Source of the DNA: Myxococcales bacterium
GTDB lineage: Bacteria > Myxococcota_A > Polyangia > Polyangiales > JAFGIB01
Reading direction: 5' to 3'
Length of the DNA: 58,951 nt
Assembly: GCA_028817905.1 (NCBI GenBank)
Contig: JAPPOR010000007.1
Location: forward strand, 3,502-62,452
Part shown: one piece after another, positions 1 to 58,951 of the stretch
Position numbering within the stretch: the stretch's first letter is position 1
Layout of the letters: each line of letters opens with the position of its first letter
Translations under genes and position numbers: made by a program
The notes under the pieces: model-generated
Database searches by the model: none
The model's input: only the letters and a program-made list of their open reading frames with translations
Told to the model about the DNA's origin: nothing

Positions 1-1965
1 TTCGTCGAGCAGGTGGAGTCCGTCGGCTACTTGCTCGGACCTGGATCGAACGATGGGTCGCCTGCCCTTTCGTCCGCCCGCGACGATCTGTTGATGCGCG
101 CCGGGGTCTGCACCGCCCTTGCACTCAATACGATGCTCTTTTCGGCGGCTATCTACCTCGGTCTAGAGGAAGGACCACTGCACCGCTTCCTGCGCTGGCT
201 CAACTTCGGCATCGCAGCCCTCGCGGTCACCATCGGTGGCCCCGTGTTCATCGCCTCTGCCTGGCAGGCCCTGCGACGCAAGGTCGTCCATCTCGACCTA
301 CCCATCGCGCTGGCGATTGTGCTGACGTTCGGCGCTTCGCTGTGGTCCTTTGCCACAGACAACCCGAGAGCCGCCTACCACGACACGCTGGCAGTCTTCA
401 TCGCGCTGATGCTCATCGGCCGCTACCTGCAGGAGCGTGTACTGGTGCTCAACAGAAGCCAGCTCCTGCGTGACGATGGCCTATCCGCCCTGATGGCTCG
501 GCGCATACGAGCCGGGTCCCTATCCCTCATTCGAGCGGCCGAGATCCGGGCCGGCGACATCTTGCTCGTTCCCCCGGGAGACCTTTTGCCAGTCGCCGGG
601 AAGCTACTCGACGGCTCCGCCAGTTGCTCACTCGACTGGATCAACGGCGAGAGTGAGCCCGTTTCGGTCGCTCGGGATGGCGACATGCCAGCCGGCGCCT
701 TCAACGTTGGCCTGCAAGCATTCCGGATGGAAGCCCAGGAGGACTTCGGCGTTTCCGCTTTGCGTGACCTTCTCGCGACCACCCACGACCCGACCTCCCG
801 GTCCGTGGCGGTGGTGCCGCCCCTGTTCGCGCCCTTGTATGTGGGCGGCGTGCTGTGCGCCGCGGTTGGGGGGCTGTGCTACTGGACCATGGGGGCCGGC
901 AACTTGCTGAAGGGCCTGGAGGTCGCGACGGCGGTCGCGGTGGTCTCCTGCCCGTGCGCTATTGGCATCGCGATCCCGCTGGCCCATGAACTTGCACATG
1001 CCGGCCTGCGCAGGCTTGGACTGTTTGTTCGAAGGTCTGACTTCCTCCATCGTTGTCGCGCCATCCGGCGCATCGCTTTCGACAAGACCGGAACGCTGAC
1101 CAATGGCCGGCTTCAGCTGCAGAACCCGGAGGCGCTAGCTGCCCTATCGGACCGTGATCGCGAAGCCCTGTTCGACATGACAGCGCGCTCGCTGCATCCA
1201 CACAGCCTGGCGGTTCGCTCGACCCTCGAGGTCCAACAACCCCGTTTCGATGGAAGCGCCCAGGTCGAAGAGCTCCCGGGGTGTGGGCTCTCCATGCGAC
1301 GTGGGTCCACCGAGTACAGGCTCGGCAATGGGCGCTGGCTTGGCGCTGAACCTGCTGCCGACCTGCATTTCACAAGGGACGGGGCCGTGATCGGACGCTT
1401 CGAGCTGGCCGAAGAGTTGCGGCACGATGCTACCGCGGAGCTTTCCCGGCTGCAGCGCCTTGGCTACGAGACGTGGATCCTGAGTGGCGATACCCCGAGA
1501 AGAGTCGGCGCCGCGGCGCTCAGGACCGGTGTGCCCGAAGAGCGCGCTCTGGGGGGCCTTTCCCCACAGGAAAAGGCACAATGGGTGCGCGACCACGACC
1601 GCCGCGACACCCTCGTCGTCGGCGACGGGATCAACGATGGGCTGGCGGTGCAGGCGGCCCATTGCTCCGGGACCCCCTCCATCGATCGCAGCTTCATGCC
1701 GGCCCGCACGGACTTCTACTTCGTCACGCCGGGGTTGTCCCCGATCACAACAGCGCTGCGGCTGGGTCATCGATTGGCCCACGTGATCCGTATGAACATT
1801 GCACTTGCGCTCACCTACAACGCCGCCGCGGTCGCACTCGCGCTGTCCGGCGTCATGCGGCCGTGGGTCGCCGCGGTGCTCATGCCCACGAGCTCGCTAG
1901 CAATCGTTCTTCTCACGACGGCGTCACTCTCGCACAGGAGTCGGTTTTGGAAGCGCTCATCTTGA
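1..1965 (+). CDS. ccoI: Copper-type P1B ATPase of cbb3 oxidase assembly, CcoI/FixI-like (5' end cut by window)
   Basis: Membrane ATPase expected to move copper for assembly of the heme-copper centre of cbb3 oxidase. The reading frame is open from base 1, and the first codons (FVEQVESVGY) look like the end of a heavy-metal-associated domain, so the GTG at 13 is internal and the N-terminus lies outside the window. Counting from the first codon: membrane segments at about 33-130, the actuator region (GES motif) near 215, the ion-binding SCPCAIG motif near 316-322, the phosphorylation motif DKTGTLT at 361, and GDGINDG near 541. The gene order with ccoS and ccoNO downstream supports CcoI rather than a general CopA exporter. 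ccoS starts inside its 3' end. Identity as a P1B ATPase is firm; the CcoI assignment rests on context. Confidence 0.9.
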   Translation, partial: FVEQVESVGYLLGPGSNDGSPALSSARDDLLMRAGVCTALALNTMLFSAAIYLGLEEGPLHRFLRWLNFGIAALAVTIGGPVFIASAWQALRRKVVHLDLPIALAIVLTFGASLWSFATDNPRAAYHDTLAVFIALMLIGRYLQERVLVLNRSQLLRDDGLSALMARRIRAGSLSLIRAAEIRAGDILLVPPGDLLPVAGKLLDGSASCSLDWINGESEPVSVARDGDMPAGAFNVGLQAFRMEAQEDFGVSALRDLLATTHDPTSRSVAVVPPLFAPLYVGGVLCAAVGGLCYWTMGAGNLLKGLEVATAVAVVSCPCAIGIAIPLAHELAHAGLRRLGLFVRRSDFLHRCRAIRRIAFDKTGTLTNGRLQLQNPEALAALSDRDREALFDMTARSLHPHSLAVRSTLEVQQPRFDGSAQVEELPGCGLSMRRGSTEYRLGNGRWLGAEPAADLHFTRDGAVIGRFELAEELRHDATAELSRLQRLGYETWILSGDTPRRVGAAALRTGVPEERALGGLSPQEKAQWVRDHDRRDTLVVGDGINDGLAVQAAHCSGTPSIDRSFMPARTDFYFVTPGLSPITTALRLGHRLAHVIRMNIALALTYNAAAVALALSGVMRPWVAAVLMPTSSLAIVLLTTASLSHRSRFWKRSS

Positions 1966-2135
1966 CGGTCTTTATCAGCGTCGGCCTGGTTGCGGGCGCT
2001 GTTGTCTTTTTTGGATGGAACGTGAGGCAACGGTCCCACGAGCACGCAGAACGGCTTGCGCTCCTGCCCCTCGCTGAGGAGTCGCAGCAGACGGCGAGCA
2101 CCGAAACAATGGAAAGGAAGTGGAATGGAGACTAG
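1947..2135 (+). CDS. ccoS: Small cbb3 oxidase maturation protein CcoS
   Basis: A 62-residue protein with one N-terminal membrane segment (about residues 2-22) and a short charged tail, matching the CcoS pattern (EALILTVFISVGLVAGAVVF and so on). CcoS is needed for cofactor insertion into cbb3 oxidase. The start is TTG at 1947, chosen because an AGGAG at 1936-1940 lies 6 nt upstream and because it gives the usual CcoS N-terminus. It overlaps the end of ccoI by 19 nt, and its 3' end overlaps the start of ccoNO at 2125. The family is short and poorly conserved, so position in the operon is part of the evidence. Confidence 0.8.
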   Translation: MEALILTVFISVGLVAGAVVFFGWNVRQRSHEHAERLALLPLAEESQQTASTETMERKWNGD

Positions 2136-4443
2136 GAAGATCACCTACGACGACGAGGTCGTTCGCAGGTTCGTCTGGGCTTCAATGATTTTTGGCGTCG
2201 TTGGAATGCTCGTGGGGGCCATCGTGGCACTTCAGATGGCCTTCTGGCCGGCCAACGTGGGCCCCTATCTCACTTTTGGGAGGTTGCGGCCCCTGCACAC
2301 CAACGCCGTCATCTTTGCCTTTGTCGGCAACATGATGTTCGCGGGCGTGTACTACTCGACCCAGCGTCTACTCAAGCAACGGCTGGCGTATGACTTTCTC
2401 ACCAGCTTTCACTTCTGGGGCTGGCAGCTGATCATCGTCGCCGCCGCGATCTCCCTTCCCCTCGGGATTACCAGCGGCAAGGAATACGCGGAGCTGGAGT
2501 GGCCGATCGACCTGGCGATCGCCCTGGTCTGGATCGCTTTCGCCGTCAACTTCTTCGCAACCATGGCCAAACGCAACGAGAAGCACCTCTATGTGGCCCT
2601 GTGGTTCTACATCGCGACCATCGTCACCATTACCGTCCTGCACGTCGTCAACAGCCTGGCCATCCCGGTCAGCGCTTTCCATAGCTACTCGGTGTTCGCT
2701 GGCGTTCAGGATGCGCTCGTCCAGTGGTGGTATGGGCACAACGCGGTGGCTTTCTTCCTGACCACGCCGATTCTAGGCATCATGTACTACTTCCTGCCGA
2801 AGGCGGCCGACCGACCGGTATTCTCCTATCGCCTGTCGATCGTTCACTTCTGGGCTCTGGTCTTTCTGTACATCTGGGCGGGGCCACACCACCTGCTCAA
2901 CACGGCCCTTCCCCAGTGGGCCCAGACAGCCGGAATGGTTTTCAGCCTGATGCTGATCGCGCCGAGCTGGGGAGGCATGATCAACGGCCTGCTGACGCTG
3001 CGTGGCGCCTGGGACAAGCTCCGCACGGACCCCGTGCTGAAGTTCTTTGCGGCCGGCGTGACCTTCTACGGGATGGCGACGTTCGAGGGACCGCTGCTCA
3101 GCATCAAGGGAGTCAGCGGCCTGGCCCACTACACCGACTGGATCATCGCACACGTGCACGCCGGCGCCCTGGGCTGGAACGGCTTCATGGCCGCCGGGAT
3201 GTTCTACTGGATCATTCCGAAGCTCTACAACCGCAAGCTTCACTCGGTCGCAGCAGCCAACTTCCATTTCTATATCGGGACGATCGGCATCCTGCTCTAC
3301 GTCGCGTCCATGTGGACCTCGGGCATCACGCAGGGTCTGATGTGGCGCGCTGAAAACGAAGCTGGGGGGCTGATGTACCCGAACTTCGTAGAGACGCTGA
3401 TCGCCCTGCGCCCAATGTATTGGACCCGCCTGGTCGGCGGGAGTCTATTCCTGCTGGGATTCATCATTCAAGCATGGAACCTTGTCAAGACCGCGCGCGC
3501 GGGCCAAGCCACCAACGGAGTCGTCGAAGTCCCTGTGCTCGAACAGGTCGCAGACCGGGGAGCGACCAAGGGCCTGTTGCTCGGCCGACCGGTTGTCATC
3601 TCTATTGTCACGATTGCTCTGTTCATGAGCGTCGGCTGGCTTCACTCAGCCGCGAGTACCTACGTGATGGGACTTGCTGTGGCCCTGGGCCTGTTCGCTT
3701 CGGCATGGGCATTTCGGAGCCAACGGGACGGCAAACCCAACTGGCACCGCGCGCTCGAGGCCAGGGCCGTGCCCTTCACGCTGCTAACGATCGTAGCGAT
3801 CCTGATCGGCGGGGCGGCTGAGATCGTGCCGGTGGTGGTTGCCTCCAATGAGACAGCCAAGCACACCAAGAAGCACCCCTACACGGCACTTGAGATCGAA
3901 GGGCGAGACGTCTACATCCGGGAGGGCTGCTACAACTGCCATTCTCAAATGATACGCCCCTTCAGCTGGGAGACCGCCCGCTACGGGCCGGTCTCAACGG
4001 AGGAGGACTCGATCTTTGATCACCCGTTCCAGTGGGGGTCAAAGCGCACCGGACCGGACCTCGCACGGGTGGGGGGTCGCTACTCCCACGTCTGGCACTA
4101 CAAACACATGCTCGACCCCCGGGAGATCTCGCCCGGGTCCAACATGCCCGCCTACGGGCACCTGGTGGACGAGCGGATCGACTTCGGCGAGACGATCGAC
4201 AAGCTGCGGGCCATGCGGACCGTAGGGGTCCCGTACAAAGCCGAAACCATCGCGTCGGCCGAAAAGGATGCGTGGCTGGCCGCACGAGCGATCTCGAATG
4301 AGCTCAACGCAGAGGCGAACGTGAGCGTGGCCGCGAACAGTCGGCTGGTGGCACTGATCGCCTACCTCCAGCGCCTGGGTCGCGACCCCGTGACCCAACG
4401 TGCCGAGCCGCCAACGGTCGCGAGCAGCGCAGGAGGTCAGTAG
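2125..4443 (+). CDS. ccoNO: Fused cbb3 cytochrome oxidase subunits I and II (CcoN-CcoO)
   Basis: 772 residues joining the heme-copper catalytic subunit and the mono-heme cytochrome c subunit of a high-affinity terminal oxidase. CcoN part, residues 1 to about 460: polytopic, with His58, His205 in WYGHNAV (Cu-B and the nearby Tyr), His255-His256, and His343/His345 in HVHAG as predicted heme/copper ligands. CcoO part, about 545-772: one membrane anchor near 550-573, heme motif CYNCH at 602-606, and SNMPAYG as the likely Met ligand region. Between them (about 490-530) are two extra predicted membrane segments not needed to join canonical subunits. The ATG at 2125 follows AAAGGAAG and overlaps ccoS. 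Reading is continuous with no frameshift, so the fusion looks genuine. Confidence 0.95.
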   Translation: METRKITYDDEVVRRFVWASMIFGVVGMLVGAIVALQMAFWPANVGPYLTFGRLRPLHTNAVIFAFVGNMMFAGVYYSTQRLLKQRLAYDFLTSFHFWGWQLIIVAAAISLPLGITSGKEYAELEWPIDLAIALVWIAFAVNFFATMAKRNEKHLYVALWFYIATIVTITVLHVVNSLAIPVSAFHSYSVFAGVQDALVQWWYGHNAVAFFLTTPILGIMYYFLPKAADRPVFSYRLSIVHFWALVFLYIWAGPHHLLNTALPQWAQTAGMVFSLMLIAPSWGGMINGLLTLRGAWDKLRTDPVLKFFAAGVTFYGMATFEGPLLSIKGVSGLAHYTDWIIAHVHAGALGWNGFMAAGMFYWIIPKLYNRKLHSVAAANFHFYIGTIGILLYVASMWTSGITQGLMWRAENEAGGLMYPNFVETLIALRPMYWTRLVGGSLFLLGFIIQAWNLVKTARAGQATNGVVEVPVLEQVADRGATKGLLLGRPVVISIVTIALFMSVGWLHSAASTYVMGLAVALGLFASAWAFRSQRDGKPNWHRALEARAVPFTLLTIVAILIGGAAEIVPVVVASNETAKHTKKHPYTALEIEGRDVYIREGCYNCHSQMIRPFSWETARYGPVSTEEDSIFDHPFQWGSKRTGPDLARVGGRYSHVWHYKHMLDPREISPGSNMPAYGHLVDERIDFGETIDKLRAMRTVGVPYKAETIASAEKDAWLAARAISNELNAEANVSVAANSRLVALIAYLQRLGRDPVTQRAEPPTVASSAGGQ

Positions 4444-4445
4444 TC

Positions 4446-4634
4446 ATGCTCAGCTGGATATCCACAGAATTCTTTGCACGCAGCCCCGTCCTGGTCTTCC
4501 CGCTCATCGCGCTCGGGATCTTCATGACGGTGTTCATCGCAGCCGCCGTCCGAGCGGCTCGCACAGATAGCGAAAGGTTGGACGAGTTGGCGCGGCTCCC
4601 GTTCGACGACAGTGAGGTAGGTAGTCATGACTGA
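4446..4634 (+). CDS. ccoQ: CcoQ-like small subunit of cbb3 oxidase
   Basis: 62 residues with one central hydrophobic helix (about 14-34) followed by a basic then acidic cytoplasmic tail, between ccoNO and ccoP where ccoQ normally sits. CcoQ stabilises the interaction of CcoP with the CcoNO core. The ATG at 4446 lies 2 nt after the ccoNO stop, with a GGAGG about 9 nt upstream. It overlaps ccoP by 8 nt. Sequence conservation in this family is weak, so the name is mostly positional. Confidence 0.65.
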   Translation: MLSWISTEFFARSPVLVFPLIALGIFMTVFIAAAVRAARTDSERLDELARLPFDDSEVGSHD

Positions 4635-5190
4635 AGCAAAACGACGGGATGACATTCAGGGGGACATTCTCCACGAGTACGACGGCATCGAGGAGGCCGA
4701 CAACGCCTTGCCGAAGTGGTGGCTCGGCATCTTCTACGGAACGATGGCCTTCGGTATCGCCTACTGGTTCGTCTACCACGAGTACGCATGGGCTCCGACC
4801 CAGAACGACGTTCACGCAGCCCACGTGGCCAAGCTGATGGAGGAACGGGCGAAGCCGGCTACGGACGCACTGACCGACTTGGCCGGGGACACCGCAGCCG
4901 TGACCGCAGGAGCGGAGACCTTCAAGGTGAACTGCGTCGCCTGCCACGGCACCCAGGGTGAGGGCACAATCGGACCGAACTTGACCGATCGGTTCTGGAT
5001 CCATGGAGGTGGTGCCGCCAGCATCCACTCGCTGATCAGGGATGGCGTTGCAGCCAAGGGGATGCCCTCCTGGGGCGCGATCCTTGGGCCGAAGAAGGTC
5101 AGGGAAGTGACAGCCTTTGTGTTGAGCCTGCGCAACAGCAACGTGGAGGGCAAGGAGCCCCAGGGAAACGAATACCAAAGCGACAGCTAG
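4627..5190 (+). CDS. ccoP: cbb3 oxidase subunit III, short single-heme CcoP
   Basis: 187 residues. The N-terminal cytoplasmic segment with DDIQGDILHEYDGIEEADN, followed by one membrane helix (about 31-50), is the CcoP signature. The periplasmic part has only one heme c motif, CVACH at 103-107, with KGMPSWG near 145 as the probable Met ligand. Textbook CcoP has two CXXCH motifs and about 300 residues, so this is a single-heme version that must pass electrons through one heme before CcoO. Its ATG lies inside ccoQ. Called with high confidence from the N-terminus and operon position. Confidence 0.92.
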   Translation: MTEAKRRDDIQGDILHEYDGIEEADNALPKWWLGIFYGTMAFGIAYWFVYHEYAWAPTQNDVHAAHVAKLMEERAKPATDALTDLAGDTAAVTAGAETFKVNCVACHGTQGEGTIGPNLTDRFWIHGGGAASIHSLIRDGVAAKGMPSWGAILGPKKVREVTAFVLSLRNSNVEGKEPQGNEYQSDS

Positions 5191-5205
5191 CCGGCCTCCC
5201 CATCC

Positions 5206-6600
5206 ATGTCGTCTGAGGATTCCCCACGGCCCGGAACGGGCGTCGTATATTTGAAGGCCAGCTCACTGCGTTCGGACGGGTCGCGCAACTATGTGCACCC
5301 AGCGGACGTCACGGGGCGCTTTCACTCCGTACGCAAGATGGCCTTCCTGGTTCTGCTGGTGTTGCTTGCGGGGCTGCCCTGGCTCGAGGTCAACGGCCAT
5401 CCCGCGGTGTTCCTGGATGTCGACGGGCGCCGCTTTTTCCTGTTCGGGCACACGTTCAATGCGCAGGACTTCTGGCTCGTCTTCTTTTTGCTCAGCGGCA
5501 TCGGCTACGCGCTAATCGTGGTGACTGCCCTGTGGGGACGGGTCTGGTGCGGCTACGCCTGCCCGCAGACCGTGTTTCTCGAGGGGCTGTTTCGACCTAT
5601 CGAGCGTCTGATCGACGGCTCTCGAAACGCTCGCCTACGCCGGCGCAAGCAGGGCTTGGGGTGGTCGCGGATTTGGCGCTTCGCGCTCAAGCACACCATC
5701 TATCTGCTGCTCGCCTTCTTGGTTTCCCACATTGTGGTCTCGTATTTCGTCTCGATACCGGCGTTGTACGAGATGGTCCTTTCCGACCCCTCCGAGCACC
5801 CGGAAGCGTTCGTCTGGGCCACCGCGTTGACGGGACTGCTGTACCTCGATTTCGCGTGGTTTCGAGAGCAGCTATGCCTGATCGTATGTCCCTACGGTCG
5901 CCTGCAGTCGGTCCTGACCGACCGGGACACGTTGGTGATCGGATACGACCGCAAACGCGGGGAACCTCGCGGCAAGGTTCGGCAGAGCGGTGCGGGTGCG
6001 TGTGTTGACTGCAAGCGTTGTGTGGCGGTCTGTCCGACCGGCATCGACATCCGAAACGGTCTGCAACTCGACTGCATCGGATGCGCTCGGTGCGTGGACG
6101 CGTGTGACGAGGTGATGGGCCGGCTCGGGCGAGCCCCGGGCCTGGTTCGCTACGACTCCCTCAAGGGGCTTCTTGGGCGACGGAGACGCGTTCTACGCCC
6201 GCGGCTCTACCTATACACAGCGTTCGGCCTGGTGGGCCTGGGTGCGCTAGGGATCGCCATGCTGCACTCACGACCCTACGAAGCGAACCTCTTGCGCCTG
6301 CGGGACCTGCCGTACGTGGTGGAGGGAGACTCGGTGCGCAACGCCTTCGAGCTGCACCTAGTCAACAAGCGCGCGGGTCAGTCCGAGTTTTCCATCGAGG
6401 GTGCTGGCGGCGCCGAGCTTCACTATGCCATTGCGCTGCCGCGGGTCGCTCTAGACCCCTTGCAGAGTCAGCGCATCCCGATCTTCGTCAGCTATCCCAG
6501 GCGCATCGCATCGAACAAGCGCGTGGCGAGCCTGCGCATCATCGTCGATGGCGAAGAGCCCCGCACGCTAACGGTACCGCTTACGGGACCCGACAGTTGA
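5206..6600 (+). CDS. ccoG: CcoG, polyferredoxin-like cbb3 oxidase assembly factor
   Basis: 464-residue membrane protein of the CcoG/RdxA/FixG family, implicated in copper reduction during cbb3 oxidase assembly. Membrane segments lie near residues 44-62, 85-107, 165-185 and 340-358. The CGYACPQTVF motif is near 111-120, and two ferredoxin-type clusters (CVDCKRC..CP and CIGCARCVDAC) lie near 267-304. The C-terminal 100 residues form the Ig-like periplasmic domain usual for the family. The ATG at 5206 is 15 nt after ccoP. Normally ccoH, ccoI and ccoS follow ccoG; here ccoI and ccoS precede ccoNO and no ccoH is visible. Confidence 0.95.
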   Translation: MSSEDSPRPGTGVVYLKASSLRSDGSRNYVHPADVTGRFHSVRKMAFLVLLVLLAGLPWLEVNGHPAVFLDVDGRRFFLFGHTFNAQDFWLVFFLLSGIGYALIVVTALWGRVWCGYACPQTVFLEGLFRPIERLIDGSRNARLRRRKQGLGWSRIWRFALKHTIYLLLAFLVSHIVVSYFVSIPALYEMVLSDPSEHPEAFVWATALTGLLYLDFAWFREQLCLIVCPYGRLQSVLTDRDTLVIGYDRKRGEPRGKVRQSGAGACVDCKRCVAVCPTGIDIRNGLQLDCIGCARCVDACDEVMGRLGRAPGLVRYDSLKGLLGRRRRVLRPRLYLYTAFGLVGLGALGIAMLHSRPYEANLLRLRDLPYVVEGDSVRNAFELHLVNKRAGQSEFSIEGAGGAELHYAIALPRVALDPLQSQRIPIFVSYPRRIASNKRVASLRIIVDGEEPRTLTVPLTGPDS

Positions 6601-6651
6601 TGTCCACGTCGCCGAGGCACGCGATCAGCATGCGATGAGCCCCGCGCTCGC

Positions 6652-8205
6652 TCAAAACACGGGGTCGCCACCCGCCCCACCCGCCATGCCGTGCTCGGCA
6701 GCGTGTATGAGGCGCTCTTCAGGCTCGCGGGCCAGCGGATCTTCGCGCAAGTAGTCGAGCAGGCGTGTGCGGCCTTGTCGATCGAGCTGTCGGGCTTCGG
6801 GTGGCGGCATCACGCCCGGCGCCCCGGCGGGCAGCTCGATCCGCTCGATCGCCCGCTCGATCGCCTTCGCGTCGCGGCCCCACAGGTTGACGTTGAAGCG
6901 GGCGCGGGAAAGCGACTGGTCGAGCACATCGTTGTGGCAACTGCCACATCCCTGGATCAGCGTGTCCACCGCGTCCGCCTCGGGTTCGGTCTGCAACCCG
7001 ATACGGGCGCGTACCATCGGATCATCGGGAAAGACGTCAGCCAGGTCAGGAAGCTCGTCGGCGCTCAGGTCACCCGCGCGATAACGGGCGTAGGCTTCGG
7101 TTAGACGCGCCTGCTTGTCGAGGTCAGTCGCGCGTGGCTCAAGGAAAGGCAGGGCCAGCTGTTCGCCGCGCTTGAAGGCGGCATAGGCGGCCTCCCACGT
7201 GGGACTGGGGCCGGGCTCGTTGGGGAAGCCGCCTTCCGGGTGGTAGGGCCAGCGCTCGGTCTCGATCTTGGGAGCGTCGAAGAACACAGGCTGGTCGATA
7301 CCGACGGTGGCTTCAAGGAAGAAGGGCGCGCTATCCACAAGCGCTTCCATGGAGAACCCTCCGTAGCGCTCGTCACCCTTGGCGGCGACATAGTCCATCA
7401 TCAGATCACTACCCAGCACCCCTGGACCAATGTCCCTGCGCCGAACGTCGGGCAGGATGGGCTGAAAGAAGTGTGTCCAGGGATTGTTGAGCTCGCGCAT
7501 CAGAAGTCTCGGTCGTGACCGTCCGCGCTGATGACACTGCCGACAATCATCCGGCGTATTCTTCAAGTCCTCGTCATCCTCGATCGTCCACGAGAGCCAA
7601 TCGCGTTCGACGGCAGGTGTGTACAGGTCTCCCGGCGAGCACCCATCGGGGTCCGCGTTGCATGCTTGCTCAAAGCGGATCAGGTAGAAGTTGAACGAGT
7701 CGGCCTGCTTGAACGACGACGCGATCAGCTCCACCTTCTGGACGCCCCGCTGGTAGGCCGCCATGACGGGACCGACGAAGATCACGCGAGGGTTGATCGG
7801 CGATACCCCGTGGCCCGACAGGGCGGTTGAATGACCTGAGACCGCCACGTTTGTATTGGTAGGGGCCCCCACCGTGGCTGGCAACTGAAAGCCGAGTGCA
7901 TCCTGCAGGTCCTGCAGTCCGCTGACCAGAGGCGGCGTCTGCGCACAAAACACCGCGCGCACCGCATCGTCCCGGTCGCGCTCGCACAGTGCAGGTTTCC
8001 CATCCTCAGAGACCATCTCCGCATCCGGAACGTCTCTTGCCCCGCCGTCCGTGGCGCCCCGGGCCATCGTCTCCGTGCCCTCCGAACCCCCGCCGCACGC
8101 CGCAACAGCCATCGAGAGCGCGAGCGTCATCCGCAGTGAACGGCCGTCTATGCCATACCGCCCGCTGCTACGTTGCCCCTTCCTGTGCGACCGCGAGTCC
8201 GACAT
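6652..8205 (-). CDS. Di-heme c-type cytochrome lipoprotein of unknown function
   Basis: 517-residue exported protein. A basic N-terminus, a hydrophobic stretch (MTLALSMAVAAC) and Cys37 give a lipoprotein signal. Two heme c motifs are present: CRQCH at 221-225 and CGSCH at 420-424. The second sits in a C-terminal cytochrome-like part ending with DYLREDPLA. The large region between shows no recognised domain. The ATG at 8205 was chosen over the one at 8223 because GGAGGT lies 7 nt upstream of it. It converges on ccoG with a 51-nt gap. A role in electron transfer near the oxidase is possible but only inferred. Confidence 0.75.
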   Translation of the reverse strand: MSDSRSHRKGQRSSGRYGIDGRSLRMTLALSMAVAACGGGSEGTETMARGATDGGARDVPDAEMVSEDGKPALCERDRDDAVRAVFCAQTPPLVSGLQDLQDALGFQLPATVGAPTNTNVAVSGHSTALSGHGVSPINPRVIFVGPVMAAYQRGVQKVELIASSFKQADSFNFYLIRFEQACNADPDGCSPGDLYTPAVERDWLSWTIEDDEDLKNTPDDCRQCHQRGRSRPRLLMRELNNPWTHFFQPILPDVRRRDIGPGVLGSDLMMDYVAAKGDERYGGFSMEALVDSAPFFLEATVGIDQPVFFDAPKIETERWPYHPEGGFPNEPGPSPTWEAAYAAFKRGEQLALPFLEPRATDLDKQARLTEAYARYRAGDLSADELPDLADVFPDDPMVRARIGLQTEPEADAVDTLIQGCGSCHNDVLDQSLSRARFNVNLWGRDAKAIERAIERIELPAGAPGVMPPPEARQLDRQGRTRLLDYLREDPLAREPEERLIHAAEHGMAGGAGGDPVF

Positions 8206-8378
8206 CGCCACCTCCACCCCCATGCGGGGCTACCTGGTTCAGTGCTACCGCCGTACAGGGCAAGACACAAACGCGGATTTCTTAGCCCCACCCAAGCGCT
8301 GCTTCAGACGGGCCGGGCGTCCAACCAGATCGAGGTGAATACGGTTGCACAGTCGGGGTGGCGCCCCTGGGAAGCGCT

Positions 8379-9665
8379 CTATCGTCGTTTGCGCCAGCGA
8401 CGTTTGCGCGCCTCCTCGGGCGAGACGATGCGGTAGCCGTCCCACACCATGGGACGTCCGATGACGTGGGAACCGAAGTGTTCGAGTGGGTCGATGGTCT
8501 CGGCGTGGGCGCGAAACTCAAAATGCAGATGCGGGGCAGAGCGCTTCATGCCGGTGCGCCCTACGGTGCCTATGGTCTTGCCCCCGCGTACCAGGTCGCC
8601 GCGTTGGACCAGCACGGTCTCCAGATGCATGTAGCAGCTGCGCAGGGTCTCGTGCGTGGTGCTATCGTGCGCCAAGCAGATGTAGCGACCACCGCGGCCG
8701 AGCTCGGCGCGCGGGTAGCTGTTGATCTCTGCCACCGACAGGATGACGTTGTGGCGCTGACCGGGCAGGTCAACGCCGGAGAACACAACCCTGCCATCGG
8801 CCACGGCGCGCACCGGCTCCCCGAACTCAGACTCAATGTCGATGCCTCGGTGGCTGCGCTTGCCGCCGTCCCGTTCACTGCCGAGACCGCTGCTGACGAC
8901 GCGTGGAGCTCCATCGAGCGGCGCATGGAGCGAAACACCCAGGGCTGAAACGGGCGCAGGGGGCGTCCGCGCACCGTAGTACTCGAGCAGGCGGCGGCGA
9001 TCGGTAAGAATACGGTCCTCGGCGCGTGCACTCGGCACCTTGTCCCCCCAGACCCAGTGGGAGACATGGTGCCGGTGCGACTCCTGCGGAAAGAACGCGT
9101 GCACCGTGGCCGCCTGGTCGCGCCACGCCCGCAGCAGGCCAGCCGCCAGATACAGGTGGGACTCTGCCCGCATCAGGTTGCCGCGCACGAAGGCAAAGCG
9201 CGGAAAGGCCAACTCCCGCTCGCTCCACCGGCCTTCCTCGTGAACCCGGTAGCGATAGACGCGGCGGCGGAAGCGCGACCGGTACATCTCAGGAACCAGC
9301 AGGGTGAGGCCGATCCCACTGAGGTCCTCCTTGGTCGCTCGGCAGCGGCTCTGGCGATAGATCATGGCCGCGAGCACGAATGGGTCCACCTCAAACTCGG
9401 AAGCGGCGCCCAGTGTCCAGTCGGCATAGTTCCGTTCCAGCCCTGGACGCATCCAACCACAGAGCGTTCGGATCGCCTTGCCGAAGCGGGCCGGGTCGAT
9501 GTCCGTTGGCGTCCCCGGCTCAGGAGGCCAGTCCTCCGGGGAGACCCGGGCCGCAGCCAGTTTGTTGTGAAAGACCCCGGACCGCTTGCGAGCTCTCCAG
9601 GGGGGTCGGTCGGCTGCCATACAAAGCACACCGAGCACGAGTAACCACACCACGCCTGCGCGCAT
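8379..9665 (-). CDS. M23 (LytM-type) peptidase with degenerate transglycosylase-like N-terminal region
   Basis: 428 residues from the ATG at 9665, which gives a clean signal peptide (MRAGVVWLLVLGVLCMA). ATGs at 9689 and 9713 are alternatives, and no strong ribosome site decides. The C-terminal third is an M23 metallopeptidase domain, with HRGIDIESEFG and HLHFEF carrying the usual zinc ligands. The preceding part (about residues 80-240) resembles soluble lytic transglycosylases (EVDPFVLAAMIYRQSRC), but Gln stands where the catalytic Glu of the AxIxxES motif is expected. It probably binds and cuts peptidoglycan cross-links outside the inner membrane. It is divergent from the histidine kinase at 9799. 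Confidence 0.85.
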   Translation of the reverse strand: MRAGVVWLLVLGVLCMAADRPPWRARKRSGVFHNKLAAARVSPEDWPPEPGTPTDIDPARFGKAIRTLCGWMRPGLERNYADWTLGAASEFEVDPFVLAAMIYRQSRCRATKEDLSGIGLTLLVPEMYRSRFRRRVYRYRVHEEGRWSERELAFPRFAFVRGNLMRAESHLYLAAGLLRAWRDQAATVHAFFPQESHRHHVSHWVWGDKVPSARAEDRILTDRRRLLEYYGARTPPAPVSALGVSLHAPLDGAPRVVSSGLGSERDGGKRSHRGIDIESEFGEPVRAVADGRVVFSGVDLPGQRHNVILSVAEINSYPRAELGRGGRYICLAHDSTTHETLRSCYMHLETVLVQRGDLVRGGKTIGTVGRTGMKRSAPHLHFEFRAHAETIDPLEHFGSHVIGRPMVWDGYRIVSPEEARKRRWRKRR

Positions 9666-9798
9666 ATGCCAGGATTTCCCATCCCTCATCGGCTCGTCAA
9701 GTCTGCCCGCCATGACAAACCAGGATTTTTTGCTATGAATGTCGTAGGTTACCGGCTGACAGGCTGTGAGCCCGCGACCGTGACCAGCGCGATCTAGC

Positions 9799-11376
9799 AT
9801 GCCGGATGCTCCCAATAGTCCCCACCGCGACGAGCTCTCGGACCTGCGCGCATGCTTCAGCGCATGCCTGGACACGTCGAGCTATGGAACGCTCGTCTGC
9901 GGGCAGGATGGAACCGTACTCGCAGCCAACAGCCGCCTGTGCGAACTGTTCACGCTGGACCGCGACGCGATCATCGGCAGACCGGCCCCCGACGTGCTGT
10001 CACGCATCGGCAGGTCTTTCGCTGACACGGGCGCCTTTTCGGCGCGTTTGAACGCCGCGCGGGCCGAGGCGACGGCCAGCGGCAGCGTGGACGGCCGCAC
10101 AGGGGCCCAGAGCCTCGAAAGCTGGCTGGACGACGCCCTACCGCTCAAGAGTGGGAAAAGCCAGGTCATCTCGATAACATGCGCCGCGATTCGTAGAGAC
10201 GGCCAAGTCCTGGGAGACGTCTGGTCCTTTGAGGATGCAGGCGAGGTCAGTCGCGATGATGCACTCCTGCATACCCTGGGAGAAGCGTCCGCCACGGCCT
10301 ACGTCATCACCCGCGTCTCAGACGCCACGATCCTATACGCAAACGAAGAGATGGGCCGGCTGCTGGGTTGTCCGCCCTCGGAACTGATCGGCGGGCAAAG
10401 CTACCCCTTCTACGACAACCCCGACGACCGAACCGTCTACATCAACAGGCTCATGCAGGAAGGGCGCATCCGCAACCACGAGGTGAAGATGCGGCGTCGG
10501 GACGGTGCGACATTCTGGTCGCTCCTGAGCATGAACAAGCTCGATCTCGCCGGCGAGACGGTGGCGATTGGCAGCTTATACGACATCACAGCCCGTCGTC
10601 ATGCTGAGGAGAAGCAGCAAGCCGCGCTCCGGGAGCTGCGAGAGACCCAGGCAATGCTGGTCACGTCCGAAAAGATGGCGGCCCTCGGCAACCTGGTGGC
10701 GGGCATCGCGCACGAGATCAACACCCCCGTCGGCGCCATGCTCAGCACCCACGACACCCTCATGCGGGCGTTCGCGCGACTCAAACCCCAGCTCAGGGCA
10801 GACAGGCCCGAGACCGAGCCCCTCGTCAGGACGATCCAGGACTGCAACGAGGTCATTCAGTGCGGCGCCAACCGGGTTGCGGCGATCGTGCGGCGCCTGC
10901 GCAGCTTTGCACGCCTGGACGAGGCCGAGCTCCAGGAAGCCAATCTCGAAGAAGGGCTCGATGACACCCTGGCCCTGCTCCACCACCAGCTGAAGCACGG
11001 CATCGAGATCGAGCGGGACTACGGGAGCATCCCACCCATCCGGTGCTACCCGGGCAGGCTCAATCAGGTGTTCCTTAACCTGCTCGTCAACGCACGCCAG
11101 GCGATCGAGGGCACCGGCAAAATCACCGTCCGCACGCGCAAGCTGGACGGGCGGGTCTCGGTTCAAATCATCGACAGCGGCTGCGGTATCCCCCCGGACC
11201 ACATCCCGCGGCTGTTCGACCCCGGCTTCACGACCAAAGGCGTCGGTGTCGGCACCGGCCTCGGTCTATCGATCTGCTTTCAGATCATCCAGGAGCACAA
11301 GGGCGAGATCCGCGTCGAAAGCAAGGTCGACACCGGAACCACCTTCGAAGTGCTGGTGCCCGAAGCCCCTGGGTAG
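9799..11376 (+). CDS. Soluble PAS-domain sensor histidine kinase
   Basis: 525 residues without membrane segments. Two PAS-like modules lie at about 20-130 and 155-270 (the second with ANEEMGRLLG and YDITARR, typical PAS/PAC), followed by a coiled linker. The phosphoacceptor region GIAHEINTPVGA has His305. The ATPase domain has NLLVNARQAIE (N box), DSGCGIP (G1), FDPGFTTK (F) and GTGLGLSI (G2). All catalytic motifs are intact. No response regulator gene is adjacent, so this is an orphan kinase that probably works with a distant regulator. It is transcribed divergently from the M23 gene, leaving about 130 nt for both promoters. Confidence 0.92.
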   Translation: MPDAPNSPHRDELSDLRACFSACLDTSSYGTLVCGQDGTVLAANSRLCELFTLDRDAIIGRPAPDVLSRIGRSFADTGAFSARLNAARAEATASGSVDGRTGAQSLESWLDDALPLKSGKSQVISITCAAIRRDGQVLGDVWSFEDAGEVSRDDALLHTLGEASATAYVITRVSDATILYANEEMGRLLGCPPSELIGGQSYPFYDNPDDRTVYINRLMQEGRIRNHEVKMRRRDGATFWSLLSMNKLDLAGETVAIGSLYDITARRHAEEKQQAALRELRETQAMLVTSEKMAALGNLVAGIAHEINTPVGAMLSTHDTLMRAFARLKPQLRADRPETEPLVRTIQDCNEVIQCGANRVAAIVRRLRSFARLDEAELQEANLEEGLDDTLALLHHQLKHGIEIERDYGSIPPIRCYPGRLNQVFLNLLVNARQAIEGTGKITVRTRKLDGRVSVQIIDSGCGIPPDHIPRLFDPGFTTKGVGVGTGLGLSICFQIIQEHKGEIRVESKVDTGTTFEVLVPEAPG

Positions 11377-11381
11377 GAAGT

Positions 11382-11403
11382 GGGCCGCCGCGCGCGGTGG
11401 CCC
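11382..11403. terminator. GC-rich hairpin between convergent genes
   Basis: An almost self-complementary 22-nt stretch whose arms GGGCCGCCG and CGGTGGCCC pair with one G-T pair and a 4-nt loop. It lies in the 40-nt gap between the convergent kinase and CotH genes, so it could end transcription in both directions. There is no T tract on either side, so intrinsic termination is uncertain. Confidence 0.4.
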
Positions 11404-11416
11404 CGGCTTCCAGGCC

Positions 11417-12898
11417 CTACTCCGCCTGACAGTAGCCTTGGTCGTCCGCGACCCCGCCGTTGTCCCAGCAGGCCAGCCATGCCTCCAGGAAGGCGTGCTG
11501 GTCATCGACGAACTCGTGTAGCTCCATCACCTTCTGGTAGTACAAATCATTGTCGTAGGGCTTGTTCTGATCGTCCAGGACCGCCTGTTCGATCTGCGCC
11601 GTCCAGGTGTCGATGCGCTCATGCAAGACCGACGGCTGATAGGCATCCTGGACGATCTCGCGAATCGTCTCGATGTACTGGGCGTGCCAGTCCGGGTCTC
11701 GCATCAACAGATCGTACCAGGGCCGACCATGGGTCCTGTCCTTCTCCCACACGATCGGATCGGGGTTGACTGGATACTCGCCACCCGGGGCGTGACTGAA
11801 GCGCTCGAACGTGTTGTCCAGGTCCCATGGGATCAGGACGATCTTGCGAGTGATCGGATCGTCATAGAGGTAGCCGTTGAGGCCGCCTCCCCAGTAGCCG
11901 TCCGAGTTGGGAATCACGGCATCAGCCGCGAAGACCCGCAGAGCCGTTGGCAGGTCGAGCGTCCGTCCAAGCACGTCGGCCGTGGTAGCGGTGCGAAGCA
12001 AGAGAATGCGGTCTTCAGTGGCAATGTCCTTGTTGGTCTTGATTTCCCAACCCGCTCGCTTCCAAAGGTCACCATCGTCGTCGATGAACGTCCGGCCGAG
12101 GAACTTCTTGTCGACCTTCTCGATGTTGGTGAAGATGCCGTAGTACTCCCCATTTACGACCAGGCGCGCGTGATTGGCACAGGGAGCCCTGAGGCCAGCG
12201 TCCCGCAGAATCGCAAGACCCAAGCGATCCCGCAGCATGTGGCGGTTGTAGGTCGCCGCGTCCAACGCCAGGGTCTTCAACCCCAAGAAGCGCTTCTCCT
12301 TGGTTCGAAAACGAATCTGAAACTGCATCTTGTCTGCCGGCAGCGGCTCCCAGAAGGTCGGGTTGCCACGCAAACGAATGAAGATGTCTTCAATAACGAC
12401 ATCGTCGTATCGGAACTGGGCAACAGGATGGTAGGGCTTCGGATTGATTCCCATACTGTCGTTCTGGGAGCCATTGTTCCATTCGTCCTTGAGCGCCTCC
12501 CATTCCTCGGCGGCCATGGTGATCTCGAAGGTCGGAAAGAGTTCCTGCGAATGGATCACGTGACAACCTTCCTCGTCGCGCGGAATCACGAAGCCAAGGT
12601 CGGGGACAGCCGCATCGGCCTCAGCGGCATCCACGGGGATGGTCGCGTCGCGATCAGGTCCATCACCCAACCCATCCCCGCCAGCGTCGAGCATGGTTTC
12701 CATTTCGGGCCCGGTGCGGGGCCCGGCATCCTGCCCGGCGTCGCCGTCCTGGCGCCCCGTCCGCGTCTGTCCCGCATCCGGCGTTGGCTTGCCAGAAACC
12801 GTCGCAACATCCGGCGTGCAGGCACCGATGGTCGGCAAACTTCCGACAACCACCACCGCCAGCAACGCTCCTAAGCTCCGTACCAATCGATCGAACAT
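11417..12898 (-). CDS. CotH-family kinase-fold lipoprotein
   Basis: 493 residues. The signal peptide ends in LPTIGAC with Cys27 as the lipid-attachment site, followed by an Asp/Pro/Gly/Ala-rich linker to about residue 115. The rest matches the CotH family: FEITMAAEEWEALKDE at the start of the domain, IRLRGN, the LRDRLGLAILRDAG helix, YYGIFTNIEKVDKKFL, and PWDLDNTF near residue 360, where the family carries its acidic metal-binding residues. CotH of Bacillus is a protein kinase of spore coat proteins; bacterial outer-surface homologues have mostly unknown substrates. It probably faces the outside of the cell. Ends at TAA/TGA opposite the kinase gene. Confidence 0.85.
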   Translation of the reverse strand: MFDRLVRSLGALLAVVVVGSLPTIGACTPDVATVSGKPTPDAGQTRTGRQDGDAGQDAGPRTGPEMETMLDAGGDGLGDGPDRDATIPVDAAEADAAVPDLGFVIPRDEEGCHVIHSQELFPTFEITMAAEEWEALKDEWNNGSQNDSMGINPKPYHPVAQFRYDDVVIEDIFIRLRGNPTFWEPLPADKMQFQIRFRTKEKRFLGLKTLALDAATYNRHMLRDRLGLAILRDAGLRAPCANHARLVVNGEYYGIFTNIEKVDKKFLGRTFIDDDGDLWKRAGWEIKTNKDIATEDRILLLRTATTADVLGRTLDLPTALRVFAADAVIPNSDGYWGGGLNGYLYDDPITRKIVLIPWDLDNTFERFSHAPGGEYPVNPDPIVWEKDRTHGRPWYDLLMRDPDWHAQYIETIREIVQDAYQPSVLHERIDTWTAQIEQAVLDDQNKPYDNDLYYQKVMELHEFVDDQHAFLEAWLACWDNGGVADDQGYCQAE

Positions 12899-12907
12899 AT
12901 TTGTAAT

Positions 12908-12926
12908 GATCCGCGATCAGCGGATC
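12908..12926. promoter_or_regulatory. Perfect inverted repeat just upstream of the CotH gene
   Basis: Arms GATCCGC and GCGGATC, 7 bp each, are separated by 5 nt, ending only 9 nt before the CotH start codon on the minus strand. It could be an operator or an mRNA hairpin covering the ribosome site. A second small inverted repeat (CCATG/CATGG) is at 12950-12964. The structure is visible; its function is inferred. Confidence 0.35.
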
Positions 12927-13007
12927 TGGATCTACCCCACAGGGGAACCCATGGACCACATGGAGCGCCACTCGGACCACCGGCTCCTACCCCACTGCCG
13001 AGTAACC

Positions 13008-13093
13008 TAGCGACCTTGTCCAAACGCTTCCAATCAAGGTAACGCCACCAAACTTGACGCAAACGCCCACAGAACGCTGACTCAAGGTCGCTA
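13008..13093. repeat. 86-bp element with 11-bp inverted termini enclosing repeat family B
   Basis: The termini TAGCGACCTTG (13008-13018) and CAAGGTCGCTA (13083-13093) are perfect inverted repeats with 64 nt between them. The inner part holds the 51-bp repeat B unit. The right arm overlaps the stop codon of the lipoprotein gene at 13091. It looks like a small mobile-element relic (MITE-like), but the terminal repeats are not seen around the second B copy at 58901. Confidence 0.5.
13029..13079. repeat. Dispersed repeat B, copy 1
   Basis: Aligns without gaps to 58901-58951 with 43 of 51 positions identical, including 22 consecutive identical bases (13049-13070, containing ACTTGACGCAAACGCCC). 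Both copies are intergenic, just after a stop codon region. The second copy is cut by the window end, so the full unit may be longer. Confidence 0.7.
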
Positions 13094-13795
13094 AGGGCCC
13101 GAAACGAAGCGGGTCCGGCGTACCTGGTGCAGGCGGAAACTGCTATCGCTATCGAGGGTTGGATCCGTCTCGCCCGTTGTCGTGCGCGTCACGGTGACAT
13201 CGACATCGCAAGCGTCGTCTTTCTTGCTCTTCCAGGCGCGAATCTCGCCCTTGCGGATTTCAAACTTGCCCGGGTCGCCTCCCACGTCGTAGCGCTCGTC
13301 GTGAATACACTTGCCGTCGATCTCGATTTCCACGTCGGCGCGACTGCCCGCAGGTGTCCACTCGATCACCACCTTGTCGCTCTTGCGGGACAGCGGCGTA
13401 CTTCCGAAGTCACTGCTGATGTCGAACGGAGGCGGAAGAACACCGCGATTGTCCGGCGCGGGGTCGTCCACCTCGCGCTCCAGGCTCACGACGAACTCGC
13501 CCTCGTCGACGCGAAACTTGGCCTCGTACTCGCCGTCGCTGGTCGCCTGCATCGGTCGCTTGTCGCCACCTGCGGTGGCGTACAACCGATCTCCCCCCTC
13601 GAGCACCATGTACGTGTTGCTGCCCTGCCCTCCGATCACCAGATCCGTCTCGACGACCGAGCGCCCGCCGCGTTCCGAGGTCACATCGATCCGCGCGACC
13701 ACCCCACCCGTGCGGATATTCCGTGACGACGTGGTAGCGGTGCAGGCGAGCGACGCGGTCGCCGCCAATGCCAGATTCACGATTGGATTGCGCAT
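13091..13795 (-). CDS. Small lipoprotein of unknown function
   Basis: 234 residues. The start at 13795 is set by GGAGG 8 nt upstream and gives a lipoprotein signal MRNPIVNLALAATASLAC with Cys18. The mature part looks beta-rich and polar (EGEFVVSLEREVDDPAPDN, VVIEWTPAGSRADVEIEIDG), resembling a pair of small Ig-like or jelly-roll domains; no family was recognised. Two Cys in the second half (KCIHDE, DACDVD) could form a disulfide. It is the last gene of a probable operon with the 98-residue lipoprotein and the membrane protein upstream. Confidence 0.7.
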   Translation of the reverse strand: MRNPIVNLALAATASLACTATTSSRNIRTGGVVARIDVTSERGGRSVVETDLVIGGQGSNTYMVLEGGDRLYATAGGDKRPMQATSDGEYEAKFRVDEGEFVVSLEREVDDPAPDNRGVLPPPFDISSDFGSTPLSRKSDKVVIEWTPAGSRADVEIEIDGKCIHDERYDVGGDPGKFEIRKGEIRAWKSKKDDACDVDVTVTRTTTGETDPTLDSDSSFRLHQVRRTRFVSGP

Positions 13796-13929
13796 GCCAA
13801 GCCTCCGGCGACGATTGTACCGATTTGCCCTCAATCGCCTAGAAAACAAACACGAACAGAGCCGCTCGTTTTCCAGACCTTTGCCCTACCGAGAAGCGGT
13901 GGACCAGGCCCTTTCGCGTGAGCAGCAAA

Positions 13930-14226
13930 TCAGGGTCGTCGGTGCTTGGCACGGGCCCGGTTGATGAAGGCTCCACGCCGGGCGCCGCGCTCGCGGGCTT
14001 CGTCCGCCCGCTTCCAACGTCGCTTGGCCCAGTCCATATCGAGGCCCCCGTCCCGCCTGCCACCTTGCCGGTCCCATCGGGTGTCGACGGCGCCACCACC
14101 CCCGAGCTCCGCTGGCGGCCCCACTGAGGTGGCGCGGGAGCTCGCACACGCCGACAGCACAAGCAACGATAGGCACCTCAAGAGTCCCACGACCCGAAGA
14201 CGGAACAACCCCTGTATCCTCGCCAT
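13930..14226 (-). CDS. Very small basic lipoprotein
   Basis: 98 residues starting at ATG 14226. The hydrophobic segment ends in LSLLVLSAC (Cys27), a textbook lipobox. It is followed by a Gly-rich spacer and an Arg/Lys/Asp-rich tail (DWAKRRWKRADEARERGARR) that could form a charged helix. No strong ribosome site is seen, and a start slightly downstream (TTG near 14208) is possible. It lies 62 nt after the membrane protein gene on the same strand. Support rests on the signal sequence and operon position; function unknown. Confidence 0.55.
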   Translation of the reverse strand: MARIQGLFRLRVVGLLRCLSLLVLSACASSRATSVGPPAELGGGGAVDTRWDRQGGRRDGGLDMDWAKRRWKRADEARERGARRGAFINRARAKHRRP

Positions 14227-14288
14227 CCAGCGCACGCGCCACTGTGTCCCATGCCAGACAGAAGGTCCACCGGCGAAGTACCCGCTAG

Positions 14289-16217
14289 CTAGAACGAATA
14301 CCCGTTGTAAATCACGAAGTCGCTCGGATGGGGAGCCGGGACCGCGATCAGCCCCGCCCGATCGAGCGCGATCGCTCGCCGCTGAACTTGACAATCGGGC
14401 TTGCAGCGTAGAGCAGGATGGTAGTGGTAGGCGAGCCATACGGGTTCAGACGGGTCGCTTCCGCGCACCTCCAGACGATTCATGGAGGCGGCAACGTGGC
14501 CACCGCCCCGCTGTACGCGCGCATGCGGGCGTAGGTTTCGATAGATCGTCCGCCCCGCGATCACATGCGAGCGCTCAAGCGTCTCCGGCATGCGAGCGAA
14601 TTCCGGGTGCTCGTGATGAGCGACGATCCTGTCGATCGCGTATGTGTCCAGGTATTCGGCCATGCGAGCTTCGGGAATGACCCTCCCTTGGTAGGGCCTG
14701 AAAACGTTCGCGAACGCATGCACCAGATTACGCTCGCGAAAGCCCCCGACGATCTCGACTCCGGATCGCCGCGCTAGCGCTTGCCACGCCAGACGCTCCC
14801 CCAGAGCGATATCCTCCACCAGCAGGCGCTCTCCAGACGCCACATGGCGGCCCACCCACATGGCCACACGGTCCCCGTAGCCGTCGACCATGGGAGAATG
14901 CGGCAGCGTAAAATCCAATGCGTCAACGTGCCCGTGTGCATAGAGCGGAGAAGGGTCACCCTCCATCAGCGGTTTCACATCCGGTAGCTTTCCAACGAAG
15001 AAGTAGCGCGCGTCGTTCCACAGATGCAGGCAGGTGCCCACCACCACAATCCAGCCCAACGCTCGCAATTCCACCCGTAAGCCGGCAAAGGGCCTCTGTC
15101 GGACAGCCCACACGACCGTCCAGGCAGCTGGCAAGGTCGCGGCAAACGCCGCTGGCAAGACATGGCGATAGGGCTGCATCTGATTCGCCAGAGGGACGTA
15201 GCGCCCCAGGTACGCGAAGAACAGCCCGGTGCCGACAGTCACCGCGATGGGCAAGAACCGCGCATCGTGGCTGCGGCGCCAATGCGCGAGACCAACGGCC
15301 GCGAGCGCCAAACACAGGAAGCGAAAGCCGGTTCGCGTTCCGACGACGCCGGTGTCGGTTGGGTCGTGCAGAATGTTGAGGAAGTCGGCGATCAGGGTCG
15401 CCAGCCCACCCTGCACGAAGAACGCGGAGTCCAGTATGTAGTCCCAATGGGCCAAGGCCACAAGGATCCAGGGCGCATTGATAGCCAATGTGATCGCGGC
15501 GACCACGGCAACAAACACGTGCTGCGCCACCGAGTAGGCGCGCGCATGCACTGCGTAGAGCGTCCCCATCGCGGGTGCCAATACAAAGAATACGAAGGGG
15601 TGCACCAGGTGACACAAGCCCAGGGCGATGCCCGTCGCGATCGCCCATGGGGCGGTGGGACGGCTCGCCATGCGCACAAACATCGAAAGCGGCAGAAGCA
15701 AGAGCACAGCCCCGTACGCGAAGGCATTCATACCGACCCACCAAAGCCAGCGCGCAAAGGAGTCGAAGTTCCACAGCATGCTCGCAAGGCCTCCTGCCAA
15801 GGCAGCGGTCCCGAGGGGCATTCCCAGCAGCATTCCAGCGGCGATCACGATGAGAGGCACCGATAGGGCGCTCACAAACGGAAACACATTGAACGCCTGT
15901 CCGCGCGTTAGGCCCGCCTTGTTCAGCCAGTAGGCCAACAGACTCCAGGCCTTGTTGTCCCCATCGAAGATCGTGTTCGCGGGATGGCCGGCCAGCAAGC
16001 TGACGTCGTAGCACCAGGTCTGGCCCCAACCTTCGAGGGACTGGATCAGCCGGTACGTCTGCCCGATGTGGGTATCATAGTCACCGCCCGTGACCGGCCG
16101 CCCCCGGGTAGCCACCTCCCACGGGAAAGCTCCGAGAACCAGTGCAGTGTGCAAGCCAAGCACGCTGGCCACTGCCAGGGCGGCGACCAGGCGGTCCCCT
16201 CGGGCCAGCGACGACAT
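14289..16217 (-). CDS. Polytopic membrane protein, possible GT-C-type glycosyltransferase
   Basis: 642 residues. About 11-12 predicted membrane segments fill residues 8-395, then a soluble C-terminal part of about 240 residues. Early in the chain the loop GGDYDTHIGQTYRLIQSLEGWGQTWCYD has acidic residues placed as in the first periplasmic loop of GT-C glycosyltransferases and related 6-TM-plus sugar transfer proteins, but no family could be assigned. The C-terminal part holds HHEHPEF and a Tyr-rich end. With two lipoproteins downstream it may serve envelope assembly. The start ATG 16217 directly abuts a dispersed repeat (16230). Confidence 0.65.
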   Translation of the reverse strand: MSSLARGDRLVAALAVASVLGLHTALVLGAFPWEVATRGRPVTGGDYDTHIGQTYRLIQSLEGWGQTWCYDVSLLAGHPANTIFDGDNKAWSLLAYWLNKAGLTRGQAFNVFPFVSALSVPLIVIAAGMLLGMPLGTAALAGGLASMLWNFDSFARWLWWVGMNAFAYGAVLLLLPLSMFVRMASRPTAPWAIATGIALGLCHLVHPFVFFVLAPAMGTLYAVHARAYSVAQHVFVAVVAAITLAINAPWILVALAHWDYILDSAFFVQGGLATLIADFLNILHDPTDTGVVGTRTGFRFLCLALAAVGLAHWRRSHDARFLPIAVTVGTGLFFAYLGRYVPLANQMQPYRHVLPAAFAATLPAAWTVVWAVRQRPFAGLRVELRALGWIVVVGTCLHLWNDARYFFVGKLPDVKPLMEGDPSPLYAHGHVDALDFTLPHSPMVDGYGDRVAMWVGRHVASGERLLVEDIALGERLAWQALARRSGVEIVGGFRERNLVHAFANVFRPYQGRVIPEARMAEYLDTYAIDRIVAHHEHPEFARMPETLERSHVIAGRTIYRNLRPHARVQRGGGHVAASMNRLEVRGSDPSEPVWLAYHYHPALRCKPDCQVQRRAIALDRAGLIAVPAPHPSDFVIYNGYSF

Positions 16218-16229
16218 TCGGGCAGGTTA

Positions 16230-16386
16230 GCCCGGATCATTGTCGACTTCGACGCCGCGCTCGTCCCTCGACTCCACAGGACTGTCCGCAGCCCTAGAAA
16301 TACGGGGGCATTCCCACCGGTCGTCGAAAGCCCTGTCAAGCCAAACCCCTGGGCGGTCCGCCGAAGGCACGAACCGGGTGGGTACA
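16230..16386. repeat. Dispersed MITE-like repeat A, copy 1 (diverged)
   Basis: Aligns over about 130 nt with 20877-21000. Shared landmarks are GCCCGGATCA at the left end, ACTCCACAGG/ACTCACAGG, GCCCTAGAAA, ATTCCC, and the identical 19-mer CGGTCGTCGAAAGCCCTGT (16318-16336). The right end is degenerate (about 15 of 24 matching). It lies between the divergent membrane protein and MoxR genes, occupying most of their 209-nt gap, so their promoters are in or next to it. Confidence 0.7.
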
Positions 16387-16426
16387 AATCAGCAGAGCTC
16401 CGGCAGTTCGTGCTAGACTCCCGGGC

Positions 16427-17440
16427 GTGGAACCGGATCTCGCTCTGGACGCCCCGCGGGCCGACGACCTCGAGACTGCCCGTGCTGTCATGCAAACGAT
16501 CGGCAACCGCGCTCGGGCCGCCGTGGTGGGCCGTGACGATGTCGTCGAGCTAGTACTGATCGCGTTGCTCTCGGACGGTCATGTCCTGCTCGAAGACTAT
16601 CCTGGCTCCGGCAAAACGACGCTGGCCCGCTGCTTGGGGGCGTCTCTCGCAGCCGACGACACCAGCCCCTTGCCACCCTTTCGGCGCATTCAATTCACAC
16701 CCGATTTGCTCCCCAGCGATGTCACTGGGACCAGCGTCTTCGAGTTGGAGACGAATCGCCTCGAGTTTCGGCCGGGTCCCATCTTCGCGCACATTGTGCT
16801 CGCGGACGAGATCAACAGGACGTCTCCCAAGGTGCAGGCCGCCATGCTGGAGGCGATGGCTGAAAAGCAAGTAACGGTCGACAACACAACCCACCGGCTC
16901 GATGAGCTGTTCTTCGTGATAGCCACGCAGAACCCCATCGACGTGGTGGGTACGTACCCGTTGCCAACGCCGCAACTCGATCGGTTCCTCTTCAAGATTC
17001 GCATGCACCACATTGCCCGCGAGGCGGAACTGGAGGTGCTCTCCCAGTACCCTCAGGCCAGTCTTTCGCTTGCCGAAGGAATGGACCGCGTGTCGCGCGA
17101 TCAGCTCCTGCGCGCACGCCGTGCAACCAGAACTGGGGTTGGAATCACACCCACCATCAAGGAAGCCCTGGTGGATCTTGCCCGGCGCCTACGCGCAGAT
17201 GACCGGGTCCTGCAGGGCGCATCCACCCGAAGCCTCGTACTGATGATGCCCGCACTGCAGGCGCGGGCTCTCTTGCGCGGGCGCGACTTTGTGGCACCCG
17301 AGGACATCGAGGCACTGGCCGTTCCGGTATTCGGTCACCGCATTGAATGCGCTCCCGGTATCCAGGCCAGCGAGGAGATTATCGAGAGTCACCTGTCCGC
17401 GGTGGTCGAGGGGCTCGCCCGTTCGAGCCTCGGTTCATGA
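16427..17440 (+). CDS. MoxR-type AAA ATPase
   Basis: 337 residues starting at GTG 16427. Walker A YPGSGKTTLARCLG near 53-66, Walker B HIVLADEINRTSPK near 121-135, sensor ATQNPID near 166-172, and the C-terminal lid: the full MoxR family architecture. MoxR proteins act as chaperone-like ATPases, usually beside DUF58 and von Willebrand-domain genes. Neither is found here; the next gene encodes a TPR-like exported protein that starts 46 nt downstream. Family assignment is firm, substrate unknown. Confidence 0.92.
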   Translation: MEPDLALDAPRADDLETARAVMQTIGNRARAAVVGRDDVVELVLIALLSDGHVLLEDYPGSGKTTLARCLGASLAADDTSPLPPFRRIQFTPDLLPSDVTGTSVFELETNRLEFRPGPIFAHIVLADEINRTSPKVQAAMLEAMAEKQVTVDNTTHRLDELFFVIATQNPIDVVGTYPLPTPQLDRFLFKIRMHHIAREAELEVLSQYPQASLSLAEGMDRVSRDQLLRARRATRTGVGITPTIKEALVDLARRLRADDRVLQGASTRSLVLMMPALQARALLRGRDFVAPEDIEALAVPVFGHRIECAPGIQASEEIIESHLSAVVEGLARSSLGS

Positions 17441-17486
17441 GCAGGCCGAGGGCTTTTCGGGACGTGTCCATGGGGCGCACCGAGCG

Positions 17487-19469
17487 ATGAGCCGGCGCAC
17501 CGGATCGCTGGGCGGGCTGACCCTAATGGCGGTGATCACAGGCGCGCTTGCGGCCGCACCGCTACAGGGGCAAGTGTCGATGCCCGACCTGGTGTTGTCT
17601 GGGCAGGACGCCAGCCCCGACGAAATGGAAGCATTCGCGTTTATTGAAGCCGGCAGTCCGATCCGGGCCCGCGAAAAAGCAAGCGAGATTCTCGCCGCCA
17701 ACACGAAGTCGTTCGTCGCACACCTGGTATTGGGACGCGTTCAGAACGAAGCCGAGGGTTCCTTTCCGCGAGCGCGGTTTCACTTCGAGCGCGCGCTGTC
17801 CTTGTACGAGTCACGGTATGGCAAGGAACCCGGCATGGATCAACCCTGGCGCTGGCACGCCTTGCTGCTGCGCCAACTCGCACTCGTACACGGCCACCTC
17901 GAGCGGTACTCCGATCGGCTCGCTTATATCGCTCGCTTCAACGAGCTCTACGAGCCTGACATGATCGCCGAACGCGCTTGGCCGCTGATGAAACTGGGCC
18001 GCTACGAAGAGGCCAAGCTGGCCTCGGAACTCGCCATGTCTCTGGAAGCGAGGCCTGACCAGCGCACGATCGCCCTCAATGCCCTATGCGCGATCGAGTT
18101 CGAGGCAGGTCGCGATGGCGCTAGTTACACAGCATGCAGACGGGCGGTCGATGACGCCCGGAAGCAGGGAGGGTCGCCGTCCTCGGTCGACTTGACCAAC
18201 CTGGCGGAATCGTCTCGTTCCCTTTTCAAGCTGGACGAAGCCGAACGAATTGCGATGGAAGCTACGCGTGCTCCCGTGTCCTGGTACGGCAACCCGTGGC
18301 TCGAGCTCGCCGAACTGTACACGCGGCAGGGTCGCTTCATGGATGCCCTGGCCGCGCTCCGGGAGATCCCGGACTACCGCGCTCTGAGGCCACCCCATGT
18401 GCGCGACGCTGACAAGAATGAGACCCGCAGGGCACTGTCAGCCTTTCTGCTGACAACCGCCCACACGGAGGAAGCCATCGTGCTGACGGAGCAGGCGATG
18501 CACCTACACGACCGCCGTGCCCACAGCAGTCGCGACGTCGTACAGGACCATGTGGTCGCGGCCCTGTTAGACCGGCGGGCCCGACTCTCGCTCGCTGAGC
18601 ACGCGGTCGAACAGGCGTCCGCTGCGCCCTTCTACCAGCGCGTCGCTGCTGCCGCGACCGCAGCCTGGCACCGCCTGTCCGCGTGGCACTCAGGCCTGGT
18701 CGTGACGCGCCTGCTGAGTTCCCCAGAACACCTCACGGGCACATTTCGAATCGGGACCGCCAGCGCTGCGGTGATGCCTCCCTGGCTGCTTGGTGAGCTG
18801 GTCGATGTGCTGGGGCCAGCGGTGGTAAGGGCAGCCGTGAAGGCGGCGTTGGCGGAAGACAAGCGACGGGGTGCGTCTGCCTACTATGAGAGCGTACTGA
18901 GTGAGGCTGAGCTCAAGGACGGATCGCCAGGTCAGGCGCGCGAGCTAGCTGCCAGCAGCCTGCGAGGACTCAGCTCCGCCGAAGCATTGGTCCGCGCACG
19001 GCTATACGCGCTGTCGGCCGAAGCGGCGCGCCGCAGTGGTGACGTGCAGGCGACCTTGTCGCACTGGGACTCGGCTTTCCAGATCGATCCCGGGATCGTG
19101 CGTAGATTGTCCCTGGCCATCCCGGTGCGCATCACGGCCGCCGATGGGCCGGTAGCGGCAGAGGTGGCGTCCGCACTGGGGCGCTCGCCCCGGCTGCGGC
19201 TCAGCGATGCGGGGCTGTCCGTGCGGGTCGAGTCCGACGGCTCGTCCGGCAGTGTCTGTTTGCTGGGTCAAAGCGATGCTGTCTTGGGCTGTGGGCGCGC
19301 GGCCCGCGACGCGGGCGACGACCGCGACGCCCTCATCCAGAAGGTCGTTGCTGCCTTTCATGACGAGGTATTCTCACCGCGAGTGTCCCTCTCGCGCGCA
19401 GATATCAATTCCCTAGATGGAACCAACCTCGTCGGGCGCCAAGCCTTGGACGATGCCCTTTCCGAGTAG
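17487..19469 (+). CDS. Large exported TPR-like protein
   Basis: 660 residues from ATG 17487. The Arg-rich start MSRRTGSLGGLTLMAVITGALAAAPLQGQ is a signal peptide. The rest is almost entirely helical and Ala/Leu/Arg-rich with tetratricopeptide-like units (for example LKLDEAERIAMEATRAP, ELYTRQGRFMDALAALREI, GDVQATLSHWDSAFQIDP). The C-terminal 120 residues look different and beta-rich, with Cys in VCLLGQSDAVLGCG. It likely scaffolds a periplasmic assembly. It follows the MoxR gene, which may remodel its complex, but that link is inferred. Converges on the next gene with an 8-nt gap. Confidence 0.7.
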   Translation: MSRRTGSLGGLTLMAVITGALAAAPLQGQVSMPDLVLSGQDASPDEMEAFAFIEAGSPIRAREKASEILAANTKSFVAHLVLGRVQNEAEGSFPRARFHFERALSLYESRYGKEPGMDQPWRWHALLLRQLALVHGHLERYSDRLAYIARFNELYEPDMIAERAWPLMKLGRYEEAKLASELAMSLEARPDQRTIALNALCAIEFEAGRDGASYTACRRAVDDARKQGGSPSSVDLTNLAESSRSLFKLDEAERIAMEATRAPVSWYGNPWLELAELYTRQGRFMDALAALREIPDYRALRPPHVRDADKNETRRALSAFLLTTAHTEEAIVLTEQAMHLHDRRAHSSRDVVQDHVVAALLDRRARLSLAEHAVEQASAAPFYQRVAAAATAAWHRLSAWHSGLVVTRLLSSPEHLTGTFRIGTASAAVMPPWLLGELVDVLGPAVVRAAVKAALAEDKRRGASAYYESVLSEAELKDGSPGQARELAASSLRGLSSAEALVRARLYALSAEAARRSGDVQATLSHWDSAFQIDPGIVRRLSLAIPVRITAADGPVAAEVASALGRSPRLRLSDAGLSVRVESDGSSGSVCLLGQSDAVLGCGRAARDAGDDRDALIQKVVAAFHDEVFSPRVSLSRADINSLDGTNLVGRQALDDALSE

Positions 19470-19477
19470 CCACCCTC

Positions 19478-20746
19478 TCACAGACCCGCAAGCATGACTT
19501 CCGGATCGCGCTGGCGCGCCGCCGCCAGCGCCTGGCGAGCCTGATCCAGGTCTCCCCCTTGCTGATGCAAGCGCGCAAGATTGAGCCAAGGGTTCGGATC
19601 GCTCCTATCCAGATCGGCCGCCCTGGCCAACGAGAGGGCGGCTTCCTCGCGCCGGCCGAGCGCGGACAAGGCGGCACCCAAGCCGTTGTGGGCGGCACTG
19701 GCACTTCCGTCGCGGTCGATCGCACGCTCGAAGGCCCCAGCTGCTTCGCCAAAGTCCCCGGCTCTCATCAGCGCATTGCCCAACTTGAGATAGGCGTGGG
19801 CGCGCTCGGGTGCAAGCGCTATCGCAGCCCGAAAACGAACGATCGCCCGTGCCAGGTCACCTTCGACCACGTCGAGATCGCCCAGGACCAGAAGCGCCTG
19901 TGAATCTCCGTCGCCCATCGCGTGGGCGCGCTCCAAGTCTGCCACCGCCCCCACCCTGTCACCCAGCTCCAGGCGGCAGAGGGCAGCGCCGACAACCGCC
20001 GCCGAGCTGGTGGGGTCGAGACGTGCGGCGTTCAGGAACGCCGCGAGGGCCCGCTCGGCCTGCCCCCTCGCGCGCAGCACGCGGCCGCGGTTGAGGTGGC
20101 CATCCGAAAGCCGCCCATCGCGACGAACGGCGGCATCAAAAGCCGCCGCCGCGGCCGCCAGACGGCCGAGCGTTTCCAGCGCGATGCCGCGACGGTTGTG
20201 CAGCGCCGCGCTGTCCTCGCCCTCCCGTACCAGGCTATTGAGCAATGTCAGCGCGCGCTCCGCGTCAGCTTCGTCCAGGGACGCATCGACGAGCAGAACG
20301 CGCGCGCGCAGATGCTTCGGGTCCCGCCCGAGGGCGCGGCGAGCAAGCCGTTTGGCAGATCGGCGCCGGCCCGCGACCGCCTCCAGCGCACCCCGCAGGG
20401 CCAATGAATCCGCCGATTCACCAAGCAACCCCTCGGCCATATCGAGGCGCTGCAGCGCCCGTTCGCGGTCCCCTTTTTGCAGGTAGGACAGGGCACTCGT
20501 CAGATGCCGAAGCCCCCTCAACTCGTCGCTCTCGTGGAGACCGAGCGCCTCGTCCACGAACATACGGGCGCGATCTGCCTGCAAGTGCTGCAGTTCCGGC
20601 GCCGCCGTCGTGTTTGCATGCAGCAGGGAGCGCGCGCGCTCGGAAAGCGTCCGCGCCTCTTGACGGGCACGTACCTCGACGCCTGCGAAGAGCGCTCCCC
20701 CCACACCCACGGCAACTAGCGCCATATGGCTGGCTCTCCTCATCAT
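19478..20746 (-). CDS. Membrane-anchored TPR repeat protein
   Basis: 422 residues. The N-terminal hydrophobic segment (about 6-24, MALVAVGVGGALFAGVEV) is a signal anchor or uncleaved signal. Then about nine tetratricopeptide repeats are recognised by the W/L..G..Y/A pattern, for example AALHNRRGIALETLGRLAAA, DGHLNRGRVLRARGQAERAL and SAAHNGLGAALSALGRREEA. TPR domains mediate protein interaction, and no catalytic domain is present. The start codon (20746) is followed on its upstream side by the repeat-filled region at 20747-21071, which must hold its promoter. Confidence 0.82.
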   Translation of the reverse strand: MMRRASHMALVAVGVGGALFAGVEVRARQEARTLSERARSLLHANTTAAPELQHLQADRARMFVDEALGLHESDELRGLRHLTSALSYLQKGDRERALQRLDMAEGLLGESADSLALRGALEAVAGRRRSAKRLARRALGRDPKHLRARVLLVDASLDEADAERALTLLNSLVREGEDSAALHNRRGIALETLGRLAAAAAAFDAAVRRDGRLSDGHLNRGRVLRARGQAERALAAFLNAARLDPTSSAAVVGAALCRLELGDRVGAVADLERAHAMGDGDSQALLVLGDLDVVEGDLARAIVRFRAAIALAPERAHAYLKLGNALMRAGDFGEAAGAFERAIDRDGSASAAHNGLGAALSALGRREEAALSLARAADLDRSDPNPWLNLARLHQQGGDLDQARQALAAARQRDPEVMLAGL

Positions 20747-21071
20747 GCAACGGTGCTACGTCAATGTCCTCGTTCGGGTCAATTTTCTGGTCCGCCCACG
20801 AACGGGCTTCGGGATCGTGCATGACATCGTAGCCAGCTCGCTCGTCTTGGACTCCACAGAACTTTCGGCCGCCGTAGCCCGGATCACGCATGACTTCGCT
20901 GCCGCTTCGCTTGTCCTTCAACTCACAGGTCCTTGGCCGCCCTAGAAAGTACGCGGAGTATTCCCGTCGGTCGTCGAAAGCCCTGTGAAGCCGAATCCCT
21001 GCGCGCCACGACGCAGAAGTCATGAATGATATGGGCTGGCCCGGTCCGCCGGCATTCGGTATTCATGCAAT
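20747..21071. other. 325-nt gene-free region between divergent genes, mostly repeat A
   Basis: No supportable gene. It holds a duplicated left half of repeat A (20810-20876), the complete element (20877-21036), and a short CATGAAT/ATTCATG inverted repeat spanning 21021-21067 next to the start of the gene at 21072. Short open frames here on the minus strand lie wholly inside the repeats and are not convincing proteins. Confidence 0.6.
20877..21036. mobile_element. MITE-like repeat A, best-preserved copy (copy 2)
   Basis: 160 bp. Left end begins GCCCGGATCACGCATGACTT (20877-20896). The right end is its inverted counterpart, reading GCCCATATCATTCATGACTT on the minus strand from 21036; about 17 of 21 positions match. 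It contains GCCCTAGAAAG, TATTCCC and the 19-mer CGGTCGTCGAAAGCCCTGT (20968-20986) shared with copy 1. No transposase is encoded, so if mobile it would depend on an enzyme elsewhere. Confidence 0.65.
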
Positions 21072-21818
21072 ATGGGCAAGTGGCTGCGGATGGCGATCGC
21101 GGGTTTGGCCCTACTGTGGGCACCGTTTCTCTACAAAGAGTGGACGCGCGGGGAGCCTGCGACAGAGGCCGACAGTGTACGCCAGGCCGACGCCGATCTG
21201 GAGGACGACGACGAGGAACTCGAGGAGGAGCCTGTCCAGGTCGCCCCCATGCCTGCCCATCCACCAGTCCAGGACGAGCCCACAACACCTGCCGGTGAGG
21301 AACAGCCCGCCGAGGTCGCGCACGCGCCGAACGGACCCCAGGCGGCGCCTCCCCAACGCGACGCTCCCTCCGCCCAACCGGCAGACGCGCCCGAGAGCGC
21401 CGACGACACACCGGAAGCCTCCGCGGAGGACGGCGACGAGGACCGCGCACAGGCGGGCCTGCTGGCAGCGATGCCCGCGTCGGGACCGGTCGCCCTGCTC
21501 AAGGGGGTATTCGAGGGGGAGACCCGAGACTCACTGTGGGCCACCGATCGCGAAGCTTTTCTCACGGGGCTGATGACCGATACCGGCTTCCCTGCGGAAG
21601 CCATCGATGAGGTTTCGTGCATGCGAACCGTGTGTCGCCTGGGACTCGCCGTGGGCACCGAAGACCTGGCAGCGATGAGCAATGCGTTCAAGGAGCTGCA
21701 AAACAAGCACGGCTCCAGCGTGGCGGTGCAACCGGGTGTCACGACGGACGACGCAACGCCGATCATCGTGTACGTACCCCGGGAAGGTTATTCCCTCAGC
21801 GATTTGGCAAAGAAGTAA
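21072..21818 (+). CDS. Membrane-anchored protein with acidic Pro/Ala-rich linker, unknown function
   Basis: 248 residues. The N-terminal segment MGKWLRMAIAGLALLWAPFLY anchors it in the inner membrane. Residues about 40-135 are a low-complexity linker very rich in Glu, Asp, Pro and Ala. The C-terminal 110 residues form a compact domain (SGPVALLKGVFEGETRDSLW to the end) with a Cys pair in CMRTVC that could be a disulfide. The domain was not recognised; it recalls small periplasmic domains found behind such linkers in Myxococcota. BolA starts 7 nt after its stop. Confidence 0.65.
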   Translation: MGKWLRMAIAGLALLWAPFLYKEWTRGEPATEADSVRQADADLEDDDEELEEEPVQVAPMPAHPPVQDEPTTPAGEEQPAEVAHAPNGPQAAPPQRDAPSAQPADAPESADDTPEASAEDGDEDRAQAGLLAAMPASGPVALLKGVFEGETRDSLWATDREAFLTGLMTDTGFPAEAIDEVSCMRTVCRLGLAVGTEDLAAMSNAFKELQNKHGSSVAVQPGVTTDDATPIIVYVPREGYSLSDLAKK

Positions 21819-21825
21819 GCGACCT

Positions 21826-22056
21826 ATGATCGAACCACAAGCACTTGAGCAGACCCTCCGAGACGCGTTCCCCGACGCGACCACACTGGAGGTGAAAGAC
21901 CTGACCGGGACCAAGGACCACTACCAGGCGGTCATCGTGACCCCCTCGTTCGCGGGTCGGACCCGCGTCGAACAACACCAGATGGTCTACGCTGCGCTGG
22001 GCGATCTCATGGACGGGCCCGTACACGCCCTGGCCCTAGAAACGCGCGCAGAATGA
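21826..22056 (+). CDS. BolA/IbaG-family protein
   Basis: 76 residues. IEPQALEQTLRDAFPDATTLEVKDLTG, DHYQAVIVTPSFAG and RVEQHQMVYAAL are the BolA fold with the conserved HQ region. BolA proteins pair with monothiol glutaredoxins in iron-sulfur cluster handling; no glutaredoxin gene is in the window. The ATG at 21826 is 7 nt after the previous stop, so the two genes are probably translated from one mRNA. The class (BolA1 versus IbaG/YrbA-like) cannot be told; the short N-terminus fits IbaG-like members better. Confidence 0.88.
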   Translation: MIEPQALEQTLRDAFPDATTLEVKDLTGTKDHYQAVIVTPSFAGRTRVEQHQMVYAALGDLMDGPVHALALETRAE

Positions 22057-22066
22057 GCACCGCGGA

Positions 22067-22121
22067 ACTTCACTTCGCGATGCTACTTCACTTCGCGATG
22101 CTACTTCACTTCGCGATGCTA
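22067..22121. repeat. 18-bp direct tandem repeat, about 3 copies
   Basis: The unit TGCTACTTCACTTCGCGA occurs completely at 22081-22098 and 22099-22116, with partial units at 22067-22080 and 22117-22121. Read on the minus strand each unit is AGCATCGCGAAGTGAAGT, that is Ser-Ile-Ala-Lys-stop-Ser, so the repeat copies the last codons and the stop of the gene ending at 22106. Confidence 0.9.
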
Positions 22122-22339
22122 TCGATGGTGGCTTCGCCGCCCGAGCGAACCTCGAGGCGGTAGCAGCTGTTGGCCGTCTGCAAAAAGAAGACGTCGCCCC
22201 CAACCAACCGCAGGACCCGCTTTACAGGCGTCGTGACGTATTCGTGCAGGCCGTCCGGGAACTCAATGACAACCACGGAACCGGCTCGAGGCGCCCGGAC
22301 CAGGCGACCCGCTACGACTCGGCCGCCTCGGCGACCCAT
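22106..22339 (-). CDS. Small protein of unknown function
   Basis: About 77 residues from ATG 22339. The core is beta-rich: GRVVAGRLVRAP, SVVVIEFPDGLHEYVTTPVKRVLRL, VFFLQTANSCYRLEVRSG. This looks like a small barrel or SH3-like domain; no family recognised. The start is unsure: GTG at 22351 has a better upstream GGTGGA, and the frame is open further upstream. The 3' end is in the tandem repeat, so the stop is followed by two identical stop-bearing units. It is downstream of the 22531-23613 gene on the same strand and may share its mRNA. Confidence 0.55.
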   Translation of the reverse strand: MGRRGGRVVAGRLVRAPRAGSVVVIEFPDGLHEYVTTPVKRVLRLVGGDVFFLQTANSCYRLEVRSGGEATIDSIAK

Positions 22340-22530
22340 TTTGCGAAGCACGACGTCCACCAACACGAAGCTAGCACAGGCGCTGCAGCCAGCAAAGCGA
22401 CTTCGGCGGTCTTCTCGCTGCAAAATTGTGGAAATACCAATTTCGGTAAGGCTATGTGGCAGCCTTCCCGAGGGCCCCAGCGAGTGCGTCCCAAGTCTGC
22501 CTCCCGCGGCCACCTCCATCATTTCGGCAG

Positions 22531-23613
22531 TCACTTGAGGGTGAAGCGGATCGAGATCAGTAGGTGCTTGGCAGACAGTCGCGTTCGCAGGCTCCTCAGG
22601 CGCGGACCGACACACGTCTCCAGCGGACCCGCCGGTAGGTTCGTTCCCGACACTCTCGCCCACAGGACCTCCGGCCATTGGCGACCGCGCCGGAACCTTA
22701 GCCTGACATCCCCGGTCCCTTTTAGGCCCTGGGCCGCCGAGCACGTGGCCAGATCCCGCAGGACCGCCCCCGCACGCAGCTCCAGTGGCTTGTCCCGTGG
22801 ACACGGGTACCTCCCCTGTTCCTGTTCTACGCCCACGCAACGCAGATAGGCGACCCGCCCCAACTTGAAGGGGCTGTTCTGGGCCTGACCGACGGCCGAA
22901 GCCCCCTTCTTGACGGCGGGCGCAGTCGGCCCCGGACCACCAGGCCCTCCGCTCGGCGGGCCGCCAACGCCCGCCAAGCCGATACGGGACCCGGAGACAG
23001 CCGGTCTTCGGCCCGCCGCCTCAGCAGCCGGAGGTTGTGGGGCATGCCGCTGTTCCCGATGGGGTCGAGCGGGAGGGGCCGATGGCCGAGCCGCGACCGT
23101 CCTCGGGGCCGGACTCGAGGAGGGGCGTATGGTTACCACCGGCTTCCGTATGGTCACCACCGGCCTCTGTGGAGGCGGGGGCACTGGAGATGGAGAAGCG
23201 GCCGCCGGCGCGGACCGTTGGCCTGGCCTATCCCTAAGCTCCACCCCGAGGTCTGCCCCAGGTGCCACCTTGGTCCCAGATGCGGACGGGGGCAATGTAG
23301 GGGCCTGTGAGACCTCGTGGGCTTGTGTCGCTGGGGCCTTCGATCCCGAACCGAGCGACTCCCGCGGTCGTGCTGCGATGCGCTCCTCATCATGGTCCGT
23401 GCCGGCCGCCTGCTTGGACACCGGGTCGGCCACGGGCTTGGACACCGGCTCGGCCACCGGCGAAGCGGGTGACGGAGCCGGCCGGGTTCGCTCCGCACTC
23501 CAGCTGGCCAGACCGAGACCGGCAAATACGCCAAAGGCAGCGATCAAGACGAGCTCTCCCACTCGTGCCCGATCCTCATGGCGTGCAGCGGTCTCGAAGC
23601 GGGCCCGTTTCAC
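22531..23613 (-). CDS. Inner-membrane protein with long Pro/Ala-rich periplasmic linker, TonB-like architecture
   Basis: 360 residues. One membrane segment near 19-37 (LVLIAAFGVFAGLGLASW), then about 210 residues rich in Pro, Ala and Arg including two copies of PVVTIR, then a C-terminal domain of about 105 residues with four Cys (YLRCVGVEQ, YPCPRDKP, ATCSAAQ, ETCVGP). The layout (anchor, extended linker, small end domain) is that of TonB/energy-transducer or AgmX-type proteins, but the end domain lacks a recognisable TonB signature. Composition of the linker explains long false frames on the opposite strand here. Confidence 0.68.
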   Translation of the reverse strand: MKRARFETAARHEDRARVGELVLIAAFGVFAGLGLASWSAERTRPAPSPASPVAEPVSKPVADPVSKQAAGTDHDEERIAARPRESLGSGSKAPATQAHEVSQAPTLPPSASGTKVAPGADLGVELRDRPGQRSAPAAASPSPVPPPPQRPVVTIRKPVVTIRPSSSPAPRTVAARPSAPPARPHREQRHAPQPPAAEAAGRRPAVSGSRIGLAGVGGPPSGGPGGPGPTAPAVKKGASAVGQAQNSPFKLGRVAYLRCVGVEQEQGRYPCPRDKPLELRAGAVLRDLATCSAAQGLKGTGDVRLRFRRGRQWPEVLWARVSGTNLPAGPLETCVGPRLRSLRTRLSAKHLLISIRFTLK

Positions 23614-23729
23614 TTATCACTGGATACCTCAATCACCACCCCTGCCGCCACTTCCGACCGCGCTTCGAAGCGTCCCCTTGACCGGCTCCTGGCAAGGGGC
23701 GCAAGGTCTTCGCCACAAAGGACCGATTG

Positions 23730-25586
23730 ATGCCAGATCACAGCTTCACCGAGGCACTCGCGCGCGGCGGCTTGGTGCTAGACGGGGCGATGGGCACGGC
23801 GCTGTACGAGCGTGGGGTGCTCTATACGGCCTGTTTCGAGCAGCTATGTGTGACCCAGCCCGACCTTGTCCGCCAAGTGCACCGCTGTCACCTGGAAGCA
23901 GGCGCACGTGTGCTCGGCACCAATACCTTTGGAGCGAACCGCTACCGCCTAGAGCGCCATGGCTTGTCCGAGAATGTGGAGGCGTTCAATCGGGCTGCGG
24001 TGACCATTGCCCGCGCGGAGGCCGACGGGCGCGCATTTGTGGCTGGGGCTGTGGGCCCCACCGGCCTGCTGATCCGGGCCACTGAGCAAGCGGAGCTGTC
24101 CGGCATGCGCGCAGCCTTCGAGGAACAGATCGGCGTGCTCGCGGAGGCCAGCGTTGACGCACTCGTGCTCGAGACGTTTCGGCAGCCGCGGGAAATCGAG
24201 CTAGCCCTAGCAGCAGCCCGAACCGCTGCGCCATCGGTCCCGACAATCGCGTGCGTGTCTTTCGATCCACTCGGAACCACGGCAGACGGTTCCGGACCCG
24301 AAGAGGTCGCCCAGTTGCTGGCCGACTGGGGAGCCACCGCGATCGGCGTCAACTGTGCCGACGGCCCGGCCGGGGTCTACGAGATGGTGACTCGCATGGC
24401 GGGGCCCGGGTTGCCGCTTGTGGCGCAACCCAACGCGGGTTTGCCCCAGCGCATCGAGGGGCGCTTCGCCTACATGGCGACGCCCGAGTACTTCCAGCTG
24501 TACGCCCGGAGGCTCTTCAAGGCCGGAGTCAAAGCCGTCGGCGGCTGCTGCGGCACCAACGCCGAGCACGTCCGCAAAGTGGCGGCCGCGGCGCGGATGC
24601 TCGGCAGCGGCGGCACGGAAGATCCCGGCGGTGGGATGCGCGATGACGAGGCTTCGGAGCCCGTCGCGCCGCCGGGCGTCACGGTTGTCGAGACCGCCGA
24701 CAAGGGAACCGTCGGCGCGCGTCTCGGCCGCGAGTTCGTGGTCTCCGTTGAAATCAACCCACCTCCCGGCCTATCGCTTGCCAAGGCTCTGGCCGGCGCC
24801 CAACTGCTCAAGGACGCCGGCATCGACATGGTCAACGTGACCGACGGCGCGCGAGCAGCCGCGCGCATGGGCAATCTGGCGCTTTGCCACCGCATCCAGG
24901 AGGAAGTCGGCATTCCCGCGATGATGCACGTCACCACGCGCGACCGGAACTTGCTGGGCCTGCTTGCGCACGTACTCGCCGCCCACGAGCTCGGGGTCCA
25001 CAACCTGGTTGTCATCACTGGCGACCCGCCGAAGATGGGTGACCTACCGGACGCCACGCCCGTCTACGACCTGGATTCCATCGGTCTGCTGCGACTGCTC
25101 CGCGGCTTGAACCATGGCCTCGACCCGGGCGGCAAGTCGCTCGGCGGCGCCACCCGATTTCTGTGTGCCACCGGCGCGGAGCCGGCAGCAGGCGACTACG
25201 AGCGAGAACTGTCGCGGCTACGCAAGAAGGCCGATGCAGGCGCCGAGTTCGTCATGACCCAGCCAGTCTACGACAGCGCCGTACTCGACCGCTTTTTGCG
25301 GGACGTCGAACCGCTGGGACTGCCCGTCCTGGTAGGTCTGCTACCACTGGCAAACCACCGCAATGCCGAGTTCTTGCACAACGAGGTTCCGGGTATGCGT
25401 GTGCCGGATTCCATCCGTGCCCGCATGCGAAAGGCACAAGGCCCCGCGCAAGCCCGCGCCGAAGGCGTGGCGATCGCTCGCGAGATGCTCACAGAGGTCA
25501 AAGCTCGCGTACAGGGCGCCTATATCATGCCTCCGTTTGGGCGCTACCAGCTCGCGGTGGATGTGGTGAAGGGAATCGTGCGTTGA
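23730..25586 (+). CDS. Bifunctional homocysteine S-methyltransferase / methylenetetrahydrofolate reductase
   Basis: 618 residues. The N-terminal half is a homocysteine S-methyltransferase: LDGAMGTALYERG, GTNTFGANRYRL, and zinc ligands in VNCADGP and GGCCGTNAEH near 270-280. The C-terminal half (about 335-618) is a MetF-type reductase: FVVSVEINPPPG, MVNVTDGARA, HNLVVITGDPPKMGD, FVMTQPVYD. This two-domain form (as in Bacillus YitJ) would recycle methyl groups and make 5-methyl-THF. The ATG at 23730 has AAAGGA 7 nt upstream. The stop overlaps the TTG start of the next gene. Confidence 0.93.
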   Translation: MPDHSFTEALARGGLVLDGAMGTALYERGVLYTACFEQLCVTQPDLVRQVHRCHLEAGARVLGTNTFGANRYRLERHGLSENVEAFNRAAVTIARAEADGRAFVAGAVGPTGLLIRATEQAELSGMRAAFEEQIGVLAEASVDALVLETFRQPREIELALAAARTAAPSVPTIACVSFDPLGTTADGSGPEEVAQLLADWGATAIGVNCADGPAGVYEMVTRMAGPGLPLVAQPNAGLPQRIEGRFAYMATPEYFQLYARRLFKAGVKAVGGCCGTNAEHVRKVAAAARMLGSGGTEDPGGGMRDDEASEPVAPPGVTVVETADKGTVGARLGREFVVSVEINPPPGLSLAKALAGAQLLKDAGIDMVNVTDGARAAARMGNLALCHRIQEEVGIPAMMHVTTRDRNLLGLLAHVLAAHELGVHNLVVITGDPPKMGDLPDATPVYDLDSIGLLRLLRGLNHGLDPGGKSLGGATRFLCATGAEPAAGDYERELSRLRKKADAGAEFVMTQPVYDSAVLDRFLRDVEPLGLPVLVGLLPLANHRNAEFLHNEVPGMRVPDSIRARMRKAQGPAQARAEGVAIAREMLTEVKARVQGAYIMPPFGRYQLAVDVVKGIVR

Positions 25587-26440
25587 GGTTCACTCGGCTG
25601 GTGCTCGTCGGTTTCCTGTCGATCTGGGGTGGCTGCCAACGCTCCGGCTTCACCCCCACGCACGTCTTTCCCGACGCCGCGTCGCTTTTGGCCCATCACG
25701 AGGGGCCGCGCCGGGCCCTGTCGTCGATTCAAGCGGAAGCCCGGGTGGACCAGCGGGGGAACCAAGGCCGAGTACGCGGGACGGTTCTGATGTTCGTGGA
25801 ACGTGTGGGCCATGTGCGCTTCGACGTCATGACCCAGTTCGGGCCTGTACTCACCCTCACGAGCGACGGGCAACGGTTTGCACTTGCCGACATGCGCGAC
25901 AAAACGTTCACGACCGGCCCCGCATGCCCGAGCAACATCGCGCGCCTGCTCGGTATGCCGGTGTCCGCAACCCAGGCAGCCGGACTGCTGCTGGGAGGCG
26001 CCCCCGAGCTTGCGGCTTCGACCACGGCGGGAAGCGATGCAGGTTCGCAGACCCACCAGATCGAGTGGAAGCCCGAACCGGGCAGCTACCTGATCACGCG
26101 CAAGGTGGGCAAGCTGATCGCTCAAATGGAGTTGTCTCTACGCCCCGAAGACCGCGCCGTCCCCCTCGCTGGGCAGCGCTTCAGGCTATCCCGCTCTTCG
26201 CTCGAAAGCGCCAGCGGGCACGTCTTCTGGCGCGCTGAATACAACGACTACCGGGAGGTTCAGCAGGCAGATGGCACCCGCTTCGAGGTACCGTTCCACC
26301 TGCGTGTGGTGCAGCCAGCCACGGAGACCGATACCCTCGTGCGCTTCCAGGAGGTCATTCCCAATCCAGAGATTCCCGGCGGAGCGTTCGCCCAACGAAC
26401 GCCGGCCGGAGTCGCCACGGTGGAGTCGCCCTGTGAATGA
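25583..26440 (+). CDS. LolB-like / DUF4292-type outer-membrane lipoprotein
   Basis: 285 residues from TTG 25583, which overlaps the previous stop as TTGA and has AAGGGA 8 nt upstream. Signal MRFTRLVLVGFLSIWGGC with Cys18. The mature part reads like a LolB-fold beta sheet: ALSSIQAEARVDQRG, GTVLMFVERVGHVRFDVMTQFGPVLTLTSDGQRFALAD, then a closing LTI/REV segment with NDYREVQQADGTRFEVPFHLRV. Such proteins bind lipids or lipoproteins in the periplasm. The fold assignment is by pattern and not certain. Its end overlaps the ureohydrolase start by 8 nt. Confidence 0.7.
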   Translation: MRFTRLVLVGFLSIWGGCQRSGFTPTHVFPDAASLLAHHEGPRRALSSIQAEARVDQRGNQGRVRGTVLMFVERVGHVRFDVMTQFGPVLTLTSDGQRFALADMRDKTFTTGPACPSNIARLLGMPVSATQAAGLLLGGAPELAASTTAGSDAGSQTHQIEWKPEPGSYLITRKVGKLIAQMELSLRPEDRAVPLAGQRFRLSRSSLESASGHVFWRAEYNDYREVQQADGTRFEVPFHLRVVQPATETDTLVRFQEVIPNPEIPGGAFAQRTPAGVATVESPCE

Positions 26441-27401
26441 TGACCATGAACGCTTTCGGCCCGCTTCAACGCGTGTATCGCCCCGTTTCGCCGGTGTACC
26501 CACGTTCCTTCGCCTGCCACAACATGACGATCCGGCGGACGTCGACGTCCTGATTTGCGGCGCGCCCTTTGATGGTGGAACGACCTACCGGCCCGGTGCA
26601 CGCTTCGGCCCCCGTGGGGTACGGACTGCCAGTGCCCTCACGCGGGGCTTTCACCCCGACACGCGGGTCGACGTCTTCTCCGCGCTACGGTGCGCGGACG
26701 GAGGCGATGTCGGCTGCATTCCAATGGATCTCGACCGGAGCCTTGCAGCCATCGAAGAGCGAGCGCTTTCGATCGCACAAGCCCAAGCCTGCCCAATCTT
26801 CGTTGGTGGCGACCACACGATCTCGCTTGCACCCCTGCGTGCGCTTTCCAAGGTCTTTGGACCGCTCGGCCTGGTCCACTTCGACGCGCACTCCGACACG
26901 TTCGGGCCGGCCTGGGATGTCGATGTCCACCATGGCACAGTATTCCGCCATGCGCTCGAGGAAGGTCTGCTGCGGGCGCGCGACGTTGTACAGATTGGCA
27001 TCCGAGGCCCGTTCACGAGCCCGGACGATCTTGACTACGCGCGCTCTGCTGGATTTCGCATCATTGGCATGGACGAGATCCGGGAAGACATCGCTGCGGT
27101 GGAGCGCCACATCGAGGCCCTGTCCGAATGCGGGCCCTTCTACGTCAGCTTCGACATGGACGCGGTCGATCCCGTCTTCGCGCCCGGAACGGGCACGCCG
27201 GTGCCCGGTGGACTCAACAGCTATGAAGCGCTGCGCCTCGTGCGCGCCTGCCGACATGTGAAAATCGTGGGGGGGGATGCCGTGGAGATCTCGCCGGATC
27301 ACGACCCTTCTGGTAACACCACGCTGCTGGCAGCCACGTTGATCGCCGAACTTCTTGCTGCGATCGGCTATCGTCGCGGCGAGCCAGACACGACGTGCTG
27401 A
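26433..27401 (+). CDS. Ureohydrolase (agmatinase/arginase family)
   Basis: 322 residues from GTG 26433, with GGAG 8 nt upstream. Manganese-site motifs of the family are all present: GGDHTIS near 125, HFDAHSD near 149, SFDMDAVDP near 237-245, then PGTGTPVPGG. Hydrolyses a guanidine compound to urea and an amine; agmatine is the commonest substrate for this type, but guanidinobutyrate, guanidinopropionate or similar cannot be excluded. It is translationally coupled to the lipoprotein upstream and 9 nt before an OppD gene. Confidence 0.9.
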   Translation: MNDDHERFRPASTRVSPRFAGVPTFLRLPQHDDPADVDVLICGAPFDGGTTYRPGARFGPRGVRTASALTRGFHPDTRVDVFSALRCADGGDVGCIPMDLDRSLAAIEERALSIAQAQACPIFVGGDHTISLAPLRALSKVFGPLGLVHFDAHSDTFGPAWDVDVHHGTVFRHALEEGLLRARDVVQIGIRGPFTSPDDLDYARSAGFRIIGMDEIREDIAAVERHIEALSECGPFYVSFDMDAVDPVFAPGTGTPVPGGLNSYEALRLVRACRHVKIVGGDAVEISPDHDPSGNTTLLAATLIAELLAAIGYRRGEPDTTC

Positions 27402-27410
27402 CGGTGTTTC

Positions 27411-28454
27411 ATGTCCACTGCCCCCCCTCACTCCGAACCGCTGCTCGAAATCGTCGATCTCGTGTCCGAGTTTACGACCGATCACGGGCCCCTCAAAGCC
27501 GTTGATGGCGTGAGCCTCACCGTCACGCGCGGTGGCACCCTGGGGATCGTGGGAGAGAGTGGATGTGGCAAGAGCGTGCTCGCCATGTCGATCATGGGCC
27601 TGCTACCCGATCCACCAGGCCGGATCAGGCGCGGTGTCATTCGCTTCGATGGTCAGGACCTACGAAAACTGGAACCGGTCGAGCTGCGACGCATGCGAGG
27701 CAACCGGATCGCCATGATCTTTCAGGAGCCGATGTCCTCGCTCAACCCGGTGTATACGGTGGGGCAGCAGATCACCGAAGCCATGCGCTTACATCAGCGG
27801 CTCAGCGCGCAGCAGGCCCGCAAAAAGGCGATCGAGTTGCTCCAACGTGTTGGAATTCCGGCAGCCGAGACCCGCATCGACGCCTACCCGTACGAGCTTT
27901 CGGGCGGCATGCGTCAACGCGTCATGATCGCCATGGCTATCAGTTGCGAGCCTGATCTGCTGATCGCCGACGAGCCCACCACGGCGCTCGACGTCACCAT
28001 CCAAGCGCAGATCCTCCAGTTGCTTGCCAATCTCCAAGAAGAACGGGGAATGAGTATCATCATGATCACCCATGACCTGGGCGTGATCGCGGAGTTCGTC
28101 GATGAGGTTCTCGTCATGTACGCGGGCAAGGCCGTCGAACGGTCGAAGACAGTCGACCTGTTCGAGACCCCGCAACATCCCTATACGCGGGGTCTGCTCG
28201 CGAGTGTCCCGCGGGACGTCCGCCGCACGTCCGCGGGCCGCGTTCGCCTACCCACGATCGAAGGGGTGGTCCCGGACTTGCGCGATCTGAAGGAGGGCTG
28301 CCGATTTCGGGACCGTTGCCCCGATGCCATGGCCCGATGCGCCGAGTCGGAGCCGCCCTTTGAAGAAATCACTCCGGGGCGCTGGGCAGCGTGCTACTAC
28401 CCAGGACAGCCTGACCCCAACCAGGCGCGACCCGCGGCCGGAGCAGGCGAATGA
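27411..28454 (+). CDS. Peptide ABC transporter ATPase, OppD/DppD type
   Basis: 347 residues. Walker A GESGCGKS near 48-55, Q-loop [10 protein letters not shown], signature LSGGMRQR, Walker [14 protein letters not shown]-loop TITHDLG (here MITHDLG), and the C-terminal oligopeptide-transporter extension with the Cys-rich motif [19 protein letters not shown]. It powers uptake of oligopeptides or similar solutes with its partner OppF, overlapped by 4 nt. No permease or binding-protein genes are nearby, so the membrane part must be encoded elsewhere. Confidence 0.93.
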
Positions 28455-29449
28455 GCACCCCGCTCCTGTCAGTGCGAGATCTGAGCACCCACTTCCCGGT
28501 TCGCAAGGGACTGTTTGGCCGGGGTACTCAGGTGGTCCGGGCGGTGGATGGGATCACTTTCGAACTGCCCCATGGGGAGACGCTCGGGCTGGTCGGCGAG
28601 TCTGGCTGCGGCAAGAGCACCCTCGGCCGCACCGTGCTGCGCCTGCTCAGTCCGACATCGGGGCACATCGAGTTCGAGGGAACCGACATCACCCACATGC
28701 CCCAGGCCGATCTTCGACCCCTGCGGCGACGAATGCAGATCGTCTTTCAGGATCCGTTCGGGTCCCTCAATCCGCGCATGACCGTGAGGGCTGCCATCGG
28801 CGAAGCGATGCGGATCCATCGACTCGCTTCCGGACCCGAAGACGAGCGCAAGCGTGTCGCCGCGCTGATGGAGCGGGTTGGGCTGCGGCCCGACACGATG
28901 GAGCGCTACCCACACGAGTTCTCCGGGGGACAGCGTCAACGGATCGGAATTGCGCGCGCACTGGCGGTCGAGCCCAAGCTGATTGTGGCGGACGAGCCTG
29001 TGAGCGCCCTGGACGTCTCGATCCAGGCCCAGATCGTGAACCTACTGATGGACCTCCAGGACGATCTGGGGATCGGTTTTCTGTTTATCGCTCACGACTT
29101 GAAGGTGGTCGAGCACGTCAGCCACCGCGTGGCGGTCATGTACCTCGGACGGATCGTTGAATTGGCTAGCTCCGAAGCGCTCGTGGGGGATCCTAAGCAT
29201 CCCTACACGCGAGCGCTGCTGGCGGCCGTGCCCGAAGCACGACCACGCGCGAAGCGGGAAAAGCGCCGATTGCTCACCGGCGACGTGCCCAGTCCGATCG
29301 CCCCACCGCCGGGTTGCCCCTTTCACCCGCGCTGCCCGATCGCCGAGCCAGACCGTTGTGCGCGCGAAGTCCCTCGCTTGCGCGCACTCGCCGATGGCAG
29401 GCAGGTGGCCTGTCACCTGGCGGACGAAGGCCACGCCAGCGATGCTTGA
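28451..29449 (+). CDS. Peptide ABC transporter ATPase, OppF/DppF type
   Basis: 332 residues. The start [11 protein letters not shown] is typical of OppF. Walker [10 protein letters not shown] near 49-57, [14 protein letters not shown], signature [15 protein letters not shown], Walker [16 protein letters not shown], and C-terminal [15 protein letters not shown]. It forms the ATPase pair with the preceding gene, to which it is coupled by an ATGA overlap. All catalytic motifs are intact. Confidence 0.94.
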
Positions 29450-29480
29450 CCCGGTGCCTGGGGATCGGTAGACCTGCGCG

Positions 29481-30353
29481 GTGCTCGGCGCGAACCAGCC
29501 TGAGTTCCGGCCCTCTTCACTGCCGTACAGCAGCTGTGTAGGTTTTCCGGTGCTCGTGGCCTTGCAGGTCGCCACCACGCTGGCTGCTAGCCTGGGAGCG
29601 TGCACCACCGGGACGTCCGCCGATGCCCACGAGCGATCAGTGAAACAGTACGAACTCGCCGTTGGACTTCAGGCAGAGGGCAATTTTCCGAGCGCTTTCA
29701 AGACCTTGTTCAAGGCGATCGAGCTCGACCCTGACAATGCCAACGCTCACCAGTTGCTCGCGAACCTGTTCCTGATGCGGCGGGCAGACAACCCAGATCG
29801 CCATGACCCGCTAGCCGAGAAACATTTCGGAGAGGTCCTCCGGATCGAGCGAGGTAGCGACCAGCCAAGCAAAGCGACGATCGCCGACGCCCTCAACGGC
29901 CTTGGCGTGTTGCGGGTGCACCAGGGTCGCCACGACGAGGCGATCGTGTCCTTCAAGGAAGCGATCGACGAGGACCTGTTCAACGCCCGCGCGTACATGG
30001 CCTGGGGCAACCTCGGTTGGGCATACGCGGAAAAAGGCGACTACCAGGACTCAATTCAAGCCCTGAGGCGCGCCGTCGGTCTAAACCGTGGCTTCTGCGT
30101 GGGTCACTATCGACTCGGCAAGAGCTTCCTGGCAACCAAGGCTTTCAGCGAAGCGGAGCAGGCGCTCACAAAGGCACTCGAGGTAGATGAGCGCTGCGCG
30201 TCTTTTCAGGACGCATGGCACCTGCGCGGTGCCGCGCGCATGGGCCTCGGCTATCGCGACGATGCACGAAGCGACTTCGAACGCTGCATTGAGTTGGCAC
30301 CGAGTACTGAAGCTGGGACGGCCTGCAGCCGTTACCTAGAAGCGACCTACTAG
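29481..30353 (+). CDS. TPR lipoprotein, PilF/NlpI-like
   Basis: 290 residues from GTG 29481; a GTG at 29550 would give a shorter and more usual lipoprotein signal (VALQVATTLAASLGAC), and no ribosome site decides. After the lipobox come about six TPR units: YELAVGLQAEGNFPSAFKTLFKAIELDPDNANAH, DALNGLGVLRVHQGRHDEAIVSFKEAI, YMAWGNLGWAYAEKGDYQDSIQALRRAV and so on. The pattern fits the PilF/PilW type IV pilus biogenesis lipoproteins, and a PilT-like motor lies at 53627, but the family of TPR lipoproteins is broad. Confidence 0.75.
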   Translation: MLGANQPEFRPSSLPYSSCVGFPVLVALQVATTLAASLGACTTGTSADAHERSVKQYELAVGLQAEGNFPSAFKTLFKAIELDPDNANAHQLLANLFLMRRADNPDRHDPLAEKHFGEVLRIERGSDQPSKATIADALNGLGVLRVHQGRHDEAIVSFKEAIDEDLFNARAYMAWGNLGWAYAEKGDYQDSIQALRRAVGLNRGFCVGHYRLGKSFLATKAFSEAEQALTKALEVDERCASFQDAWHLRGAARMGLGYRDDARSDFERCIELAPSTEAGTACSRYLEATY

Positions 30354-30581
30354 CTCCCCCTTCACCACCCATCCGGATCAAGCCGGGTTGGCTGGCGATG
30401 GATGCGAGCCTAGGGCGTCATTTGCAGGCGTATCCGCAAGAGTGATTCAGACATTGACGCGTCACTCTGCGAGTCGACTTGCGGCGTAGCGTTTTTTCTT
30501 CGTGGCGAAGCGCGTTATGTGCTTCCGGATTTGTCAGATGAGCTCTAGACTTTTTTTTACACCCCGGGTAACGAGGGCGAC
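30354..30581. other. 228-nt intergenic region with AT-rich patches
   Basis: No gene seen. Near 30436-30470 an inverted repeat AGAGTGA/TCACTCT with a 16-nt loop is followed about 30 nt later by a run of six T at 30491, and a run of eight T lies at 30550, unusual in this GC-rich sequence. These could be a terminator for the TPR gene and the promoter region of the RodZ-like gene, neither proven. Confidence 0.35.
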
Positions 30582-31016
30582 ATGGGGTCGCTTGGAAGCT
30601 ATCTGAAAGCAGAACGAGAGCTACGGGAGCTATCCGTAGCAGAAGTGGCCCAAGCCACGCGGATACCCGTGCGGGTTCTGCGGCACCTGGAAGCGGACGA
30701 CTGGGACAGGTTGCCGGCGGATGTATTCGTGCGGGGATACCTGCGCGCCTATGCCCGGGTGCTTGGCACCGACGAGACCGAACTGCTGTCGCGTTTTGAG
30801 GGGCGAGGTCAAGTCGAGGACCTCTCGGCAGCCCTTCCTGCGGTCTACGCACCCGAGCCGGGGCGCCGGTTCGGTATCGCGATCGCCCTGGTCATCCTGT
30901 TGATATTGTTCACGCTTGCGCTGTCGATCGTACTGCGACCCCGGCATCGTGATACCCCCGTCGAGCTGTCCTCATGGACCCGCGTCGAACAGATCTCCGA
31001 CGCGGACCTCAGCTAG
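30582..31016 (+). CDS. Short RodZ-like protein: helix-turn-helix plus one membrane segment
   Basis: 144 residues. Residues 1-70 are the Cro/RodZ-type helix-turn-helix domain (GSYLKAERELRELSVAEVAQATRIPVRVLRHLEAD, then LPADVFVRGYLRAYA, a RodZ hallmark). A single membrane helix lies at about 95-115, with a short 28-residue periplasmic tail. RodZ links MreB to the envelope in rod-shaped cells, but this version lacks the large periplasmic domain. recO starts 36 nt downstream. The ATG at 30582 follows CGAGGG. Confidence 0.85.
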   Translation: MGSLGSYLKAERELRELSVAEVAQATRIPVRVLRHLEADDWDRLPADVFVRGYLRAYARVLGTDETELLSRFEGRGQVEDLSAALPAVYAPEPGRRFGIAIALVILLILFTLALSIVLRPRHRDTPVELSSWTRVEQISDADLS

Positions 31017-31052
31017 GCTAGCTCCTGTGGACACCGGCCCTTACCCTGCGGT

Positions 31053-31781
31053 ATGGGCAGTGCCGAACGTACACGCGCCTTCCTGCTGCGCAGCGTCGAC
31101 TTCGGGGAGGCAGACCGTATCGTTACACTGTTCACCGAGACGGTCGGCAAAGTTTCGGTCATGGCTCGGGGCGCCCGCAGCAGCCGTCGTCGCTTTGGCG
31201 GCGCGCTGGAACCCTTCTCGTTGATCGATGTGGAGGTGGCGCCGGGCCGCGGTCAGCTCGATCGACTGAGCGCGGCACGCATCGAGCGCCCGTTCGTGCG
31301 GCTCCTGGGTCGACTTACACACATGCGTGAAGGCGGGTATGCCCTCGAAGCGATCCGCGCACTGCTTCCTGAGCGCCAGCCCGAACCCAGACTCTTCACG
31401 GCCCTGATCGACTTCATCGGTGCTCTCGATGCCCCTGAGTGCGCGACCCCGCGGCAGCTCAAGCTCGGCTTGCTCGTGCAGGCGATCGCGGTGATGGGAT
31501 TTGCACCTCAACTGGACCGCTGCGGTGTCTGTAAGCGCGCGCCCACACATGAACAAGCTGTACAGCTGCATCCGGCACGCGGCTACATTGTATGCCGATC
31601 GTGCGGTGGCGCGCGCGTGCTGCTCTCAGGCCGCACGCGTGCGCTATGGTCGGGCCTCACTAGCGAAGGTTGGCTTCTTGCCGCGAGCACGCCCTGGCCG
31701 GATCAACAGGTGGCCCAGGTTTCCGATGCGCTCAAACCCCTACTGGAGTGCAACCTGGAACGCAGCGTCAGCTTTGTCTGA
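31053..31781 (+). CDS. recO: DNA repair protein RecO
   Basis: 242 residues. N-terminal OB-fold: RTRAFLLRSVDFGEADRIVTLFTETVGKVSVMARGARSSRRRFGGALEPF. The helical middle is followed by the zinc site of two pairs, CGVC near 156 and CRSC near 183. RecO loads RecA on single-stranded DNA together with RecR and anneals strands. Length and motifs are standard. It appears to be the second gene of a pair with the RodZ-like gene. Confidence 0.93.
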   Translation: MGSAERTRAFLLRSVDFGEADRIVTLFTETVGKVSVMARGARSSRRRFGGALEPFSLIDVEVAPGRGQLDRLSAARIERPFVRLLGRLTHMREGGYALEAIRALLPERQPEPRLFTALIDFIGALDAPECATPRQLKLGLLVQAIAVMGFAPQLDRCGVCKRAPTHEQAVQLHPARGYIVCRSCGGARVLLSGRTRALWSGLTSEGWLLAASTPWPDQQVAQVSDALKPLLECNLERSVSFV

Positions 31782-31911
31782 ACCTGCACGCTTGAATGCC
31801 TGGTCCACCCCCGTACGGCCCTACACATTGCCGGCAGACAACCGTTTTACGCTACCATGATCCCAAAGGTCGTCGCCGGCCTTCCGCCGGTGACCGTTTC
31901 TCGGGGGTACC

Positions 31912-32286
31912 ATGGGTTTGCGCATTCTCATCGTTGACGACTCCAGCGCCATGCGCGCCTACGTTCGAGCCACACTCGAGGATAGCTTTGGCGCGACCGT
32001 CGAGGAAGCCACTAGCGGCTTCGAGGCGTTGCGCGTTCTGCCACGGGAGAGGTTCGACCTAGTTGTGGTCGACATCAACATGCCAAACATCAACGGGCTC
32101 GAGCTCATCTCCTTCATGCGTCGAAGCGAAACACACAAGGAAACCCCGCTGGTGATCATCAGCACCGAGGCCTCCAAACGCGACCGCGAGCGCGCATTCT
32201 CCCTAGGAGCAAACGCCTACCTGGCGAAACCGTTTACTTCCGAACAGCTGCTCGAGACCCTGGAACAGTTCCGCACCGAGGGCTAA
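31912..32286 (+). CDS. Single-domain response regulator, CheY-like (first gene of chemosensory operon)
   Basis: 124 residues, receiver domain only. Acidic pocket Asp9-Asp10, phosphorylation site Asp54 in VVDINMP, Thr/Ser at 85 and Lys106 in AYLAKPF are all present. It should be phosphorylated by the CheA encoded 3 nt downstream. The 130-nt gap before it ends recO's unit and must hold the operon promoter; a small hairpin (GCCGG/CCGGT) lies at about 31872-31893. Confidence 0.92.
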   Translation: MGLRILIVDDSSAMRAYVRATLEDSFGATVEEATSGFEALRVLPRERFDLVVVDINMPNINGLELISFMRRSETHKETPLVIISTEASKRDRERAFSLGANAYLAKPFTSEQLLETLEQFRTEG

Positions 32287-32289
32287 CAC

Positions 32290-34386
32290 TTGGTCGACTC
32301 CAGCGATCGACAGCGCGCACACGACGAGTTCCTAGCCGAGGCTCAGGAGCTGATCGAGTCGCTATCGCGCGACCTGCTGCTACTCGACGAAAGCCAAAAG
32401 CAAGGCCAGAGCAACCCAGACGCACTCAACGATCTTTTCCGCGGGGTGCACACTCTCAAAGGCCTCGCCGGCATGTTCGGCTTCGAGCGCATCGGCAGTA
32501 TGGCGCACGTCCTCGAAGATCTGCTGGAAGACCTGCGACTGGGGAGGGCGGAGCTCACGCAGCACACGCTTGACGTGCTGTTCGAGGGGGCTGACGGATT
32601 CCAACGCTTGATGGCAGAAGCCAAGACAGGCGAACTCGCTGACATCGACCTTGACGCGTTCTCAACTTTGATCCATTCGGTTTCCAAGGCTGAGCAATCC
32701 GCGCCCAATATCCTCGCCGACTATGATCTGGACCCGGGGATGCTTTCCGTGCTCACGGAGTACGAAGAGCACCGGCTACGCACGAATCTCGAGCACGGGT
32801 CGACCGTCTATCGCCTACGGATCCGACTGCCCCTCGATGTGATCGATTCGGCGCTGGAGGACATCAAGCAGCGATGCAAGAACGTGGCAGAGATCATCAC
32901 CTACCTGCCGAGCATGGATGGTGGTGGAGGCGACTCGATCGATATCGAGATGCTGATGGCCAGCCAGGCGACCGAAGCAGACCTGCGGGCCGCCCTCGAC
33001 CGCCAGGATGGCAAGCTGACGGTCGTGCAGCGCCGGGTTCGCATTTCTCGTAGCCCCGATCCACGACCACCGGTTCCCTCACAACGACCGAAGGACCTGC
33101 CTGAGCCCACGTTCGCACAGGCGGCGCCGGCTCGGACGCAGGCAGAACAGAGCGCCTCCCTGCGATCGCTATCCTCGGTTGTGCGTGTCGACATCCGCAA
33201 GCTCGACCACCTCATGAATGTGGTGGGAGAGCTCGGCACTGTGCGCAGCGGAATCGGCCGTGTGGTGGAGAAGCTGCGCAACGGCGGCGACGCGATGCGC
33301 GAACTTGCCTCGGAAACGCACCGCATCCACCGAACGTTCAATCGCTACCTTACCGAAGTCCAAGAGGGCGTCCTGGACATCCGCATGGTCCCGCTCTCCC
33401 AACTCTTCGACAAGGTCGCCGTGATTGTGAGGCAAACCGCACGGGACCTGGGAAAGGACGTGCGACTACTCGTAACGGGCTCCGAGACCGAAGTCGACAA
33501 ACTCATCGCAGAAGAGCTCGCGGACCCTCTCATGCACATCGTACGCAACGCCATCGACCACGGCGTCGAGTTCCCAGAACAGCGCGCCGCGAGCGGCAAG
33601 CAGTCGCAAGCCACCGTAACGATCAATGCCTACCACAAGGGCAACCATGTAGTGATCGAGATGTCTGACGACGGCAGGGGGATCGACTCCGCGTCGGTCC
33701 GCGAGTCGGCAATCCGCAAGGGGTTACTGAGCGACCAAGCGGTCGCCGACATCTCTCGCCAGGAGCTGCTCCAAGTCATCTTCATGCCAGGCTTCAGCAC
33801 GGCGGCCCAGGTCACGGATCTCTCGGGCCGCGGCGTGGGGATGGATGTCGTCAAGACAAACATCAACCGCCTCGGTGGTGCCGTCGATATCGAGAGCGAA
33901 GAGGGCGTCGGGACCAAGGTCACGATCACACTCCCGATCACGCTCGCGATTATCAATGCACTCCTATTCGAAGTGCGCGGAAGACTGATGTCGATTCCCC
34001 TCGCCTCCGTGCAGGAAGCACTGCGCTTGGACTCGAGCATGATTGGAACCATCGAAGGCCGTGAGGTGCTCACCCTTCGGGGAGAGACCTTACCACTGTG
34101 CAGATTGGCAGACCTGTTCAAGTTCGCCGGCGAGAGTCCAATCCATAGTTTCGTGATCGTCGTCGTAGTTGGCAATCGTAGACTCGGGCTGGCGGTCGAT
34201 CGCCTGGCAGGGCAACAGGACATCGTCATCAAGGGCTTGGGTCGGAGCCTCGCAAACGTGCCGGGCATCTCGGGAGCCACGGACCTCGGTGACCAACGCC
34301 TCGTTCTCGTGGTCGACGCCGCTTCCATCATGGACGAGGTCCTGGCGCCCAAGGGCAATCACTTGCTTGTAGGCGGGCCATCATGA
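32290..34386 (+). CDS. cheA: Chemosensory histidine kinase CheA
   Basis: 698 residues from TTG 32290, with GAGGG 7 nt upstream. Hpt domain with phosphoacceptor His54 in HTLKGLAGMFGF, a middle region (about 130-290) that replaces the usual P2, dimerisation helices about 295-370, ATPase domain with HIVRNAIDHGVE near 415, DDGRGID near 460 and GRGVGMDVVK near 513, then a CheW-like regulatory domain about 555-698. It has no C-terminal receiver. All catalytic residues are kept. It transfers phosphate to the operon's CheY proteins and CheB. Confidence 0.95.
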   Translation: MVDSSDRQRAHDEFLAEAQELIESLSRDLLLLDESQKQGQSNPDALNDLFRGVHTLKGLAGMFGFERIGSMAHVLEDLLEDLRLGRAELTQHTLDVLFEGADGFQRLMAEAKTGELADIDLDAFSTLIHSVSKAEQSAPNILADYDLDPGMLSVLTEYEEHRLRTNLEHGSTVYRLRIRLPLDVIDSALEDIKQRCKNVAEIITYLPSMDGGGGDSIDIEMLMASQATEADLRAALDRQDGKLTVVQRRVRISRSPDPRPPVPSQRPKDLPEPTFAQAAPARTQAEQSASLRSLSSVVRVDIRKLDHLMNVVGELGTVRSGIGRVVEKLRNGGDAMRELASETHRIHRTFNRYLTEVQEGVLDIRMVPLSQLFDKVAVIVRQTARDLGKDVRLLVTGSETEVDKLIAEELADPLMHIVRNAIDHGVEFPEQRAASGKQSQATVTINAYHKGNHVVIEMSDDGRGIDSASVRESAIRKGLLSDQAVADISRQELLQVIFMPGFSTAAQVTDLSGRGVGMDVVKTNINRLGGAVDIESEEGVGTKVTITLPITLAIINALLFEVRGRLMSIPLASVQEALRLDSSMIGTIEGREVLTLRGETLPLCRLADLFKFAGESPIHSFVIVVVVGNRRLGLAVDRLAGQQDIVIKGLGRSLANVPGISGATDLGDQRLVLVVDAASIMDEVLAPKGNHLLVGGPS

Positions 34387-34913
34387 ACGACTCCTTGGTT
34401 CCAGCAGGCGAAGGCCCCCTGGCGGTCGAAGAGACGGGCATGCGCGAGTTTCTTGGCTTTGTCGTCGGCGATGAGGCCTACGCACTGCCGCTGTCCAGCG
34501 TGCGCGAAATCATGCGCCTGCCGCCTGTTACTGAGGTTCCCAGAGGGCCGCACGATGTCCTTGGGATTATCTCTCTGAGGGGCCAGGTCACCACCCTTAT
34601 CGATTTGCGACGGCGCCTGTCCATGCCAGAGTCGGGGATCACTGCGCGCACGCGCGTGCTACTCGTCGAACGCCGCGACGAAACCCTCGGCCTGCTGGTG
34701 GACCGCGTTCTCCAGGTCTATCGTCTGCGGGAAGACGAAGTCGAGCTGGCCTCTGTCCTGGGAGCGGACGCGTCTTCCTATGTCATGGGTATAGGGCGCC
34801 CGGGCGTGCAGCGATCGTCTCGCCGCTCGGACTCGGAGGAGGCCGAGACCGATAGCAGCATCCTCATCTTGTTGGACCCGATGGCACTGCTCAAGCAGTA
34901 CGGAGGCGCCTAG
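34383..34913 (+). CDS. CheW coupling protein 1
   Basis: 176 residues. The CheW domain fills about 20-140: FLGFVVGDEAYALPLSSVREIMRLPPVTEVP, then GIISLRGQVTTLIDLRRRL, a typical CheW pattern, then DRVLQVYRL. A polar insertion (PGVQRSSRRSDSEEAETDS) near 140-160 precedes the last strand. CheW links CheA to receptors. ATGA overlap with cheA, 1-nt overlap with the second CheW. Confidence 0.93.
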   Translation: MNDSLVPAGEGPLAVEETGMREFLGFVVGDEAYALPLSSVREIMRLPPVTEVPRGPHDVLGIISLRGQVTTLIDLRRRLSMPESGITARTRVLLVERRDETLGLLVDRVLQVYRLREDEVELASVLGADASSYVMGIGRPGVQRSSRRSDSEEAETDSSILILLDPMALLKQYGGA

Positions 34914-35422
34914 TGGGGTCGCCGATATCCGCTTCCCGCCGAATCGGCAGCAAGAACCTCGTGGGGTTCGAAGTCGGTTCGGTCCTGTATGCCCTGGATA
35001 TCGGACGGGTGCGCGAGATCATCCGACCCTTGCCCTCACTGCCCTTGCCTCACATGCCTGCAAGTGTCATCGGCGTCGCGGATCACCGCGGAGACGTTGT
35101 ACCCGTGGTCGACCTACGCGAGCGTTTTGGCCTGCCGACCGCAGAAGACACCAAGCAGGCTCGCTGGATCGTTGTGACGCGCGACAGCCGTCTGGTCGCA
35201 CTGATCGTCGACCGCGTCACGGAAGTTTTTGGTGGCGACGAGTCACGCGCCCGACAAGTACCAGAAATGGGCGACGGCGACGACACCCGTGGCATCACTG
35301 GCGTCTACGCGTACCAGGACCAACTTGCGTTCGTCCTGGATCCCGATCGTGTGGCCGCCGTGAGCGAAGAGATCGACATGTCGATCGCGCGCGAGCTCGT
35401 GGAGCAAGGGAGGGCCAAATGA
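34913..35422 (+). CDS. CheW coupling protein 2
   Basis: 169 residues from GTG 34913, overlapping the previous stop by 1 nt. CheW domain: LVGFEVGSVLYALDIGRVREIIRPLPSLPLPHMP, IGVADHRGDVVPVVDLRERFGLP, ALIVDRVTEVF. It is diverged from CheW 1, so the two probably have different positions or partners in the array. The next gene (HEAT protein) overlaps by 4 nt. Confidence 0.92.
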   Translation: MGSPISASRRIGSKNLVGFEVGSVLYALDIGRVREIIRPLPSLPLPHMPASVIGVADHRGDVVPVVDLRERFGLPTAEDTKQARWIVVTRDSRLVALIVDRVTEVFGGDESRARQVPEMGDGDDTRGITGVYAYQDQLAFVLDPDRVAAVSEEIDMSIARELVEQGRAK

Positions 35423-37458
35423 CACCCGAGCAAATCGAAGGGGCGCTCCAGTGCGACGACCCCGAAGCGCGGCGCGCCGCCGTGGTCGCGATGAGCGAGC
35501 ACCCCAACGTGGCCAACGGCTTTCTGTTGATGCGCGCGCTTGGAGATACCAACTGGCGCGTGCGCGAGGAAACCGTACGCGTCGGGGCCGAGTTGTACCC
35601 AGGCATCGACGTGGTCTCCGACCTCGTGATCGCAATCTGCCAGGGCGAAAACGTGGGCCTGCGCAACTCCGCGCTCGCCCTCATCGCTGCCTTGGGACGC
35701 GCCACACACGAGGCGCTTCGGCGCGCTCTGCGCGAGGTGGACCCCAACGCTCGCAAATTCGTACTCGAGGCGCTGGCTGCCGCAGGCGAAGATGACGTGG
35801 TGCCGATTCTGGTCGAGCACCTCGAGTCGGGCGACCCCAACACGGTTGCTGCAGCACTTGACGCCCTGGCAGTCGTAGGCGGCCCAGCGGGGGAAAGGGC
35901 GCTGCGCGGTGTTCTCACCTGGAAGGACGCCTTCCAGCGCATGGCCGCCATGGATGCACTCAACCGGATCGGGGCGGTGGTTCCGTGGAATGAGCTCGAG
36001 CCACTGCTAAACGACCGCCTGGTCTTCAGGGTTGCATTGTCGGCTCTCGGACGAACCGGCGACGAACGGGCGATCGGGTCCCTCGTGAGTGCACTTTCAG
36101 ATCGTTCAGCGCGTGTCCTAGCAGATGCCGCCGCCGCTATCGAACATTTCGTCGAGGCGAATCCCGACGCGCTTGTGCCCCTGGAAGACAAGCTCGCCAG
36201 TGTCGGCACCGACGCACGCGGGCGGCTCGCAGCGGTGAACGACCGTCACAGCCTGCAGTCATGGCAAGGAGCAGTACTCTTGCTATGCCTCCTGCGTGAT
36301 CCACGTGGGCTGGACAGTGCCCTAGGACTTGTAGCCGGTGAAGGCATCTGTCCAACTTTGCAGCGCGCTTTGCTACGGTGGGGTGAGGACGCCGTCGACC
36401 GTTTGCTCGAGGAGTATGTCCAGCCGGCAAGCCCTCGCGCCATGGTAGCACTCGAGCTTGCGGCCACACTTGCCGAGGAACTGGGCAGCGAGATAAAGCC
36501 TGCCCTGCTGTCGCGGCTACAGGCGGAGCTGCGCAAAGGCCTGTTCGGCACGGATCCAGAACTGCAACTCGTAGCTGCCCGAGCGATCGGGCCATTCGCA
36601 GAACCTGCCGATTCTCTGCCACTTGTCCAGGCCGCAGGCAGCGCGGACTACGAGCTAGCAGAAGCCTGCGGAAGCGCGCTCGTAGAACTCGCGGAGCGAG
36701 AAGCGGACGCCGTACGCGAGGCACTCAGCCAATGTGAACTCAGTGGCGCCGGGCTCGAGGCGGTCGCAGGACTGTTGGTCGAACTGGAGGGGGACAAGGC
36801 GCTGCGACGCTTCCAGGCTGCACTACTGCTCGATGATCCGGCCACACGCTGTGCGGCGCTTTCAGGGCTTGCCAAGCTCGGGGGAGAACGGGCGGCTGAG
36901 CTCATCGCGCTGGCGCTAACGGACGAAAGCCTCGAAGTGCAGCTCGCAGCAGCTGAATCCCTGGGCAAGCTTCCGGACGAGCTCGGCGTGGCCCCGCTCT
37001 TGCTGTGCCTCGACGCCGATTCCACGCCCTTGCGAGCAGCAGTAGCCAAAGCACTCGGTGATTGCGGAAGTCCGCGGGCGGTAGAGCCGTTGCGAACACT
37101 GATGGAGTCTGGCACCGACGGCTCAGCTGTCCACGTTTCGGCCCTGAGCAGCCTGCACAAGCTTGCAGCCCCTGGACTGCAAGGGTTGCTCGTCAAGGCA
37201 CTCGAGGCCAGCGACGCAGAGGTAGTGAAGCAGGCCCTCACGGCGCTGGGGGAGTGCCAACCACAGAGCTTCGAGCATTTGGCGCGTGCCCTGACCGACG
37301 CTCGCTGGGACGTCCGCCAGCTGGCAGTGCGCCTGGTCGCTGCTGCAAAGCACACCGAGGCACCCGCGTTGCTGGAAGCTAGGTTGGAGAGCGAAGAAGA
37401 CGACTTGGTGAGAGCGGAGCTCATCGAAGCGCTGGCTCAGCTGCGCGGGGTGGCATGA
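35419..37458 (+). CDS. HEAT/PBS-lyase-type repeat protein of the chemosensory operon
   Basis: 679 residues, almost wholly helical repeats of about 30 residues with the pattern (D/E)P.VR..A..ALG, for example CDDPEARRAAVVAMSEHP, LGDTNWRVREETVRVGAEL, LTDESLEVQLAAAESLGKL, LTDARWDVRQLAVRLVAAAKH. About 20 such units can be counted roughly; no catalytic domain is seen. HEAT rods are scaffolds. It is coupled by 4-nt overlaps to CheW 2 and CheR, so it is a component of this system. From memory, a HEAT-repeat protein (Cpc7) belongs to the Che7 system of Myxococcus; orthology is not tested here. Confidence 0.88.
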   Translation: MTPEQIEGALQCDDPEARRAAVVAMSEHPNVANGFLLMRALGDTNWRVREETVRVGAELYPGIDVVSDLVIAICQGENVGLRNSALALIAALGRATHEALRRALREVDPNARKFVLEALAAAGEDDVVPILVEHLESGDPNTVAAALDALAVVGGPAGERALRGVLTWKDAFQRMAAMDALNRIGAVVPWNELEPLLNDRLVFRVALSALGRTGDERAIGSLVSALSDRSARVLADAAAAIEHFVEANPDALVPLEDKLASVGTDARGRLAAVNDRHSLQSWQGAVLLLCLLRDPRGLDSALGLVAGEGICPTLQRALLRWGEDAVDRLLEEYVQPASPRAMVALELAATLAEELGSEIKPALLSRLQAELRKGLFGTDPELQLVAARAIGPFAEPADSLPLVQAAGSADYELAEACGSALVELAEREADAVREALSQCELSGAGLEAVAGLLVELEGDKALRRFQAALLLDDPATRCAALSGLAKLGGERAAELIALALTDESLEVQLAAAESLGKLPDELGVAPLLLCLDADSTPLRAAVAKALGDCGSPRAVEPLRTLMESGTDGSAVHVSALSSLHKLAAPGLQGLLVKALEASDAEVVKQALTALGECQPQSFEHLARALTDARWDVRQLAVRLVAAAKHTEAPALLEARLESEEDDLVRAELIEALAQLRGVA

Positions 37459-38327
37459 GAAAGAGTGGAGCCGCACGCGTCGCGCCTCGCATGACAGCCG
37501 AGGAATTTCGGCTGTTGCGCGAGTTCATCAACGAACACAGCGGCATCAAGATTGGGGAGGAACTCCGGCCGATCGTGGAAAGGCGCCTGGGGGAGCGAGT
37601 CGTCGCCCTGCGCATAGGCAGCTTTCGCGAGTACTACCACTTCCTCTGCTATCACCCGCGCCGGCACACCGAGCTCGAGCGCACGATGGAGATTCTCACG
37701 ACCAATGAGACGTACTTTTTCCGCGAGTGGAGCCAGCTGCGTGCGTTCCGAAGCCAGGTGCTGCCGTCGCTGAAGGAAGCGGCCTCGGTGAGAAAGTCTC
37801 TGACCGTATGGAGCGCCGGGTGCTCGTCGGGCGAAGAAGTCTACTCGCTCGCAATCTTGATCGAGGAGTCTGGGCTCTTCGATGGCTGGGAGGTGCGGGT
37901 CTTCGGAAACGACATCTCGCGCAAAGTGCTCCAAGTTGCGCGCGCGGGGACCTATCGCGAATCAAGCTTCAGGGCCATGCCTGAGGGCTACGAACGCTTC
38001 TTCACACGCACACCAGAGGGGCGTGTAGTGCACCCACGCATACGCTCCATGTGTGTGTTTGGGCACTTCAACCTCCTGGACCAGGCGCGGGTAGCGATCG
38101 TCGGTCAAGTCGATGCGATCTTTTGTCGCAATGTCTTGATATACTTTGACAAGGAATCCCGGCGGCGCCTGATCGAGAGCTTCTACGAGCGCCTGCATCC
38201 GGGTGGCTACTTGATGTTGGGGCACAGCGAGTCACTATTGCACGCGTCAACAGCTTTCCAGCTAGCGCATCTCCACGGCGATCTCGCTTATCGCAAGCCA
38301 ATCTCAAGCCAAGGTGAAGAGCGGTAA
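37455..38327 (+). CDS. cheR: Chemotaxis methyltransferase CheR
   Basis: 290 residues. N-terminal helical domain (EEFRLLREFINEHSGIKIGEELRPIVERRL), then the SAM-binding domain: TNETYFFREWSQLR, VWSAGCSSGEEVYSLAI, FGNDISRKVLQVARAG, DAIFCRNVLIYFDKESRRRLIE, all signature CheR motifs. It methylates glutamates of receptors, yet no receptor gene is in this operon. Overlaps with the HEAT gene (ATGA) and cheB (TAATG). Confidence 0.95.
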   Translation: MRKSGAARVAPRMTAEEFRLLREFINEHSGIKIGEELRPIVERRLGERVVALRIGSFREYYHFLCYHPRRHTELERTMEILTTNETYFFREWSQLRAFRSQVLPSLKEAASVRKSLTVWSAGCSSGEEVYSLAILIEESGLFDGWEVRVFGNDISRKVLQVARAGTYRESSFRAMPEGYERFFTRTPEGRVVHPRIRSMCVFGHFNLLDQARVAIVGQVDAIFCRNVLIYFDKESRRRLIESFYERLHPGGYLMLGHSESLLHASTAFQLAHLHGDLAYRKPISSQGEER

Positions 38328-39400
38328 TGGCCGATAGAAAGCTCCGCGTACTCGTCGTTGATGACTCGGCGATCAATCGCAAGTCCCTGACCGGTCTGCT
38401 CGAGGAGCACCCTGGGGTCCAGGTTATCGGGACGGCTTCGGACGGCGATGAGGCGCTTCGTCTGGCGGCGTCCCTTTCGCCGGACTTGATCACACTCGAC
38501 CTCGAAATGCCGCGCATGGATGGCTTTACCTTCCTGCGCCTTCTGATGGCGAGCCGGCCAACGCCAGTCATCGTCGTTTCGAGCCACTCCGCCAAGGAAA
38601 ACGTGTTCCGCGCGCTCGAACTGGGAGCGATCGACTTCATTGCGAAGCCGGAGCAGTTGCTCGCCGGCCGCACTGAAGAGATTCGCACGCAGCTAGACCA
38701 CATGGTCGCCGTGGTACGCCAGCTGGCCCCATCCACGTGGCGGACACGGCGCAAGCCTGTGCCCAGCGAACCACCGGGGCGCGCGAAGACCACCATTCAG
38801 GAGAGGCCGCTATCGAAGCTCGGTGGTTCGCCCGACAAACTGGTCGTGGTTGCTTCGTCCACGGGCGGGCCAACGGCGCTCCTGGAACTATTCTCGAAGC
38901 TGCCTTCCCGGGCCTCTGCGTCAATCGTCGTGGCTCAGCATATGCCGGATCGCTTCACGAAGGCCTTCGCCGATCGCCTGGACCGTCTGAGCGCCTTTCG
39001 GGTGCTTGAGGCGGACGACAAGCACGAGATCAACGCCGGGACCGCGCTCGTATGTCCCGGTGGGCGCTGTATCGAGGTGTCGCGAAACAACGGTCGATTA
39101 ACAGCCCAAGTTGTCTGGCCGGGGGAGCAGGACCGCTACGCGCCCTCCGCCGATCGCCTGTTCTCTTCGTCCGCCAAGGCGGCCGGCCGGCGCGTAATCG
39201 GGGTGGTGCTGACCGGCATGGGGGACGACGGCGCCCGAGGCGTGGTCGAAGTGGCGGAAAGCGGCGGCACAGTCATAGCGGAGTCCGAAGAAACGGCAGT
39301 CGTATTCGGCATGCCCAAGGCGGCTGCCCGGACGGGCATGGTCAACCACGTACTCCCTTTGACCGGGTTGGTGGACAAGCTGGTAAAGCTGCTCGCATGA
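38327..39400 (+). CDS. cheB: Chemotaxis response regulator and methylesterase CheB
   Basis: 357 residues. Receiver domain 1-125 with the acidic pair Asp11-Asp12 and phosphorylation Asp in LDLEMPRMDG near 62. Linker 125-165. Methylesterase domain with catalytic Ser in SSTGGPTAL, His in AQHMP, and Asp in GMGDDGA. All active-site residues are present. It removes methyl groups or deamidates receptors on CheA signal. Its presence with CheR means the system adapts by methylation, so a receptor partner must exist elsewhere. Confidence 0.95.
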   Translation: MADRKLRVLVVDDSAINRKSLTGLLEEHPGVQVIGTASDGDEALRLAASLSPDLITLDLEMPRMDGFTFLRLLMASRPTPVIVVSSHSAKENVFRALELGAIDFIAKPEQLLAGRTEEIRTQLDHMVAVVRQLAPSTWRTRRKPVPSEPPGRAKTTIQERPLSKLGGSPDKLVVVASSTGGPTALLELFSKLPSRASASIVVAQHMPDRFTKAFADRLDRLSAFRVLEADDKHEINAGTALVCPGGRCIEVSRNNGRLTAQVVWPGEQDRYAPSADRLFSSSAKAAGRRVIGVVLTGMGDDGARGVVEVAESGGTVIAESEETAVVFGMPKAAARTGMVNHVLPLTGLVDKLVKLLA

Positions 39401-39422
39401 AACGCGCAGGAGTGTGGCAAAA

Positions 39423-40319
39423 TTGAGCAAACGTGAATCACGAACAGGCCCGCCGGGCAGTGACCGGCCCGACCTCCGCGCCGAGCGCGAAGCGTTCGTT
39501 AGGAGCTTCTTGCGCAAAGGCGTCGAGCTGACCGAAGAGTTGCTCAAGGAGAACCAAGAGCTTCAGCGGGAGTATCGCAAGCTCGAGGAGGAAAACCTGC
39601 GCCTACGCAACCAGATAGCGAGCGACGGCGCCATCCGCGATCTCTTGGAGCGCATCGACCGCCTGGAGGGGGAGCGCAACAACCTGATGAGTCGTTCAAA
39701 CGAGTTGGAGGTCAGCTCGCGAAAGCACGACGCGCGTTCGCGCCAGGTCGAACAGGAGCTCAACGACCTCGCCAGCCTCTATGTGGCGGCCTATCAGCTG
39801 AGCGCCTCGTTGTCACCGCGCAAGGTCATAAAGCAGATCTGCGAGCTGGTCGAGCAGCTGGTCGGGGGCGAGCGCTTCGCCCTGTATCTGATCTCGGCCG
39901 ATGAAGGGCAGGCACTGCCACTCGACTCCCGCGGGTACGAGCCGGGAGAGCTCGCTCCGATGGCGCTGGCAGACGGACCCATGGCGGACGTGGTGTTGAC
40001 AGGCACCGAGCGCGTGCAGGACGACCCCGCCAATCGCATTGAGGATGTCCCACTTGCACTGGTTCCGCTAACGGTCAACGGCCAGACGATCGCGATTATC
40101 GTGCTCGAAAACCTGTTGCCCCATAAACACGCGTGGGCATCGGTCGACGCGGAGCTATTTCGGCTGCTCGGGACCCTGGGCGCGACGGCTCTCATTGCCG
40201 CCAACCTCTACTCGGACGCGCATACTCCGGGAAGTGCGTTGTCGACCTTGAAGACGAAACTGGACCCAAAGGATGCGGAGCGGGCCATGGACCCGGCAGC
40301 AGCGGATGTGGGTGTCTGA
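39423..40319 (+). CDS. Coiled-coil plus GAF-domain protein of the chemosensory operon
   Basis: 298 residues from TTG 39423; the in-frame GTG at 39414 is only 1 nt from AGGAG, while TTG is 10 nt away, so TTG is preferred. Residues about 20-115 form a long charged coiled coil (LTEELLKENQELQREYRKLEEENLRLRNQ). Residues about 125-270 resemble a GAF domain (LYVAAYQLSASLSPRKVIKQICELVEQLVGGERFALYLI). No membrane segment and no receptor hairpin tip was recognised. It sits between cheB and a CheY gene and may be a soluble sensor or array part. Confidence 0.82.
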   Translation: MSKRESRTGPPGSDRPDLRAEREAFVRSFLRKGVELTEELLKENQELQREYRKLEEENLRLRNQIASDGAIRDLLERIDRLEGERNNLMSRSNELEVSSRKHDARSRQVEQELNDLASLYVAAYQLSASLSPRKVIKQICELVEQLVGGERFALYLISADEGQALPLDSRGYEPGELAPMALADGPMADVVLTGTERVQDDPANRIEDVPLALVPLTVNGQTIAIIVLENLLPHKHAWASVDAELFRLLGTLGATALIAANLYSDAHTPGSALSTLKTKLDPKDAERAMDPAAADVGV

Positions 40320-40321
40320 TC

Positions 40322-40696
40322 ATGTCTGACTACTCTTGCCTTGTCGTCGAAGATTCTCCCATGATGCGCCAACTGATCGTCTTTGCACTGTCGCGCATCA
40401 AGTGCATTCAGGTCACCGAGGCGGACGACGGCATCGTCGGCCTCCGCGAGCTCAACAACTCCAAGTTTGATCTCGTCATCAGCGACATCAACATGCCGAT
40501 CATGGACGGTCTGAAACTCGTCAAGCGCATCCGTTCCGACGACCGTCACAAGGACGTCCCGGTGATCATTATCACCACCGAAGGCTCCAACGAGGATCGC
40601 GAGCGCGCGATGGCGCTCGGGGCATCTGCCTACATCACCAAGCCCATTCAGGCCCCGCAGGTGATCGAGAAGGTCAAGGAACTGCTTGGGATCTAG
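40322..40696 (+). CDS. Single-domain response regulator, CheY-like (last gene of chemosensory operon)
   Basis: 124 residues, receiver only: Glu10-Asp11, Asp55 in VISDINMPIMDG, Thr85-Thr86 and Lys107 in AYITKPI. It differs from the first CheY of the operon (31912) by several residues around the output face. It starts 2 nt after the GAF gene stop. Converges on trpF with a 9-nt gap holding the palindrome CTAGCGCTAG. The paired receivers suggest one output regulator and one phosphate sink, or two outputs. Confidence 0.92.
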   Translation: MSDYSCLVVEDSPMMRQLIVFALSRIKCIQVTEADDGIVGLRELNNSKFDLVISDINMPIMDGLKLVKRIRSDDRHKDVPVIIITTEGSNEDRERAMALGASAYITKPIQAPQVIEKVKELLGI

Positions 40697-40705
40697 CGCT
40701 AGCTG

Positions 40706-41356
40706 CTAGCCCGCCTTGGCGGCTCGGATAAAGGCCTCCACCAGGGTGGGGTCCTTGATGCCCGGGGCGGATTCTACGCCGCTTGCGACATCCACGCAGA
40801 AGGGGCGCACGGCCGCGATCGCGGCAGCGACGTTGTCCGGGGTGAGGCCGCCGGCCAGGGCTAACTTGCGGGTGCGCGCGATTTGCGCCGCAAGACGCCA
40901 ATCGGTACGGGCGCCCGTCCCGCCGGGCTCCCCCGAGACATAGGCATCCACCAAAATGTACTCGCCGCCGTAGCGGGCCGCTTCCGCGATACCTTCCGGT
41001 CCACGTAGGCGGATGGCCTTGTAGGCGTGTGGCAAAACGCGCGACAAATACTCTGGGGATTCCTGACCGTGGAGCTGGACGCAGTCGAGACCGAGCCGGC
41101 TCTGTAGGCCCATCAACTCCTCGATCGGCCGATCGACGAACACCCCGACACAGAGGGCGCGGCCAGCGATCGCATCCACAATCGCGTGCGCGGTCGCTTG
41201 GCCAATGCAGCGGGGCGAACGCGGGTAGAAGTTGAGGCCAATGGCGTCTGCGCCCGCGTCCACGGCCTGGAGTGCGGCCGCAGGTCCCGTGACGCCGCAG
41301 ATCTTCACCTTCGTTTCGGTCACAGCTGAATCGTCCGGATGGGGCTGGGCTCTCAC
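40706..41356 (-). CDS. trpF: Phosphoribosylanthranilate isomerase
   Basis: 216 residues. VKICGVTGPAAALQAVDAGADAIGLNFYPRSPRCI, LDCVQLHGQE, ILVDAYVSGEPGGTG, LALAGGLTPDNVAAAI and VDVASGVESAPGIKD are the TrpF signature; catalytic Cys7-region and Asp in ILVDAY are present. It performs step three of tryptophan synthesis. Start GTG 41356 overlaps the upstream gene's stop (GTGA). No other trp gene is in the window. Confidence 0.95.
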   Translation of the reverse strand: MRAQPHPDDSAVTETKVKICGVTGPAAALQAVDAGADAIGLNFYPRSPRCIGQATAHAIVDAIAGRALCVGVFVDRPIEELMGLQSRLGLDCVQLHGQESPEYLSRVLPHAYKAIRLRGPEGIAEAARYGGEYILVDAYVSGEPGGTGARTDWRLAAQIARTRKLALAGGLTPDNVAAAIAAVRPFCVDVASGVESAPGIKDPTLVEAFIRAAKAG

Positions 41357-41838
41357 TGGGGTTTGCGGGAAGGCGAATCCGCGAGTCCTACCGAGGCAGC
41401 GTGCCGTACGGCTTCGCGTACATCGTCGTTTTGGATGAATGCGAGCTCGCGCGCAACCGTTTCCGGCAGGTCACGGAGCGGAACCACATGGACCGGCTTG
41501 GGCGGCGGGCGCGGCGGCAACGGCAGGTCGGGAAGGGGGCCCACGCGAAAGATCAATCGTGTTACGACACATTGTGGGAAGCGCGACCGTAGTGCTCGAA
41601 GCAGTGATTCGCCCTCCAACTGCAAGGTGTTGGCCCAGGCCGGCGACCGCGTGTGTATGGTCAGATCTCCCCGGCGCAGCCGCGCAGGCCGGGCATTCTC
41701 GGCGACTCGCTGCGGCACGCTCCTACACCAATATGCATTCAGTGCGATCAGCTCCCGATCGTGGGGAGCACGGCCTGGCATGACCCGGGCAACCACACCC
41801 GCCACTCCTTCCATGCCACCCTTACGTCGCTTCGCCAT
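41353..41838 (-). CDS. DUF721 / DciA-like protein
   Basis: 161 residues. The DUF721 core is ALNAYWCRSVPQRVAENARPARLRRGDLTIHTRSPAWANTLQLEGESLLRALRSRFP, followed by a strand with VTRLIFRVG and a Pro-rich tail. DciA is the replicative helicase loading factor of most bacteria lacking DnaC. The N-terminal basic stretch MAKRRKGG would suit DNA binding. Coupled to trpF by a 4-nt overlap. Pattern match is good, though members of DUF721 with other roles are known. Confidence 0.8.
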   Translation of the reverse strand: MAKRRKGGMEGVAGVVARVMPGRAPHDRELIALNAYWCRSVPQRVAENARPARLRRGDLTIHTRSPAWANTLQLEGESLLRALRSRFPQCVVTRLIFRVGPLPDLPLPPRPPPKPVHVVPLRDLPETVARELAFIQNDDVREAVRHAASVGLADSPSRKPQ

Positions 41839-41954
41839 CGCCGCTGTTCGGCAGCATACACCCCCCGAAATAGGCGCGATAGGGGTCGATCGTTTAGGAT
41901 CGGCTCGCGCGTCTCTGGACCGCCCACCACCCTGATTAATAAGGATTTGCGCCA

Positions 41955-43127
41955 GTGGAGTACTCCGTCATCGATGAGCCCGCGCGCCTGCAAGAGCTGC
42001 TCTCGCCGCTTTTGGAGGTGCAGCGCGTGGGGATCGATTTCGAGGGAGACGGGCTTTTTCGCTATCGACCACGGGTCTGTACGATGCAGCTGTGCGCAGA
42101 TGATACCCCGGTCGTTCCCGTCGTTGTGGATACCCTCGCCTGCTGGGACTCGGAACTGCTACAAGCGTTCCTGGGGCCACAAGGGCCCCTCAAGGTTCTT
42201 CACGATGCCGCCTTTGACACCCGGCTGCTCTGGAGCCATGGGATCCGGCTCGGTCACATCTTCGACACGGCACTGGCCGCCAGACTGCTGGGCGAACCCG
42301 CGACTGGGCTCTCATCCCTCTTGGCCAAGCGTTGCAGCGTGGAGATCCAAAAGGACCAGCAGCAGGCCGACTGGGGTCGCAGGCCGCTCACGCAGAAAGC
42401 GATCCGCTACCTGCATGACGACGTCCGTCACCTATTCTTGCTGCACGACAGTCTGGCGAGCGATGTGGACCGGGTGGGGATCGCCGAAGAGCTGCAAGTC
42501 GAGTGCGACTATGTACTGGACCAAGCTTGCCGGCCGGATCCACCCGAAAAGCCTCCGTGGCTGAGGATCAAGGGAGCTCGGCGGCTGCCCCCTGTGCAGC
42601 GCGGCGTCCTTCGGGAACTGGCCCAGGTACGCGATTCGGCAGCGCGCACCTGGGACGTGCCTCCCTTTCGAGTCGCGCACGACCGAGAGCTTCTCGAACT
42701 GGCGCGCCGCCGGCCCGATCAGCTCGCCGGGCTTCGAGGGATCAAATCCCTCGCTCGCGGGCGGGCCAAGTCGATCGCACAAAAGTGGCTTGCAGCAATC
42801 GCTCGCGGGGTCACTGCCGGGGATGCGCCCGCCGAGGAGCTTGACGACCAGACCGCAGGAGGCCCTTCACCAACGGAGCGCGCCCGACGCAAGCGTCTGG
42901 AACGAGCCCTGGTGGCATGGCGGACGCGTGAAGCACAGCAACGTGGCGTGGATGTGCAGGTCGTCTTGCCAGGGCATGGACTGCAAGACCTGATCAAGCA
43001 CGCACCGGCGGACTCTGATGCCCTCCGGGCGATCGATGGCTTGGGTGACGTGCGGGTCGACCGCTACGGCGACCACTGGCTCCAGCTTGTCCGCCAGGAG
43101 AGCTCCTCTCAGCGAGGTGAGTCGTGA
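41955..43127 (+). CDS. rnd: Ribonuclease D-type 3'-5' exonuclease with HRDC domain
   Basis: 390 residues from GTG 41955. DEDDy exonuclease: Asp28 and Glu30 in GIDFEGDGL, HDAAFDTRLL, KAIRYLHDDVRHL with Tyr-x3-Asp. An HRDC domain lies near 215-290 (LRELAQVRDSAARTWDVPPFRVAHDRELLELARRRPDQL). RNase D trims the 3' ends of tRNA and other stable RNA. The stop overlaps the GTG of the transporter gene. The C-terminal 100 residues are a charged extension. Confidence 0.92.
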   Translation: MEYSVIDEPARLQELLSPLLEVQRVGIDFEGDGLFRYRPRVCTMQLCADDTPVVPVVVDTLACWDSELLQAFLGPQGPLKVLHDAAFDTRLLWSHGIRLGHIFDTALAARLLGEPATGLSSLLAKRCSVEIQKDQQQADWGRRPLTQKAIRYLHDDVRHLFLLHDSLASDVDRVGIAEELQVECDYVLDQACRPDPPEKPPWLRIKGARRLPPVQRGVLRELAQVRDSAARTWDVPPFRVAHDRELLELARRRPDQLAGLRGIKSLARGRAKSIAQKWLAAIARGVTAGDAPAEELDDQTAGGPSPTERARRKRLERALVAWRTREAQQRGVDVQVVLPGHGLQDLIKHAPADSDALRAIDGLGDVRVDRYGDHWLQLVRQESSSQRGES

Positions 43128-45886
43128 GGTGGCTGCTGCGTATCACTCAGCTGCGGGCCGATGACCTGCAGCGCGCCGGGCCACTCGCACTGGCTTACGG
43201 CCTTGTGATGGCTGCTCTTTATGTACTCAAGCCGGTCCGCAACGCGCTGTTTCTCGACCGTTTCGGGGTGGATGCGCTACCCGGCGCGATGATCATGGTA
43301 GCCATCGTGGGCGCACTCACGGCTGCCGGGTATGGGCACCTAGCCCGCTCGACCCGAGTTGATCGGCTCGTACTGAGCATGTTCATGGGCTTCATCTTTT
43401 GCCTGCTCGGGTTTCGGCTGTTGCTTCCGCTCGGGTACGGAGAGAGCTACTACGCGTTCTACGTTTGGGTCGCGTTGTACGGCTTGGTGGCCGTCTCTCT
43501 CTTGTGGCAACTCGCGAACCTCCGCTTCAATGCCCGAGAGGCGCGGCGTGTGTTCGGCATCATCGGAACGGGAGGAATTTCCGGAGCGATCTGTGGGGGC
43601 CTCCTAACCGGCGGTCTGGCTGATGCGCTGGGCACAGAGAATCTCATGCTGGTGGCCGCGGGGTTGTTGGTCGCAGCCTGGTGGTGCCTGCGAGCGCAGG
43701 CGCAGCCCGCCACCCCCGCTTCACGTCCCACCGAATCCGCTCCGGCAGAGCAAGCAGCAGACGGAGCGCTATCCGCGATTCGCTCTTCGCGCCTGCTGTC
43801 CTGGATGGTCCTGACAGTGGCCCTCATCGGGCTGATTTCGGTCGTCGTCGACATCCAGTTCAATGACGCGGTGCAACGCGAGTTTCCCTCGAAGAACGAA
43901 AAGACCGCCTTCTTCGGCGAGTTCTACGCGTATTTCAATGGTCTGGCGATCGCCGTGCAGCTGGCGCTGACCACGCGGGTCTTGACGACCCTAGGTGTGG
44001 GCTGGGCACTGCTCGTGCTGCCACTATCACTCGCCCTCGGAACGTTGGGCCTGGTGGTGGCCCCGGGGGTGCTAGCAGCGTCGTTGCTCAAAATGGCGGA
44101 TGGTTCCCTTCGGCACTCCATCCACAAGAGCGCCTTCGAAATCCTGTTCATCCCCATTCCGTCTGCGACCAAGAAGCAGGCAAAGCTGTTCCTCGACGCG
44201 ACCGTGGATTCCACCGCAACGGGCGCGGGCGCCCTGCTGGTGATGTTTCTCGTCCGGGAGTTCGATGTCGAGTATATCGCCCTCAGCGGCCTGTCGGGTG
44301 TGCTGCTCTTGGGACTATTCATGTGCGTCTGGGGCCTGCGGAGGGCCTACCTCGACACGCTCCGACACGCATTCGAGAAGCGCGAACTAGACCCCTCGGA
44401 ACTCACGATCGACATCACCGAAGCAGGCGCCGTCGAGGCCCTCATCGATGCACTGGACGATGACCGAAGCTTGCGCCGGAGCGCCTACGTGTTGGAAATG
44501 CTCGGGTCGGTAAGGGACCCACGCCTCCCAGCCCGGGTGCGACCCTTCCTGACGGCTCAAAGCGCGGACGTGCGTCTGAAGGCCTTGCGGGTGCTCGCCG
44601 CCCAGGAGCTGGAACAGGACGTTCTCGACGAAGTGTTTCAACTGCAGGGCGACCCCGACCATGGCGTCCGCGTCGAGGCCCTGCGCCTACTCAATGCCCA
44701 CAGCGAGCAGGGGCCGATCCGAGCACTAGACTCCCAACTACATAGCGATCGTGTGTCGATCCGAGCAGCAGCTCTGGGAGTTATCGCGACCAGCGGATCA
44801 CCCCGGGAAAAGGCCCTGGTGACCCCAGAGCTGCTAGACGACCTGCTCGGGCTGGAGGGGCCGGCCGGCGTGCAGGCGCGCCTGCACGCAGCCACCGTGC
44901 TCGGGAGCTTGGAACGCAGCGGTCTGGACCGCTACTGGCAGCGACTCCGCAACGACGCCAGCGAGGCAGTCGTGCGGGAAACGATCAAGAGCGCCGGCCA
45001 GACCGAAAGTCCGGAGCATGTACCCTGGCTGTTTGGCCTACTCGCCGATCGGCGCTTTCGGATGGATGCACGGCTGGCGCTGTCACAGTACGGTGAGACC
45101 GTCATCGACGAGATTGATCGGCGCATGGCCGACCCCGACGTGCCCGACCGGATGTGGCGCGTCTTGCCGCGGATCCTCGCTCGGATCGAGTCCCAGCGAT
45201 GCGTCACTTCGCTCATCGCGCATGCCCGAGGGGCGCAGTGGGAACGCCGGCGTTCGTTGATCGAGGCGCTCGGGAAACTGCGCAAGCGCTTTCCGAGCCT
45301 GCGCTTCGAGCAGCCGGGAGTCGACGAGCTGTTGTCGCACGAGCTCGAGAGCTGCTACCTACATTTGTCCGTGATGCGCGTGCTCCCGAAAGGGGAACCT
45401 CCGCAGACCGGGATGAGCCTGCTCGCCAACACCCTCGCGCAACGGCGCACCGAGGCCCTGGCGCGCGTGTTCGCATTGCTCGCGCTGCGCTATCCCCCCC
45501 GCGACATCGAAAACGCGCACAGTGCCTTGTGCCGCGGCCGCCCGGAAGAGGTAGCCAGCGCATTGGAGTTCCTGGACAACCTGCTGACATGGCGAGAGAA
45601 GGAGCACCTCTTCCCGCTTGTCGACCCCGAGCAGATGAGGGCCCTGGAACAGGCCGGGAGCACCAGTTTCGGACCGCGCTGGCCAACCTCCTTGCCAGAA
45701 GCTGTGCAGCTCGTCATGACCCGCTCCGACCCGTGGCTCCGAGCCTGCGCTGTGTATGCGATGAAGGGCGCAGACCCGATAGATGTGGCCGCACTTGCGC
45801 AGATGGCAGCCAACGACAGCGACCCAATCGTGCGCGAGACCGGCGAGACCCTGCTGGTCGGACCGCTGCAGGTGGTGCGTGCCTAG
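43124..45886 (+). CDS. ATP/ADP-translocase-like carrier fused to HEAT repeats
   Basis: 920 residues from GTG 43124. Residues about 1-430 form a 12-helix membrane domain with the pattern of NTT/TlcA nucleotide carriers: ALAYGLVMAALYVLKPVRNALFL, YGESYYAFYVWVALYGLVAVSLLWQLAN, GTGGISGAICGG, FFGEFYAYFNGLAIAVQL. Residues about 440-915 are HEAT repeats (RSAYVLEMLGSVRDPRLPARVRPFL, DPDHGVRVEALRLLNAHSE). Classic NTT carriers serve intracellular parasites, but free-living Myxococcota also hold MFS-HEAT relatives; the substrate here is unknown. Coupled to rnd by 4 nt. Confidence 0.82.
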   Translation: MRWLLRITQLRADDLQRAGPLALAYGLVMAALYVLKPVRNALFLDRFGVDALPGAMIMVAIVGALTAAGYGHLARSTRVDRLVLSMFMGFIFCLLGFRLLLPLGYGESYYAFYVWVALYGLVAVSLLWQLANLRFNAREARRVFGIIGTGGISGAICGGLLTGGLADALGTENLMLVAAGLLVAAWWCLRAQAQPATPASRPTESAPAEQAADGALSAIRSSRLLSWMVLTVALIGLISVVVDIQFNDAVQREFPSKNEKTAFFGEFYAYFNGLAIAVQLALTTRVLTTLGVGWALLVLPLSLALGTLGLVVAPGVLAASLLKMADGSLRHSIHKSAFEILFIPIPSATKKQAKLFLDATVDSTATGAGALLVMFLVREFDVEYIALSGLSGVLLLGLFMCVWGLRRAYLDTLRHAFEKRELDPSELTIDITEAGAVEALIDALDDDRSLRRSAYVLEMLGSVRDPRLPARVRPFLTAQSADVRLKALRVLAAQELEQDVLDEVFQLQGDPDHGVRVEALRLLNAHSEQGPIRALDSQLHSDRVSIRAAALGVIATSGSPREKALVTPELLDDLLGLEGPAGVQARLHAATVLGSLERSGLDRYWQRLRNDASEAVVRETIKSAGQTESPEHVPWLFGLLADRRFRMDARLALSQYGETVIDEIDRRMADPDVPDRMWRVLPRILARIESQRCVTSLIAHARGAQWERRRSLIEALGKLRKRFPSLRFEQPGVDELLSHELESCYLHLSVMRVLPKGEPPQTGMSLLANTLAQRRTEALARVFALLALRYPPRDIENAHSALCRGRPEEVASALEFLDNLLTWREKEHLFPLVDPEQMRALEQAGSTSFGPRWPTSLPEAVQLVMTRSDPWLRACAVYAMKGADPIDVAALAQMAANDSDPIVRETGETLLVGPLQVVRA

Positions 45887-45915
45887 CTAGCCGGCGGGAT
45901 GTGAGCGGCATCAAG

Positions 45916-45933
45916 AGTTGCTCTTCTGCAACT
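45916..45933. terminator. Small hairpin after the carrier gene
   Basis: Arms AGTTGC and GCAACT with a 6-nt loop, 30 nt past the stop of the carrier gene. There is no T run behind it, so it may be an operator or chance rather than a terminator. Confidence 0.25.
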
Positions 45934-46020
45934 GGACCCCTGCTCGCCACCGTGTGAATACGCTGGCATGGAGTGGGTGGTGCGATCGTTCACCTCGTCC
46001 GGAAACGGAGGCTTGGCGAA

Positions 46021-47556
46021 ATGAGCAAGGGTGGTTCTTTGATGATGATGGCAGCGGCCCTTGTGGTCGGTTGTGGCTCGGACGAGCGGCCGGGGATGTC
46101 GACCACCGTGCCGATGGTCCAGGCGGGCGCACAGGCACCCGCGCCGCAAGCCCAGGCGACGGCCACACAGACGGCGACCATGCCCGTCGGAATCGCCGAG
46201 AGCCCACCCGCCGCTTCTCAGCCGACCGCAAGCGACGCGGCCCAGCTGGCCGAGACACCCGTTTCCGACCCAGGGATTGAGCTGCCAAGCGCCGACGAGT
46301 CCGGCGCGATGGCCCAGAGCACCCTGCCCTGCAACGTGGCAACCATCATGACGGGCCGGTGCGGGCAATGCCACGGGGCATCCACGGTCGGTGGCGCCCC
46401 GATGTCGTTGACCACGCTCGAGGACTTCCACAAGCCGAGCTACAGCGATCCGGCACGCTTGGTCTACGAACTGGTTCAGGAACGGATCAACGACGAGGCC
46501 CGCCCCATGCCTCCGGGCAGCCTGATGCCAGATCCCGATCTGAGCGTGCTCAATACATGGTTGGGGGCAGGTGCCAAATCCGGCACCGTTGCGGACGCCA
46601 ACTGCCCAGCAGCGGAGGCTGTGCCAACGATCGAGATGGAGCCGGAGACAGCGCGCGATCCGAACGAGGAGTGCTTCGAGTTGCGCATGCACGGAGCTCA
46701 ATCCCCGGGCGATACGTCCGAATACACGATCGAATCCGGCGAGTATTACAACTGCTTCTACTACAAGGTGCCGTGGGACAAGCCGGTCGAGGGGACCCGC
46801 TTCGGCAACGCGTTCGAAAACGAGGCATTGCTGCACCATTGGCTGCTGTACACCACAAACAGCACCGCAGGCGGCACCTTTGAACGCTGCACGGGTTCGC
46901 ACATAGGTGACAACTCCCAACTGCTAGCGGGTTGGGCCGTCGGAGGGCGCGACGTCGAAATGCCACCCCAGGCCGGCTTCGAACTTCCCCCGCCAGGTAG
47001 CCACGTCCTGGTCGAGTGGCACCTGTTCAACACGACCGGCAGAAGCGTGGGCGACTCGTCTGGCATTCAGGTCTGCACCATCCCGAAGGGTACGCGTGAG
47101 CACACCGCGACGATGGCGACCCTGGGAACGGAGGACTTCAACGGGTTCCTGGGGATGCCCCCGGGCGTGGAGAGCACCTTCTCCGGCACCTGTCGGCCGA
47201 GCCGGCAAGGAATGAACGCCGGTGACCCGATCCACATCTTCACGTTCCTACCGCACATGCACAAGCTGGGTCGCAGCATGCGATCCGTAGTGAATCGGGG
47301 CGGTGGAGCGACCGAGGAAGTGTTCAACAAGCCATTCGACTTCAATCAACAGATCCACTACGAGGTCGCAGTGGATCTGTTCCCGGGCGATACGATTACC
47401 TCAACGTGTACGTTCTTCAACAACACAGGTGCGTCGGTCGCCTATGGACCCTCTTCGGAGCAGGAGATGTGTTACCAGTTCGCGATCTCCTACCCCGCCG
47501 GCGCTCTCAAGAACGGCGCCTTTGGCTTGAACGGTGCCACCAACAACTGCTGGTAG
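46021..47556 (+). CDS. Lipoprotein with heme c and copper type II monooxygenase-like (PHM) domains
   Basis: 511 residues. The ATG at 46021 follows GGAGG by 8 nt. Signal MSKGGSLMMMAAALVVGC with Cys18, then a Thr/Pro/Ala-rich linker to about 95. A cytochrome-like part has CGQCH at 114-118 and GSLMPDPDLSVLNTWL. The rest matches the two-domain PHM/DBH fold: ALLHHWLLY with His272-His273, VEWHLF, and FLPHMHKLG with His412/His414. These are copper ligands in peptidylglycine monooxygenase. The cytochrome could supply electrons. Substrate unknown. Confidence 0.85.
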   Translation: MSKGGSLMMMAAALVVGCGSDERPGMSTTVPMVQAGAQAPAPQAQATATQTATMPVGIAESPPAASQPTASDAAQLAETPVSDPGIELPSADESGAMAQSTLPCNVATIMTGRCGQCHGASTVGGAPMSLTTLEDFHKPSYSDPARLVYELVQERINDEARPMPPGSLMPDPDLSVLNTWLGAGAKSGTVADANCPAAEAVPTIEMEPETARDPNEECFELRMHGAQSPGDTSEYTIESGEYYNCFYYKVPWDKPVEGTRFGNAFENEALLHHWLLYTTNSTAGGTFERCTGSHIGDNSQLLAGWAVGGRDVEMPPQAGFELPPPGSHVLVEWHLFNTTGRSVGDSSGIQVCTIPKGTREHTATMATLGTEDFNGFLGMPPGVESTFSGTCRPSRQGMNAGDPIHIFTFLPHMHKLGRSMRSVVNRGGGATEEVFNKPFDFNQQIHYEVAVDLFPGDTITSTCTFFNNTGASVAYGPSSEQEMCYQFAISYPAGALKNGAFGLNGATNNCW

Positions 47557-48049
47557 CGCAGCACAATGACCGAACACGCTCGCGCGGCGCTTTTTCCACA
47601 TGGCAGCGCGAGTTGAACTTTCGAACCTTCCCGGGGCCCCTTGTGCACGACCGAGATCGACGATGAACGTCCGATGTGATCGACTGCAGCCATAGGCCCT
47701 GACCATCGAGCTCAGCACTGCAGCAAGGCAGCCTGTCGTTCGTAGTCGGCCTCAACATCCGCCGTCACCAACCAGCCTCCTGCCGCACACCCGTGGCTCA
47801 CACATCTACAAGCATCGCAACACCAAAGTTGCGCCAATGCTCTTCCGTCCCAAGCAAGCCACTTGGCACAAAACAAGCCGTGGATCTTGTGCAAAGTTTT
47901 CGTATAATCGGAAGACGACACGGCGCTGCCGTGGGTAGTCGTGGGGCAATCATAAAGTAATCGTAGGGTAATCGCCGGGGGGGCGCGGTGATCCCGAAAC
48001 GCCATTCTGCTGCTACTCGCAGCGGTCTGGGGGAAATTTGGAGGCACGC
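47557..48049. other. 493-nt gene-free leader before the lectin/propeller gene
   Basis: No supportable gene. A perfect TATAAT sits at 47903-47908, rare in this composition, without a clear -35 at 16-18 nt. Around 47935-47978 the motif GTAATCG/GCAATC recurs three times within about 40 nt (GGGCAATC, AGTAATCG, GGTAATCG), which could be regulator sites. The rest is ordinary sequence. Confidence 0.45.
47903..47908 (+). promoter_or_regulatory. Candidate -10 box TATAAT
   Basis: Exact -10 consensus about 140 nt upstream of the start at 48050, in a locally AT-rich stretch. The best -35 at 17 nt spacing (GTGGAT) is poor, so an activator would be needed. Candidate only. Confidence 0.35.
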
Positions 48050-51000
48050 GTGGTCTGTCATAGCGCCGTCCTGGCACCTATCTCGCTTAGACGGGGGTCG
48101 CCGCTCGGGTTGTTGCTGTCGTCGCTTTGGTTCTGCGCCGGCTGCGATCTCCCGGCGGTGCAGCAAGAGCAACCGACACATGTAGGTCTGGCAGCAGCGG
48201 CCCTAAGCGACCCGCCAGCTCCCGGCTGTGTGGTGGCCACCCGGGATGGCCGCGAGTACTGGTTCTGCGTCGACGAGTCCGATTGGAACGAAGCGCGCGG
48301 CAAGTGCCTGGTGCAGGGCATGGACCTCGTTCGGGTGGATAACCAGGACGAGGAAGATTTCCTGCGTATGAACCTGGTTTCCGCCGCCTGGATGGGCGCC
48401 ACCGACCTGTCGGTGGAAGGCGAGTGGCTGTGGATCGACAACGGCGACCAGTTCTGGAGCGGCGGCGGCTTTGGCTCGGCGGTGGGAGGACTGTACGAGA
48501 ACTGGACCTTTCTCGAGCCAAGCAATCTGGGTGGGCAGGATTGCGCGACGATGAGCGACTCTCCCCTGGACGGCTGGCGCGACAGGGATTGTGGCGACAA
48601 CTTCGCCTACGTTTGCGAGGGAGCACTCGCAGCCGACGATGAAGGCCTGGCGTGTACCGACACGGCGGGTCCTGCAGCCGCTCCGTGGCCAGCATTTGGC
48701 CGATGCCTGACGCAACAGGCCGTGAGCCCGGTGGTCGGCGCCCAGGAGCCCTCCCCTGTCTCCACGTTTACAACCGGTGACGAAGTGATCTCTTCGCCCG
48801 CCGTGGGCGCGGATGGCACGGTCTACGTCGGGTCCGAAGATGGCTTTCTCTACGCAGTAAACCCGGACGGAACACAGCAATGGGCGTTTGATGCCGGTGA
48901 CGCGGTTCGTTCCTCACCAGCGATCGGCTCGGACGGAACGATCTACGTGGGCTCCGATGACGGGCGAGTGTTTGCCGTAACACCGACGGGCGACGAGCTA
49001 TGGAACTTCCGCACCTGGTTCAATGTACGGTCGGGGCCGCGAGTGGCCCCGGATGGTACGATCTACGTGGGCTCCGACAACGGCAGGCTCTACGCGCTGA
49101 GTCCTACTGGCGACAAGCTCTGGCACCTGCAAACGCCCTCGCCGGTCCGAAGCTCCGTCGCGATCGGCCTGGACGGCACGATCTACGCTGGGTCCGATGG
49201 CTGGATCGCCTATGCGATCAACCCAGACGGATCACCGCGCTGGACGTTCCAAGCGCTAGGCCCGATAAGCGCTACGCCCGCGCTCGGTCCGGATGGCACA
49301 GTGTATATCGTGTCCTTCGACGGTCACTTGCATGCCCTCAACCCGGGCAACGGCACGTTGCGTTGGCGCTATCTCCTAGGTGCGCCCAGCGTCTCCTCTC
49401 CGGCACTTGGTCCCGATGGAATCATTATCCTGGGTGACTCCCTCGGGCGCGTCCGCGGGATCGCTCCCGATGGGCAGCTCGCCTGGGAGACATCCCTTGG
49501 AGCCGCAGTGCTATCCTCGCCAGCCATCGGAGCGGATGGGACGGTCTACATCGGAGCCAGCGACGGCCGCCTATACGCACTTGACGGGACCACAGGCCTG
49601 GAGCGCTGGTCCGTGCAAACCGGCGACGAAATCATCTCTTCGCCAGCGATCGGCGCGAACGGGACCATCTACGTTGGCTCCCTCGACCACAATCTCTACA
49701 GCATCGGCGGCGGCCCCAAGCCGCTCCTGCAGTGCGTGAGCCAGGTGGGTGCGAACCGGTACGCTGCACTGTTTGGCTACGACAACCGCCTGCCGATCGA
49801 GCTCGACATTCCCGTGGGCGCGGACAACCAACTCTCACCGACGCCGACTCCCGCGGTAAGCCCCATCGAGACGTTCGAACCCGGGGTCGTGGACACGGCA
49901 TTTTGGGTACCCTTCGACGCCGGGACGACGATGACCTGGACGCTACGAGGCAGGAGTGTCACGGCCGATCAAGACTCCGAGCCGTGCACCACAGAGGCGT
50001 ACCCGGAGCCGCCGACCGATCCCATCCTCGATGAAGCCATGGGAATGCCCGAAGACCCGTCATCGGTGGCCCCTTCGCGCCCCAAGCTGGCCTCGTACTA
50101 CACCGACGCGCAACGACAGCCGCCGACCATGGACACGAGTGCAAGCACCATGCATGGCGGCGGCGGCACCCAGTCGACCTCAAACGGCGTGGGTGTTGTC
50201 ACCCAGGCGCTGAGCTCGGTGACCCTGCCCTTCAAGCTCACACTAACCAGCATCATCGCGCAGCAGGACGGGGGTCTGGCGAGCCTCGATGTCGACGCAC
50301 GGGTCTTCATCAACGGGGTCGAGCTGCCGAACCGACACCTGTTCACATGTGGAAGCGCTACCGTCGGTTGCATTCTAGGACCGATGGAACTCGACGAGGA
50401 GTTCACGTTGGCCGTCCCCATCGACCAGCCAACGGTACCCGTCCGCATCGAGATCATCGAGCGGGACAACGCCTCCGCCGACGACATCGAGGTAACGGTC
50501 GACCTAGTCGTGGACAATACCGACGGAACCTGGACTGGGACAGTTGCGTCGCCGACCGACTGCCACACAAGCGGTTCCGATTGGACGATCTGTTGGGATG
50601 TGATGCAAACGGGCATCCCCAGCGGCCTCTCATCGCCGCGAGTATGCGGTGTGTGGCCCGCGGACTACGTGGACGAAGGCTTTGGGGAAGACACCGTGGG
50701 GACCCCGAGCCCCGGCGGCGACCACGACGAATACCCCGCAGCCTTCGCCGAGTTCATCCTCGAGGTGCAGGGGCCAACGGGCAATGTGCACGTCGGAGCT
50801 TTCTACGAGAACGGCGTTCTGCAGTCTGGTACCCCCGCGTTCCTGGACTCGGAGGGCTGCATCCCCGCCGGCGTGATTCCGGTCGAGGCTCTGCTGTTCG
50901 TCGATGGGGCCGCTCCGGGCGACCTGGCCAACGGGGGGCTGGAGATGAGCCTCGTGTACCGGACCACGTTCGAGCGCTCAGACGGAGTTCGCTTCTCGTT

Positions 51001-52354
51001 GCGGGACGCGAACGACCTCAACTTTGGTGTGATCAATGCGACCTTGTCGGAAGGTGACATCCCGGTGTCGCAGTGGTCGACAACGGGCCCCTGGGCGATT
51101 CCCCCGACGGAGGTGCGCACACACACGCCGGTCATCGGCCCCGTAACAGAAGCGAGCGCCACCATCAGTCAGCTGCTGCGCATTCCCGACGCCGGCATCG
51201 TTCCGGACCTCTATCATGCCGCCGTCAACGATGGGTGCACCTTCGGCGGCAAGGTCAACTCATGCGTAAGTGTCTCGCATCAGTTTCCACCGCAGACCTT
51301 CACCTGCGACCCCAACGCGGACCAGTGCCCGACAGGGCTCGCGTGCAGGCCCATCGGCGCAGACCACTTTTGCGCGTGGGTGCCCCGCACGCTGTTTTCT
51401 GGGCCCGCGACCTTGCCGCCAAACAGCACGTCGTGCACGACCGACGCCGATTGCCCATCCGTCCAGATGTGCCTGCCGGACGGCAGCGGCGGAACCGCGT
51501 GCCATTGGCCGCCACAAAGCCGTTGGAAGTTCATCGTGGCCCACGAGGCAGGTCACCAAATTCAAGAGCGGGCGATGGGCCTGCTGGGCGGCACCTACAC
51601 CTTCTCTTGTCCTCCAGGCGCGACGTGCCCTGGCAAGCGTGAGGCGTCGGGTCCGCCTTCACCGACCGACCCATTGGTCGACCCACCGTTCATCGATCCC
51701 CTTTGTGGATGCCAACACGTGGAGGCGGCCAATGCCCAGCATTGTCTGCAGTCGGTGGAACGGGCGCCGCGAGCCCACATGGAGGGGTACGCACAGTTCT
51801 ACGCATCCAAGACGTGGAACCACACAGGAGACACGGATTGCTCCTTCGTCTACTACAAGGAGTTCCTGTTCCCGGGCATCACGACCTGTCCGGCCGGTCA
51901 AGATTGCACAACGTTCACAACGACGGAGCACGGCGACCTGCTGTCCATATTGCCGCCGGTGAGCGTGAGCTGTCGACAGCCCTGGACCAGCAGCGGCGGC
52001 GTGACCGGTTGGCGGAACAACTTCTGCCCCGTGTCGGAGGTTGCCGACTTCGCTACCGAGCTCGACATGATGGGTTTCCTGTGGAACATCAACACAGCGG
52101 ACGGCAACGCGGGCTCTTCCATGGCCGAGATCTTTGAGGTCTATCGGCGTGCCTGCCATCCGGAGCAGGACCCGCCCACCGATCGATGCCAGAGTGCCGA
52201 CGTCGGTTGGGAGCCCATGTATAATGACACGAGTGCTCTGGTTCGCCCGGGATTCCGAGAAGGGGCAGAGCTAACCCACGGCACAGCGTCCGAAGAATAT
52301 GAAGAGATCCTGCTGCAAGGACGTATCTTTGGCATCACTCCTGAGCTGCCCTAG
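48050..52354 (+). CDS. Giant lipoprotein: C-type lectin domain, eight-repeat propeller, Cys-rich part with HEAGH motif
   Basis: 1434 residues. GTG 48050 is preferred over TTG 48038 because GGAGG lies 5 nt upstream. Signal ends in WFCAGC (Cys32). Residues about 55-195 are a C-type lectin-like domain (YWFCVDESDWNEARGKCLV, GATDLSVEGEWLWIDN, DCATMSD, FAYVCEG). Then eight repeats of about 39 residues with SSPAxGxDGTxYxGSxDGxLYA (48778-49706), the PQQ/YWTD-like propeller pattern. A beta-rich middle follows. Near 1080-1150 come Cys-rich units (CTTDADCPSVQMCLPDG), then HEAGH at 1165-1169, a zinc-protease-like motif. Surface adhesin or degradative enzyme is inferred. Confidence 0.85.
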   Translation: MVCHSAVLAPISLRRGSPLGLLLSSLWFCAGCDLPAVQQEQPTHVGLAAAALSDPPAPGCVVATRDGREYWFCVDESDWNEARGKCLVQGMDLVRVDNQDEEDFLRMNLVSAAWMGATDLSVEGEWLWIDNGDQFWSGGGFGSAVGGLYENWTFLEPSNLGGQDCATMSDSPLDGWRDRDCGDNFAYVCEGALAADDEGLACTDTAGPAAAPWPAFGRCLTQQAVSPVVGAQEPSPVSTFTTGDEVISSPAVGADGTVYVGSEDGFLYAVNPDGTQQWAFDAGDAVRSSPAIGSDGTIYVGSDDGRVFAVTPTGDELWNFRTWFNVRSGPRVAPDGTIYVGSDNGRLYALSPTGDKLWHLQTPSPVRSSVAIGLDGTIYAGSDGWIAYAINPDGSPRWTFQALGPISATPALGPDGTVYIVSFDGHLHALNPGNGTLRWRYLLGAPSVSSPALGPDGIIILGDSLGRVRGIAPDGQLAWETSLGAAVLSSPAIGADGTVYIGASDGRLYALDGTTGLERWSVQTGDEIISSPAIGANGTIYVGSLDHNLYSIGGGPKPLLQCVSQVGANRYAALFGYDNRLPIELDIPVGADNQLSPTPTPAVSPIETFEPGVVDTAFWVPFDAGTTMTWTLRGRSVTADQDSEPCTTEAYPEPPTDPILDEAMGMPEDPSSVAPSRPKLASYYTDAQRQPPTMDTSASTMHGGGGTQSTSNGVGVVTQALSSVTLPFKLTLTSIIAQQDGGLASLDVDARVFINGVELPNRHLFTCGSATVGCILGPMELDEEFTLAVPIDQPTVPVRIEIIERDNASADDIEVTVDLVVDNTDGTWTGTVASPTDCHTSGSDWTICWDVMQTGIPSGLSSPRVCGVWPADYVDEGFGEDTVGTPSPGGDHDEYPAAFAEFILEVQGPTGNVHVGAFYENGVLQSGTPAFLDSEGCIPAGVIPVEALLFVDGAAPGDLANGGLEMSLVYRTTFERSDGVRFSLRDANDLNFGVINATLSEGDIPVSQWSTTGPWAIPPTEVRTHTPVIGPVTEASATISQLLRIPDAGIVPDLYHAAVNDGCTFGGKVNSCVSVSHQFPPQTFTCDPNADQCPTGLACRPIGADHFCAWVPRTLFSGPATLPPNSTSCTTDADCPSVQMCLPDGSGGTACHWPPQSRWKFIVAHEAGHQIQERAMGLLGGTYTFSCPPGATCPGKREASGPPSPTDPLVDPPFIDPLCGCQHVEAANAQHCLQSVERAPRAHMEGYAQFYASKTWNHTGDTDCSFVYYKEFLFPGITTCPAGQDCTTFTTTEHGDLLSILPPVSVSCRQPWTSSGGVTGWRNNFCPVSEVADFATELDMMGFLWNINTADGNAGSSMAEIFEVYRRACHPEQDPPTDRCQSADVGWEPMYNDTSALVRPGFREGAELTHGTASEEYEEILLQGRIFGITPELP

Positions 52355-53525
52355 AAGACGGTTGCAACGTGCGGCCACGATTGTGGCCGCTGCGTCGCTG
52401 GCGTGCGCGTGCGACAACGCGTCGTCGCCGGCGGACTTCGTATCGGACGCACGACACCAGAGGGATCGCCTGGCCCGGAATGGCCAGGACACGGAACCTT
52501 CCTCGGATGACGACGCCACCGTCCCAACGCAGGTCGGGGACGTGCCGGCCGAGACGCAAGACCGCACGCTTTCGCCATCCGCGCCAGTGGCCGCACCCTT
52601 CGACGATTCCGCATGCCCGGCGGCGTCCGTGCAGGCCGCGTGCACTGACGGTTGGTGCAAGGTACCCGCCGGTTGTTTCGTCATGGGCTCGCCGGAAGAC
52701 GAGCCGGGACATGCGCGCGTCCAGGAGGCTCGCCAGGTAGTTTCGCTTACCCGCCCATTCTTGCTTCAACAGACGGAAGTGACCCGCGAAGCGTGGCTCA
52801 GTGCCGGCCTGCCCGATCCCACGACCCAGGCCGAGGATGGCACGGGCAATTGCCGGGACAGCCCAAGATGCCCGGTCGGCAATGTGACGTGGTTTGACGC
52901 GCTGGCATACGCAAACCTGATGTCCGCGAGACACGAACCGCCGCTCGATGAGTGCTACCAGCTGGAGGGCTGCACCGGCGTGCTGGGAAAAGGCCTCACT
53001 TGCGAGAAGGCGTCGTCGACCTCGGACACCGTGTACCAGTGTGACGGCTTTCGCCTGCCCACAGACGCCGAATGGGAGTACGCGGCGCGGGCAGGCACGC
53101 GGACGGCGTTCCATTCCGGGACCATGGCGCCGGTAGCATCCCTGTCGACATGTGTCCGGGATGCGAACCTCACCAAGATCGCCTGGTACTGCGACAACGC
53201 CGAAGGTCGCACCCATCCGGTCGCAAGCCTGGAACCCAATGGCTTTGGGCTACACGACATGTCCGGCAACGTCGTGGAGTGGATCAATGATTGGGATACC
53301 GGCCGCCCCGCATACAGTGCGACGGACCCCGGAGGCCGAGTCGCTGCCACCGACGGCTTCCTGCGCAAGGCGCGCGTGCTGCGAGGGGGCAGCTACCGTC
53401 AGTGGGCCGTACTGTGTCGCTCAGCTTGGCACTACGTGGCGAGCTGGGACCAGCGAGCGCCAGGTTTTGGCCTGCGCCTCGCACGAAGCTTGCCCGCCGA
53501 CCAGGGCTTGCAGCAGGACCAATAA
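52299..53525 (+). CDS. Exported protein with formylglycine-generating-enzyme (SUMF1) fold
   Basis: 408 residues. ATG 52299 overlaps the previous gene by 56 nt; a TTG at 52362 would give a compact lipoprotein signal ending in SLACAC and avoid the overlap, so the start is open. Linker about 45-110. FGE-sulfatase domain about 115-405: PAGCFVMGSPEDEPGHARVQEARQVVSLTRPFLLQQTEVTREAW, GFRLPTDAEWEYAARAG, NGFGLHDMSGNVVEWINDW, ARVLRGGSY. Many such exported proteins lack sulfatase-maturing activity. Coupled to the giant lipoprotein. Confidence 0.85.
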   Translation: MKRSCCKDVSLASLLSCPRRRLQRAATIVAAASLACACDNASSPADFVSDARHQRDRLARNGQDTEPSSDDDATVPTQVGDVPAETQDRTLSPSAPVAAPFDDSACPAASVQAACTDGWCKVPAGCFVMGSPEDEPGHARVQEARQVVSLTRPFLLQQTEVTREAWLSAGLPDPTTQAEDGTGNCRDSPRCPVGNVTWFDALAYANLMSARHEPPLDECYQLEGCTGVLGKGLTCEKASSTSDTVYQCDGFRLPTDAEWEYAARAGTRTAFHSGTMAPVASLSTCVRDANLTKIAWYCDNAEGRTHPVASLEPNGFGLHDMSGNVVEWINDWDTGRPAYSATDPGGRVAATDGFLRKARVLRGGSYRQWAVLCRSAWHYVASWDQRAPGFGLRLARSLPADQGLQQDQ

Positions 53526-53565
53526 AGCGTAGGCGCTCCACGCGCCCAGTGCTCTCCCGATCAGC

Positions 53566-53599
53566 GCACTAAAACACATAGTTTTCAACAACTTAGTGC
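53566..53599. promoter_or_regulatory. Nested inverted repeats in an AT-rich patch upstream of the PilT-like gene
   Basis: Outer arms GCACTAA (53566-53572) and TTAGTGC (53593-53599) enclose inner arms AAAAC (53571-53575) and GTTTT (53581-53585). The patch is markedly AT-rich within GC-rich surroundings and lies 28 nt before the GTG start at 53627 and 40 nt after the FGE-fold gene. It could be a terminator, an operator or a promoter region; nothing decides. Confidence 0.4.
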
Positions 53600-53626
53600 A
53601 TATCCGCCGCACCGCCACAAGCGCGT

Positions 53627-55435
53627 GTGGCAGCCACAGTGGGCCGCAGCAAGGCGGGATCGGTGAAGGTTTTGGTCGCGCACGCCGATAGCAGGAGGAT
53701 GGCGGCCCAGGGGCTCGACGACAAGCTGTTCGGCTCAGCGGCGGTCGAGCTGCGACTGCTGACGAGCACGCAACTGGGCGAGTGCTATGTGCTGCAGCGT
53801 GACCAGCCGCTGGCCCAGGTGTGCGCCGAGCATGGCTATCTCACCCGTGACCAGGTCGAGCAGGTGTTGCGCTATCAGCGCGAGCTGCAGCGTCGGCTAC
53901 AGGGCGAGGCGCACCTATTCGGTCGTGTCGCCATGTCTCTCAAACTGCTCACCATGGAACAACTGCGCGACTGCCTGGTGCGGCAACAGTCGTCGGGGTT
54001 CAAGCAACGCCTGGGCGAAATCACCATCGAGCGGGGTCTGCTGACGCCCGAACAGGTCGCCCAGATCCTGCAACGACAGAAAGCGGTGAGTGCGTCTTTC
54101 GAGGCCGAGATTCCCCGGTTCGGCAAGTTCGCGCTGGAGATGGGTCTCCTAACGCAAGACCAACTAGAGGAGTGCGTGCGCCTGCAGCAGGAAGAAGGCG
54201 CGGTTCGCCGCCTTGGCGAGATCTGTGTCGCCAAGAGCTACATGACATCGGCCGACGTCAAGGCGGTCCTCGAGCGGCAGACCGCAGCCAAGCGCGACAC
54301 CGATGCCCAACCCGGCGGGCACGCGACCGTCACCGGCGCACCATCCGATGCCAGCAGCCCCCCCGCTCTGGACGGCTACCTGCGCTTCATGGTCAACAAG
54401 GGGGCCAGCGATCTTCACCTGAGTACCAATTCGCTCCCCTGCATCAGGGTGGACGGGCAGATGGTGCGCTTCGGCCGCGACCCTCTGGGCGCCGCGGACA
54501 TGCGCGAACTCCTGATGGCAGTCGTCGACCCCAAGACGCTCAAGCAGTTCGAGGACACGCGCGACGCCGACTTCGCCTATGCCATCGAGGGGTTCGCCCG
54601 CTTTCGTGCAAACTACTTCATCGACCGCAACGGCCTGGGGGCAGTCTTTCGACATATCCCACAGACGGTTCTGACCGCGCAGCAAATCGGACTTCCTTCG
54701 AAGATCACCGAGCTGTGTTGGCTACAGAAGGGCCTCGTGCTGGTCACCGGGCCGACTGGAAGCGGCAAGTCCACGACGTTGGCCGCGATGATCGACTTCA
54801 TCAATGAGCATCGCAGCGACCACATCATCACGATCGAGGACCCGATCGAGTTCGTCCACAAGAACAAGGCATGTTTGGTCAACCAGCGCGAGGTCGGAAG
54901 TCATACGCAATCCTTCCAGCAAGCCCTGCGCGCCGCGCTACGGGAGGACCCCGACGTGATCCTGGTGGGCGAGCTTCGCGACCTCGAGACTGTCGCGATC
55001 GCCATCGAGACGGCTGAGACGGGGCACCTGGTCTTCGGCACACTCCACACCACCAGCGCAGCCACCACGATCGATCGCATCGTCGACCAATTCCCCGCAG
55101 GACAACAGTCCCAGATCCGCACTATGCTGGCGGCGTCCCTGCGCGGGGTGGTGGCGCAAATGCTGTGCAAGAAGAAGGGCGGCGGCCGTACGCCGGCGTT
55201 CGAATTCCTCCTGTCCACGCCGGCGGTTGCGAACATCATCCGCGAGTCGAAGACCGAACAACTCACCAACGTGATGCAAACCGGACGGCGGCTCGGCATG
55301 CAGACCATGAACGACCATCTGTTCGGGCTGGTTCAGCAGGGAATTGTGGAACCCAAAGACGCCTATCTAGCTTCCAATGACAAGCGAGGGCTCAAGCAGC
55401 GGTTCTCCGAGGCCCGTATCCCGCTGCCAGCCTGA
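53627..55435 (+). CDS. PilT-like retraction ATPase with six N-terminal repeats
   Basis: 602 residues from GTG 53627 (ATG 53699 directly behind AGGAGG is an alternative). Residues about 35-225 hold six units of about 30 residues ending in a (G/E)xLLTxEQLxxxLxxQ pattern (RLLTSTQL, GYLTRDQV, KLLTMEQL, GLLTPEQV, GLLTQDQL, SYMTSADV), similar to GspE/PilB N-terminal modules. Residues about 245-600 are PilT: Walker A GPTGSGKST near 374, DPDVILVGELRD, GHLVFGTLHTTSA, and ANIIRE matching the PilT-specific AIRNLIRE. It should power type IV pilus retraction or a related motor. Confidence 0.9.
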   Translation: MAATVGRSKAGSVKVLVAHADSRRMAAQGLDDKLFGSAAVELRLLTSTQLGECYVLQRDQPLAQVCAEHGYLTRDQVEQVLRYQRELQRRLQGEAHLFGRVAMSLKLLTMEQLRDCLVRQQSSGFKQRLGEITIERGLLTPEQVAQILQRQKAVSASFEAEIPRFGKFALEMGLLTQDQLEECVRLQQEEGAVRRLGEICVAKSYMTSADVKAVLERQTAAKRDTDAQPGGHATVTGAPSDASSPPALDGYLRFMVNKGASDLHLSTNSLPCIRVDGQMVRFGRDPLGAADMRELLMAVVDPKTLKQFEDTRDADFAYAIEGFARFRANYFIDRNGLGAVFRHIPQTVLTAQQIGLPSKITELCWLQKGLVLVTGPTGSGKSTTLAAMIDFINEHRSDHIITIEDPIEFVHKNKACLVNQREVGSHTQSFQQALRAALREDPDVILVGELRDLETVAIAIETAETGHLVFGTLHTTSAATTIDRIVDQFPAGQQSQIRTMLAASLRGVVAQMLCKKKGGGRTPAFEFLLSTPAVANIIRESKTEQLTNVMQTGRRLGMQTMNDHLFGLVQQGIVEPKDAYLASNDKRGLKQRFSEARIPLPA

Positions 55436-55914
55436 CCGCCACGGGATCGACGCGACGCCGTTACCTGCCGTGCTCCGGGCGGTGAGGGGGGGCTGGATTT
55501 GCCTCACGCAGACCCGTCGCGAGGTCTTCATTGGTGGGCTGGGACGGAACCCCATGAAGCGCCGAGCCGCGGCGTGAAGGGGGGGGCGGGTCGTGCGCCA
55601 CAAAGATGTGACGGCCGAGACGGCCGAACCCGGCGCCCGACCCGTGCGCTGGAGCTCGCCCTCCCCCTCCTCGCCACCCGAACAGCCGACGACATCCTTC
55701 GCTTTCCGCTACGAGCCGTAGCCCGCGACCGCTCCCGTCTCCGAACGGCAATCAGAATCGGAGATCGGGCTCCGGCCCACCACGTCGACCCGCCGGCCCC
55801 GAGATACCGGCGCTGTTTTTCCGCCATTTTGCACGGCCGCGGGGCCAGAAACGGGCCTCGTTTTGTCCCTGTGTTGAGTCGCCGCTTGCCGCGCAAGGGA
55901 AACTCAGGTCAACT
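55436..55914. other. 479-nt region without a supportable gene
   Basis: Open frames exist on both strands, but they are Arg/Pro/Ala-rich and show no domain, signal or ribosome site. A short direct repeat ACGGCCGAGACGGCCGA is near 55611. Apart from a probable promoter for the cNMP gene, I see nothing definite. Confidence 0.4.
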
Positions 55915-56361
55915 GTGGCCCGTACCATGGCGAGCGTCATCGAACGGGTGATCCTGCTACAGGCGGTGGACGTGTTCGAGGGAGTCTCGACCGAACAGCT
56001 CGCGCATATCGCGGCGATCGCACACGAGGTCAGCCATCCAGCCGGGACGACGCTCTTCCTTGTCGACGACCCCTCCGACGCCATGTTCGTGGTCGTTGAG
56101 GGCGAAGTGAAGCTCTCCCGCGGTCAGCAGGTCGTGACGGTCGCCGGGGCCGGCGAGGCCTTCGGGACCTGGTCGCTGTTCGACGACGAGCCGCGGGTGG
56201 TGGACGCCGAAGCCGCTACCAACGTCACGCTCCTGCGCCTGGACCGCGCGGACTTCATCGATCTGCTAGCGGACAACGTGGAGATCACCCAGGGCATCCT
56301 GAAGGGCATTGTTCAGCGTCTTCGGGGAGTTGCGGGCCGGCTGGTTTCGGACGGCAGTTGA
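55915..56361 (+). CDS. Stand-alone cyclic nucleotide-binding domain protein
   Basis: 148 residues from GTG 55915 (ATG 55927 is as likely). A single cNMP-binding barrel: LLQAVDVFEGVSTEQLAHIAAIAHEVSHPAGTTLFLVDDPSDAMFVVVEGEVKL, then GAGEAFGTWSLFDDEPRVVDAEAATNVTLLRLDRADF. The phosphate-binding cassette is poor (FGTWSLFDDEPRV instead of FGExALLxxxPRxA), so real nucleotide binding is doubtful. No helix-turn-helix follows. Perhaps a small signalling subunit beside the response regulator. Confidence 0.8.
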   Translation: MARTMASVIERVILLQAVDVFEGVSTEQLAHIAAIAHEVSHPAGTTLFLVDDPSDAMFVVVEGEVKLSRGQQVVTVAGAGEAFGTWSLFDDEPRVVDAEAATNVTLLRLDRADFIDLLADNVEITQGILKGIVQRLRGVAGRLVSDGS

Positions 56362-56417
56362 CGGGGAGGCCCTCGCGCCCTAACTTCCGAGCTCCGAAAT
56401 GCTGGAGTAGATAGCCC

Positions 56418-56900
56418 GTGTCAGAGCCCGCCGAAGAAGGCACCGTGCTCATCGTCGATGATGAGGAAATGGTGCTCACATCCCTGTCGTCGTTCTTGAC
56501 GCTGGAAACGTCCTACGACGTCGTGGTCTTCACCCGCGCCGCGGAGGCCATCGAGCACATCAAAGCGAACGAGGTCGATCTGGTCATCTCGGACTTTCTG
56601 ATGCCGGAAATGGATGGCCTGGCATTCCTGCGCAAAGTACGGGACCTGCGCCCGGATGTGCCCCGGGTCATCCTGACAGGCTACGCGGACAAGGAAAACG
56701 CGATCAAAGCCATCAACGAAGTGGGCCTCTACCAGTATATCGAAAAGCCCTGGAACAACGATGACCTGCGGCTGGTGATCCGCAATGGCATCGACAAGAG
56801 GCGGCTGGTCCGGCGGCTCAGCGAAAAGGTGGACCAGATCAACGAGGCCTACTCGGAACTGCAGACGATTCAGCAGGACATTCTCAAGGCCTTCGTGTAG
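56418..56900 (+). CDS. Response regulator with KPW-type receiver and C-terminal coiled coil
   Basis: 160 residues from GTG 56418. Receiver: Asp14-Asp15, phosphorylation site Asp59 in VISDFLMPEMDG, Thr87, Lys110 in YIEKPWNN. The KPW form and GYADKENAIKAINE occur in receivers of HD-GYP and hydrogenase-type regulators. Residues about 125-160 form a coiled coil (KRRLVRRLSEKVDQINEAYSEL), with no output domain. It lies 56 nt after the cNMP gene and could be its partner. Confidence 0.9.
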   Translation: MSEPAEEGTVLIVDDEEMVLTSLSSFLTLETSYDVVVFTRAAEAIEHIKANEVDLVISDFLMPEMDGLAFLRKVRDLRPDVPRVILTGYADKENAIKAINEVGLYQYIEKPWNNDDLRLVIRNGIDKRRLVRRLSEKVDQINEAYSELQTIQQDILKAFV

Positions 56901-57016
56901 GGCGTGCCAGGCGCCCGTTTGCTCGCGGTCCAGCCGCTCGAAAATCAAGGCGAATGGGCCGGGTCGGCTTCCCCCGTCCGGTCGACCGGGTTGCGTTCGC
57001 ACCGGGAGGACTTACC

Positions 57017-57925
57017 TTGACCCCGATGCGATGGTCCTATCGAGTCGGTGAGTGGTTTGGCATTGGAGTACACGTCCATTTGACCTTTGCGCTTCTGCTG
57101 GGCTGGGTCGCCGTCGGTACGCTGGCAGATACGGGTTCGCTCCCAGCTACGCTGATCAGCGTGCTCCTTGTCATGGCGTTGTTTGGCTTCGTGCTGTTGC
57201 ACGAGTTTGGGCACGCCCTTACCGCGCGCCGCTTCGGCATCCGGACGCGCAACATCACCCTGTATCCGATCGGCGGCGTCGCAGCGTTGGAGGGCATGCC
57301 CGAGAGCCCGCGTGCCCAGGCGCTGGTCGCAATCGCCGGCCCGATGGTGAACTTCGCGCTCGCCCTCGGCTTGGCTGGCCTGGCATGGCTGTTGGGCCAA
57401 AACCCCTTTGCCTCACCCACGACAGCCGCGCCGCTCGAGACCCTACTGGGACTGATGGTACAGGCCAACCTGGTGCTGGGGCTCTTCAATCTGCTGCCAG
57501 CGCTTCCGATGGACGGGGGACGCGTGCTCAAGGCCCTCCTTTCCACACGCATGGACGCCCGGCGCGCCACGGCGATTGCGGCCCGTGTCGCCCGAGTAGT
57601 GGCGCTGGCAATGGGGGTCTACGGCCTACTCGGCACGCCGACCCGTCCGATGCTGATCGTGATAGCGGCCTTCGTTTGGTTTGCCTCCGCCGCCGAAGCG
57701 CGATTTGCACGCGCCCAAGCGCAGCGTACGCGCACGAGCCCCATCAATGCCTGGCCGACCGACCGCTACCGGACCCCGCGCCCGCGAGAGACTCACTTCC
57801 ATGGCGGGCCACCCGACCGTGGCCCCCGGCCTTCCGGTAGCGGACCATCCGAACAGATGCGCTTCGTAGTCGTCCACGGCCCGTTCGGGCCAGTCCTGCG
57901 CGTCGTGCCCGTCGACCCCCGCTAG
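57017..57925 (+). CDS. Site-2 protease-type M50 metallopeptidase
   Basis: 302 residues from TTG 57017, chosen because GGGAGGA lies 7 nt upstream (ATG 57026 would be 16 nt away). Membrane segments about 20-40, 45-65, 100-125, 140-165, 200-235. Zinc motif HEFGH near 69-73 in the second or third helix and the third ligand in NLLPALPMDGGRVL near 170. It cuts membrane-bound substrates, often anti-sigma factors. The C-terminal 70 residues are a polar extension with no CBS domain seen. Precedes repeat A copy 3. Confidence 0.92.
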   Translation: MTPMRWSYRVGEWFGIGVHVHLTFALLLGWVAVGTLADTGSLPATLISVLLVMALFGFVLLHEFGHALTARRFGIRTRNITLYPIGGVAALEGMPESPRAQALVAIAGPMVNFALALGLAGLAWLLGQNPFASPTTAAPLETLLGLMVQANLVLGLFNLLPALPMDGGRVLKALLSTRMDARRATAIAARVARVVALAMGVYGLLGTPTRPMLIVIAAFVWFASAAEARFARAQAQRTRTSPINAWPTDRYRTPRPRETHFHGGPPDRGPRPSGSGPSEQMRFVVVHGPFGPVLRVVPVDPR

Positions 57926-57927
57926 CG

Positions 57928-57992
57928 CGCATCCATCACCAAATCGCGCGCCCTCGCACAAGTGATCATCACGTGCCTTGATGATGGATGCG
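57928..57992. repeat. Perfect 11-bp inverted repeat with inner palindrome
   Basis: Arms CGCATCCATCA (57928-57938) and TGATGGATGCG (57982-57992), 43-nt loop holding the palindrome GTGATCATCAC (57962-57972). It starts 2 nt past the protease stop and runs into repeat A copy 3. Could be a second small element or an operator for the Crp/Fnr gene. Confidence 0.55.
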
Positions 57993-57997
57993 GGCTG

Positions 57998-58098
57998 GCC
58001 CGGATCATTCACGACCTCGGCGACCGAATACTCGCCGTATTCGGCGAGCGAGGACAAAGCCCTGTCAAAGTCGAAGACCAAGCGTGGGTTGGCGGAAT
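57998..58098. repeat. Dispersed repeat A, copy 3 (shortened)
   Basis: Starts GCCCGGATCATTCACGACCT, like the other copies, and regains similarity at GTATTCGGCG and AAAGCCCTGTCAAAG (58056-58070). It lacks about 60 bp of the middle. The left flank GGGCTGGCCCGG equals the right flank of copy 2 (21033-21044). It lies in the 226-nt gap before the Crp/Fnr gene. Confidence 0.6.
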
Positions 58099-58151
58099 AG
58101 CCGCGCTGGCGTCCCCTCTCGTACGGCACTCGGTCCGTCGTTGGAGGCCCT

Positions 58152-58877
58152 ATGGCCCAACCGAGCAAACCCGCGGAAGCCATGCGGAGACTTCGGGGGA
58201 TTCTCGAGGAAATTCCGCTATTTGCAGGTCTAGAAGACGAAGAAGCGCTGCGCATCGGAGCAGCCGCCCGGCAGCGGACGTTCCAACGCGACGAAGTCGT
58301 CGTCGATTGCGGTGAGGCGCCCCAGGCGGTCTACGCGATCGCCTCTGGCCGCTTGAAAGTGGTCCGGCCCCGCATCCAAGGCCCAGACGCGGGCCTCGCG
58401 ATTCTGAGGGCGGGAGAGTTATTCGGTGAGGTCGCCATCCTGAGCCGCACCCAGGAAGGCCGTCTCGCACGCGTGATTGCACTGCGCGAATCCGTCCTGT
58501 TGGCGATCGACGCCGCGACCTTCGTCGGCTTGCTGCAAAGCTCACAGACCCTATCCCTAAGGCTCCTGGCCATGCTGGCAGGTCGCCTGCGGGACACGAC
58601 GGTACATTTTGACGACGTAACCTCGCTCGATGTGCCCGGTCGCCTGGCCCGCAAGCTACTCTTGCTGGCCGACAGGTTCGGCTCCCCAGTACAGGACGGC
58701 GTGGGGCTACAAGTTCGCCTCACACAGCGCGAACTGGGTGAACTGGTCGACGCGACCTGGCGCGACGTCAGCGCCTGCCTGACCCAGTGGCGGCTCGAGG
58801 GGGCCCTGCGCCTGCGAGACGGGCAACTCGTTATCGTCGACCTGGATGCGCTCAGGTGCTACGCCGACACAGCCTGA
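58152..58877 (+). CDS. Crp/Fnr-family transcription regulator
   Basis: 241 residues; ATG 58152 with GGAGG 5 nt upstream. cNMP-type barrel 15-135 (LFAGLEDEEALRIGAAARQRTFQRDEVV, GELFGEVAILSRTQEGRLARVIAL), dimer helix 140-165, then a winged helix with LTQRELGELVDATWRDVSACLTQWRLEGAL as recognition region. Only one Cys early on (Cys53), so no Fnr-type iron-sulfur cluster. Effector unknown; regulation of the oxidase operon at 1-6600 is conceivable but not shown. Confidence 0.92.
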   Translation: MAQPSKPAEAMRRLRGILEEIPLFAGLEDEEALRIGAAARQRTFQRDEVVVDCGEAPQAVYAIASGRLKVVRPRIQGPDAGLAILRAGELFGEVAILSRTQEGRLARVIALRESVLLAIDAATFVGLLQSSQTLSLRLLAMLAGRLRDTTVHFDDVTSLDVPGRLARKLLLLADRFGSPVQDGVGLQVRLTQRELGELVDATWRDVSACLTQWRLEGALRLRDGQLVIVDLDALRCYADTA

Positions 58878-58900
58878 AGACGAGTACCGCCTAGCCCGCA

Positions 58901-58951
58901 TCCATTCGAGGCAACGCGATCAAACTTGACGCAAACGCCCACGAAACCCTG
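58901..58951. repeat. Dispersed repeat B, copy 2 (cut by window end)
   Basis: Gapless partner of 13029-13079 with 43 of 51 matches; the identical 22-base core is at 58921-58942. It begins 23 nt after the stop of the Crp/Fnr gene and continues beyond the window. Confidence 0.7.

Follow-up and report, generated by a model that had tools for sequence, protein, structure and literature searches.

Bacterial MITEs are a known kind of repeat, and several described families are close in form to the element discussed here. ERIC, Correia (NEMIS), RUP and YPAL are high-copy intergenic sequences of roughly 100-170 bp with inverted ends and a long stem-loop (PMC2229807), and the REPs of REP-RAYT systems carry a GTAG tetranucleotide (PMC8266576). 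The IS1380 family is the prokaryotic counterpart of piggyBac (PMC5718144), the transposase of which works through 4-nt hairpin intermediates and inserts at TTAA, the gap being repaired seamlessly (PMC7351741). A replicative route has been proposed for ISPme1, which belongs to the IS1380 family (PMC9330008). Neither IS1380 nor CTAG is mentioned in a 2024 review of MITEs in prokaryotes (PMC10969869), and among the open-access papers searched we found none that links bacterial MITEs to IS1380. The end sequences described below were likewise searched for and not found in open-access papers.

Here we consider a feature in a stretch of 58,951 nucleotides from a Myxococcales bacterium, hereafter the window. 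Comparisons of sequences indicate that this is very probably a non-autonomous hairpin MITE with the ~20-bp inverted ends of an insertion sequence (IS) of the IS1380 family, present in the window as a nested pair.

Copies in the window and in the source genome

The 160-bp unit originally predicted at 20877-21036 is real; its inverted ends are identical at 17 of 21 positions (80.95% over 21 nt) and, as had been claimed, no transposase lies within it. The complete copy of which it forms the body is flanked by GTAG (20874-20877) and CTGG (21036-21039), each one change off CTAG, and has three mismatches at both ends, for which the chance expectation is 0.00. The number of end-like sites in the window is three, again with 0.00 expected. 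The adjoining sequence had been described as a duplicated left half. A partial copy is indeed present (Table 1), but its alignment stops exactly at the CTAG inside the consensus (consensus 69-72), where the complete copy starts. Because of this exact stop we prefer nested insertion over duplication, and the most plausible arrangement is that a newer copy has split an older one at its internal CTAG. Since the right half of the older copy is no longer recognisable, comparison with the consensus giving no detectable remnant next to the complete copy, the nesting is something that we infer rather than observe.

Related copies had also been placed at 16230-16386 and 57998-58098, and both score above shuffled sequences. 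The former sits between genes at 14289-16217 (minus strand) and 16427-17440 (plus strand, MoxR-type AAA ATPase). The latter, upstream of a Crp-type regulator gene at 58152, is weak, with a good match at the left end only (two mismatches), and the original prediction had left it unseparated from a neighbouring copy of a second hairpin family. The CTGG at 57995-57998 is common to both neighbours, and their boundary appears to be an insertion of the same kind, at the target repeat of the neighbour.

Table 1. Hairpin elements located in the window, with alignment scores or the comparison on which each assignment is based.
Feature	Position	Strand	Basis
Family 1, complete but aged copy	20874..21039	+	Full-length consensus alignment, score 240 vs shuffle maximum 49
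Family 1, older copy, left half	20812..20877	+	Score 76 vs shuffle maximum 38, consensus 8-72
Family 1, second copy, right end decayed	16227..16378	+	Score 193 vs shuffle maximum 50
Family 1-like, third copy, right end lost	57995..58098	+	Consensus score 70 vs shuffle maximum 44
Second hairpin family (ends CTAGCCCGCATCCATCACCA), shortened copy	57922..57998	+	Compared with full-length family-2 elements and 276 exact genome ends

Copy numbers in the source genome (11.1 Mb in 1110 contigs) were obtained from pattern and BLAST searches. The exact end pattern of family 1 was found 294 times (148 + 146) and its backwards control not once, and BLAST recovered no fewer than 40 copies of nearly full length, most of which share 83-88% identity with the copy in the window. 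Judged from these counts, family 1 is present in well over a hundred copies. A consensus from about 30 near-full-length copies, CTAGCCCGGATCATTCATGACTTCGACG ... GATCCGGGCTAG, is 167 bp long including both CTAGs, has perfect inverted ends and folds into a single end-to-end hairpin of -87.7 kcal/mol. The best copies are 97-99% identical to it, which suggests that the family was active recently and has been amplified, and that the window copy is old. The copies are thus far more numerous than the three first noted and their ends are conserved. Nor do they correspond to a known structured RNA: Rfam gave no match above the gathering score in the window, and only a tRNA in 10 loci with intact copies. 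Family 1 has the properties of a MITE, being short and gene-less, with terminal inverted repeats, many copies, a target site duplication and ends common to an autonomous transposon.

The same core occurs in the second family of the source genome, for which we counted 276 exact ends and none for the control. Its members are 166 bp long and flanked by CTAG, as seen at locus L010 (1661-1826), at L317, L320 and L330, and in the relative G004 (L084). In many contigs of the assembly (for example C10:48, C20:36, C51:36 and C93:34), an end of family 1 or family 2 lies no more than about 150 bp from the contig end, and the two repeats are thus a probable cause of the assembly's fragmentation.

Transposase ends and the target site

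A partner for family 1 was sought among the DDE transposases of genomes that hold family-1 ends. In other genomes, from Planctomycetota, Acidobacteria, Alphaproteobacteria and Myxococcota, transposases of the IS1380 family are bounded by family-1 ends (CTAGCCCGGATNATTCA...) and by 4-bp repeats of CTAG or TTAG. In a planctomycete MAG, CTAGCCCGGATCCCTCAC lies at both sides of an element (L242/L264) whose transposase belongs to the IS1380 family (PF13701, E 5e-148; NF033539, E 2e-114). The same end pattern borders two IS1380 loci of 1651 bp each in an acidobacterial MAG (L265 and L272) and further loci in Myxococcota (L287-L291, L294 and L295); elements sharing the ends of the MITE include L264, L265, L272, L288 and L295. 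In addition, the ends next to two IS1380 remnants (L270 and L274) are the same as the MITE end or nearly so. The closest element is L295, the ends of which match those of the MITE at 90-100% over 17-21 nt. This element (1252-2933) carries a transposase gene with its stop 228 bp from the element end and interrupts another gene; deleting its sequence while keeping one CTAG gives an open frame of 696 codons. The sequence in common between the MITE and any IS found amounts to only about 20 bp.

Within the source genome, an IS1380 remnant (L337, G000:C482, 1454-1952) consists of a frameshifted C-terminal fragment that matches at 41% over 71 residues and 65% over 17, and the match ends 239 bp from a matching family-1 end. 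The end in question doubles as one arm of a 50-bp palindrome with family-1 ends, and could be part of a separate mini-element. Neither the window's genome nor the relatives G001, G002, G004, G029 and G054 yielded an intact IS1380 transposase; because the source assembly is fragmented, a repeated IS could be missing from it. Hits in G054, which belongs to the order of the source, coincided in contig position with those in the Polyangiaceae MAG WQYX (G101), so the source is probably a member of Polyangiales within Myxococcota. Other candidates were set aside. Matching ends were seen in just one of the hits to PF01609, the IS1380 member L242, and the open reading frames examined as a recurrent neighbour of the ends across genomes were shadow frames of the repeats or unrelated genes. 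A distinct IS1380 subgroup in Myxococcota (L305, L314 and L316) has CTAGCCCTGATCCG at both sides and is also flanked by CTAG.

Copies found by BLAST, in which the flanks are free of search bias, are bordered by CTA...TAG almost without exception, and CTAG forms both flanking 4-mers in 28 of 37 copies in the own genome. Such a palindromic flank is ambiguous, in that either TA or CTAG may have been duplicated, and it would fit a MITE mobilised by an IS630 (Tc1/mariner) transposase with duplication of TA, as in RUP, since a preference of IS630 for TA within CTAG was reported by Tenzen and Ohtsubo (1991; title cited in PMC2170065). However, a MITE in the relative G001 (L102) has CTAA at both sides, and among the 14 IS1380 elements that have both ends, 11 are flanked by CTAG and one by TTAG at both sides, counts that, like the G001 case, are partly biased by the TAG/CTAG required in the search pattern. 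The non-palindromic pairs CTAA/CTAA and TTAG/TTAG therefore identify a 4-bp direct repeat, against a duplication of TA. Furthermore, no DDE_3 transposase (IS630) was found in the source genome, and it is on IS1380 elements that the matching ends occur. We consider mobilisation by IS630 very unlikely.

A RAYT (Y1) transposase had been suggested; in that case the whole hairpin would serve as single-stranded substrate in the manner of a REPIN. Long palindromes with a CTAG tetranucleotide do recall REPs with GTAG, and Y1-type genes are present in relatives. Nevertheless, none of the Y1 loci scanned is flanked by hairpins on both sides, one of the Y1 genes has a lone element 1.3 kb away, and the source genome has a sub-threshold Y1 match only. 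REPINs do not leave 4-bp target repeats, and the partner that emerged is of the IS1380 type, which makes a link to RAYT extremely improbable. The missing transposase is thus probably neither IS630 nor RAYT but of the IS1380 type, to judge from the matching ends.

In a rough GC-frame gene call, 36 of 37 family-1 copies lie between genes, in line with the intergenic, high-copy, non-autonomous family with inverted ends that had been proposed. The further claim that it populates promoter regions does not agree with the neighbouring gene pairs scored, about 12 of which are co-directional, 4 convergent and 5-6 divergent, nor with the finding that in 8 of 22 copies the flanking CTAG contains the gene's own TAG stop codon. 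One such neighbour encodes a CTP synthase, and its match to the family profile extends almost to the last profile position. The window has fewer CTAG sites than expected (73 vs 195), and 10 of the 73 are on called stop codons. Special targeting of stop codons is therefore unneeded, because the availability of CTAG sites together with selection against gene damage suffices to explain these placements.

We hypothesize that an IS1380 transposase acting in trans would bind the family-1 ends (CCCGGATNATTCATGA), excise the hairpin element and join it into a palindromic CTAG, so that a 4-bp repeat arises at both sides, in a manner similar to that of piggyBac at TTAA. CTAG being rare and often placed over a TAG stop or between genes, the repeat would regenerate the stop codon, and such insertions would therefore spare the reading frame. 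In the window, a newer copy would have inserted into the internal CTAG of an older one. From the shared ends we infer that an IS1380 transposase moved the copies of family 1, and by analogy the chemistry would be cut-and-paste; the palindromic 4-bp target and the restored frame fit a piggyBac-like scheme.

Distribution and evolution of the hairpin core

The short end sequence CTAGCCCGGATNATTCATGA was found in at least 107 stretches of named genomes, and the matches listed come from Myxococcota, Planctomycetota, Nitrospira, Acidobacteria, Gamma-, Alpha- and Zetaproteobacteria, Eisenbacteria and others. A longer end pattern gave no match in a first scan of named genomes. No copies of the end sequence were found on plasmids, with a query that was short and held Ns, or in viral contigs. 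Many of the sites are the ends of hairpins of about 50-260 bp, often with unrelated interiors. Interiors homologous to the family in the window were identified in Sedimenticola, in Dokdonella, in a Granulosicoccaceae MAG and in the same-order genomes G004 and G033 (z 8-16), and the core is thus common to Myxococcota and Gammaproteobacteria. In the planctomycete JAJDEV (Planctomycetota OFTM281; for example L118, L129 and L190), a 183-bp hairpin family has the same ends and an unrelated interior, with almost all of its G-T pairs on one strand (9:0).

One hypothesis is that the hairpin core is functional itself, as an RNA or, in single-stranded DNA, as a structure that promotes copying, and that the transposon ends are only its vehicle. 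The occurrence of the core in two families of one genome that differ in their ends, and in both Myxococcota and Gammaproteobacteria, would favor this. So would its pattern of change: in an alignment of 12 core sequences with 480 pair cells, 92.7% of the cells are paired vs 78.9% after shuffling, and the covariation score is 0.431 vs 0.156 (sd 0.015), a value reached in 0 of 500 shuffles, with slid controls at 0.05-0.10. In some families, moreover, one strand carries nearly all G-U pairs (10:0 and 9:0). However, this strand bias is significant in some families only and is not general, so we did not accept it as proof of a role as RNA. The same ends also occur on hairpins with unrelated interiors, no orientation bias relative to genes was seen, and the core lacks a match in Rfam.

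Two-sided changes account for 68 cells (vs 20.5 shuffled) and one-sided G-U states for 13, and since steps through G-U are rare, the pattern is more in keeping with a DNA palindrome whose two arms match than with an RNA. Arm-to-arm correction without selection could produce the same pattern. We therefore regard a function of the core itself as possible but doubtful. A broader version would make the core an element in its own right, spreading between phyla with its foldback under selection and swapping its ends (CCCGGATNATTCATGA or CCCGCATCCATCACCA) so as to use different IS1380 transposases, perhaps because the hairpin, once extruded, helps copying or acts as a host RNA; this we think unlikely. 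The reading that we prefer is still that of a MITE with IS1380-type ends.

Comparison with known systems

With the link proposed here, a large palindromic family acquires a candidate transposase family that can be named and that agrees with it in ends and target, so that the link is directly testable. It would also provide a bacterial counterpart to the palindromic 4-bp targeting of piggyBac, in which insertion at CTAG can reuse the stop codon of a gene. Yet another aspect of interest is the repeat core with conserved structure, common to more than one phylum.

Among described elements, family 1 is most directly related to the IS1380 family (NF033539/PF13701; ISEcp1, ISPme1), which has the terminal sequence CTAGCCCGGAT... 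and a 4-bp palindromic flank as in the MITE. Unlike these insertion sequences, the 167-bp element has no transposase gene and shares with them about 20 bp of end sequence, and on this evidence it can be classed as dependent on IS1380 but not as belonging to that family. In size, copy number, position and foldback it resembles ERIC, Correia, RUP and YPAL; RUP has a terminal TA motif and is linked to IS630, whereas family 1 has the 4-bp CTAG flank and IS1380 ends. Its palindromic form, intergenic position, hundreds of copies and end tetranucleotide recall the REPINs and REP-RAYT systems, from which it differs in having target repeats and no linked RAYT. Finally, it resembles piggyBac, in which a palindromic 4-bp target (TTAA) is duplicated at both sides and the inverted repeat begins with CCC (PMC10813416, PMC7351741). 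It differs from piggyBac in having CTAG in place of TTAA.

Follow-up and report, generated by a model that had tools for sequence, protein, structure and literature searches.

Three MshEN_N modules in front of a PilT/PilU-family motor core in a Myxococcales bacterium

Described motors with MshEN-type modules

Among the described pilus traffic ATPases, PilF of Thermus thermophilus resembles the protein considered here in having three tandem N-terminal modules of the MshEN type (PMC11731258, PMC12002112), and three consecutive GSPII domains are said to have been reported only for PilF of Deinococcus-Thermus. The original prediction, that such modules normally occur once or twice in PilB/GspE-type proteins, has to be corrected as to their number because three GSPII domains are known in this extension motor (PMC11731258). 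As an assembly ATPase, PilF belongs to the PilB subfamily, whereas the motor encoded in the window (the whole stretch of DNA analysed, 58,951 nucleotides) is of the PilT class. Each PilF domain also includes a C-terminal alpha/beta subdomain and occupies 137–173 residues, while the modules of the window protein follow one another at 63–67 residues. The first PilF domain, GSPII-A, does not bind c-di-GMP, and module 1 of the window protein likewise looks degenerate by sequence. GSPII-A has been proposed to act as a landing pad, and it fails to bind partly since its helix 1 is extended and capped (PMC12002112); in GSPII-B, the first turn of helix 1 must unfold for c-di-GMP binding.

In MshE of Vibrio cholerae and PilB of Myxococcus xanthus, as in the window protein, a four-helix module is built from two units of 24 residues (PMC5013675, PMC11656802), and M. 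xanthus PilB binds c-di-GMP via its MshEN domain (PMC11656802). Both of these proteins are extension ATPases, in contrast to the window protein with its three modules, deviating motifs and PilT-class core. As many as 22 MshEN genes are attributed to M. xanthus, and MshEN is described in fusions with REC, HD-GYP, CheA, CheX, cyclase and kinase domains (PMC5013675). In PilB of X. citri, the MshEN_N-like ND0 has the fold without the binding motif, and the N-terminal domain binds PilZ (PMC8389850). Increased retraction of V. cholerae pili at low c-di-GMP has been attributed to reduced MshE activity.

According to a 2024 review, extension ATPases can be told from retraction ATPases by their additional GSPII domain (PMC11656802). 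The word “PilT” is absent from the main text of PMC5013675, and the passages of PMC6060248 on myxobacterial PilT phylogeny mention no such fusions. Among literature titles and abstract openings, no PilT with MshEN or GSPII modules was recognised, while the supplementary architecture tables of PMC5013675 might mention one. The solved PilT proteins (P. aeruginosa, Geobacter PilT4) resemble the core of the window protein from the N1D domain to the C-terminus, including the NTPase motifs; their chains start near N1D, the alignment with the query setting in at chain residues 5–32, and have no array in front.

The repeat array and the motor core

The motor gene is an open reading frame at 53627..55435 of the forward strand, encoding a PilT/PilU-family ATPase of 602 amino acids with an N-terminal triple MshEN_N array. 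Its start codon, given as GTG, is uncertain: in-frame starts lie at 53627, 53639, 53663, 53672, and 53699, all upstream of the first unit. Residues 34–218 comprise six units of 24 residues, arranged as three A/B pairs ahead of the motor, just as had been predicted. Module 1 is formed, on the same strand as all the others, by units A1 (53726..53797, residues 34–57) and B1 (53807..53878, residues 61–84), the latter degenerate, with Pro at position 1 and Ala at position 3. Module 2 consists of A2 (53915..53986, residues 97–120) and B2 (54008..54079, residues 128–151), the second of which agrees with 9 of 11 key positions, and module 3 consists of A3 (54116..54187, residues 164–187) and B3 (54209..54280, residues 195–218).

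This order clearly exceeds what shuffled sequences produce. On the 11 published key positions, the six best non-overlapping segments sum to 42, whereas 2,000 shuffles of the N-terminal 245 residues never exceeded 32. Five of these segments are the units themselves, and the sixth lies partly over B1 in a shifted register. When the window’s own rows are left out, a pair profile, whose five rows were picked by similarity to the window protein, gives 29.2, 47.2, and 46.5 bits for the three pairs and at most 7.3 bits in 1,000 shuffles (803 with any hit). Pair 2 is 42% identical to pair 1 and 38% to pair 3. Since the DNA local scores between pairs (101–105) only slightly exceed the codon-shuffled maxima (92–99), a recent tandem duplication of the pairs was rejected, and the duplication appears to be old. 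The LLT motif, predicted for each unit, is exact in four of the six (B1 has YLT and B3 has YMT), and it does not close the units as had been supposed: in the structure model and the unit alignment, it lies mid-unit, between the two helices.

A short linker of 27 residues (54281..54361, residues 219–245; forward strand) connects the array with the motor core (54362..55426, residues 246–600; forward strand), which consists of one N1D domain and the ATPase as delimited by TIGR01420, PDB matches, and motifs. In the orthologue from genome G511, described below, the linker is longer and rich in Pro, Ala, and Gln. The assignment of the motor to the PilT class was borne out by the curated NCBIfam model TIGR01420 for type 4a pilus ATPases, which takes in PilT and PilU alike and gives 464.8 bits for the window protein and 457.2 for the orthologue (cut-off 319.1). 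The best solved match is a PilT as well (3jvu from P. aeruginosa, 4.2e-111), with 375.6 bits versus 262.8 for PilU. The model of the PilB extension ATPase, TIGR02538, gives 137.3 bits, which is below its curated cut-off of 675.65. The core contains GPTGSGKS at 375, TIEDPIE at 402, ILVGELR at 445, TGHLVFGTLH at 465, and AVANIIRE at 533, which we take to be the Walker A, Asp box, Walker B, His box, and AIRNLIRE-like motifs of the PilT family; all five are present in the orthologue, where the last one reads AVANLIRE. The motors of the PilT/PilU family are hexamers.

After the motor gene, at 55915–58877, genes for a cyclic-nucleotide-binding protein, a response regulator, an M50 protease, and a Crp-type regulator lie in a row. 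The segment 48038–52354 encodes a protein of 1438 amino acids with C-type lectin and PQQ-type beta-propeller matches and an HEAGH metallopeptidase-like motif. None of the six ORFs nearest to the motor gene is recognised as a pilus gene, and comparison of these six neighbours with the loci of 17 relatives (some of them short) gave one weak match, a response regulator in L094 (4.2e-8). With no pilus gene nearby and no conserved neighbourhood, the surroundings of the gene do not tie it to a pilus system, which counts against the main reading given below.

As judged by profile and predicted fold, the pairs are MshEN_N modules, which have the four-helix fold of a c-di-GMP receptor. The MshE-related model of a cyclic di-GMP-binding domain, NF053729, gives 75.0 bits for the window protein (curated cut-off 38), the same model also having matches in 5 of 14 control genomes. 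Its match spans a whole two-unit module (1–53 of 53), and singly it gives 40.0 bits for module 3 and 39.3 bits for module 2, while module 1 is absent from the listed matches. Compared with solved structures, the N-terminus alone detects Thermus PilF (8.5e-7) and Geobacter PilB (3.6e-4), with MshE at a non-significant 0.78; the three-pair profile yields the same top proteins (6.8e-8, 1.9e-5, and 0.02, respectively).

The AlphaFold2 model of the array, made from the single sequence (pLDDT 80.7, pTM 0.51), is all helical, with four helices per pair, the fourth of which continues into the next pair. Foldseek matches a single module to MshE complexed with c-di-GMP at ranks 3–4, with a probability of 0.99, and to PilF GSPII-B at ranks 19, 23, and 35 (probability 0.82–0.93), with rmsd values of 0.8–1.1 Å over 55–57 columns; all E-values are at least 1.5 and thus not significant, and ranks 1–2 are unrelated repeat proteins with a probability of 0.1. 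In VIA-align, MshEN modules head the list (MshE, Z 9.5, rmsd 2.2, 56 residues; PilF GSPII-B, Z 9.1; X. citri PilB, Z 8.4) and unrelated folds stay below 5, with the reservation that a Z below about 13 can reflect an arrangement common in helical bundles. The cyclin and death-domain matches (Z below 5) were set aside as such common arrangements. Because the Foldseek E-values are not significant and the Z values fall in this range, we rank the evidence of the curated profile first; the profile, the solved-structure matches, and the fold comparison agree on the MshE type originally proposed for the units.

The C-terminal alpha/beta subdomain of a full GSPII/MshEN domain was not found in the array. 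With module starts at residues 34, 97, and 164 and a 27-residue linker, there is no room for the alpha/beta half of GSPII of about 80 residues. In Pfam, the FumaraseC_C family scores the MshEN_N units (53627–54370) at 44.4 bits against a cut-off of 32.5, which makes it an annotation trap.

Distribution and ancestry of the three-module form

When 317 genomes of the class were searched with the N-terminus alone, genome G511 gave a frame of 789 amino acids with three pairs and a PilT core (E 1.9e-44, 41% identity), the only other such protein detected among them. The two proteins are 56% identical overall and 39% identical over the array, and the G511 genome (97% complete, 3% contaminated) belongs to another taxonomic family. 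The profile of the two sequences gives 452 bits for the window’s genome (G000), 415 for G511, and 58 for the next genome. The three-pair PilT is a real, conserved, and rare architecture; the notion of a one-genome oddity was rejected because G511 carries the same protein. The repeats thus have both MshE-related profile matches (NF053729) and an orthologous array, contrary to the case in which the original prediction was to be given up, namely no MshE-like consensus and no such repeats in orthologues.

The searches of the order, of a drawn phylum sample (377 genomes, G511 not listed among them), and of the class gave no additional three-pair PilT among the at most 7, 8, or 15 candidates scored per genome (8 in the class search with the two-sequence profile and 7 in the phylum search), misses being possible. 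A full-length search gave 29 further loci (L010–L038) without such repeats, one of which (L020) is truncated by the contig end, and a contig scan over the best 80 of 177 confirmed loci, with mostly motor-derived patterns, gave no PilT ORF with a pair. The count took in 175 PilT cores, of which 156 lack a pair, 18 have one, and a single core has three; they come from 205 core-bearing ORFs, from which cores below 180 bits (PilB-type, partial), those with fewer than 300 columns, and identical cores were dropped. Found later, and lying outside this count, are the G511 protein, a PilT with two distant pairs (G509, L186/L197, 661 amino acids), and a one-pair PilT (L187). Three pairs ahead of a PilT are as exceptional as supposed (1 of 175 cores, plus the orthologue), but the original assignment of such modules to PilB/GspE-type proteins needs correcting, since one-pair PilTs recur in Myxococcota (18 ORFs).

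Two kinds of related frames were met along with these proteins. The frame L184:9061-10290, which adjoins the G511 orthologue, has a signal-like start and weak MshEN-like units (12–24 bits) with no Pfam match. The frames in L185, L189, L190, and L195, of about 300–400 amino acids, have two MshEN-like pairs followed by a further region, which we take by resemblance to be CheX-like.

The one-pair PilTs of Myxococcota are similar to the window protein in the fusion of MshEN_N to a PilT-family core and differ from it in the single pair and in the clade of the core. Their cores form a separate clade, supported at 99* in the quick tree and at 100/100 for the six used in the careful tree. The single pair together with the different core clade suggests that this fusion apparently arose independently of the three-pair form. 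The window’s own genome holds a one-pair PilT as well (G000:C535, an 831-aa frame). A plain pilT adjoins the one-pair paralogue in the five loci that have surroundings, L073 (G000:C535), L074, L075, L076, and L078, and in these tandem paralogues the MshEN_N pair is accompanied by a linker.

In the quick tree of 174 PilT cores, the window core falls into a clade of 22 rows (98*), 20 of which carry another N-terminal domain, “FY”, with L020 cut by its contig end. In the careful tree of 67 rows, the window and G511 proteins form a clade (97/94) nested in a group of 23 rows (99/98), the window row being flagged as a long branch (0.58) and its placement being less sure for that. FY matches the N1D of PilT at the profile level (probability 96.9, E 1.9e-10). 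Its model, based on nine sequences (pLDDT 86.7), covers 104 of 105 residues of a superposition on P. aeruginosa PilT with a VIA Z of 15.4, and its Foldseek E-values go down to 2.7e-6 (PilT2 of Thermus). By profile and model, then, FY is a second copy of PilT’s own N1D, and the architecture of the subfamily is N1D-N1D-ATPase. Such duplicated-N1D PilTs comprise 31 ORFs among L010–L098 (e.g., L085:5557-5871), from Myxococcota with one Gemmatimonadota ORF.

Since the window and G511 cores are nested in the double-N1D subfamily, the phylogeny indicates that in these two genomes the three MshEN_N modules took the place of the first N1D. The family of the motor, the type of its modules, the conservation of the arrangement across two taxonomic families, and the position of the core inside the double-N1D subfamily are direct results of the computation. 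The protein is a new combination of known parts, on a motor class where the GSPII part was said to be absent.

Ligand-contact positions and possible functions

The strict c-di-GMP motif of 24 residues, (R/K/L)LGxx(LVI)(LVI)xxG(LVI)(LVI)xxxxLxxxLxxQ in both units, is found in 0 of 6 units of the window protein and 0 of 6 in G511, the window units reaching 5–9 of the 11 key positions. The relaxed motif of PMC5013675 is found in A3 of the window only, i.e., in 1 of the 12 units of the two proteins. The proposed alignment with the MshE motif is therefore sustained by one unit in its relaxed form and by none in its strict form.

In the complexes of MshE and PilF, the ligand is contacted by side chains and backbone at positions 1, 2, 3, 4, 17, 21, and 24, of which six were scored, position 4 being omitted as not conserved. 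With residue classes chosen by the analyst (hydrophobic at 2, 17, and 21), each unit of modules 2 and 3 of the window protein has compatible residues at all six positions, while module 1 deviates (Pro-1 and Ala-3 in B1, Tyr-21 in A1). In G511, B1 keeps all six positions, A1 has Leu at position 24 as numbered with Gln one residue further, and A3 has Ser at position 1. The last-position Gln occurs in all six units of the window protein and in five of the six of G511; in the two proteins alike, modules 2 and 3 keep Gly-3 and Gln-24 in each of their units. Position 2 is Phe in all A units, and position 6 is Ala, Thr, or Cys throughout. In PilF, replacement of the last-position Gln by Glu lowers the affinity for c-di-GMP (PMC11731258). 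The N-subdomain can bind on its own: MshE 1–62, without the C-subdomain, at 0.35 µM (PMC5013675), and PilF159–221 at 54 nM (PMC11731258).

Taken together, the motif fit and the contact positions support “MshEN_N module, binding plausible” rather than “binder”, a label that sequence does not earn; c-di-GMP binding is predicted only. GGDEF has 20 matches in the genome, and NF053729 has 11 at E 1e-5 (seven above the cut-off, two of these in the window protein), so that c-di-GMP is very likely made by this organism.

The most likely reading, to which we give somewhat better than even chances, is a PilT/PilU-family motor with three MshEN_N modules that is gated directly by c-di-GMP. At the N-terminus of each subunit, three MshEN_N (GSPII N-subdomain) modules in tandem stand where the sister proteins have their second N1D. 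Binding of c-di-GMP at modules 2 and 3 would alter the array, with module 1 being putatively degenerate like GSPII-A of PilF. In the single-sequence model, helix 1 of modules 2 and 3 appears continuous with the preceding last helix, and, since helix 1 of GSPII-B must unfold its first turn, ligand binding would need, and cause, a break in the helices connecting the modules. This break may change the ATPase cycle or the way in which the ring docks onto the pilus platform, and c-di-GMP would then set retraction on the retraction-type motor itself, beyond the extension motor alone. The continuous helices cut both ways, as they may represent a switch or a sign of shut sites; they resemble the extended helix 1 of Thermus GSPII-A, which is part of what keeps that domain from binding, and this speaks against gating.

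The main rival, which we consider possible but appreciably less probable, is that the modules no longer bind a nucleotide and act instead as an arm on which other proteins dock, be it platform proteins, an adaptor of the PilZ type, or a polar marker. The key positions do deviate from the c-di-GMP motif, ND0 of X. citri PilB lacks this motif within a PilZ-binding N-terminal domain (PMC8389850), the non-binding Thermus GSPII-A is a proposed landing pad, and the F, G, C, and Q common to every A unit of both proteins could mark an interface. However, modules 2 and 3 pass the curated c-di-GMP model NF053729 and keep Gly-3 and Gln-24 in the window protein and its orthologue. Overlapping with both of these readings, and unlikely in our estimation, is a role as an accessory of the PilU kind, or as the motor of some other machine, in which the array regulates something else. 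The failure of TIGR01420 to separate PilT from PilU, the six nearest ORFs without a recognised pilus gene, and the 16 T2SSE family matches in the genome, i.e., many such ATPases, would suit it, while the best solved matches are PilTs, with PilU scoring lower.

Far less weight is due to the two remaining explanations. The units could be an unrelated helical repeat, a fumarase C-terminus or DUF4388, that merely resembles MshEN: Pfam reports FumaraseC_C (2.3e-11) and DUF4388 (4.8e-6) on the array, each above its cut-off, and none of the four families reported for the window protein is of the MshEN type. This is very improbable, as the best Pfam stretches have 29 and 27 residues, about one unit each, whereas NF053729 fits the whole module and MshEN modules head the VIA list; the Pfam pieces are taken as a shared helix motif. 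Practically negligible is an assembly chimera or gene-model artefact joining a repeat protein to a PilT, which might be suspected from a draft genome of 1,110 contigs and a three-pair form seen in two genomes only. The frame is single and uninterrupted, its halves are equal in GC3 (0.796 and 0.81), and an assembly artefact is refuted by the orthologue, conserved over the array in the nearly complete G511 genome.

Returning to direct gating by c-di-GMP, we suggest tentatively, at somewhat less than even chances, a second-messenger-gated pilus retraction motor of the PilT class whose three unequal modules would give a graded response, with such control having arisen at least twice in Myxococcota. 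Its two apparent origins would be the replacement of the extra N1D in the three-module form and the separate one-module clade. The PilT-class proteins with MshEN_N modules depart from the rule given in the review cited above (PMC11656802), and automatic annotation, with Pfam naming a fumarase C-terminus, can hide this class. A small N-terminal construct suits the testing of c-di-GMP control on a retraction-type motor. Direct control by c-di-GMP has been described for extension motors and might also act on a retraction-type motor; if the gating proposed here is true, the messenger would directly control retraction in addition to extension.
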